Shown: piece after piece, positions 1 to 34,142 of the stretch | Layout: each line of letters opens with the position of its first letter | Numbering within the stretch: the stretch's first letter is position 1 | NCBI GenBank assembly: GCA_938034445.1 | Contig: CALHLD010000031.1 | Span: 1 to 34,142, forward strand | Origin: an uncultured archaeon | GTDB lineage: Archaea; Thermoproteota; Nitrososphaeria; JACIWG01 | Direction: 5' to 3' | Length of the DNA stretch: 34,142 nucleotides | Position numbers and translations under genes: made by a program | Notes under the pieces: generated by a model | What the model was told of the DNA's origin: nothing | Seen by the model: the letters and a program-made list of their open reading frames with translations, nothing else | Databases searched by the model: none

Positions 1-372
1 GATTTAACTATAGACCATCTCTTTCCTCGTTGTCTTAATGGGCCTGATGATGAAAAGAACATAGTTTTTGTTTGTAAGGAATGCAATTCCTCTAAGGGTG
101 CAAGAAGGCTTTACGAGTTCTGGACTATGAAAAATGGGTTAGAGGGTGCGAAGTATGGTGTGCCAAGAATTGCTGAAGGTAAATATCTTAAATTTGTTTA
201 TGAAGTTTTAGAGGAAAATGGTTTACTCGACCTCGATATTAATGAGATTAGAAAACGTTTTTGTCCAGAATGTGATTTAAGTTTCTTATGTGTTAGAGAG
301 AATAGTGTTGGTAAGCTTTCACCACTTTGTTTAGATTTTATTGTTACCTTATGTATTAGGAGGGTAAAATGA
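1..372 (+). CDS. HNH endonuclease, 3' part (start lies before the window)
   Basis: The reading frame is open from the first base and gives 123 residues. Residues 4-33 carry the HNH signature: IDH with His6, Asn20 in a DDEKN turn, then CKECNSSKG with Cys25, Cys28 and Asn29. This is the beta-beta-alpha-metal nuclease core that cuts DNA with a divalent ion. About 45 residues later there is a second cysteine group, Cys88, Cys91, Cys97 and Cys110 (CPEC...C...C), which could hold a zinc ion or an Fe-S cluster; that tail is not a standard part of the HNH fold. The first ATG in frame, at 127, lies after the catalytic core, so it is not the true start. A stop at 370-372 ends the gene. The biological role (restriction, mobile element or repair) cannot be told without the missing 5' part. 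Confidence 0.8.
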   Translation, partial: DLTIDHLFPRCLNGPDDEKNIVFVCKECNSSKGARRLYEFWTMKNGLEGAKYGVPRIAEGKYLKFVYEVLEENGLLDLDINEIRKRFCPECDLSFLCVRENSVGKLSPLCLDFIVTLCIRRVK

Positions 373-514
373 GATGAATCTATTTATTCCTATTAAAGTA
401 TCTTAAATTATTATTTCACTCTAATTTTCGAATACCTATTTTTATCGAAGAGGCCTCATTTTATTTTATCTCTAGATAATTTATTTTTGTTGGAATTATT
501 TTTTAGAAGTATGT

Positions 515-847
515 TTAGCCAAGTTTAATCATTATATTGTTCCCTTCAACTTTCACCTCATATACTGTTGTATCGTTTGCTTTTGCTTTAATAAAGCCTA
601 TTTTTGGTCCTGAAATGTTTTTTCCTGTGACTACATCAAATTTTGCTCCATGCAGTGGACATGTAACTGTATTGTTCTCTAGTTTCCCTTTTGAAAGGTC
701 TCCTCCTTTATGTGTGCATCTGTTTCCTATTGCATAATATTTTCCCTCTATGTTCACTATCAGAATTTCTTTGTCAACTACTTTTACGCTCCTCATTTTT
801 CCTGCTGGAATTTCTGATGTTTCAGCAACTTTTATGAATTCTTCCAT
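515..847 (-). CDS. Rieske-type [2Fe-2S] ferredoxin
   Basis: A 110-residue soluble protein with both halves of the Rieske cluster site: Cys44-Thr-His46 in GNRCTHKGGDL and Cys63-Pro-Leu-His66 in TCPLHGAKFD. Two cysteines and two histidines bind a [2Fe-2S] cluster. The length matches stand-alone Rieske ferredoxins of the NirD/BphF type rather than the membrane-bound bc1 protein, and no membrane segment is present. It probably carries electrons in the cytoplasm to an oxygenase or reductase, but no partner enzyme lies next to it. The start at 847 is an ATG with a TATA box about 38 bp upstream, giving a leader of about 10 nt. It is transcribed alone. Confidence 0.93.
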   Translation of the reverse strand: MEEFIKVAETSEIPAGKMRSVKVVDKEILIVNIEGKYYAIGNRCTHKGGDLSKGKLENNTVTCPLHGAKFDVVTGKNISGPKIGFIKAKANDTTVYEVKVEGNNIMIKLG

Positions 848-880
848 TTATCATCTATATTAGATTTGATTTTTTCTTAC

Positions 881-890
881 TATAAACTTT
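881..890 (-). promoter_or_regulatory. TATA box of the Rieske ferredoxin gene
   Basis: On the minus strand the sequence reads AAAGTTTATA. It lies about 38 bp before the ATG at 847, which places transcription start near 858 and gives a short leader. Confidence 0.5.
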
Positions 891-1098
891 TCTATTTTTT
901 AACTTATTTTATGCTTTAGCCCGTTCATAAGTTTTAAAAATTTTATTGGTTATAGAATTTTTATGTTTTTGAACTCACCTAATTATAGAAGGTGTTTATC
1001 GCCTGATATGATTGTGCCAGCTTTTACTGTGAGGGTGCCAATCTAAGAGAAATATTATTGATTATATCGGTAAAATTTAATAAAAATTTACCGATAAA

Positions 1099-1107
1099 GT
1101 TTATAAG
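1099..1107 (+). promoter_or_regulatory. TATA box setting a leaderless start for the ATPase
   Basis: GTTTATAAG is centred 27 bp before the ATG at 1130. It supports 1130 as the true start and a leaderless mRNA. A longer reading frame from a TTG at 1058 would put the promoter inside the gene. Confidence 0.6.
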
Positions 1108-1129
1108 TTTTGGATTACTTGCTTGGTAT

Positions 1130-2431
1130 ATGGTAGACGAAAGTCTTGTCTTTGGGGCTTTAGTTGACTGGAATTTATGGGGTAATTTTAGGAAAGAGGT
1201 AAGGAGTAGAGAATGTGATGTAAAGTTGCCTACCCGTAACCTTATACTTACGATAAAAGGTGTTAGGAGGTGTGGGAAGTCTTTTCTATCCTATTTGCTT
1301 GCAAAAAATTTTAGTGCAAATGAAACACTTTTCCTTAATTTTGAGGATCCGCGATTAACGAATTTGTCCTCTGATGACATTTTAAGGGTGGTGGAGGTTT
1401 ATCAGAGAAAGGTGAATCCCTCTTTGCCTAGGCTGATTGTATTGGATGAGGTGCAGAATGTTGGTGGTTGGGAAAATGTTGCTAGACTCTTTGTTGATGC
1501 AAAAGACGTTAAGGTTATTGCCACAGGATCTTCTTCCAAACTAATGAGTGAAGAGTATGCTACAGTGTTGACTGGAAGGCATATCGATGTTGAAATATTT
1601 CCATTAAGTTTCAGGGAAATTTTATCATGGAATAGTATAGGATTGTCTGAAGTTGAAGTCTATAAGAGTATGCCAAAAGTGTTGTATTTGTTTGAAGAAT
1701 ATCTGAATTATGGAGGTTTTCCTGAAATAGTCCTATCGGGGGATAAGGGAGAGAAAGTCGATTTATTAAGGAATTATTTTAGTGATATTATAGTTAAGGA
1801 TATAGTTAGAAGGTTTAGAGTTAGAGAAATTGAGAAGATTGAAAACTTAGCCAGGATTTATTTAACTAACATTTCAACCTTACAATCTTTCAACAAGTTA
1901 AAGGGCATTATTAGGTTATCGTTGGATTCTGTTGAAAGGTTTTCAAGATATATGGAGACTGCAAGGCTATTCCTTTTTTTGCCAAAATTTTCTTCTTCAC
2001 TTGCACAGCAGATACTCGCTCCGAAAAAGGTTTACTGTATTGATAACGGTTTCTTTAGTGCTTTAGGTTTTAAGGTTTCAGAAAATTTTGGTAAGTTGAT
2101 GGAAAACCTTGTTGCGATAGAGCTATTTAGAAGGAAAAATTATTGGTTTAAAAATTTAGAAATATTTTACTGGAGGGATTACCAGCAGAGGGAAGTTGAT
2201 TTTGTTGTAAAAGAGGGCAATTATGTCAAACAATTGATTCAAGTAACATACGCTTCAGGTAAAGATGAAGTTGAAAGGAGGGAGGTTGAGAGCTTAAAAA
2301 AGGCTTCTAACGAGCTAGGGTGCAAAAACCTGATGATAATAACTTGGACCTATGAAGACATTTTTCTATTTGATGATAAAACTATTGTGTTTAAACCATT
2401 ATGGAAATGGCTTCTGCAAAAGGAATTATGA
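1130..2431 (+). CDS. AAA_14/DUF4143-family ATPase
   Basis: A 433-residue protein from the ATG at 1130. After a short N-terminal tail comes a P-loop NTPase domain: Walker A in GVRRCGKS, Walker B in LIVLDEVQN, and a sensor region ATGSSS followed by LTGR, the usual order in AAA_14 proteins. The C-terminal third matches DUF4143, with FYWRD...REVDFVV...LIQVTY, a layout like a PD-(D/E)XK nuclease fold with acidic and glutamine positions. Such proteins are common in archaea and bacteria, often in several copies. Their role is mostly unknown, with links to defence or toxin-like behaviour suggested by their spread. It has its own promoter and stands alone. The family call is firm; the function is open. 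Confidence 0.88.
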   Translation: MVDESLVFGALVDWNLWGNFRKEVRSRECDVKLPTRNLILTIKGVRRCGKSFLSYLLAKNFSANETLFLNFEDPRLTNLSSDDILRVVEVYQRKVNPSLPRLIVLDEVQNVGGWENVARLFVDAKDVKVIATGSSSKLMSEEYATVLTGRHIDVEIFPLSFREILSWNSIGLSEVEVYKSMPKVLYLFEEYLNYGGFPEIVLSGDKGEKVDLLRNYFSDIIVKDIVRRFRVREIEKIENLARIYLTNISTLQSFNKLKGIIRLSLDSVERFSRYMETARLFLFLPKFSSSLAQQILAPKKVYCIDNGFFSALGFKVSENFGKLMENLVAIELFRRKNYWFKNLEIFYWRDYQQREVDFVVKEGNYVKQLIQVTYASGKDEVERREVESLKKASNELGCKNLMIITWTYEDIFLFDDKTIVFKPLWKWLLQKEL

Positions 2432-2440
2432 GTCGAATCC

Positions 2441-2460
2441 CATTTAAAATTTTTTAAATG
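2441..2460 (+). terminator. AT-rich palindrome after the ATPase gene
   Basis: CATTTAAAA and TTTTAAATG form a 9-bp inverted repeat separated by two bases, 10 bp after the ATPase stop codon, and followed by a T-rich stretch. It may end the ATPase transcript. Archaeal terminators rely mainly on T-tracts, so the role is only suggested. Confidence 0.35.
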
Positions 2461-2551
2461 TTTCTTCATTCTTGTAAACTAGCAAATGGTGGAGTTTCAA
2501 GGAAATCAATTTTTTATCAAAATTTTTTGAGCAAATAACAATTCTAGTTTA

Positions 2552-3721
2552 CTAGTATTCTTTCTGTGGGTTTAGTAGTGTGAAGAATATTTTTACGCTT
2601 TCAATGTTTTCTTTGCTTCCTGTTATCTTCTCTAATACCCTTCCTTCAACTTCTGAAACGAATTCTCCTGTAAACTTTTGTGACACGCTTACTAGGTTGT
2701 CTACTAGGTCGAGGCATAGTGGGAGGTTTGTTGCCTCGTTGAAGAAGTTCTTTTGTCCAAGAAACTTTAGAAGTTTTTCTAAGCTTATTGATGATGGATA
2801 CTCTATTTCTGCTGGAGGAATGTGATCGTATGCTCTAACCTGCACTCTTCTCATTTCATCCAATATCTTCTTATCGTATCCTAGTATCTCGAAAGGCCTA
2901 TATGTTTTATCGAGAACTTCAACTTTTACTTTCTCAATATCTGTTTCTGGTGTAATAAGTGATGCAAGCATTGTGTAAAATTGTACTGGCTTATCACCTA
3001 AAAGTTCCTGGTAGCTGAAGTATGTGTTTTCGGGCATCATTGTTGAAAGGAGATGCTTGTCTATTATTGTCGTGAATGGTGTCCTTTTATCTTTTTGAGC
3101 AAGATATCCTCCTATTGCCCTAGTATGGCTTCTCTTTATCACTCCAACAGCTTTACCACTCTTCCTTAACTCTTCTGTTAGGTTAAAGGTTTCGTCTACA
3201 ATCTTGTCTTCTTCTGGACCATGTAGTCCAGACTTTCTCATCCTTTCAACCGGTATGAGGAAACTGTAGAAGCTTCCGTCCAAAATTAGGAGGTCACATT
3301 TGTCTAATGCTTCTAAAGCAAGTTTTCTCTCTAAGTATGTCGTTAATAGGCTGAAAAAGTATTTGCTCTTATCTTGGGAGAAAGCCTGTTTTCTCTTAAA
3401 AGTTCCAACCCTATAAAGTTCCCCCCTCTTCTCTATTCCCTTCAAAAGTATTAGTCCTGTAGCAAATACTCCATATCTTACACCTAAACGTTCGCTTAAG
3501 TTTGCACTTCTTGAACTGTCTACTGCTGCGACATCATATGTTTCATCATGTAATGTTAGAGAATGTATATGAGGTATTATTGTGTTTTTAACTTCCTTAA
3601 CCTTAGAAACAAACTCTTCTATAGCCTTAGCAAGTTTAATCGCCTCTTCTTCAGCACATTGGAAAAACTGGTGCTGTATGTCTGGCGGAAACTTTAGCCA
3701 ATCAACATACTCTTCATGCAT
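2552..3721 (-). CDS. nurA: NurA 5'-3' nuclease
   Basis: A 389-residue NurA-family nuclease. From the ATG at 3721 the catalytic carboxylates appear in the usual order: Asp68 in VAAVDSSRS, Asp148 in LLILDGSFYS, a lysine/arginine-rich strand VGVIKRS near 196, and Asp221 in TIIDKHLLS. NurA is a manganese-dependent nuclease that works with the HerA translocase to resect DNA ends for recombination. Here the start overlaps the herA stop, so translation is coupled. A TTG at 3730 would add three residues. Mre11 and Rad50, often in the same operon in thermophilic archaea, are not next to it. The family and pairing are secure. Confidence 0.93.
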   Translation of the reverse strand: MHEEYVDWLKFPPDIQHQFFQCAEEEAIKLAKAIEEFVSKVKEVKNTIIPHIHSLTLHDETYDVAAVDSSRSANLSERLGVRYGVFATGLILLKGIEKRGELYRVGTFKRKQAFSQDKSKYFFSLLTTYLERKLALEALDKCDLLILDGSFYSFLIPVERMRKSGLHGPEEDKIVDETFNLTEELRKSGKAVGVIKRSHTRAIGGYLAQKDKRTPFTTIIDKHLLSTMMPENTYFSYQELLGDKPVQFYTMLASLITPETDIEKVKVEVLDKTYRPFEILGYDKKILDEMRRVQVRAYDHIPPAEIEYPSSISLEKLLKFLGQKNFFNEATNLPLCLDLVDNLVSVSQKFTGEFVSEVEGRVLEKITGSKENIESVKIFFTLLNPQKEY

Positions 3722-5210
3722 GTGATTCAACCTTGTATGTTATAAGTAATGGTATTGGTGAAGGATTCATTAGGCCAGTAAAATAGAATCTTCCAGGCTT
3801 AAGTTGAAGAAGCTGGTCCGCTGTTATACCATATGGCGCCAACCACTCTAATGCTCCACCCTCTCCTGAAGCATCAAGTGGATGTATTCTTCCAAAAAAG
3901 TTCGATGTCAAATTCCTTCTTACTGCTGCATTTATACCAATCTCACCCTTAACACCCTGTGAAATTAGTGTTAGATTAAACATCCTCTTTCTCCCCAAGG
4001 CAGCAAGATTCTTTATCATCTCTGTTGTATCCTCCTGTATTCCCTTTGGGGACCATGGTGCATACTGTGGTGCCTCATCAATTATTAGGGAAAGGTTAAG
4101 GTTTGTGCCGTTCTCCATTAGACCGTATAGATAATTTGATAGAGACAAGAAGAATCCAAGCTTCCCCTCACTTAAAGCGCTGCTCATGTCAATAACAATC
4201 AACTTTTTTTCATTCAGTCTTTGATATATTTCTTCAACTGAAATTGTTCCCATTAGTGGGAGTAAATCTTCAGGTTTTAATCTTCTAAAAACTCTTCTAG
4301 TAGCCCTTAATGCTGATTGCCTACTTCGTGTTTCTAACGAGTTAGCCACATTTTCCACATGTCTCCTTATCATCTTATATAGGATTTCTTCAGGATTACC
4401 TCCTTCTTTTGCTGCCTCTTTAGCATTCTCAACCTTACCAGTCCATCCTTCAATAAATTCATCGAATGCATCCTCTACATTATTGTTTCCTGCAAAGTCA
4501 TGGGTTTTGTCTTCGAAATAGCTTAGCACTGATTCTTCGTCCATTGCAATATCATTAATCCTAACAACTTCTATTTCATCAGAATTTCGATAGTACGGTG
4601 CATAGTCTGTTCCACTCCAGTCTAGGACTATAATCTTGTAACCTGCAGAAATATACAGTGGTACTAGAATATGTCTTGTAAACCATGATTTTCCACTACC
4701 TGTGGTACCGTAAACTCCAACATGATATGGTATAAAATTCTTAACCACAGGCACCTTCCAACTCTCATGCCTATCAATATACGCTTGAGTCCAAATTACA
4801 TCCAATCCTCTAACAATCCACTCCATAGGATTATCTTCATCCTCAAGAATATAGACTGGAGCCCTAGGCTGTATTATGAGCCTATTCTGGTCAAGTCCCT
4901 CTTCAGTAACTACACCAATAGGTTTGATCGCAAAAGAATATACTTCTCTTGCTCCAGAAGGCTCCCCTCCAAGCTTCATGTATGCAACATCAGGCCTATA
5001 AGATGATGCACTAAGAAACTCATTCTTACCCAAACCTTCCCTTAACACTCCAAGAATTCTGCTCACACTTCCTTCAACAGAATTTTCTATAAGTACAAGC
5101 TCTTCCGCGGCAACCTTCTTCTCAAAATCCTTCATCAAAATAAGCCTTGCAGAAGACTCTGTTGAACCATCAGCAACTCTGCCAACCAGCCTCAATTTTT
5201 TAACCTCCAC
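3714..5210 (-). CDS. herA: HerA DNA translocase/helicase
   Basis: A 498-residue HerA-family ATPase. An N-terminal beta-barrel (HAS-like) region occupies roughly residues 1-140. The RecA-like motor then shows Walker A GTTGSGKS at 168-175 and Walker B LSLIIDEA at 373-380, where Asp378 and Glu379 coordinate magnesium and water, plus GRKR and ISQ motifs at 407-418. HerA forms a hexameric ring that pumps DNA into or past NurA during end resection. The start is a GTG at 5210 with a TATA box centred about 25 bp upstream, so the message is probably leaderless. The next gene, nurA, overlaps its end by 8 bases. Confidence 0.94.
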   Translation of the reverse strand: MEVKKLRLVGRVADGSTESSARLILMKDFEKKVAAEELVLIENSVEGSVSRILGVLREGLGKNEFLSASSYRPDVAYMKLGGEPSGAREVYSFAIKPIGVVTEEGLDQNRLIIQPRAPVYILEDEDNPMEWIVRGLDVIWTQAYIDRHESWKVPVVKNFIPYHVGVYGTTGSGKSWFTRHILVPLYISAGYKIIVLDWSGTDYAPYYRNSDEIEVVRINDIAMDEESVLSYFEDKTHDFAGNNNVEDAFDEFIEGWTGKVENAKEAAKEGGNPEEILYKMIRRHVENVANSLETRSRQSALRATRRVFRRLKPEDLLPLMGTISVEEIYQRLNEKKLIVIDMSSALSEGKLGFFLSLSNYLYGLMENGTNLNLSLIIDEAPQYAPWSPKGIQEDTTEMIKNLAALGRKRMFNLTLISQGVKGEIGINAAVRRNLTSNFFGRIHPLDASGEGGALEWLAPYGITADQLLQLKPGRFYFTGLMNPSPIPLLITYKVESHA

Positions 5211-5228
5211 CTCTTTTAACCATAGACT

Positions 5229-5239
5229 AATATATAAGC
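5229..5239 (-). promoter_or_regulatory. TATA box of the herA-nurA operon
   Basis: The minus strand reads GCTTATATATT, centred about 25 bp before the GTG start of herA. The rest of 5240-5490 shows no convincing gene or folded RNA. Confidence 0.55.
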
Positions 5240-5490
5240 AATCTTATGTAATCCAATGACAATGTTAAGGAAAAGAGTCAGCATATGAAGTGTTATTGTA
5301 TTAGAAAGCTCTTTTTTAACATACACAAGCAAACTTTTTTCTTCAAATCATACATGTTTTTTAGATAGAAGAACTCCGACTAATCTTTAGGATGATATTG
5401 GATCAGTTATTTGGGCTATTTTTGCACACCCCTTTTTTATATTTGCAAATAAATTACTTTTCTATTTATGTATATTATGTAAAGTTTCTA

Positions 5491-6303
5491 TCACATTTTT
5501 TCTATCTTTGAAAGTAGTTTTCTCATACCTTCTCCCTTATCTTTCCACCATTCAAACAATATTGAAACATCTGTTCCAATACAGAAGTCTTTCACACCCA
5601 TGTTTATGTATTCGCTAGCATTGTCTAGGCTGTCAAGTTCTACTCTTGGCCTCTTATCCATTTTCAATGCTGTCTTTATCACCTTCAATTCTACCTCCTT
5701 AACTTTCGGATGATTAAGTCCCCACGGTGTTCCAGGCTCACCTGATAATCCTATGCTTAAGCTATAGTCCCATGGACCAAACTGTATCATATCAACACCT
5801 TCAACAGACAGTATTTCCTCCAAATGTTCAACAGCACTCTTTTTCTCAATCATAAAAGCTATAACAGCATCATCACATGTCCTCCTATAGTCTGAAGGCG
5901 AAGACTTCGCAAACACATACTCTACACTTCTGAACATACCCATCCCCATTAAACCCTTCGGCTCCGCTCTCACAGCCTTTATAGCCTGCTCTGCATCTTC
6001 TACTGTTCTGATGTCCGCGAAAAGAAAGTTCTGTATTCCTGCAGCTAAAGCCCTTTCCGCAATAAAAGTTCTAGGTTCCTGATCAACTTTAATCATTGAC
6101 GAAATTCCAGCTAACTCTGCAGCCTTTGCAACATTATCAAAGTCATGTAAATCCCAGGGAGTGTACGTGCTAAGAAATTCGATGTAATCAAATAAACCAG
6201 TATAGCCAACAAGTTCTATCACACCCGTCCATGTGCTCATAATATGTGTTCCCAAGGTCGGTTTATCTTTTCTAATTAATTCTCTAAGTCTATTTTTTCT
6301 CAT
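5491..6303 (-). CDS. HpcH/HpaI-family aldolase-like protein with changed active site
   Basis: A 270-residue TIM-barrel protein of the HpcH/HpaI (class II, pyruvate-type) aldolase family. Metal ligands are kept: Glu153 in MIEKKSAV and Asp179 in FGPWDYS, spaced 26 apart as in HpaI. Two other key residues differ. The DGEH stretch that holds the catalytic histidine in HpaI is here LSTYTPWD, with tyrosine at the matching position 47, and the substrate-binding arginine of the VRP strand is Lys72 in MIKVD. It may therefore act on a different substrate or by another base. It has its own TATA box and a probable leaderless ATG, so it is not simply the end of the transporter operon upstream, though both lie on the same strand. 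The alignment was made by eye. Confidence 0.85.
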   Translation of the reverse strand: MRKNRLRELIRKDKPTLGTHIMSTWTGVIELVGYTGLFDYIEFLSTYTPWDLHDFDNVAKAAELAGISSMIKVDQEPRTFIAERALAAGIQNFLFADIRTVEDAEQAIKAVRAEPKGLMGMGMFRSVEYVFAKSSPSDYRRTCDDAVIAFMIEKKSAVEHLEEILSVEGVDMIQFGPWDYSLSIGLSGEPGTPWGLNHPKVKEVELKVIKTALKMDKRPRVELDSLDNASEYINMGVKDFCIGTDVSILFEWWKDKGEGMRKLLSKIEKM

Positions 6304-6320
6304 ACTAAGAATTCATCTTT

Positions 6321-6332
6321 TCAAATATATAG
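6321..6332 (-). promoter_or_regulatory. TATA box of the aldolase-like gene
   Basis: The minus strand reads CTATATATTTGA, centred about 24 bp before the ATG at 6303, as expected for a leaderless transcript. The remaining gap up to 6543 has no recognisable gene. Confidence 0.55.
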
Positions 6333-6543
6333 ATATTATGCCAACTACATTTTTCTACATCATCATAGGAGCTATCATTATATACTTTTTACATTTAAAC
6401 TGATATAGGTGGGAGGCTATCACATTTTAGTTTTATGTGTAGTTCACTAATTGTCTCTATTCCTAATAGATTGTCGATGGAATGAACAAAAGCCAGCATA
6501 CAATTCTCCAATTATTTCATATACTATTACTTTGTTTGAAAGT

Positions 6544-7263
6544 CTATGATACACTGCTTATTCCCAAATATAGTTTTCCTAATTCCGGATGTTCTAGTAG
6601 TTGTTTTGATTCGCCTTGAAATCTTACTCTTCCACTTACAAGTAGGTATACTATCTCTGATATTTCAAGGGCTTGTTTAACATTCTGTTCTACTAAAATA
6701 ATGGTTATGCCCGACTTGTTAAGTTCCTTAATCTTTTGAAAGACTTGATGAGCTAGTTTTGGTGACAGGTTAGCTGAGGGTTCATCAAACATCATAATTT
6801 TAGGGTTACTCATGAGTGACATTGCCATGGCCAACATTTGTCTTTCTCCTCCACTTAATGTTAGCACTTTTTTGTCTAATGGTATGTTCGCTATAGGAAA
6901 CATTTTAAGTATGTTCTCTACCCTCTCTTCTATCTCTTTTTTTGGTAGAAGATATCCTGCCATAATCATGTTTTCTTTTATTGTTAAATTTGGGAAAACG
7001 TTTCCTGTTTGAGGTAGATATGCCATGCCAAGTTTAACTTTCTCATACGGTTTTAGGTGTGTTATATCTTTTCCATTAAATTTTATTGTCCCATTATAGA
7101 TTGTTGTAAGGCCAAATATTGTCTTTAATAATGTTGACTTACCACTTCCATTAGGTCCAACTACTGCACATATTGACTTCTCTGGTACAGTTAAATTAAT
7201 GTCCGAGAGTACTGGTATCCTAGAATATCCCGCATTGAGGTTACTTATATTAAGGAGTGTCAT
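6544..7263 (-). CDS. livF: LivF-type ABC transporter ATP-binding protein
   Basis: A 239-residue ABC ATPase. Walker A is GPNGSGKS at 36-43, the Q-loop glutamine lies in YLPQTGN near 85, the signature is LSGGE at 136-140, and Walker B is IMMFDEP at 156-162 with catalytic Glu161. The switch position reads VEQN instead of the usual EH, which is characteristic of LivF subunits. It powers uptake together with LivG, on the inner face of the membrane. It is the last gene of the liv cluster, 55 bp after livG; a weak TATA-like stretch in that gap (about 7292-7302) could give extra expression. Confidence 0.92.
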   Translation of the reverse strand: MTLLNISNLNAGYSRIPVLSDINLTVPEKSICAVVGPNGSGKSTLLKTIFGLTTIYNGTIKFNGKDITHLKPYEKVKLGMAYLPQTGNVFPNLTIKENMIMAGYLLPKKEIEERVENILKMFPIANIPLDKKVLTLSGGERQMLAMAMSLMSNPKIMMFDEPSANLSPKLAHQVFQKIKELNKSGITIILVEQNVKQALEISEIVYLLVSGRVRFQGESKQLLEHPELGKLYLGISSVS

Positions 7264-7318
7264 TGTATCACGGTTAAAACGGATTCCAAGTATTTAAAAT
7301 TTGTTGTTAGACTAGATT

Positions 7319-8086
7319 TTAGGTTGGTAGAGGAGAAAGATATACTTCATATAATTCTTTCCGTTTTAAGACTTCCTCTGGTGAACCTTCACAAAGTATT
7401 TTACCATTTACCAGTACATAAATGTAGTCTACGTATTTTACTGCGATATCAAGTCTGTGTTCTACAATGATAAAGGTTTTTCCCATATTATTTCTTGCAT
7501 CTGTTATGTATGTAAAGATTTTATTAGCTAAAACAGGGTTTATGCTACCTACAGGTTCATCTAGAAGGCATAGTGTGGCGTCCGACATTAAAAGTTTACT
7601 ATATTCTAGAAGTTTAAGCTGTCCACCACTGAGTTCATTCGCTCTCTTATCGTGTTGTGAGTCAATTTCTAATGTTTTTAAGGTTTCAAGAAGTTTTTGT
7701 GTTGCCAGTGTTTCCTCCTCCAGCCACTTTTTCCTAAAGAGAGCGTTTGTAAGCTTCTCGCCTGGATTTTTTCTATAAAATATGAGTAGGTTCTCAGATA
7801 CTGATAGGCGGTTAAAAATTGCCGGTATCTGGAATGTTTTCAATATTCCCATATTAACTATCTCGTAAGGCTGTTTTCCTGTAATGTCCCTGCCATTGAA
7901 CCATATTTTCCCCTCATCAGGCTTATATATTCCTGCAATACAATTTAGTAAAGTTGTCTTCCCACTCCCATTTGGGCCTATTAATAGGGTAATGCTCTTT
8001 TCTGGAGCCTCGAGTGAAACGTTATCGACGGCTCTTAGGTTTCCAAATTTTTTAACAAGGTTTTCAACCTTAAGTATTACCCCCAT
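7319..8086 (-). CDS. livG: LivG-type ABC transporter ATP-binding protein
   Basis: A 255-residue ABC ATPase with Walker A GPNGSGKT at 37-44, signature LSGGQ at 152-156, Walker B LCLLDEP ending at 178, and the switch histidine His210 in VEHRLD. The sequence around FQIPAIFNRLSVSENL is typical of LivG. A GGTGA ribosome binding site lies five bases before the ATG. It forms the second ATPase of the importer with LivF, and follows the binding-protein gene by 45 bp. Confidence 0.92.
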   Translation of the reverse strand: MGVILKVENLVKKFGNLRAVDNVSLEAPEKSITLLIGPNGSGKTTLLNCIAGIYKPDEGKIWFNGRDITGKQPYEIVNMGILKTFQIPAIFNRLSVSENLLIFYRKNPGEKLTNALFRKKWLEEETLATQKLLETLKTLEIDSQHDKRANELSGGQLKLLEYSKLLMSDATLCLLDEPVGSINPVLANKIFTYITDARNNMGKTFIIVEHRLDIAVKYVDYIYVLVNGKILCEGSPEEVLKRKELYEVYLSPLPT

Positions 8087-8131
8087 TTTTTCACCTTCTC
8101 TTTTAAAGGTTTAAAAAAATGTGTGTGGGAA

Positions 8132-9373
8132 CTATTTTCCCACTATTGTAACTGACATTGTTGACGAGTCAAAGTATGCGAAGTCCTTCCACTTATATGT
8201 TCCACCTTCATAAACAACTTTTTGGATTACGAAGTTTATTGAAACCCTGTCACCATATTCGTTGAGAACACACCATCCTGATGTTCCAAAATATGATTCT
8301 GCAACTTTAGGCAGGACAGACTTTATTCTTTCACCCTTGTATTCTCCGGCTGTTAGAATGGAAAGTGCTGTAATCCATACAGTATCATATGCATTGTATC
8401 CATATGTATATGGTTTAGAACCAAACTTTGTTAAATGCTTTTGAATGAACGATTGAGTCTTAGGTGTCATTGCTGCCATTGGGCCTGCACTAAGGAAACC
8501 TGTCTTAGAGGCAACTTCTCCCGCATACTGTAGCACGTCAGTAGCTCCTGCAGCATTTGGTCCCTGGAAATAGGCCATCTCCCATAAGCTTGGAAACTTG
8601 GCTATGGTTGTAAGCCAGGGTGTGCACATTCCTCCTACACCAATTATATTAACACCAACCTTTTCCTTACCATATTTTGTTACAGCCTCCTTATATGCTT
8701 GCTCTAGAACAGAGGCTTCTGCAGTAAAGTCTTTGGCGGAAGGATCGTATCCAAAATTCTTGTAAACTGTAATTCCATATTCTTTACATAATTTTAGCAT
8801 TGCCTCATTACCCGGTTGGCCGAAGGAATCTTGGGAGTAAAGTACTATCATTGCCTCTATTCCTAAACTCTTAGCTAATACAACATGGGACCTGTACCAT
8901 TGTGGGATACATGCAACATTTCTAAAAATATAGTCTCCTGCTATTTCAACAGCCGGTGAACCAGAGCTTGGAGAAAATAGTACAATCTTTTTTTCATCCA
9001 CAGTCGATTTTAGGGCTGCAACGTGTGTGCTCCAGGAGGTCCCCAATATTACCTGGCACCCTCTTGCTATCAGACTTTCAGCCTTTTCTACAAGTTTTGT
9101 AGTAGACTCTTCAGCGTTTTCCTCTAGTGGTACAAATTTTACAGGCAATCCTGCCTCTTTACACCATTCATTTACTTCCTCAAATGCTATATCGTATGAA
9201 GGTTTAAAGTATCCTGCCTCAGAGGATGAACTGTAAAGGACCCCTATAGGAATTTCTCCCTCAAGTCTTGGCTTTACGGCTGGAGTAGGGTTGAGGAATG
9301 GATAGATGAGATATCCTCCAATTGCTGCTACTACAATTAGAACAACTACAACTATTGCTATTCCCTTTTGCAT
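8132..9373 (-). CDS. livK: Branched-chain amino-acid-type substrate-binding protein
   Basis: A 413-residue extracellular binding protein of the Leu/Ile/Val-binding (type I periplasmic) family. Residues 5-26 form one hydrophobic segment that anchors it to the membrane or is removed; there is no lipobox cysteine. The rest shows the family pattern: IPIGVLYSSSSEAGY at the start of lobe 1, CQVILGTSWSTHVAA around the ligand cleft, and VLYSQDSFGQPGNEAM in lobe 2. The ligand could be a branched-chain amino acid, amide, urea or aromatic acid; the sequence does not decide it. A GGTGG ribosome site lies five bases before the ATG and a TATA-like box at 9411-9420, so it may be transcribed more strongly than the permease genes. 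Confidence 0.9.
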   Translation of the reverse strand: MQKGIAIVVVVLIVVAAIGGYLIYPFLNPTPAVKPRLEGEIPIGVLYSSSSEAGYFKPSYDIAFEEVNEWCKEAGLPVKFVPLEENAEESTTKLVEKAESLIARGCQVILGTSWSTHVAALKSTVDEKKIVLFSPSSGSPAVEIAGDYIFRNVACIPQWYRSHVVLAKSLGIEAMIVLYSQDSFGQPGNEAMLKLCKEYGITVYKNFGYDPSAKDFTAEASVLEQAYKEAVTKYGKEKVGVNIIGVGGMCTPWLTTIAKFPSLWEMAYFQGPNAAGATDVLQYAGEVASKTGFLSAGPMAAMTPKTQSFIQKHLTKFGSKPYTYGYNAYDTVWITALSILTAGEYKGERIKSVLPKVAESYFGTSGWCVLNEYGDRVSINFVIQKVVYEGGTYKWKDFAYFDSSTMSVTIVGK

Positions 9374-9410
9374 TTAATCCACCAACTGATTTGTATTTAA
9401 CATTCACATT

Positions 9411-9420
9411 AATAAACTTT
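9411..9420 (-). promoter_or_regulatory. Possible internal promoter before the binding-protein gene
   Basis: The minus strand reads AAAGTTTATT, about 42 bp before the start codon, with transcription start expected near 9389 and a GGTGG ribosome site at 9379-9383. The 189-bp gap after livM is otherwise AT-rich without a gene. Confidence 0.4.
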
Positions 9421-9562
9421 TTAATACAATTTTTTATATACAGTAAAAAATTTAATTTACATCACTAATTTTATTTAAAAAATATTTTTTATAATGGTTG
9501 TGATCACTATCATATTCTCCTTATAAGAAACGTTTAGCTTAAAGCATGGTACATGTTCTTCT

Positions 9563-10591
9563 TTAACCTTTTTGATCTGATCTATTTAGAGGCCTGATTT
9601 GGTGAACCTTTTCAGGCAAGATTCCTTCTGGTTTATATATCATTACCAGCATGAACGCTAACCCTAGTAAAATATATTCTAGCCACATTATATCTACTGG
9701 CAAAAATAATAGATAGAATTTTAGCCAATAAACGATTCTCCTAATAATAATACATACAAATGTTCCAAGTAGACATCCTAGATTATTCCCTGCTCCACCC
9801 AACATTACCATCAGCCACGGCCAGAAAGAATAATCCACCCTATCAAATGTTCCAGCTACAACAGACCTCATTCTAAGGGAAACCAATACTCCAGCTATTG
9901 CTAGAAATGCGGATGTGAAAGTCATGACCTTAAGTTTGACACTAATAGTGTTTCTTCCTAAACATTGTAAAGCAAGCTCATTCTCTCTTATAGCCTTCAA
10001 AAGCCTTCCAAAGGGAGATCCGGCAATCTTTTCATATACAGCAAATATTATGAATGGAATAATTATGAAAAATGTTGATTGGACAATCCAACTATAACTG
10101 CCTAACCATATAAAGAAATTTGGTAGGAGGATACCGTTAGGTCCCCCTGCTAATGGAATAAAGTTTTCTCCAAAAATTTTAATGGCCTCAGCAACACATA
10201 AGAAAAAGACAGCCAAATATGTTTCAGTTAACCTTAATGATAAATATGTGAACACATATCCTAGAATGCTACCAACAGCCATTGCAGCAAAAAAGGTTAT
10301 TATAAGCAAAAATGTTGGCGTGAAGGCATCTTGTGCAAATCTTTCATTCAATAAGGATACTACTAAAGCGTTCTGGTACACAAAATCCATATCTATACCG
10401 TAAAGCCAAACCGCTAAACGTGTAGGTAAGGCTGCAATAACATATGCTCCAGAAGAAATGCTGAAGAAGAGTCCTAGGTTGGAGATACCAGTATATCCCT
10501 GCTGTAGGTTAAGGCTTGAACTGCAGATCAGGTAGATGGCGAAGAATGTTAAAGTTTCGATAGCTAATGGTAACAACGTTTCAAGAACCAT
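9563..10591 (-). CDS. livM: LivM-type ABC transporter permease
   Basis: A 342-residue polytopic membrane protein. It contains LNLQQGYTGISNLGLFFSI near the N terminus and the coupling region SPFGRLLKAIRENELALQCLGRN, which is the loop that touches the ATPases in LivM proteins, followed by MMVMLGGAGNN-type glycine-rich helices. Together with LivH it forms the transmembrane path. It starts three bases after the livH stop and is clearly co-transcribed with it. Confidence 0.9.
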   Translation of the reverse strand: MVLETLLPLAIETLTFFAIYLICSSSLNLQQGYTGISNLGLFFSISSGAYVIAALPTRLAVWLYGIDMDFVYQNALVVSLLNERFAQDAFTPTFLLIITFFAAMAVGSILGYVFTYLSLRLTETYLAVFFLCVAEAIKIFGENFIPLAGGPNGILLPNFFIWLGSYSWIVQSTFFIIIPFIIFAVYEKIAGSPFGRLLKAIRENELALQCLGRNTISVKLKVMTFTSAFLAIAGVLVSLRMRSVVAGTFDRVDYSFWPWLMVMLGGAGNNLGCLLGTFVCIIIRRIVYWLKFYLLFLPVDIMWLEYILLGLAFMLVMIYKPEGILPEKVHQIRPLNRSDQKG

Positions 10592-10594
10592 CTC

Positions 10595-11503
10595 TTATTT
10601 CCTCCTCTTTTCTCTGAGCATCTCTATGCTTCCCATAATGCCCTTTGGAAAGATCAATAATGTTATAGCCGCTATAATTACAGGTATTATTGGCCTATAA
10701 GAAGTTATCCATACACCAACATTAATTGCGATACCCCACAGCAATAAAATTTCCATTCCACCAACAATAATTCCCCCCAGTATACTACCATATACACTGA
10801 ATAAACCGCCAACAACACAAGCAGCAAATATATCACTTAACATTCTAGGTCCAGTCCAAGGGTCTACACTAAACCAGAAAGGCCAAACTGCACCAGCCAG
10901 ACCACCAATACCTCCTACAATAAACCAAGCAATGCCAAGGGCACGATCAGTGTTAACACCAAGGGTGGCTGCAAGAGAATAATCTTGAACAATCGCCCTT
11001 ATAGCAATCCCGAATTTAGTCCTAGTTAACAGTAGATGAAAGAAAGTTGTAAGGGAAAACAGCAAAGTTGGCGATAGAAAAACAATACCAGGTTCCCCGA
11101 ACAAGATGATATCTGCGTTAGCAAGTGTAAAAGTACGAGCCCAAGCCTTTAAAACATAAGATAAATAGTCAGCGTAAATGTTCATTATACCATAAATTAT
11201 CAAACCAAAAGCAAGTGAGGACATCATCTGTCCCACTGGACCAGTACCACGTGTTCTTAGAAATGCCAAAAATTTGTAGAGAAACCAAGATAAAAGTGAT
11301 CCAATTAAAAAGGATAGAGGAAGTGCTAGATAAGGGTTGATTCCAAAAAGCCAAAAGGATAATGGCATATATGCTGAACTAAAGCATATCGTTGTATGAG
11401 CTAAATTAGGCACCTTTAATGTAATAAATTGTAACGTGAAACCCAACGCCATCAAGCCTATAACACTTGAGGCAACTATTGACGCAGCAATTATCGGTTC
11501 CAT
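10595..11503 (-). CDS. livH: LivH-type ABC transporter permease
   Basis: A 302-residue membrane protein from the ATG at 11503. It shows SVIGLMALGFTLQFITLKVPNLAH at the N terminus and the coupling loop RTKFGIAIRAIVQDYSLAATLGVN, then GGIGGLAGAVWP, all typical of LivH. A TTG at 11545 would extend the frame by 14 residues, but the TATA box lies inside that extension and about 30 bp before the ATG, so the shorter form is favoured. It is the first gene of the operon. Confidence 0.9.
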   Translation of the reverse strand: MEPIIAASIVASSVIGLMALGFTLQFITLKVPNLAHTTICFSSAYMPLSFWLFGINPYLALPLSFLIGSLLSWFLYKFLAFLRTRGTGPVGQMMSSLAFGLIIYGIMNIYADYLSYVLKAWARTFTLANADIILFGEPGIVFLSPTLLFSLTTFFHLLLTRTKFGIAIRAIVQDYSLAATLGVNTDRALGIAWFIVGGIGGLAGAVWPFWFSVDPWTGPRMLSDIFAACVVGGLFSVYGSILGGIIVGGMEILLLWGIAINVGVWITSYRPIIPVIIAAITLLIFPKGIMGSIEMLREKRRK

Positions 11504-11527
11504 TACCCCATATATAAAAAATTGATA

Positions 11528-11539
11528 ATATATAAACTG
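11528..11539 (-). promoter_or_regulatory. TATA box of the liv operon
   Basis: The minus strand reads CAGTTTATATAT, centred about 30 bp before the livH ATG at 11503. The toxin-antitoxin promoter runs in the other direction from the same 120-bp gap. Confidence 0.5.
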
Positions 11540-11593
11540 TAGCAATAAAATTATAAATTATCGCATTCAAGAAAAAATTTCATAAACAATATG

Positions 11594-11603
11594 TTTAAAT
11601 ATA
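11594..11603 (+). promoter_or_regulatory. TATA box of the vapBC pair
   Basis: TTTAAATATA is centred 24-25 bp before the ATG at 11623, consistent with a leaderless transcript. Confidence 0.5.
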
Positions 11604-11622
11604 TGTATACAAAAAGTTTACA

Positions 11623-11853
11623 ATGACGTATATGTCCGTTGTTAGTGTGAGAGTTGATGAAAAGGTTAAGAAGGTTTTGGAGGAAGCTGGTGTAAATATT
11701 AGTAGGGAAGTAAAACGTTTTTTAGAAGATCTAGCATGGAATATTGAAGTTAAAAAAAGGGTTAAAAGGTTAAATGTTATATTGAATGATGTTTTATCGG
11801 CTGAAGAAGGTTTTTCCTCATCTTCGGTGAGAGAAGACCGTGAAAGTAATTGA
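11623..11853 (+). CDS. vapB: VapB-like antitoxin
   Basis: A 76-residue protein. Its N-terminal part VVSVRVDEKVKKVLEEAGVNISREVKRFL fits a short ribbon-helix-helix DNA-binding domain: a beta strand, then two helices. The rest is charged and helical and would wrap the toxin. It precedes and overlaps a PIN-domain gene by 14 bases, the standard antitoxin-toxin order. A second ATG at 11632 is possible. Such antitoxins dimerise, bind their own promoter and block the RNase. Confidence 0.8.
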   Translation: MTYMSVVSVRVDEKVKKVLEEAGVNISREVKRFLEDLAWNIEVKKRVKRLNVILNDVLSAEEGFSSSSVREDRESN

Positions 11854-12235
11854 TGCTTCCTCATTAGCTAAGTTTGTTAATCGTGAAAAAGGTTGGAAGG
11901 TTATTGAATCCCATTTGCTTGAAGGTTGCATAACATTAGGTCTTGCTGTAAAAGAAGTATTAAATTCCATATGGAAGAGGCATCTCAGAAACGACTTCAC
12001 TGAAGAATTTGCACAAAAAATTATGTTAGAGTTTATAAACAATCTTCCTGTTAAAACGATTGAGCAAAATGATTATCTGGCTGACGCCATTAAAATTTCT
12101 TTAAAATATAAAATTACTATTTATGATTCATTATATTTGGCTTTAGCTGCGAAAGAAGGTTTAGAATTGATAACTTCAGACGAAAAACAGTATAAAATGG
12201 CTTTGGAGGAAAACATAAAAGCAATAATAGTTTAA
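11840..12235 (+). CDS. vapC: VapC-like PIN-domain ribonuclease toxin
   Basis: A 131-residue PIN-domain protein. The four acidic residues of the magnesium site are present: Asp5 in VIDASSL, Glu39 in VKEVLNSIW, Asp96 in IYDSLYLALA and Asp114 in ITSDEKQ. It starts with GTG inside the end of the antitoxin gene. VapC toxins cut tRNA or rRNA when freed from their antitoxin. The target here is not predictable. Confidence 0.88.
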   Translation: MKVIDASSLAKFVNREKGWKVIESHLLEGCITLGLAVKEVLNSIWKRHLRNDFTEEFAQKIMLEFINNLPVKTIEQNDYLADAIKISLKYKITIYDSLYLALAAKEGLELITSDEKQYKMALEENIKAIIV

Positions 12236-12307
12236 AAATCTCATAACCCCTTCTCTAGTGCCAATAAAATATTATCCAAAATTTTACTGCAAAGAGTATA
12301 AATACAC

Positions 12308-12316
12308 GTTTAAAGT
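12308..12316 (+). promoter_or_regulatory. TATA-like box of the small coiled-coil gene
   Basis: GTTTAAAGT is centred about 25 bp before the ATG at 12337. A second box, GTATAAATA at 12296-12304, would give a leader of about 10 nt. Confidence 0.4.
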
Positions 12317-12336
12317 ATTGCCCTATGTGAAAGAAT

Positions 12337-12501
12337 ATGTCTGAAGAGGAATTGAAGAAAGAGCTGATAGAACTCCGTGAAAGGGTTGTGAGGCTTGAAG
12401 TTAAAGTTGAAGAGTTAAGCAAGAGAGTTGAAAGCATAGCAAACTATACTAAAGAACTCTACAATTACCTTCAAAAGCAAGCAAGCAAATCAATATTCTA
12501 A
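12337..12501 (+). CDS. Small coiled-coil protein
   Basis: A 54-residue reading frame, MSEEELKKEL at the start and KQASKSIF at the end. Leucine, valine and isoleucine recur in a heptad pattern through residues 5-40 (LKKELIELRERVVRLEVKVEE), so it should form one long coiled coil. The TATA box spacing supports translation from this ATG. Small coiled-coil proteins of this kind are common in archaea and are usually unassigned. Its end lies 6 bp from the end of the convergent membrane-protein gene. No function can be given. Confidence 0.6.
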   Translation: MSEEELKKELIELRERVVRLEVKVEELSKRVESIANYTKELYNYLQKQASKSIF

Positions 12502-12507
12502 AAAAAT

Positions 12508-12936
12508 TTAGGGAGGTGGTGGAGGGGGCATTTCAGGCGGAGGCCCCTTCCCAAAGAATGCTTTAACATGTGGTCTAGTCAAATAATACAAAATCAGTAT
12601 ATCAATTATAAGTGATACTATTCCAATTCCTGACGTGACAGTAATAAGACTACCAAATAAGCTTAAGATCGTTAGTATTAATGTTATTGTCCAAGCCCAT
12701 CCTTTACCACTCCATAATCCCCAAGCCAAAAGAAGATAGATTAAACCAAATATTACTGCCACAACAGAAACAACTATTGCAATAATAGCGAATAAGCCGG
12801 TTAATGCCCTTGGAACGAACTCTCCAATCCAAGCAAAAATTATTCCAACAAATGCTACTAATCCAAAAGATATAATTCCATTTATAGCAGTAAGGATCGC
12901 CAGTATTGTAACACCAAATGGCCTTTCCATTCCCAT
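12508..12936 (-). CDS. Four-TM membrane protein with proline-rich tail
   Basis: A 142-residue protein with four predicted membrane helices, roughly residues 8-33, 45-72, 80-101 and 103-118. It opens with RPFGVTILAILTAINGI and has a WGLWSGKGWAWT turn between helices, then YYLTRPHVKAFFGK and a C-terminal tail of nine prolines in 13 residues. Similar small proteins with this RP(F/L)GVTIL start and LTRPHVKAFF end are widespread in archaea, without known function. A TATA box about 25 bp upstream supports the ATG at 12936. Confidence 0.7.
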   Translation of the reverse strand: MGMERPFGVTILAILTAINGIISFGLVAFVGIIFAWIGEFVPRALTGLFAIIAIVVSVVAVIFGLIYLLLAWGLWSGKGWAWTITLILTILSLFGSLITVTSGIGIVSLIIDILILYYLTRPHVKAFFGKGPPPEMPPPPPP

Positions 12937-12955
12937 ACCATATATAATCTAATCC

Positions 12956-12966
12956 ATAATATATAC
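12956..12966 (-). promoter_or_regulatory. TATA box of the four-TM protein gene
   Basis: The minus strand reads GTATATATTAT, centred about 25 bp before the ATG at 12936. Confidence 0.45.
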
Positions 12967-13000
12967 ACTTTATTTTAACACTAAAAAAGTGTGAGAGAAA

Positions 13001-13010
13001 ATTTATATAT
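13001..13010 (+). promoter_or_regulatory. TATA box of the 108-residue protein gene
   Basis: ATTTATATAT is centred about 33 bp before the ATG at 13038, so the leader would be only a few bases. Confidence 0.45.
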
Positions 13011-13037
13011 GCGAAATAGAATTAATTTTTGTAAAAA

Positions 13038-13364
13038 ATGCGGAAAAGTATCAAATCTATTGCAATAATATTTTCTGTACTAATTTTGTTTCTGCTAGCT
13101 TGGGCTCCGTGGCTCAACGATAAAGAGATACATGATAGGGTTCTCAAAGATAAGGGTAGAAAGGATGGTACAATTGTACCAATTGAAAAAATTATTGCAA
13201 GCGAAGAAGCGTTAAAGGAAATGATAGAATATAGTAGAGCTCATGGTGTTGAAGATGGGATCCTAATATGTGATTATAAAGTAATGTGGTTTCCGTTTGG
13301 TAGGTGGGTTGCAAGCTGTGAAGGCTGCTACTATATAACATTTTATGGACAAATTATTCCATAA
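13038..13364 (+). CDS. Small exported or membrane-anchored protein of unknown function
   Basis: A 108-residue protein I do not recognise. Residues 7-25 are hydrophobic after a basic start (MRKSIKSIAIIF), so it is either secreted or anchored with the rest outside. The outer part has a charged helix (EEALKEMIEYSRAHG) and three cysteines, Cys78 plus the CEGC pair, that might form a disulfide or bind a metal. It has its own TATA box and no co-directional partner; the next genes run the other way. Confidence 0.6.
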   Translation: MRKSIKSIAIIFSVLILFLLAWAPWLNDKEIHDRVLKDKGRKDGTIVPIEKIIASEEALKEMIEYSRAHGVEDGILICDYKVMWFPFGRWVASCEGCYYITFYGQIIP

Positions 13365-13426
13365 AATATTTTTATAATGTAGGTGAGAATGTAAAGCAAG
13401 TTATTTTTTATAAGCCCTGATGAAGA

Positions 13427-13837
13427 TTAAAATTTTTCCTTCACTATCTTTTCTATAACTTCTATAACATTCTCTATAAATTCTTTTGCTTTATTAAATG
13501 CTTCCTCAGCCTCTTCTTGGTCAAAGAAGACTCCTACACGATAATCAACTGACTCCCTTGTTTCGAAGGCGTGTCTAAAGTTTTTTGCAAACTTTCTATC
13601 CATTATCTTTTCTTCTACTATAATCCTAGAAAACTCCCGTATAACGCCTTCGTGTGTTTTAGGTTCTATACCATAAAGGAATAGAAGTGCGCGTGCTGCA
13701 TGGAACATTGCATAGTAAGCTCTGTTAATAGAATCTGCGATCTTACCGTTCTTTAAAAGTAATTCTGCAGCCTCCAGTCTTTCTCTTGAATTCTTTATCT
13801 CTAACTCTGCAAGCCTTATCGACTCAGCTTCCTTCAT
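13427..13837 (-). CDS. HEPN-domain protein (toxin half of an MNT-HEPN pair)
   Basis: A 136-residue all-helical HEPN protein. The second helix carries RAYYAMFHAARALL with Arg39 and His46 in an R-x6-H arrangement; HEPN RNases of this superfamily use R-x4-6-H as active site. A later ETRESVDY motif (Arg94, Asp98, Tyr99) is typical of the PF05168 group. The gene overlaps the end of the nucleotidyltransferase gene by 14 bases. In studied MNT-HEPN systems the nucleotidyltransferase modifies the HEPN protein to silence it. Whether this HEPN protein still cuts RNA is not shown by the sequence. Confidence 0.88.
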   Translation of the reverse strand: MKEAESIRLAELEIKNSRERLEAAELLLKNGKIADSINRAYYAMFHAARALLFLYGIEPKTHEGVIREFSRIIVEEKIMDRKFAKNFRHAFETRESVDYRVGVFFDQEEAEEAFNKAKEFIENVIEVIEKIVKEKF

Positions 13838-14126
13838 AAATTGTAATACCTCTTTTTCTAATCTCTTTAATAATAGGCTCTATTCCGGACTCAAATTCCC
13901 TCTGTGAAAATTTTATAAGTGTTACAACCTTATTATATTTAAATAATATTTCATCAGCTATTTCTTCAGCTTTAGCTAAAAAATCGATATCATCGGATAC
14001 TACTGCAATATCAATGTCAGAGTCAAACCTACTCCTGTCTTCAACTACAGAACCAAATAGGATAAGTTTTCCTCTTCCCTTCAAGCTTTTGAATTCTTCA
14101 ACTATTTTCTGATATTTTCTGATCAT
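13824..14126 (-). CDS. MNT nucleotidyltransferase (antitoxin half)
   Basis: A 100-residue minimal nucleotidyltransferase from the ATG at 14126 (a TTG at 14135 would add three residues). The core motif is LFGSVVEDRSRFDSDIDIAV, giving Gly25-Ser26 and the metal-binding Asp37 and Asp39. The third carboxylate, normally in the next beta strand, is not obvious: that strand reads KVVTLIKF with threonine at the likely position. A TATA-like AT stretch lies at about 14137-14150. It is the first gene of the MNT-HEPN unit. Confidence 0.87.
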   Translation of the reverse strand: MIRKYQKIVEEFKSLKGRGKLILFGSVVEDRSRFDSDIDIAVVSDDIDFLAKAEEIADEILFKYNKVVTLIKFSQREFESGIEPIIKEIRKRGITIYEGS

Positions 14127-14244
14127 GACAATCAATAAAATATATTTTTTCTTATTTATTAAAATTTTTACTGCAACATTAATGGTTGTGAAAAAATTTC
14201 TTTGATAGAATTTTCTGGTTTTAAATTTGTGTATGGCTTATATA

Positions 14245-15453
14245 CTATGGTCCTATATAACCAACTTCTGTTTGAACTATAACATTCTTTAGTCCACAAC
14301 CATTTAGAATATTCTTTACCTTGACCATCTCATTATATGGCGGCCTTTTTATGCCCTTTTTCTTAAATGTTGGAAAGTAGTCGAGTACACAGACTTGTAT
14401 AGAGTTGTTGATTGAAGCTATCTTATCACCTATCTCATACAATTCATTTAAGCTCATGAAATCTGAATTGTATGGTATTCCTACGCCAACATAAACCCTA
14501 TCCAAGTACTTGTCAACCAAATATTTCACTGCATTCCAGCTTGTTTTAAGATATCTTTCTGCAAGCTCATGATCAAATATTCCCGTGATTTTTTTGAATG
14601 TTTCGACATTGTTTCCTTTCGGCTCAACACCAATATTGTTGCAGCCTGCTTCAACCAATTCATCAATATATGATGGTGTAAGTAGTGTTCCATTGCTGTC
14701 TAAATGTAATCTTGCCTTACCGTCTGGGTTAAGTTTCTTTAATTCCCTAAAATATTCGATCAGCCAACGTCTATTTAATGTAGGCTCACCTCCACTTACA
14801 GCTAAGCCTTTGACGCCATATCGTCTACGGTAAACTGTCAACTTATAGGCTGCCTCCATGGGGGAAACCGGTTTTGTCACATTATCATATGTAACTCTAT
14901 AGTTTTGGCATTGTGGGCATCTTAGATTGCATCCTGCAACCCATATTGCAACTTCAACATACCTTCCTTCTCTTTTCTCAGTCCATGGTGTAGCCTTTCC
15001 TCCTACAGTGTGAGGTTCTGGGCCGTGAACAATTCTAGTGGGTACAATAGAACTTGTGTCAGTTTCTATTTTCATTCCATCAGATACGCCAGTAATACAT
15101 GACCTTACAATTTCTCCATTAACTAGTATACTACATGTATAGCATCCCCCCAAGTTACATGGTGCCTGAATGTCTCCCTCGTTTGGGTAAACTCCAAATC
15201 TATAACCTATAAATTCTAAGGCTCTCTTTATTGTCACATTTTCTGGGACTTCAAATGTATTTTTGTTAACAACTATTTTTACACCTTCTCTCCTACTATA
15301 ATCTAATATCACCTCCTTAGCATTATTTGGGCATGCGTGAAAGCATGATAAGCATCCAACACATTCTTTATTCACACATTTATTAACATACTCACATATG
15401 CCACATCTAGTACAATTATTACCGATTTTTCTTACTTTATAAAATTCTATCAT
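14245..15453 (-). CDS. Radical-SAM enzyme with 4Fe-4S and 2Fe-2S ferredoxin domains
   Basis: A 402-residue three-module protein from the ATG at 15453. Residues 14-41 hold eight cysteines in two CxxCxxC groups ending in CP, a two-[4Fe-4S] ferredoxin. Residues 60-130 look like a plant-type [2Fe-2S] ferredoxin: Cys99-x4-Cys104-x2-Cys107 and Cys119. Residues 165 onward are radical SAM: AGCNLRCPQC with Cys175, Cys179 and Cys182 for the catalytic cluster, and SGGEP at 220-224 for SAM binding, in the style of pyruvate-formate-lyase activating enzymes. It should cleave SAM with electrons passed along its own clusters, probably to activate a glycyl-radical or related enzyme. No such target lies nearby. 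A ribosome site (AAGGA) precedes the ATG. Confidence 0.88.
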   Translation of the reverse strand: MIEFYKVRKIGNNCTRCGICEYVNKCVNKECVGCLSCFHACPNNAKEVILDYSRREGVKIVVNKNTFEVPENVTIKRALEFIGYRFGVYPNEGDIQAPCNLGGCYTCSILVNGEIVRSCITGVSDGMKIETDTSSIVPTRIVHGPEPHTVGGKATPWTEKREGRYVEVAIWVAGCNLRCPQCQNYRVTYDNVTKPVSPMEAAYKLTVYRRRYGVKGLAVSGGEPTLNRRWLIEYFRELKKLNPDGKARLHLDSNGTLLTPSYIDELVEAGCNNIGVEPKGNNVETFKKITGIFDHELAERYLKTSWNAVKYLVDKYLDRVYVGVGIPYNSDFMSLNELYEIGDKIASINNSIQVCVLDYFPTFKKKGIKRPPYNEMVKVKNILNGCGLKNVIVQTEVGYIGP

Positions 15454-15535
15454 CAAAAATTCCTTCTATTCTTTTCCTTAAAATTTTTTTATAATAAACT
15501 TCAGGATCCCATAAAATCTTCTCTGGCAATAAAGT

Positions 15536-16309
15536 TTATATTTGGCAGCTTTCACATACAAATGTTTTTCTGTTTATAGGTTTTTGCATATAGAACTTTA
15601 TGGGTCCTCCACAATACTTGCACCTTCCTCTATACCTATTATAGACGTTAAGAATCTCTCTAATACCTTTACCTTCAACCTTCAATTTTAGGAACTCTCT
15701 GCTTAATATCTCACATGCTCCAACAATATTTTCAATTTCATTCTCACTTAGGCTTTCAATTTTTCTCTCAGGACTTACCTTAATTCTATATAGTATCTCA
15801 TTTCTTAATATGTTCCCTATTCCTGCAATAACTGTCTGATCCAATAATATTACACCAATCTTTTCTCCTTTATGCTTTAAAATATTGTTTACAGCCTTTT
15901 CCTTATCCCATTCTCTACTTAATGGGTCTGGCCCAAGTATACTCTTTAACCTTTCTAACAGTATCTCATTTTTGTCTATTTCTATAATTGGTGCATTGTA
16001 TATGATAAGTTTTCTCTTTAATCCTTCAACCGAAAACCTTATTCTCTCGATAGGCTTTTGTGGGAGCTCGTTTATTTCATAAACGTGTATTGTTCCAAAC
16101 ATCATTAAATGTGCTCTAACTGTAATGTTTTCGAAGAATAGTAGAATATTTTTTCCAAGTGAGTCTGAGCCTAAAAACCTTTTATTTAGAAGTTCTTTAG
16201 GCTCCAAAAGCACTTTTCTTGATTTGAGGAAAACATTTTTTACAACCTCTCCATAAAATTCTCTTGAAATTTTTATAGCATATGCTTTAGCTGTGGGTCC
16301 TTCAACCAT
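15536..16309 (-). CDS. nei: Fpg/Nei-family DNA glycosylase with Val2
   Basis: A 257-residue base-excision repair enzyme. The N terminus is MVEGPTAK: Glu3 is kept, but the catalytic N-terminal proline of Fpg and Nei is valine, as in vertebrate NEIL3. Lys53 in LGKNILLFF matches the conserved lysine. The helix-two-turn-helix is LLDQTVIAGIGNILRNEILYR at about 156-176, and the C-terminal zinc finger uses Cys230, Cys233, Cys252 and Cys255 with Arg247 in NRKTF. It should remove oxidised pyrimidines or hydantoins and nick the strand. A TATA box about 30 bp upstream supports ATG at 16309 as the true start, so the valine is not a misplaced start. Confidence 0.9.
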   Translation of the reverse strand: MVEGPTAKAYAIKISREFYGEVVKNVFLKSRKVLLEPKELLNKRFLGSDSLGKNILLFFENITVRAHLMMFGTIHVYEINELPQKPIERIRFSVEGLKRKLIIYNAPIIEIDKNEILLERLKSILGPDPLSREWDKEKAVNNILKHKGEKIGVILLDQTVIAGIGNILRNEILYRIKVSPERKIESLSENEIENIVGACEILSREFLKLKVEGKGIREILNVYNRYRGRCKYCGGPIKFYMQKPINRKTFVCESCQI

Positions 16310-16334
16310 GCCAAAAATTTAATCTCTTATGGAG

Positions 16335-16343
16335 GTATAAATT
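16335..16343 (-). promoter_or_regulatory. TATA box of the nei-like gene
   Basis: The minus strand reads AATTTATAC, centred about 30 bp before the ATG at 16309; it fixes the N terminus used for the Val2 call. Confidence 0.5.
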
Positions 16344-16357
16344 TGTTTTTATTGGCT

Positions 16358-16366
16358 TTTATAAAC
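16358..16366 (+). promoter_or_regulatory. TATA box of the 139-residue gene
   Basis: TTTATAAAC is centred about 24 bp before the ATG at 16386, consistent with a leaderless mRNA. Confidence 0.5.
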
Positions 16367-16385
16367 TCTATTACTCTTTTATTAG

Positions 16386-16805
16386 ATGGTTAACATGGAT
16401 GAGGGAATGCTTATTTTGTCATTGATGGAGGAATCCGACTATGATTTGGAGAAGCTAAAAAGTTTAGTTAATGATAAAATTCTTTTGCTGGAAAAAAGGC
16501 TTGAGCGAATAAAGTTTATGGATGATGAAGAGTTTCTGGAACATGTTTCAAAAACAATTTTCGGTGTTGCCTCAAAAGAATACTATGTTTCAAAAGTCTC
16601 TGATGAGATTAGAATGTTTAATGGTGTTTTAAAAAGGATAGAATATTATCTAAGACTTAGTAGAGAAAATAGAAAGCTTTTCGACCACCTTATAAAGAGG
16701 TCTTTTAAAGGTAATGTTAGACGTGCCAAGAGGGCGTTTAATAGGCTTGCAGAAAACACTTATACTAAGAAACTTGAGTCATACAATAACCTTGGTTTTC
16801 AATGA
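16386..16805 (+). CDS. Helical protein of unknown function
   Basis: A 139-residue protein that I cannot place in a family. It is predicted almost wholly helical, with acidic N-terminal helices (EESDYDLEKLKSLVND, ILLLEKRLERIKFMDDEEFL) and a basic C-terminal part rich in Lys and Arg (KRSFKGNVRRAKRAFNRLAE) that could bind nucleic acid. There is no membrane segment or cysteine motif. Its stop codon at 16803-16805 lies inside the first strand of a large RNA stem (16794-16807), so the end of this gene and the folded RNA are linked. Confidence 0.65.
   Translation: MVNMDEGMLILSLMEESDYDLEKLKSLVNDKILLLEKRLERIKFMDDEEFLEHVSKTIFGVASKEYYVSKVSDEIRMFNGVLKRIEYYLRLSRENRKLFDHLIKRSFKGNVRRAKRAFNRLAENTYTKKLESYNNLGFQ
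16759..16767 (+). promoter_or_regulatory. TATA-like box before the structured RNA
   Basis: CTTATACTA is centred about 27-30 bp before the first stem at 16794. It lies inside the coding region of the 139-residue protein, so it may be a chance match. Confidence 0.25.
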
Positions 16806-16935
16806 CCATGTTAGTATCGATAACATTTTGAAACTTTTGTAGAAAAGTTTTTCCATCGGAACCCTTTTTCTGGTTCCTCATCTGGTGAGCCAAGAACCTA
16901 AAAAGGTTGATAGGTGATTTGGGGGTCAGAAAACC
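16794..16935 (+). ncRNA. Candidate structured RNA (multibranch, about 142 nt)
   Basis: A long-range stem closes the element: GGTTTTC (16794-16800) with GAAAACC (16929-16935), then GACC (16804-16807) with GGTC (16924-16927). Inside, hairpins follow almost without gaps: ATGTTA/TAACAT (16808-16826), AAACTTTT/AAAAGTTT with a GTAG loop (16831-16850), GGAACC/GGTTCC (16858-16877), CTCA/TGAG (16877-16889, sharing its first base with the previous stem) and AACCT/AGGTT with a 4-base loop (16895-16908). CCATC (16853-16857) can pair with GATAGG (16909-16914) around the last three, with one bulge. A T-rich tail follows at 16936-16953. No tRNA, rRNA, RNase P, SRP or guide-RNA box is recognised. It may be a free RNA, a 3' UTR element, or a leader of truD. 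Confidence 0.5.
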
Positions 16936-17062
16936 TTTATTTAAAATTTTCTTACACACTCTGTGCCTTTAATCTTATTTGAAGATAACGTCTCGGCTGT
17001 TTACGATATTGGTTAAACCTTAAATTTTGATTTTTGTTACTAAATTTGTATTGTGGTTTTCT

Positions 17063-18247
17063 ATGACTCCATCTAAGATTGAGCTGGAAAAGCGTTTGGG
17101 CATATTATACTATGTTTCCTCAACTGAAGGTATAGGTGGTATTATTAGAGGTTCTGTTGAAGATTTTATGGTTTTTGAGGATTCTGAAATACCTTTGGAT
17201 GCTAGTGGTTCACATCTTGTTCTTGTTATAGAAAAGAGGAATGTTACTACAGACTATGTTATAAGGTATATTTCCAGAGTTTTTGGCCTTGATAGGAAAT
17301 TTATTGGTTTTGCTGGAATAAAGGATTCTAGGGCTGTTGCCGTACAAAAATTTTCTATACCCTATAATGGTGAGATTGATGTTAGAAAACTTAATATTGA
17401 AGGAAAGGTTAGGGTTATTGAAACTTACACGTCTTCAAGAAAAATTAGGCTTGGCATGCTTAAAGGGAACGTTTTCCAGATTATTCTAAGGAACTGTAAT
17501 TTTAGAAGGGAGTTGGTTGAAGCTACATTAAGTGAACTGGATTCTTTAGGTTGTCCAAACTATTTTGGGTACCAAAGGTTTGGAACAAGAAGGTATAATA
17601 CTCATTTAATAGGATATCATATTTTGAGAGAAGATTATGTCTCCTTTCTTGAAGAGCTTGTCTACAAAGTGTATCCTAGTGAATCGAGTTTAGCTAAAGA
17701 ATCTAGGATCCTCGCTAAGGAGGGCTACCTTAGAGAAGCGTATAATATGATGCCAAAATCTCTTTGGGTTGAAAGAAAAGTTTTAGGTCTTATGTTAAAG
17801 AATCTTCCAGTTCAAAAGATTGTTAGAATTCTTGGAAGGAGTCTCATAAAATTTTATGTCAACGCTTACCAAAGCTACCTCTTTAACCTTATGCTTTCAG
17901 AGAGGATTAGAAGAGGTCTTCCCCTGAATAGGTGTGTTGAAGGTGATTTTGTTAAGGCTGGAGCGCCTGCTTTTCCCCTTTTAGGCTGTAAGTCGAAGTT
18001 TCCTACTGGAGAAGCTGGAGAAATTGTTAGAAGTGTTGTAGAAGTAGAAAATTTGGATCTTTCAAAGTTTAGGAATAAAGATTTGGGCTTGAAGGTTAAA
18101 GGTTCTCTTAGAAAGTTGAATTTGAATTATAAAGATTTAAGATACACTAGCAATGACGGCTCCATATGCTTTCATTTTTGGCTTGAAAAGGGCTGTTACG
18201 CTACTACTTTGCTTAGAGAATTTTGTAAAAACGAATTTTATATGTAA
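17063..18247 (+). CDS. truD: tRNA pseudouridine synthase TruD
   Basis: A 394-residue TruD/Pus7-family enzyme from the ATG at 17063; a TTG at 17027 would add 12 hydrophobic residues not typical of the family. It makes pseudouridine at position 13 of tRNAs and in archaea at related sites. Seen motifs are VEDFMVFE near 32-39, the catalytic GFAGIKDSRAVAVQ with Asp88, and NYFGYQRFG at 166-174. In the last catalytic stretch the usual threonine after the Asp loop reads Ala (AVAVQ), a mild change. The archaeal enzymes carry an insertion domain, and the length here fits. It stands alone, with the structured RNA about 130 bp upstream. Confidence 0.92.
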   Translation: MTPSKIELEKRLGILYYVSSTEGIGGIIRGSVEDFMVFEDSEIPLDASGSHLVLVIEKRNVTTDYVIRYISRVFGLDRKFIGFAGIKDSRAVAVQKFSIPYNGEIDVRKLNIEGKVRVIETYTSSRKIRLGMLKGNVFQIILRNCNFRRELVEATLSELDSLGCPNYFGYQRFGTRRYNTHLIGYHILREDYVSFLEELVYKVYPSESSLAKESRILAKEGYLREAYNMMPKSLWVERKVLGLMLKNLPVQKIVRILGRSLIKFYVNAYQSYLFNLMLSERIRRGLPLNRCVEGDFVKAGAPAFPLLGCKSKFPTGEAGEIVRSVVEVENLDLSKFRNKDLGLKVKGSLRKLNLNYKDLRYTSNDGSICFHFWLEKGCYATTLLREFCKNEFYM

Positions 18248-18350
18248 GCTCTTTTGCAACATTTTTCCGATTTTGTACTTTAGACATTTTTCAATAAGTT
18301 TAAATATGGTGTGTTAAAAGTTGACAGAGTGTATGTTTGTCCAAATTTTT

Positions 18351-18355
18351 GGAGG
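18351..18355 (+). promoter_or_regulatory. Ribosome binding site choosing a TTG start
   Basis: GGAGG lies nine bases before the TTG at 18365 and is one of the few strong ribosome sites here. A TATA-like GTTTAAATATGG at about 18298-18308 fits a leader of around 35 nt. Confidence 0.55.
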
Positions 18356-18364
18356 ACGTGATTT

Positions 18365-19585
18365 TTGTTGGAGAATGAGCAACCCACTCATGTAATAGTT
18401 GAAGCTAGGCCGAAACAGTTTCTTCTTCAATTTATTAGGGTTCTTTACTCACCTTATAAGGTTTTTAAGGAAGTTGCCGGTGAACCACGTTATATTTCAA
18501 TAATCTTTGTGCTACTGCTTTTCATTCTATCTAACACATTTTTTGGTTACATGGTTCTCTCTAAAAGCTATGTTGAAGAAACTTTCCCTAAAGTTGACTT
18601 TTTAGCAGGCCAATTTGATTTATGGACTGACAATTCAACCTTCTGGCACTCTACATCGAATGTGAACATCACATTAGACTATAGTGATCACATTAATGGA
18701 AGCTATTATGGGGACAGAAGCATAAAATTTTCTGCAAACAATACTTCAAATATTTTTGTACAGCTAGTTGATGTTGGTCCCGTAAATTGTAGCGCTTTAG
18801 GCTTTAAAGCCCTGTCTTTTAGAATAAAGTTTGTTAGCCCCCAGACATTACCTTCTACAGCCTCATTAATCCTATTCTCTGGTGATACATCAAAATATTT
18901 TCTCTATAATCTTACAGAATCTCTTTTAGCCTCCAAAGTTGGTGTATGGAATAACTTTACAATATCCTTAACTGAAGGTTTATGGGAAAATCATGATGGT
19001 GACTGGAACAAAATTTCTGGTGTAGCCCTAAGTTTTGCTTGGCCCAAGAATGTGGACATTAAAGTCCTTTTGGACGGCCTATACTTTCGAGGCCTATTCG
19101 AAAATCAGATGAGTAAGGACCCTACAGGCTATGCATCAATAATTTCCATCTTCGGCCTATTCCAGTTCCTCATACAATTGTTCATAATATCTGGCATAAT
19201 ATTCATCTTTTTAAACGCTTTTGGAGGGAAAATCTCATGGAAGCCTCTTTTAATTTGTGTAGGTCTCACACTTATAACCCTTGCTATCCAGAACGTAATA
19301 AATTCGATTGTCCTATCCCAAACTTTAGATAACCTCTACTATCCACTAGAATATTTGGGTGGAACTGTATCAGAAAAGGCTATCGCAACAGCAAAATTAA
19401 ACGAGCAAGCATCACTCTTCTCCACGATTGCAAACTATGTGCAAATGCTCATATTCGCTTGGTTAACCCTCCTCTGTACTATAGCAAATCGCGTCCTCTC
19501 AAACCTTTCTTGGGCTAAAAGCGCTTTTCCTAGTGTAATAGCGCTGCTCATCGCATACATTATTCGACTATTCATAGGACTTTAA
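18365..19585 (+). CDS. Yip1-like membrane protein with inserted extracellular domain
   Basis: A 406-residue membrane protein. The start RPKQFLLQFIRVLYSPYKVFKEVAGEP resembles the cytosolic lead of Yip1-domain proteins. TM1 is at about 43-65; residues 70-245 form a beta-rich outer domain with many N-glycosylation sequons (NNTS, NITL, NFTI) and an end VDIKVLLDGLYFRG like a galactose-binding jelly roll. Four more helices follow: around 255-285, 293-318, 350-378 and 385-405. The Yip1 bundle is thus split by a carbohydrate-binding-like insert after its first helix. The start is TTG with GGAGG nine bases before. The function is unknown; a role in envelope or sugar sensing is a guess. Confidence 0.7.
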   Translation: MLENEQPTHVIVEARPKQFLLQFIRVLYSPYKVFKEVAGEPRYISIIFVLLLFILSNTFFGYMVLSKSYVEETFPKVDFLAGQFDLWTDNSTFWHSTSNVNITLDYSDHINGSYYGDRSIKFSANNTSNIFVQLVDVGPVNCSALGFKALSFRIKFVSPQTLPSTASLILFSGDTSKYFLYNLTESLLASKVGVWNNFTISLTEGLWENHDGDWNKISGVALSFAWPKNVDIKVLLDGLYFRGLFENQMSKDPTGYASIISIFGLFQFLIQLFIISGIIFIFLNAFGGKISWKPLLICVGLTLITLAIQNVINSIVLSQTLDNLYYPLEYLGGTVSEKAIATAKLNEQASLFSTIANYVQMLIFAWLTLLCTIANRVLSNLSWAKSAFPSVIALLIAYIIRLFIGL

Positions 19586-19620
19586 AAAATGTTGGGCTTT
19601 AAGAAAAGTTTCTAAGATTT

Positions 19621-19824
19621 TTACTGCCTCTTTTCCTCCAGCATCTTTTTAAGCTCCACTACTCTCTTTGAAATTTCCTCTATCTCCCTTTCCAGGTCTT
19701 TTTTCAAGTACTCTAAATATCTTATTTCTTCTTCAACATCCTCTCTATAGTATGGTGGACATCTTGCCCATGCTGGTGGCCACGAGTGTCTTGGGCACCA
19801 CCCTCTACCCCAATATCTCCACAT
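19621..19824 (-). CDS. DUF5320-like small protein
   Basis: A 67-residue protein from the ATG at 19824, preceded by GGGGTG six bases upstream. The N-terminal half is rich in Trp, Arg, Cys, His and Pro (WRYWGRGWCPRHSWPPAW, then ARCPPYY) and could bind a metal or cluster; the C-terminal half is a coiled coil (EEEIRYLEYLKKDLEREIEEISKRV). This Gly/Cys/Trp head plus coiled-coil tail is the layout of DUF5320 proteins, which often lie beside NifX-like and Mrp genes in anaerobes. A palindromic operator shared with the other promoters of this cluster lies just upstream, so it belongs to the same regulon. It is the last gene of the minus-strand cluster. Confidence 0.75.
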   Translation of the reverse strand: MWRYWGRGWCPRHSWPPAWARCPPYYREDVEEEIRYLEYLKKDLEREIEEISKRVVELKKMLEEKRQ

Positions 19825-19866
19825 TATTGTCACCCCTTAGTAGGTGCTATTGAATCAATATTTATA

Positions 19867-19886
19867 TTTTATGATATATCACAAAA
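19867..19886 (-). promoter_or_regulatory. Palindromic operator, copy 1 (before the DUF5320 gene)
   Basis: The plus strand reads TTTTATGATATATCACAAAA, a near-perfect palindrome with one mismatched pair. It overlaps the upstream edge of a TATA box (AATATAAAT on the minus strand, about 19859-19867), about 45 bp before the start codon at 19824. Confidence 0.65.
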
Positions 19887-19890
19887 TGAT

Positions 19891-20262
19891 CTAGTGATGG
19901 CGTGCTTTACTGCAGCCTTCAGTCAATTCTTTAAGTTCTCCCCTACTATATGACATAATATTATCCTTTAATGTATCATTTTCAGCCTTGAACACGGCTA
20001 TCCCATAACTTTGGAAGGTGCTTAAACCTCTTGGTCCCATACCATACACGATTATTGCATCAGGCTTTAAATCTAAAATATAATCATGTGCATATCCTGG
20101 TCCTCCAAAATGTTCTCCAACATTAGATATTGTTCTAAAACCTATGACTTCACCTTTATCATTTAATTCAACAAGTGCATAATATAGCGCTCTTCCAAAA
20201 TGTTCCGCTATCTTAGAATCTAATCCACAGTCTTCTACTATGGGAACAACGATTTTGGCCAT
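19891..20262 (-). CDS. NifX/NifB-type dinitrogenase cofactor-like protein
   Basis: A 123-residue protein of the Nitro_FeMo-Co family (PF02579). The start is the ATG at 20262, two bases from the end of the Mrp stop codon, with GGGTGA five bases before. The longer frame from 20331 would run inside the Mrp gene. It opens MAKIVVPIVEDCGLDSKIAEHFGRA, and DSKIAEHFGRA is the family motif. In nitrogen fixers such proteins carry FeMo-cofactor precursors; outside nif clusters they are thought to bind Fe-S or metal clusters. No nif genes are seen here, so a general iron-sulfur role with Mrp is more likely. Confidence 0.87.
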   Translation of the reverse strand: MAKIVVPIVEDCGLDSKIAEHFGRALYYALVELNDKGEVIGFRTISNVGEHFGGPGYAHDYILDLKPDAIIVYGMGPRGLSTFQSYGIAVFKAENDTLKDNIMSYSRGELKELTEGCSKARHH

Positions 20263-20263
20263 C

Positions 20264-21133
20264 TTATTCACCCAACTCCTTGGCTCTATCAAAATTTTCT
20301 GGTGTTTCCAAGAATTTTTCGATTTTGTCAACGATTTCCCTAAAGGCTTCAGCTGCTGGAGAATCTTTATGTTCTAAAATAAACGGTTTACCGTTGTCTG
20401 AATCCTCACATATTCTCTGGTCTATTGGTATGCTTCCAAGAAACGGTACATTAAGTTCCTCTGCAATCTTCTTACCCCCTCCTGATTGAAATATGTCAAT
20501 TTTTGTACCACAGTTTGGGCATATGAATCCACTCATGTTTTCCACGATCCCAATTATTGGAAGGTTAAGTCTTCTGGCAAAGTTAACCGCCTTTTTAACA
20601 ACAATCTGAGACACCTGTGATGGTATCGTTAACACCACTACACCGTCTAAGTCTGGTAGAAGCTGTGCTACACTTAGGGGTTCGTCGCCTGTTCCCGGAG
20701 GTAGGTCTATGAGTAGAAAGTCTAGTTCACCCCAAGAAATTTCTGCAAGAAAGTCTCTTATTGCATTCATTTTTAGTGGCCCACGCCATATAACTGGAGT
20801 GTTCTCGTCAGGTAATATGAATTCTGTAGAAACTACTCTTATTCCTAAAGGTCCCGTGACTGGAAGTATTCCCTCAGAATCCGTTTGGGTCAGCTGCCCC
20901 TTTATTCCAAGTATTTTTGGAACACTTGGCCCATGAAAGTCTGCATCAAGTATGCCCACTCTATCCATGTGCCCTTTTGACGCGAATGCTATTGCAAGGT
21001 TTACTGTGAAAGTGCTTTTTCCAACTCCACCTTTACCACTTATAACTGCAATCTTGTGTTTAACCTTACCCATTCTTTCCTTAACACGTTTCTGGTTTTC
21101 TTGAAAACGTTTTATCGCCTCTAAATCTGTCAT
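20264..21133 (-). CDS. mrp: Mrp/NBP35-type Fe-S cluster carrier ATPase
   Basis: A 289-residue P-loop ATPase of the Mrp/ApbC/NBP35 family. The deviant Walker A is GKGGVGKST at 33-41 with the signature lysine, DADFHGPS is the switch I region, and DLPPGTGDE at 143-151 the switch II region. Cys205 and Cys208 in ICPNCG form the CxxC motif that, in a dimer, holds a [4Fe-4S] cluster for transfer to target proteins. It sits between the permease gene (6 bp upstream, no ribosome site seen, so translation is coupled) and the NifX-like gene (1 bp downstream). Confidence 0.93.
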   Translation of the reverse strand: MTDLEAIKRFQENQKRVKERMGKVKHKIAVISGKGGVGKSTFTVNLAIAFASKGHMDRVGILDADFHGPSVPKILGIKGQLTQTDSEGILPVTGPLGIRVVSTEFILPDENTPVIWRGPLKMNAIRDFLAEISWGELDFLLIDLPPGTGDEPLSVAQLLPDLDGVVVLTIPSQVSQIVVKKAVNFARRLNLPIIGIVENMSGFICPNCGTKIDIFQSGGGKKIAEELNVPFLGSIPIDQRICEDSDNGKPFILEHKDSPAAEAFREIVDKIEKFLETPENFDRAKELGE

Positions 21134-21139
21134 AAAATT

Positions 21140-22054
21140 CTACCATATCACAATACCAAAATACCCTGTTATAAACTTGAGTGCAACATAGAGGAAGTAG
21201 ATTCCAAATATCAGTTTCAAAATATTTGGCTTAAACCTTTTGATTATTGCAGCTCCAACCTGTGCGCCTACAACTGTGCCCGCAGCAAGTATAAGTCCAG
21301 CGCCTAAAGCAACATATCCTTGAACCACCTTTATCCCACCACCAACAACGGCTAAGGGTATCATTGAAGCCAAAGATGTCCCCATTGTAACATAAACTGG
21401 TGCACTAAACAAGTATATTAGACCGGGAACGAGAGCGTATCCGCCGCCTAATCCAACAATACCAGTTAGGATTCCAACAATAAAACCGAAAACACCCATT
21501 CCCAATCTCGACCCTGGAATAGTTTTCCCCTCCTGTTCCACAGCTTTAAGTTTAGCTATGCCAGCACCCTCAACTATCATTCTATAGGATGGCCAAAGGA
21601 ATACAACACCGAGAATAAGGTTCAGTATGCTAACATGTTCTACGAGCATTGTGAAAAGCCATGATCCTACAAGCACGCCTAAAGTACCTAAACCGCCAAC
21701 CCATAATGCTGCACTCTTGTCAAGATTCTTTCTCACAAGATGTCCGTAGGCTCCAGATAGGGTTGTGAAGATTACTGCGAAAAGTGTTGTCCCTATGGCT
21801 AATGGTGCTGGATAGCCTAGCCAAAAATGTAATATGGGCAGCATTACACTACATCCTCCAGTGCCAATAAGTCCTCCGAGCAATCCAGCTGCGAATCCGA
21901 CAACAATCAACAGGGCTCCATCAAATAACGAAATTTGAGGTGCACTATTCTGAACCCAGTTTCCTGACAAGTAGGTTACTACCATAAGTATTCCAATAGT
22001 AGCCAATAGTATTACTGTTGGAAAGTATCTTCTAAAAAAATTCTTTTCACTCAA
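21140..22054 (-). CDS. TauE/SafE-family permease
   Basis: A 304-residue membrane protein with about eight helices, two homologous halves: GFAAGLLGGLIGTGGCSVMLP near 50-70 and GFIVGILTGIVGLGGGYALVPG near 185-205. These repeated glycine-rich motifs define the TauE/SafE (DUF81) family, which exports sulfite, sulfoacetate or related anions. The chosen start is a TTG at 22054, with GGAGGTGA seven bases before; a TTG at 22069 would place that ribosome site inside the gene. It is the first gene of a permease-Mrp-NifX operon. Confidence 0.88.
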   Translation of the reverse strand: MSEKNFFRRYFPTVILLATIGILMVVTYLSGNWVQNSAPQISLFDGALLIVVGFAAGLLGGLIGTGGCSVMLPILHFWLGYPAPLAIGTTLFAVIFTTLSGAYGHLVRKNLDKSAALWVGGLGTLGVLVGSWLFTMLVEHVSILNLILGVVFLWPSYRMIVEGAGIAKLKAVEQEGKTIPGSRLGMGVFGFIVGILTGIVGLGGGYALVPGLIYLFSAPVYVTMGTSLASMIPLAVVGGGIKVVQGYVALGAGLILAAGTVVGAQVGAAIIKRFKPNILKLIFGIYFLYVALKFITGYFGIVIW

Positions 22055-22144
22055 ACCATTCACCTCCAAAAACTGTAAAATATTTCAGTCCACTGACATT
22101 TTTTTCAAGAACCCTTTTGGCAGCCCCTTCTAAAACAAACGATA

Positions 22145-22164
22145 TTTTGTGATACATCACACAT
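22145..22164 (-). promoter_or_regulatory. Palindromic operator, copy 2 (permease-Mrp-NifX promoter)
   Basis: The plus strand reads TTTTGTGATACATCACACAT. The core TGTGAT and ATCACA halves are perfect around a 2-bp centre. If the TATA box at 22179-22190 is read on the minus strand, transcription would start near 22157, inside this site. Confidence 0.6.
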
Positions 22165-22178
22165 AGCTTTAGAATAAA

Positions 22179-22190
22179 AGTATATAAGTT
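22179..22190. promoter_or_regulatory. Shared TATA box of the divergent permease and DUF134 genes
   Basis: AGTATATAAGTT can be read on both strands. It lies 27 bp before the DUF134 ATG at 22211 and would also serve the minus-strand operon. It sits between operator copies 2 and 3. Confidence 0.55.
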
Positions 22191-22208
22191 TTGTGATATA
22201 TCCTATAA
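22189..22208 (+). promoter_or_regulatory. Operator-like site, copy 3 (DUF134 promoter)
   Basis: TTTTGTGATATATCCTATAA matches copies 1 and 2 over the left half and centre; the right half is degenerate. It lies between the TATA box and the start codon of the DUF134 gene, where a bound repressor would block initiation. Confidence 0.55.
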
Positions 22209-22210
22209 GT

Positions 22211-22561
22211 ATGTGCCCGTGCTGGTGTAAAAGAAGAAGAAGAGGTATGGCTGGTAGAATACCGAAGCCAGTAATAACGTCTTCAATACCATCCTCTGAA
22301 AGATTTAAACCAGTTCCAGCCAAAAATGTAGACCCTATCTACTTAGACCTTGCTGAAGTTGAAGCACTTAAACTTATTGAACTTGAAAAACTTTCCTGCC
22401 AGGAAGCTGGAAGTAGAATGAACGTCTCAAGAAATACTGTTTGGAGGCTTGTTGAAGGTGCTAGAGAAAAGCTTGCCAAAGCAATAATTGAAGGAAGGGA
22501 AATAATAGTTTTAAAAGAAGAAAGTCCTCCAGAGGTAAGTGAGGAATATCACACCATTTAA
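22211..22561 (+). CDS. DUF134-family HTH regulator
   Basis: A 116-residue protein from the ATG at 22211. It starts MCPCWCKRRRR, with Cys2, Cys4 and Cys6, then a linker, and a helix-turn-helix LSCQEAGSRMNVSRNTVWRLVEGAREKLAKAI at about 61-92, like the sigma-70 region 4 type in DUF134 proteins. A GTG at 22193 would add six residues but lies inside the promoter; a TATA box 27 bp before the ATG favours the short, leaderless form. DUF134 genes often neighbour NifX-like and Mrp genes. The operator copy just before its start suggests it represses itself; that it senses a metal or Fe-S state through the cysteines is inference. Confidence 0.85.
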   Translation: MCPCWCKRRRRGMAGRIPKPVITSSIPSSERFKPVPAKNVDPIYLDLAEVEALKLIELEKLSCQEAGSRMNVSRNTVWRLVEGAREKLAKAIIEGREIIVLKEESPPEVSEEYHTI

Positions 22562-22588
22562 AATTGAAAATAAAGAACTTGCCCCAAC

Positions 22589-22717
22589 ATGTTGCCACAC
22601 TTCTTTCCCGTCAAGTATGGTAAGGAAGTAATGTCTGTAGAAACTAAAGTCTCACTAGCATGTCTCCTGCAATCGCTTTCAGAAAATGGCTTCGCTGAAT
22701 ATTGTTTGCAATACTAA
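22589..22717 (+). CDS. Possible 42-residue small protein
   Basis: A short frame beginning MLPHFFPVKYGKEV, with a TATA-like ATTTAAAATT at 22556-22565 about 28 bp upstream, as in the leaderless genes here. Its composition is mixed and gives no known family. It could also be a remnant of a larger gene, since the frame is closed upstream by TAA. It lies between the DUF134 gene and a hairpin at 22752-22775. Confidence 0.25.
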   Translation: MLPHFFPVKYGKEVMSVETKVSLACLLQSLSENGFAEYCLQY

Positions 22718-22751
22718 TTTTTAAAGATCTAGTCCGGACGTGGAAGCGGGA

Positions 22752-22775
22752 AACCATATTCTTTAAGAATTGGTT
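22752..22775 (+). other. Hairpin in the gap after the DUF134 gene
   Basis: AACCA-T-ATTCTT pairs with AAGAAT-TGGTT: 11 base pairs, one bulged T and a one-base turn, so the tip must open in practice. Part of it, CCATATTC (22754-22761), can also pair with GAATATGG (22798-22805), giving two exclusive folds. No T-tract follows directly. The gap 22718-22835 has nothing else. Confidence 0.35.
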
Positions 22776-22835
22776 GTCTGCATAACAATAGGCATATGAA
22801 TATGGCATTAAATTTTTCTATATTTTTCGATTAGT

Positions 22836-23834
22836 TCAATTGATCTCTAAAAATATTCTTCCATCCCTTTGCGGAGAAAATAGTTCCTCTAAACCTTTTC
22901 TAGCTTCATTTAACCCGAATTTTTTCCAAACTTTAACTTTAAGTCTATCCAATTTTGCTATGATTTCCATCATCTCTTTCCTAGTTCCACCTGTTGTCCC
23001 TACTATGCTTAGATGCTTACTATATACCTTGAAAAGTGGGACTGTTGCTTCCCCTCCAGTAAGGGCTCCAAATATTACAATTTTCCCATTTAACCCAACA
23101 AGTTCTAAACTTTTAGCGAAAGTTTCCGAACCTAAAGAATCTAATACAACATCAGCCATTTTCCCACCACTCACATTTCTAACAACATCATATGCTCTCT
23201 CCATGTCTGTAACATAGTCTGCACCAAAATCTTTTACCCAATTTTTTCTTGATATCGCAATAATCTTTGCTCCCATCATTTTTGCAAACTGTACTGCAAA
23301 CATTCCCGTATTTCCTGAAGCGCCAACTACAACAGTAAGATGATTAAATCCGACATTTGCTTCTTTAAGCGCATGATATGCTGTAAGTGCAGCAATAGGA
23401 ACGCTTGCGGCAATTTCCCAACTAATATTATCACCAATCTTAAACACATTCTTTGAAGGTACTACCGTGTACTCAGCAAAACCTCCCTGTGAAACTTGGC
23501 CAATTAACCCACCACTTCTACACAACATCTCTTTTCCCTCTAAGCAGAAGTCACATTCGCCGTCAAAAATTCTAGGGTAAACAATAACCCTATCAGATTT
23601 TTTTAAATTTTTTACATTCTCACCAACTTCTTCAACTATTCCAGCAAATTCTGAACCTGGAATGTGTGGAAAGATTGTTACTGGACGGAGTCCCTTAACT
23701 ATAAAATAGTCAATAGGATTTATACCTGCCAAAACTACTCTTACAAGCACATCATTTGAGCCTATTTCTGGTACTGGAACATTTACAAAATTTAAATTTT
23801 CTAAACCGGGCTCATTGAAGGCTACCGCATTCAT
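22836..23834 (-). CDS. Medium-chain dehydrogenase/reductase without catalytic zinc site
   Basis: A 332-residue MDR-superfamily oxidoreductase. The N-terminal GroES-like domain has AGINPID with Asn39 where zinc alcohol dehydrogenases have cysteine, and HIPGSEFAG with Ser61 where they have the zinc histidine, so the catalytic zinc should be absent. A structural-zinc lobe remains: Asp91, Cys94, Cys97 and Cys105, with Asp in place of the first Cys. The nucleotide-binding motif is VVGASGNTGMFAVQFAK near 169-185, followed by AISRKNW, which favours NADPH. This pattern fits acryloyl-CoA or quinone/enoyl reductases more than alcohol dehydrogenases. It is a single-gene unit with its own TATA box. Confidence 0.85.
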   Translation of the reverse strand: MNAVAFNEPGLENLNFVNVPVPEIGSNDVLVRVVLAGINPIDYFIVKGLRPVTIFPHIPGSEFAGIVEEVGENVKNLKKSDRVIVYPRIFDGECDFCLEGKEMLCRSGGLIGQVSQGGFAEYTVVPSKNVFKIGDNISWEIAASVPIAALTAYHALKEANVGFNHLTVVVGASGNTGMFAVQFAKMMGAKIIAISRKNWVKDFGADYVTDMERAYDVVRNVSGGKMADVVLDSLGSETFAKSLELVGLNGKIVIFGALTGGEATVPLFKVYSKHLSIVGTTGGTRKEMMEIIAKLDRLKVKVWKKFGLNEARKGLEELFSPQRDGRIFLEIN

Positions 23835-23857
23835 AATAAAACAGAATCTAGTTTAAT

Positions 23858-23868
23858 TATTTAAACAT
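23858..23868 (-). promoter_or_regulatory. TATA box of the MDR reductase gene
   Basis: The minus strand reads ATGTTTAAATA, centred about 29 bp before the ATG at 23834. Confidence 0.45.
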
Positions 23869-23910
23869 TATTTAAATAAGCTAATATCTTAGTTAAATTA
23901 CATATTACCT

Positions 23911-24366
23911 TTATACTTCTTTCTCAACCTTTTTCTCACTTAATGAAAGTAGAGTTTTTGAAGCTTTGTCTGTTAGCATTATTATTCCAGCATTTATTTC
24001 TATCAATCCTTCTCTTTCCAAATTTTTTAGAGCATCTGTAACATAGTTTTTTGATCTATCACTTAATTTTGCTATTAAATCTTCTAATCCTATACTCTCC
24101 ATAGTGGAGAGTATCGTTAATATTGATTGTGCAGTTGATCGAATTGTTCCACTACCATAATATTGGGACACTTCATTTGAAGCTTGTTTTGGAAACGCTG
24201 TCTCTGGCACACCGCTAAATGATAATGGTGTAATGTTATCTGTAATGTTATTGACTCTTTTTTGTCCTTTGTTTCCTTTTTTGAAGAAGGTCAGTAGTAA
24301 CAGAACAACGTATAATATTACTCCAGAAAATATTAATATACTTGATATTAAAGGTAACATGCTCAT
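23911..24366 (-). CDS. Membrane-tethered winged-helix protein at the end of the archaellum operon
   Basis: A 151-residue protein with a membrane helix at about 5-28 and a polar linker to about 75. The C-terminal domain reads IGLEDLIAKLSDRSKNYVTDALKNLEREGLIEINAG, a winged-helix fold with recognition helix and wing. The ATG overlaps the stop of the preceding gene as ATGA, so translation is coupled. Sulfolobus ArnR, a membrane-bound HTH activator of the archaellin promoter, is a known parallel, but its HTH is N-terminal and its membrane part C-terminal; here the order is reversed. A role in controlling archaellum genes is inference from place and fold. Confidence 0.75.
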   Translation of the reverse strand: MSMLPLISSILIFSGVILYVVLLLLTFFKKGNKGQKRVNNITDNITPLSFSGVPETAFPKQASNEVSQYYGSGTIRSTAQSILTILSTMESIGLEDLIAKLSDRSKNYVTDALKNLEREGLIEINAGIIMLTDKASKTLLSLSEKKVEKEV

Positions 24367-26744
24367 CTTCTACGCCCCATAATATAAAGTATTAGTGAAA
24401 CTCCAACTATTGCTCCAACTATTAAAAAGGTTTCTATTCTCTCAACTGGCAGTATACTTTGGCTCACCACCTCAAACTCTTCTTCGTCGACTGCATCTTG
24501 GACTTTCACTCTTATTTTATATTTTCCAACTTCTGCTGGCGCTATTATCTCATCCTTTACTATTCCAGATGCACCTATTGGAATAGATTTAAGGGGAGTT
24601 GATATTCCGTCCCTGTTAATCTCTATTAATGCAACGGTTGTTCCCAATGGAGGTGGTGCCAATCTTATTTCTATAGGAATACTCTCTGATGGGCTGACTC
24701 TTGTTTTAGAAATTGTAAGGTCAACATTTATTATAGTTTTTATAACAGAAAATTGTGCAGTTGATATTGTACTATTTTGATAAACTATTGCTAGAAAATA
24801 TTTTCCCATCTGCAAATTTTTCAGTGTGGTCAATGCTTCCCCATCCAATATTACTACATCTTTACTTTGAACATTCTTTCCTGTTTCCTGATTTCTAACT
24901 AGTAGTGTTACGTTTAAACTTATTTTTTCAGAGGAAAAAATCTTTACTTGAAATTCACTATTTTCCTCTATATTTTTTGGCAATAATATATTAAATTTTG
25001 GGCTTATGACTTCAAATTCCTTTTCTGCCTTTAACTTTTTAGAAGGTACAGTAAAGATTATCTTATTTTTTCCCGTTTGTTTCTCTATTTTTAGTTCGAT
25101 TAAGTTTTCTCCAGTTTTAACCTCAATACTTTTGTTTAAAATTAATGTGTTTCCGTAATATTGTATTAGTCTTCCATTAAACTTTAAATCTAAACCCTCT
25201 TCCCCTAACACATTTATTTTGAATTTTGTTGTAGTGTTGGCTAAAACTTTTTCCGGCCCCTCTATTACTATAGTTGGCATTCGAATAACTTTAACTTGTA
25301 CACGTTGGCTTTCAACTTCATTTAAGCCAATTCTTATTACTGCTCTTAATATGTTTGTTCCTGCTGGTAGTTCTAGGTCACAATATGCTTCCCCTTCATA
25401 AACCTCTATACTCTTTAACGCAATCCATATTCCCCCCGTATACTTTTCTATTGTAATTGGAAGTGTTAGATTAAATTTTGGTATTGTTGTAACCTTTACT
25501 TTAAAAGTTTCTCCCTCAAATACATTTTCTGGTAAACCATCTATTTTTAGAATCAGATTATTTAAAATAGCTGAAGCGCTAATTATTCTAATTTTAACTT
25601 CGTTACTGTAAAAGTTTTTTTCTTCAGCTGTAACATATGCTCTTAACGTTATAACTTCTGTTGGGTTTTCTGTTAAAATAAAAATTCTTAGAGGTATCTC
25701 AAGTATGGGCTCAATAATGTAAACTGTTTCCTTTTTTAATAGGTTGCCATTTTTAACTATTTCTATTGTAAGCGTACTTATGGTCGATAGAGCCTTTGAG
25801 GGTGTTACTTTTATTTTTGCAATTATTTGGTCTCCATTTATTATTGTTGTCTTGTTTATTGAAAGATTGAGTTCTGGTCTAACTAGGTCTAGGGTTGTTG
25901 AGCTTAGGCTTCCGTATGAGAAGTAAAGATTTTCCATCATATATGTTATATTAGATGTAATATAGTACGCTCCCTCTTCTAGAATTAATGTTTTAATTAA
26001 AACCTTTGTACTATAGAATTGTTGCGGGTCTATATTTCCAATGTTCTGTGTGTATACTAGTGTTTTGTTAAAATATATGAAAAGTTTAACATTTTCTAGT
26101 TGAAGTTGGAAGAGATTTTCTATTCTAACATATAGTTCTATGTCTGAACCCTGCATTATTACCTTATTTTTTACACCATCGGGATATCCGATATCTATTC
26201 TTACAAGTTCCTTGTTAAATAGTGTATCATATCCGAATGTTTTTATTTGCTCTAAATTAAATGATGTTTTTATTGTCTCTCCCCTTTCTACAGGTATCAA
26301 TGTTAATGTAATGTTAAATTTGTCACCAGTGTTTATTGAAAGTGGTACTGTGTACTTTGTTTTTAAAACAATTTCTGTAATATTCTTATTTATTACTCCA
26401 ACATACCATATACCTGAATCAAGTTTTCCAATTTTTAATTGCAAGTATACTGCAATATTGCCTACATAATTAGAATATACTGAAGAAATCCTCGTGTAAA
26501 GGTCGTATTCGGCTCCAGCTAATAGTATCTCGTTTGTTTCTAAGCTTACTCTTAGAGAAAGTACTGATTTTCCTATAAAGATTGGTGGAAGATCTCTCTC
26601 AACTTTCACTATACTCGCCTGGCCTCCGTGAACTTTTCCTAGATGAGGGTAAGATGATATGAGCGTTAGAAGCATTAAAGTTATTAAAATAGTTAGTCTT
26701 GCTAACTTTTTTTCATCCAATTTTTTTGTATCAAATATTCCCAT
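24363..26744 (-). CDS. Large surface protein linked to the archaellum operon
   Basis: A 793-residue protein I cannot assign to a named family. It has a basic start and a hydrophobic stretch at about 15-32 (signal peptide or anchor), then about 720 residues of beta-rich outer region that look like a string of Ig-like or CARDB-like domains (repeated patterns such as VLEGEAYCDLELPAG, IPIEIRLAPPP, GKYKIRVKV), and a C-terminal membrane helix at about 768-788 ending in MGRRR. Few cysteines are seen. It starts 15 bp after arlJ with a good GGAGGT site and runs into the winged-helix gene with a 4-base overlap. It may anchor or surround the motor in the space under the S-layer; that is inference. Confidence 0.7.
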   Translation of the reverse strand: MGIFDTKKLDEKKLARLTILITLMLLTLISSYPHLGKVHGGQASIVKVERDLPPIFIGKSVLSLRVSLETNEILLAGAEYDLYTRISSVYSNYVGNIAVYLQLKIGKLDSGIWYVGVINKNITEIVLKTKYTVPLSINTGDKFNITLTLIPVERGETIKTSFNLEQIKTFGYDTLFNKELVRIDIGYPDGVKNKVIMQGSDIELYVRIENLFQLQLENVKLFIYFNKTLVYTQNIGNIDPQQFYSTKVLIKTLILEEGAYYITSNITYMMENLYFSYGSLSSTTLDLVRPELNLSINKTTIINGDQIIAKIKVTPSKALSTISTLTIEIVKNGNLLKKETVYIIEPILEIPLRIFILTENPTEVITLRAYVTAEEKNFYSNEVKIRIISASAILNNLILKIDGLPENVFEGETFKVKVTTIPKFNLTLPITIEKYTGGIWIALKSIEVYEGEAYCDLELPAGTNILRAVIRIGLNEVESQRVQVKVIRMPTIVIEGPEKVLANTTTKFKINVLGEEGLDLKFNGRLIQYYGNTLILNKSIEVKTGENLIELKIEKQTGKNKIIFTVPSKKLKAEKEFEVISPKFNILLPKNIEENSEFQVKIFSSEKISLNVTLLVRNQETGKNVQSKDVVILDGEALTTLKNLQMGKYFLAIVYQNSTISTAQFSVIKTIINVDLTISKTRVSPSESIPIEIRLAPPPLGTTVALIEINRDGISTPLKSIPIGASGIVKDEIIAPAEVGKYKIRVKVQDAVDEEEFEVVSQSILPVERIETFLIVGAIVGVSLILYIMGRRR

Positions 26745-26759
26745 TTGTACTTTACCTCC

Positions 26760-28394
26760 TTAAACTAAGATTGGAATTACAAGTTGTCTTGAAAGCACTT
26801 CCATTACAACCCATGCAACAGAAGTTAGTGTGAATAGTGTTGCAACATGTGTCCAGAATGTTTCTACAAGTCCACCGAACACAATTTTTAAAACTATAGC
26901 GTTCATTATAGCCAAAACTATTATTGAAGTAAACAATAAATTTGCTACTAGGTTAACGTCTATTTCAAAAAATCTTATCGGAAATTCTGTTATCATCGAA
27001 AATGTTTCTGCTGAAGTCTCCATCATTTCCATCATCGTCTTATAATATTCTGAGAATATGTTTAATATTGTCATTAGTGCCGAAGATATTGCTACAAGTA
27101 GTGCGTGAAGCATGTATATTGTTGACTCGAATGTTCTGGCTATACCTAGTCTACTTACTCTCATGTTATTTAAAACTGTGAAGTGGTCGCTTAAAAATAT
27201 TCCTACATTAGCTGTATTACCATTAACCTCCATTGTATCCATTAAAATGTTTGTTAAATGTATGAAGTCTTTATTGCACGTGTCAAAGCATACATGTCTC
27301 CATCCAATCTTAGGATCTATTCCAGTCGAAAGCCTTGCTCTTAAATTTTCTATAAACTTTCTAAGTGGTCCAAGTTCACCTTGAAGTGTGGATTCTATAG
27401 CCTTCTGCTGATTTTGAAGTACTGAATAAGTCATTCCAAAGCTTCTTGAAAAAACAGGTATCACATTGCTTACCTTCTTTATCCTGTCCTCTATTATGAG
27501 GGCATATGCTCCTGGTATAAAGAGTGGTAGGGTTGAAAAAAGAAGTCCATAACTTTGCGATATTCCTAAAAAATTTTGAGTTAAAAAATATATTACAAAA
27601 GATGCCATTACTGCTGTTAAGGTTATGATTATGTATGTTCTTCTATAATTTGGTTTTATTGCACCATACCATATTGCCCAATCCTTTGGCATAATTATTA
27701 CTATAAAGATTCCAAAAAATATTGTTATTGCAACAGAACCAATAATAGAGAATATAAGCAGTATCGTGTCCCCTCCCATAAACATTGAAAGAAGCGCTAA
27801 GGTTATTATTATGAATGCTGATGCGCTCATGACTGAACTATATAATCCGAGAAGGATTCTTGCAAAGTCTAGGCTTCTGGAATAGTTGTATTCGTAAAGT
27901 CTACTATGCATTCTTGCCTCAAGTTCAAGATAGTTCTCTGGATCCTCTCCAACTCTTAGAACTTCTGAAAGTCTTAGAAGGAAGTTCCTAAATATAATAT
28001 TTTTAACATTTTTTGCTAAAAGTTGTATTGCCCTAACAAGCCCATATCCCCAATTTGTTGAGAGTGTAGAAAACTTTGTTAATGTTGCCTGAAACTCTCC
28101 ATAGTCTCCAACTAATGTTTTAATTTCTAAGATCCTGTTTCTACTTGGTTTTCCTGTTGAAACCGCATACATTTGTATTATCGTAAAAAGTAGGTCTTCA
28201 CTTATTGAGGTTCTTGGTAGTTTTCTTGCTAAAAGTCTGTAAACTAGAGGTAGGGAAGCAAAAGCTGTAATAAATGCTGTAAGAACTAATGAAAATATTA
28301 TTTCAAAATTCATGAAGTATAATATTATAAAGGATGAGATTGACGCGATTACTGGTAATATTTTTGATAACCGGGTCTTCTTCTCTTTACTCAT
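26760..28394 (-). CDS. arlJ: Archaellum membrane platform ArlJ (FlaJ)
   Basis: A 544-residue polytopic membrane protein of the GspF/FlaJ family. Two hydrophobic helices open it (about 14-50); a cytosolic helical domain follows with the conserved GEDPENYLELEARMHSRL stretch; then helices, and a second cytosolic domain containing LRARLSTGIDPKIGWRHVC, and a further membrane block to the end. ArlJ is the inner-membrane core on which the ATPase ArlI acts. It overlaps arlI by four bases (ATGA), so translation is coupled. Confidence 0.92.
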   Translation of the reverse strand: MSKEKKTRLSKILPVIASISSFIILYFMNFEIIFSLVLTAFITAFASLPLVYRLLARKLPRTSISEDLLFTIIQMYAVSTGKPSRNRILEIKTLVGDYGEFQATLTKFSTLSTNWGYGLVRAIQLLAKNVKNIIFRNFLLRLSEVLRVGEDPENYLELEARMHSRLYEYNYSRSLDFARILLGLYSSVMSASAFIIITLALLSMFMGGDTILLIFSIIGSVAITIFFGIFIVIIMPKDWAIWYGAIKPNYRRTYIIITLTAVMASFVIYFLTQNFLGISQSYGLLFSTLPLFIPGAYALIIEDRIKKVSNVIPVFSRSFGMTYSVLQNQQKAIESTLQGELGPLRKFIENLRARLSTGIDPKIGWRHVCFDTCNKDFIHLTNILMDTMEVNGNTANVGIFLSDHFTVLNNMRVSRLGIARTFESTIYMLHALLVAISSALMTILNIFSEYYKTMMEMMETSAETFSMITEFPIRFFEIDVNLVANLLFTSIIVLAIMNAIVLKIVFGGLVETFWTHVATLFTLTSVAWVVMEVLSRQLVIPILV

Positions 28395-30127
28395 TTTAAC
28401 CAGTCCTTTAACCTATTATATGATATGTCTACCAGAACCTTTTCTAGTCCTTCTAGTATAACATGCTGTAGTTCTGACTTCTTACTAGTTTTAGCCTTAG
28501 AATCTATTTGTGTATATAGTTGAGTTAAAAACTTGAATACAGTAAAATGGTCAAAAACCTTGTTTTCAGTTAACCCCTTTAAAATTTTAGCCCTAAGCTC
28601 AAGCTCATCATATATCATACTCATGTCTCTTTTACTTAATCCTCTTGTTACTCCAATCTTTTCTTCAAGAAGATAGCTGGAACCTTTTCCTCTAAAGATG
28701 AATGCATCTTTTACAGGATCCCATGTGAATACTGGAACAAACATGACATTATTTTCCACTGGATTATATCCTATTATCTCATTTAAACTGAGGGCTCTTC
28801 TCACCATAACTCCTTCCCTGTAGACTGCGCTTTGAATTAGTATAAAGTTCAAGTTATCTAACTGGGTTCTTGGTACATTTATAGGTGGAGAAATTATTCT
28901 TTGAATGAGCCTTTCAACAGAAGCTGCATGGAATGTTGCGATAACAGGGTGACCTGTCTGCATCGCCTGAAATGCTATGTTCCCTTCAGCGCCTCTTATC
29001 TCTCCAACAATAATATAATTTGGTCTCTGTCTTAGTGCTGCCTTAAGTAGGTCGAACATTGTTACGCTTGTCTCAGGGCTTCCAGTATCGCGGGTTAGTT
29101 CTCTTACCCAGTTTTGATGTGGCACCATTACCTCTGCTGTATCCTCTATACTAATTATTTTGGCATTTGGTCTTATAAATACAAGTGAGGCGTTTAATGT
29201 TGTTGTCTTTCCTGATGCTGTTTCTCCAGAAATAAATCCACTCATTCCCTCTAAAAGTAACATCCAAAGGAATGCTGCGACTTTTGAGTCAAGCGTATTC
29301 CATCCGATTAACCTTGTTATGCTAATTGGTGTTTCAGTAAATTTTCTTATCGTAAAGTTACTTCCCTTCAAGCTTACATCGTTTCCAAATACAGCATTTA
29401 GTCTACTTCCATCCGGTAATGTAGCATCAATTATTGGTCTTGCTGTTCCAACAGGTTTACCTGTTCTTTCACCAAGTTCTTGGATAAACTTGTTAAGTTC
29501 TTCAATTGAATGAAAACATATGTTTGTTTCCAGTGAACCAAAAACCTTGTGAACTATATGAATGCATCCTATCCCACTACAACTTATGTCCTCAATATAA
29601 GGGTCTTTTATTAGAGGCTCAAGCTTTCCTAGACCAACTTTGTCTCTAATCAAATAATATTCGAAAATATTGTAAATGTTTCTTTGCACAGGTATCTTCT
29701 TAGGTACCCTATTTTTTGTTACAAAACGTTCATAGTCCACCAAATTTTCTGTAAACTCTATAATCTTGGAAACCTTCTCCAAAAGTATCTTTTTTCTGTC
29801 CTCAGGTGAAGTTGCAAAATCCCTGTCAGTTATTACTTCAGCCAATCTGATTTCAATAAGGTCAAAAAGTGTCTGAGGTGGTCGAGGCGGTTCAATTACA
29901 ACATACTTTCTATAGCCTGTTGTAATACCTGGATTAGAATACACATGAACAAATATCCCATTATTTTTATCAACTAAGTAAATAACATTTACAACAGGAT
30001 TCTTCTTTAATGCATCCGGAATTTCCGTGCCAACATATGCTGGTGTACCGACTTCCTTCTCTACCTTCTTAATATAGGCTATTAAATGAGGGAACCTGTT
30101 TAATGAAATCAACTGTTCCCTACTCAT
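28391..30127 (-). CDS. arlI: Archaellum motor ATPase ArlI (FlaI)
   Basis: A 578-residue secretion-type ATPase. Walker A is GETASGKT at 301-308, the Asp box ISIEDT at 326-330, Walker B YIIVGEIRG at 371-379 with Glu376, and the His box TGHPVIATFHA at 391-401. The N-terminal 200 residues are the family-specific domain. ArlI is a hexamer that first powers filament assembly and then rotation. It starts five bases after the end of arlH. Confidence 0.95.
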   Translation of the reverse strand: MSREQLISLNRFPHLIAYIKKVEKEVGTPAYVGTEIPDALKKNPVVNVIYLVDKNNGIFVHVYSNPGITTGYRKYVVIEPPRPPQTLFDLIEIRLAEVITDRDFATSPEDRKKILLEKVSKIIEFTENLVDYERFVTKNRVPKKIPVQRNIYNIFEYYLIRDKVGLGKLEPLIKDPYIEDISCSGIGCIHIVHKVFGSLETNICFHSIEELNKFIQELGERTGKPVGTARPIIDATLPDGSRLNAVFGNDVSLKGSNFTIRKFTETPISITRLIGWNTLDSKVAAFLWMLLLEGMSGFISGETASGKTTTLNASLVFIRPNAKIISIEDTAEVMVPHQNWVRELTRDTGSPETSVTMFDLLKAALRQRPNYIIVGEIRGAEGNIAFQAMQTGHPVIATFHAASVERLIQRIISPPINVPRTQLDNLNFILIQSAVYREGVMVRRALSLNEIIGYNPVENNVMFVPVFTWDPVKDAFIFRGKGSSYLLEEKIGVTRGLSKRDMSMIYDELELRAKILKGLTENKVFDHFTVFKFLTQLYTQIDSKAKTSKKSELQHVILEGLEKVLVDISYNRLKDWLK

Positions 30128-30132
30128 CTTCT

Positions 30133-30873
30133 CTACACCTTTGCAACAGCCACTGGAACAATCTTTATACCAAATGCTGGATCAACTTCAAATGCTATGG
30201 TTGTTTCTGGAACAACTGGTGAACCCTTAGCCTTTAAAATCTTCAATATTCTAACTGATCTTCCAGCAACCTCCCCTAAGCTTAGATCATAGTAAAGGTC
30301 ACATAATGATATAAGATACTTTCTGCTTTCCTCTTCTAACGATTCTTTATGTAATGTTAGTACCACAATATTTCTTGTCACGGACGTAACTTTTTTGATT
30401 GCTAGAAACAGATCTAAGGCATCTTTCTCACTTTTAGAGGCAAGAACTGAAAGTGCATCTAATCCTATAAAATCGAATGTGTTTCCTCTTTTTTTAATAA
30501 AGGAAATTGTATTATCTACAACCTTTGTCAAATTATCTTTTGTAAGACTACTAACTAGTCTTGGTAAAGAATAGATAATCAATTTGCCTTTTAAGAAAAA
30601 TGGTGTAAGATCTATTGAAATATTTTTAGCCCAAATAATAAACTTCTGTGGTGTTTCTTCTGTTGTTAAAATTGCACAATTTAATCCTGAGCTGCAGGCT
30701 CCATATGCAAGCTGTGCAGTAAGGGTTGTTTTACCTGAACCATTTTCTCCCTCTATAACTATAAGAGATGGTTTAGGTATTCCCCCACCTATTCTTCTAT
30801 CAAGTTCCTCATTACCTGTTGAAATAATTCTATTTTCCTTAAATCCTTTTACTCCACTCAACTCTACTCTCAC
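30133..30873 (-). CDS. arlH: Archaellum ATP-binding protein ArlH (FlaH)
   Basis: A 246-residue RecA/KaiC-like protein. It opens with STGNEELDRRIGGGIP, Walker A is GENGSGKT at 42-49, and the Walker B strand is FDFIGLDALSV with Asp139. ArlH binds ATP, forms a ring with ArlI and is needed for assembly. The start is GTG at 30873; an AGGTGA site covers that codon and would better suit a TTG at 30861, so the N terminus is uncertain by four residues. It overlaps arlF by 35 bases. Confidence 0.92.
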   Translation of the reverse strand: MRVELSGVKGFKENRIISTGNEELDRRIGGGIPKPSLIVIEGENGSGKTTLTAQLAYGACSSGLNCAILTTEETPQKFIIWAKNISIDLTPFFLKGKLIIYSLPRLVSSLTKDNLTKVVDNTISFIKKRGNTFDFIGLDALSVLASKSEKDALDLFLAIKKVTSVTRNIVVLTLHKESLEEESRKYLISLCDLYYDLSLGEVAGRSVRILKILKAKGSPVVPETTIAFEVDPAFGIKIVPVAVAKV

Positions 30874-31297
30874 CTGAAGTTATTATAATATTTATCAAAG
30901 ACCCTTCATTCGGTAATGTTTCAAGCCTGGTCTCCAATTCAACTTCATTTGCTGGCAGTAGTTCAAAGGCATTAAGTTTTTTACCATATACTGTCCATGA
31001 CCTATAAACTTTGTATTCCGCAGAATTATTGCCATAAAATATTACATGAATGTTGAGATCGTCTTGTCTAAATATTAAACTGGATGTTCCTGAATTGTAG
31101 ACTAAAATTTTTAAACTGTTCTCCTCTATTATAAAATCTTTTATAATAATTTGGGGTGGCTGTTTATTTAAGGTAAGATAAAGTTTCCCTGTCTCAAGAT
31201 ATAATGTTCCTATTGCGAATACAGCTGAAAGTATCATTACTGTTAGGGAAGTTAAAAGTAGGAATGTCGAAAGTTCGCTAGCCAATCTTATCACCAA
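30839..31297 (-). CDS. arlF: Archaellum stator protein ArlF (FlaF)
   Basis: A 152-residue protein with an N-terminal hydrophobic helix (about 8-32, LSTFLLLTSLTVMILSAVFAIGTLY) and a beta-rich outer domain with IIIKDFIIEENSLKILVYNSG, the usual ArlF sandwich. In Sulfolobus ArlF binds the S-layer and holds the motor. The start codon is TTG or GTG in the end of the preceding gene, overlapping it by about 20 bases. The call rests on gene order (between ArlG and ArlH) and shape more than on strict motifs. Confidence 0.8.
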   Translation of the reverse strand: MVIRLASELSTFLLLTSLTVMILSAVFAIGTLYLETGKLYLTLNKQPPQIIIKDFIIEENSLKILVYNSGTSSLIFRQDDLNIHVIFYGNNSAEYKVYRSWTVYGKKLNAFELLPANEVELETRLETLPNEGSLINIIITSGESRVEWSKRI

Positions 31298-31787
31298 AAC
31301 GAAATGAATAGATTAAGCCGTTTTCTAGATGTAATTCAACAAAATATGGTGGCAAAAGACTTGAAGTATTATAGATTCTAATAAGAATAGGTTCACCAAC
31401 ATCCCACCTACTATTTTCATAGAAGATTTCCCTAAAATTCCAGAATCCAGATCCCATGTTCCTGCTATAATCTGCTTTAAATGTGACTCCTACACCACCA
31501 TAAACTATAACAATTTTATCTACGGCATTAATAGGCGTTTTGCCACGATTTTCTAGCAGGATAAAAATGCATCCTTCAGACTCATTAAATCCTCCCCCAA
31601 TAAATAATATTTTATAATTTAATCTTAATTCAACATTTTTTCGAAATTTTTCAACTGACTCGAGAATTATTTTTGTAGAATAAAATGTTGTTCCAGCAAC
31701 CATTGAAGCAATAATAAAGGATGCGATTATCAAAAAGGTCATAGAAATGCTTGTACTTCCTTTCCTATATGGAACTTTATTTACCAT
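31278..31787 (-). CDS. arlG: Archaellum stator protein ArlG (FlaG)
   Basis: A 169-residue protein from the ATG at 31787. Its N-terminal helix GSTSISMTFLIIASFIIASM is typical of ArlG and pilin-like proteins, followed by a beta domain with CIFILLENRGKTPINAVDKIVIVYGG. ArlG forms filaments capped by ArlF between membrane and S-layer. A GTG at 31799 could also be the start. It overlaps the coiled-coil gene upstream. Confidence 0.8.
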   Translation of the reverse strand: MVNKVPYRKGSTSISMTFLIIASFIIASMVAGTTFYSTKIILESVEKFRKNVELRLNYKILFIGGGFNESEGCIFILLENRGKTPINAVDKIVIVYGGVGVTFKADYSRNMGSGFWNFREIFYENSRWDVGEPILIRIYNTSSLLPPYFVELHLENGLIYSFRFGDKIG

Positions 31788-32484
31788 TGCCTCCAACACC
31801 CTTTATTGTCTGAAGAAGTCTAATACTATCTTCTATTGTAAAGCCTTTAGGCTTCAATCGGTACATGTGATCCACCAGTTTAAGGATAACTTCACCAGTT
31901 TCCTTATCTATAACTCCACTTTCAACATAATCTTGTAAAAGCTCTTTTAAGGTACTACCATCCATGTTCTCAGAATATTTCCAAAGATCTCTTAGAACCT
32001 TTTCTAAAACTTTAGGGCTAATTTTATGCCCATTAGATTTACCCCAACCATTACCATTTGATTCGTGTACAAAAAAGGGATTACCTATATCAGACATTGA
32101 AGTACGAAGTTCAATGGCTAGCTCGTTAAGACTCTTTATGGCATCATTAAAGTTTTTTATAGTCTCAGAAAGTTCACTTCTAAGCTGAGCTATTTCCTCG
32201 CTGACTTTGCTCAAATTATTTAAAATATCTTTTTCAACCTTTTCAACCGCACTGTTAACTGATTGTGTGACAATAGAAGAAACTCTATTGTCTAAGATGG
32301 AAATATTGCTGTCTCCCATATCGGACCCGGTTTCCTCCTGCAAGTTTTCTATAGTGTTTGTAGGTAATGCCTCAGCAATTAAAGGTACACTTACAGTAGC
32401 CTCTTGTATATTCTCTGATATCTGATTAAATATCGGTGATACTATCAAGCGGCAGATTGGACAATTACAGCGCCATTTAGGCAT
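31777..32484 (-). CDS. Coiled-coil archaellum-locus protein, possibly ArlC/D/E-like
   Basis: A 235-residue soluble protein. It begins MPKWRCNCPICR, with Cys6, Cys8 and Cys11, then a low-complexity linker, a coiled coil at about 63-130 (SAVEKVEKDILNNLSKVSEEI), a Gly/Asn-rich hinge, and a helical end domain at about 157-230 with LKELLQDYVESGVIDKETGEV. The last stretch resembles the DYYxxxGWI turn of euryarchaeal ArlD/E domains, which link the motor to chemotaxis; this was judged by eye only. It has no membrane segment, unlike crenarchaeal ArlX. A TATA box about 31 bp upstream gives it its own promoter. Its place before arlG matches that of arlX or arlCDE. Confidence 0.6.
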   Translation of the reverse strand: MPKWRCNCPICRLIVSPIFNQISENIQEATVSVPLIAEALPTNTIENLQEETGSDMGDSNISILDNRVSSIVTQSVNSAVEKVEKDILNNLSKVSEEIAQLRSELSETIKNFNDAIKSLNELAIELRTSMSDIGNPFFVHESNGNGWGKSNGHKISPKVLEKVLRDLWKYSENMDGSTLKELLQDYVESGVIDKETGEVILKLVDHMYRLKPKGFTIEDSIRLLQTIKGVGGNGK

Positions 32485-32510
32485 TTTCCATTTTCATAGA
32501 ATTTTGATGT

Positions 32511-32519
32511 TTATAAATT
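32511..32519 (-). promoter_or_regulatory. Internal promoter of the archaellum locus
   Basis: The minus strand reads AATTTATAA, centred 31 bp before the ATG at 32484. It would let the motor genes be expressed apart from archaellin. Confidence 0.5.
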
Positions 32520-32532
32520 TTTTTTAAAATAC

Positions 32533-32742
32533 CTATGTTTTTAAAGAAGAAATTGATACTATAAACAGGTGAAGACCAACAATTGCTATACCGCATGAGA
32601 TAATGAAGCCTATTAGCGAGGCTAAATCGGAAAAAATCTCGTTTAAACCTAAATCAAGTAAATGTATTAGGTAGAGGATACCTCCAGAAGCAAACAATAA
32701 TCCGATGACGCCAAAGAATAAAATTAGACTTCTTTCTTTCAA
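32533..32742 (-). CDS. Small two-TM protein of the archaellum locus
   Basis: A 69-residue protein, almost all hydrophobic, with helices at about 5-28 and 38-65 joined by LDLGLNEIFSD. The start is a TTG nine bases after the stop of the preceding gene, with GGTC as a weak ribosome site. It is in no archaellum gene set known to me. The tight spacing makes it a likely member of the same unit. Confidence 0.55.
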   Translation of the reverse strand: MKERSLILFFGVIGLLFASGGILYLIHLLDLGLNEIFSDLASLIGFIISCGIAIVGLHLFIVSISSLKT

Positions 32743-32751
32743 GATAGACCA

Positions 32752-33471
32752 CTATCCAAGCGGAAACCTATTCTCTCCTATCTTTAAGTATGCCCTTGCA
32801 TTATCAGCTTCATTACCAAAGACAACTATTTCAACAACACTTTTAGCTAAAATTTTAGACCCTAAAATATTATTTGAAGAAATAGATACAAGTGTTAAAG
32901 GTTCTCTAACACAATTTTTAAGAAAACATTTTAAATCAACAACATTTCTTCCAATATAAAGCACATCTGCACCATAAACAATATACACAAGGTCATGAAT
33001 AGAGTACTTATCCTTTTCTAAATAAATGTTCTTACCAAATGAAGACAGGGTAGAAGCACCTTTTCCAGCAAACTCAACTTCATCACCACCAACCTCAAAT
33101 GTTATAGAAAGACCATAATCTGGAACGTATTTAACGATAACATTATAACCAATGCAAACTGTAGAAGAAACCCCATCAAAAGAATAAAGAAAATACCTAT
33201 TGTTAACGGAACAATTATCAAGTAAAGAAAAAATCTTTTCACCCCTTTTATAGGAAAGGGAAACAGAAAAATCTTCAAAAGAAACATCACGATTAAGCCT
33301 TAAAACATAAACCTTACGGAGACCATCTAACTCAACACGTGTTTCTAAAACATCAAAAACCCTTTCACTACTTATCGAAGCACCTAAAAAATTGTATAAA
33401 ACACCACCAAAAGCCGCTAAAGTAAGGGCAAAAGCAACCATCACAACAACAACCTCTTTTTCCCCCAACAT
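32752..33471 (-). CDS. Membrane-anchored protein between archaellin and motor genes
   Basis: A 239-residue protein from the ATG at 33471 (a GTG at 33480 is possible; the GGAG site suits the ATG better). The start MLGEKEVVVVMVAFALTLAAFGGVLYNF has a short charged head ending in Gly, then Glu, then a hydrophobic helix, which is close to class III (pilin-type) signals. The remaining 205 residues are predicted beta-rich and lie outside, with three or four cysteines. I do not recognise the family. It may be a minor pilin or a filament-base protein. Confidence 0.6.
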   Translation of the reverse strand: MLGEKEVVVVMVAFALTLAAFGGVLYNFLGASISSERVFDVLETRVELDGLRKVYVLRLNRDVSFEDFSVSLSYKRGEKIFSLLDNCSVNNRYFLYSFDGVSSTVCIGYNVIVKYVPDYGLSITFEVGGDEVEFAGKGASTLSSFGKNIYLEKDKYSIHDLVYIVYGADVLYIGRNVVDLKCFLKNCVREPLTLVSISSNNILGSKILAKSVVEIVVFGNEADNARAYLKIGENRFPLG

Positions 33472-33516
33472 ATCCCGCACACTCCATCAGACATGAGCAA
33501 AACATAGAAATAATCT

Positions 33517-33536
33517 TTTAAAAAAAATTTGGGGGG
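33517..33536 (-). terminator. T-rich terminator after the archaellin gene
   Basis: On the minus strand a CCCCCC run is followed by AAATTTTTTTTAAAAG directly after the archaellin stop. Eight T in a row is a usual archaeal terminator. It would leave archaellin mRNA as the main product and cut down read-through to the motor genes. Confidence 0.5.
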
Positions 33537-33541
33537 TTACC

Positions 33542-34142
33542 TTACCCGCTCATATCTAAGTTGATTAAGCCGGCGGCTGTTGTTGCAGGAACGGTTCTAC
33601 TTACAGTTAGAGCATTCCCAGTTGGTGTCTGTATCTCTATGGTAATATAACTATATGCATAAACCTCCCCAGGCATTAGTACCTCTAGGTATACTAAATC
33701 GTTAGGGTCAAGTTTTCCATCCGTGATGCTTCCTGATACACTAATTAAAGTCGCATTACCAGCACCTTCTAGATTAGCGGTTTTGATAGCATCATTAAGG
33801 TCAAGTCCTGTTACATCTACAAATTGAGAATTTGTAAGGTTGCACGCATAGCTCTTTGCAGTACCATTAGCATATAGTACTGTTGTTACTATCAAGAATT
33901 TTTTTGCATCTAAAGCTTTAGAACCTGCAGTTAACCTTATTGGGACAAGTATTTGTAGTGTGGGATTCTCGCTGGAACTAGGGTTACCACTCATATTTGC
34001 TAGTACGCTTCCTGAAACTTCAAGCGCCCTACTTGATGACTCATATGCCTTTCCTATAACCTCTTTTGTTCTCTGGGTTGCGAACATTCCCATGTTTAGT
34101 GCTACGAATGCTAGTGATGCTGCAACAAGTACGAACGCGATA
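33542..34142 (-). CDS. arlB: Archaellin ArlB (FlaB), 5' end outside the window
   Basis: 199 residues are visible; the frame stays open to the window edge. The first visible residues, IAFVLVAASLAFVALNMGMF, then ATQRTKEVI, are the conserved archaellin helix that packs in the filament core, so only the class III signal peptide and the first few residues are missing. The ATG at 34093 lies inside that helix and is not the start. The outer domain is Thr-, Asn- and Gly-rich with several N-glycosylation sequons (NGT, NLT, NAT). It forms the filament shaft. Whether more archaellin genes precede it cannot be seen. Confidence 0.93.
   Translation of the reverse strand, partial: IAFVLVAASLAFVALNMGMFATQRTKEVIGKAYESSSRALEVSGSVLANMSGNPSSSENPTLQILVPIRLTAGSKALDAKKFLIVTTVLYANGTAKSYACNLTNSQFVDVTGLDLNDAIKTANLEGAGNATLISVSGSITDGKLDPNDLVYLEVLMPGEVYAYSYITIEIQTPTGNALTVSRTVPATTAAGLINLDMSG

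Follow-up and report, generated by a model that had tools for sequence, protein, structure and literature searches.

A predicted minus-strand antisense RNA gene beside truD in a Nitrososphaeria archaeon, with a seed complementary to the starts of a family of substrate-binding protein mRNAs

Introduction

In an uncultured archaeon of the Nitrososphaeria, a region dense in inverted repeats lies between a small gene and truD, and it raises the question of which RNA is encoded there, from which strand, and to what end. The window in which it was found, meaning the whole stretch of 34,142 nucleotides that was analysed, comes from a draft genome of 1.8 Mb (G000), of which it forms one contig. We compared this genome with three congeners (G001, G002 and G003) and with one genome of the sister genus (G004), the order being represented by only these five genomes in the comparison set. 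The upstream gene (16386..16805, + strand) encodes 139 amino acids without a Pfam match and ends before the sRNA predicted here, while truD (17063..18247, + strand; PF01142, E 2e-103) is divergent from it; both lie outside the sRNA gene. A longer and diverged relative of the 139-aa gene (42% identity) is found in G001 (L101, contig C64) with no sRNA adjoining. We searched beside this relative for a counterpart of the element and it was absent, and the truD locus of G001, which we also inspected, is without it.

We will argue that the element is probably, judging from its sequence, a minus-strand gene for a small antisense RNA that acts in trans on the mRNAs of a family of Tat-exported substrate-binding proteins (SBPs). 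The complementarity, its register, its recurrence, its conservation and the folds are all observed directly, and they are presented in turn.

The fold and its strand

The first-pass annotation had described 16794-16935 as a multibranch RNA of the + strand, in which a closing stem encloses five hairpins. The inverted repeats are present in the sequence as claimed, and for the + strand 142-mer the folding energy is -42.0 kcal/mol, against -31.9 +- 3.8 for its shuffles (z -2.64; 1 of 200 shuffles was as good). When the window was cut into 239 non-overlapping 142-nt tiles, 7 of them reached z <= -2.6 on this strand, so that the + strand fold alone is a mild outlier. The minus strand of the same region does better: its z is -3.67, and in the tile test it comes to about -3.5, with none of the 239 minus-strand tiles as low. 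There is a real fold here, which had been read on the wrong strand. Other low-energy tiles of the window are 25987-26128 (+, z -3.9) and 3125-3266 (-, z -3.5), both inside coding regions.

Conservation bears on the architecture itself. Among the congeners, DNA comparison matched the region upstream of truD in G003 only, where the similarity covers 16849-16954 (93%) and the upstream coding region, the stretch between the two being without similarity. Since this similarity omits them, neither the closing stem (GGTTTTC/GAAAACC, 16794-16800 paired with 16929-16935) nor the two hairpins on the left (16806-16848) are conserved.

A segment shared with the starts of SBP genes

A pattern search of the five genomes matched the stretch 16885-16914 (+) elsewhere too, both in non-coding copies and at the 5' ends of genes. 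The products of these genes start with MSxEPKKVDRRSFLYVGLGAVALVAIGAAAY, which by eye is a Tat-type signal with its twin arginine. An N-terminal profile search retrieved the family in all five genomes, in a diverged form in G004, and 10 of the 11 full proteins tested match SBP_bac_1 and SBP_bac_8. On contig C32 of G000, the SBP gene is followed by two genes that look by eye like MalF/MalG-type permeases; directly upstream of this gene, which is also the best predicted target, and divergent from it, lie genes that look by eye like Cas4 and Cas1 (L042, 5215-7001).

The identity of the + strand to the mRNA starts means that the minus strand is complementary to them. The seed of the truD-adjacent site of the window, which we call locus B and which is present in G000 and G003, pairs with 15 of the 18 family starts at -28.5 to -46.6 kcal/mol, always in one register that runs from the start codon to codon 10. 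Against 30 other gene starts of the window, the background has a mean of -13.2 and a minimum of -23.4 kcal/mol, and 200 shuffled seeds, each confronted with all 18 starts, gave a mean of -14.8 and a best single value of -29.6. The complementarity to separately encoded targets, by which a trans-acting antisense sRNA is recognized, exceeds chance. The predicted targets of locus B that are visible in G000 are the SBP genes of contigs C32 (-40.5), C51 (-35.3) and C34 (-30.0), all of them on other contigs than the sRNA gene. A further SBP of the family, on contig C22 (L081, 2-1393), is likely a fourth target in this genome, its start region being out of sight because the gene runs off the contig start. 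Codons 2-10 of the targets were also tested for an excess of synonymous conservation, and none was found, which counts against the antisense reading.

Non-coding copies of the seed were found at two further loci. Locus A, which in G000, G001 and G003 lies 3' of a DUF429 gene, consists of a box A, the seed and, directly after it, a hairpin of 15-16 pairs that is kept in the three species (z -5.1 and -6.2). Its stem shows paired changes at pair 9 (G-C or A-U) and at pair 15 (A-U or C-G), plus one mismatch or bulge. Locus C, in G001 only, has a 13 bp stem (GGGCCUGUCUG...CAGACAGGUCC) that bears the seed in its loop and is followed by UUU; its fold has z -4.1 with the predicted ends and 0.6 with differently placed ones, and the former value is somewhat favoured because these ends were chosen by the box A rule described below and by the visible stem.

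The three loci thus share one seed within unrelated flanks and scaffolds. The seed of locus B is identical at locus C and in G003 and near-identical at locus A, where G replaces A at two places, and the seed of locus A prefers two genes of G001 (-37.2 and -33.4 kcal/mol). The seed is fully conserved across three congeners at A and two at B. We found no seed copy in G002 (85% complete) or in G004, which speaks against the antisense sRNA. There was likewise no orthologue of locus A in G004, and no equivalent antisense copy of the SBP start for G004 or for the second SBP subfamily. The scan of the window with Rfam gave only a tRNA at the gathering score, and loci A and C gave no match. In G000, a TnpB-like transposase fragment (L037, 4039-4446, contig C7) adjoins locus A, and a small neighbouring gene, which encodes 88 aa in G001, G003 and G004, is here left with some 19 aa, likely the mark of an IS605-type insertion.

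The predicted minus-strand gene

The T-rich stretch that had been noticed after the stem (16936-16953) is indeed present, and on the minus strand it reads as a conserved candidate promoter element. It contains a predicted archaeal box A, TTTAAATA (16938..16945, minus strand), which is identical with its flanks in G003. In the minus-strand alignment of locus B between G000 and G003, the conserved AAGAAAATTTTAAATAAAG, comprising box A and its flanks, is followed by about 12 variable bases and then by a second conserved block, which begins just before the predicted start and extends as far as about 16849. A distance of 23 nt beyond box A leads to 16914 (+-3), the first base of the antisense segment, as the predicted 5' end of the RNA, and we set the 3' end at about 16849, where the conservation with G003 stops. 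The earlier suggestion of a free RNA is supported in kind, except that the predicted sRNA is encoded by the other strand and, with some 66 nt (16849..16914, minus strand), is about half as long. Its 5' part is the 29-nt antisense seed CCTATCAACCTTTTTAGGTTCTTGGCTCA (16886..16914), complementary to codons 1-10 of the SBP mRNAs, and its 3' half carries the hairpin GGAACC-AGAAAAAG-GGTTCC (16858..16877), whose arms are identical in G003 and whose loop varies.

The same rule of distance between box and start was applied to the other loci. In all three species with locus A, the predicted start coincides with the opening bases of the core seed; at locus C, where the box is TTATATA, it falls at the foot of the 13 bp stem. 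The box itself is conserved at a fitting distance at A and B. This agreement in box A spacing across three unrelated scaffolds is our main argument for the minus strand, and it is an argument from consensus, since elements like TTTAAATA are common in AT-rich DNA. A scan for promoters and terminators of the bacterial type gave nothing useful and no clear terminator of this type at locus B.

As for the structure of the RNA, the minus-strand fold of 16849-16917 has z -2.8 in both G000 and G003, with the seed paired to the 3' arm. By itself, the 3' hairpin has -10.8 kcal/mol in one species and -10.9 in the other; over the whole sRNA, masking of the seed gives a more stable fold than this lone hairpin. 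We also observed a kink-turn sequence pattern, CCA-GAU-GA-GGAACC...GGUUCC-GA-UGG, which involves 16853-16855 and 16883-16885 and is identical in the two species; the whole RNA, however, has an alternative fold of greater stability, and the pattern was not seen at loci A and C. Upon binding of the target, the RNA would switch from the seed-masking fold to the lone hairpin.

Alternative explanations

The same observations could be accounted for in other ways. The segment corresponds to the first ten SBP codons, and the non-coding copies might simply be relics of duplicated SBP genes, that is, dead 5' fragments scattered in intergenic space. Read in that frame, A and B differ in part by synonymous changes, and the targets are without special codon conservation, which suits such fragments. 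However, three separate loci end at the same codon, right before the strongly conserved RRSFLY, the seed of locus A has remained unchanged across species although its flanks diverged, and the seed is joined to conserved hairpins and to box A. We consider relics unlikely as an explanation of the loci as they now stand; as the evolutionary origin of the sRNA, a relic may be what is seen. It could also be imagined that the + strand yields an RNA, free or within the 3' UTR belonging to the 139-aa gene, in which a copy of the SBP mRNA start serves as a decoy and diverts any factor that binds the mRNAs themselves, since this strand is exactly identical to the mRNA starts and folds better than its shuffles. 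The conserved box A and its spacing indicate the minus strand, though, which also folds better, and conservation is lacking in the left half of the + strand fold, making a decoy quite improbable.

The multibranch RNA of the + strand, seen as a truD leader or as a 3' UTR RNA, retains the z of -2.64 in its favour, but it lacks its closing stem and its left hairpins in G003, and we give it very little credence. As a riboswitch-like leader of truD it fails on its junction, which is not conserved, and on the recurrence of the conserved segment at loci without truD. As a processed 3' UTR it meets the same difficulty with the junction, the conserved parts reading as a promoter, an antisense seed and a hairpin on the minus strand. 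A known Rfam riboswitch was considered as the truD leader and rejected, with no match at the gathering score, a + strand structure that is not conserved in G003 and an absence at the truD of G001. Finally, a short + strand ORF for the decapeptide MSQEPKKVDR is favoured by the stop codon that comes next in both species with locus B (TGA in G000, TAA in G003), yet at loci A and C the frame continues into unrelated codons and a one-base indel is found among the A copies just past the segment, so that this last reading is hardly believable.

Proposed mechanism and significance

With the antisense sRNA as the preferred reading, the following sequence of events can be proposed. From the box A at 16945-16938, transcription would start at about 16914, and the first 29 nt of the RNA would form base pairs over codons 1-10, start codon included, in the mRNAs of sugar-type ABC transporter SBPs. 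The resulting duplex would keep the ribosome off these short-leader mRNAs and block translation initiation, an action that we propose by analogy with the argument made for sRNA162 (PMC3510493). One sRNA would in this way jointly lower several sugar-type SBPs. In the remainder of the molecule, the hairpin would either mask the seed or fold alone once the target has taken up the seed. Loci A and C would be two further genes with the same seed, for which the same action is predicted. Transcription, the RNA ends, repression and a controlling signal are thus what we infer.

More tentatively, and with somewhat less than even confidence, we suggest that the three loci form one sRNA family, in which a long antisense seed is shared by three scaffolds (a tail hairpin, a self-masking hairpin and a seed in a loop), each apparently derived from a captured inverted copy of the target start. 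The common start encoding the Tat signal would then serve as a shared address for the coordinated repression of the uptake repertoire.

To our knowledge, targets are known for few archaeal sRNAs, and for none in this Nitrososphaeria lineage. Here, the sequence is enough to deduce the target set, the pairing site and how the RNA likely acts, with one address common to a paralogous uptake family. Family-wide translational control in archaea could be tested directly on this case, which also hints at the birth of sRNAs from inverted copies of target starts.

Comparison with known systems

The GcvB sRNA of enterobacteria reportedly acts on many ABC-transporter mRNAs, chiefly those of substrate-binding proteins, by pairing around their translation starts, and lowers them jointly. 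It does so through a short G/U-rich region that pairs with C/A-rich sites, and it requires Hfq. The likeness would lie in one sRNA being directed at many SBP mRNA starts, the pairing of locus B being predicted from sequence. In contrast to GcvB, locus B has a 29-nt near-perfect antisense segment over the coding start, the two have no sequence relation, and they belong to different domains of life; Rfam gave no match to GcvB in the window or for loci A and C. The sRNA of locus B may therefore work like GcvB without being a member of its family. The GcvB study (Sharma et al. 2007, PMC2045133) is among the works referenced in PMC3536696.

Three archaeal sRNAs offer further points of comparison. 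In Haloferax volcanii, deletion of s479 raises several ABC-transporter proteins, several substrate-binding proteins included; this RNA is encoded in a CRISPR locus and Cas-dependent, and its predicted contact is a 9-nt consensus whose best sites are inside the znuC1 coding region (PMC8155600). It resembles the RNA proposed here as an archaeal sRNA tied to substrate-binding proteins, and it differs by its short contact, its CRISPR origin and its Cas dependence. The trans-acting sRNA162 of Methanosarcina mazei covers the ribosome binding site and the translation start of its target, and its single-stranded linker pairs with a transcription-factor mRNA (PMC3510493). It is thus also archaeal and start-covering, but without a family of paralogous targets. 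Finally, sRNA132 of Haloferax volcanii is tied to ABC-transporter operons and is phosphate specific (PMC6560208). It shares with our candidate the link between an archaeal sRNA and ABC transporters, and it differs by its positive role and its predicted pairing with the 3' UTR. As far as they are described, none of GcvB, s479, sRNA132 and sRNA162 pairs through a long, near-perfect antisense seed with the coding starts of an entire family of paralogues. The element of locus B would most likely belong to the trans-acting antisense sRNAs, a class that is already known, and its novel part would be the long seed that addresses a whole family.
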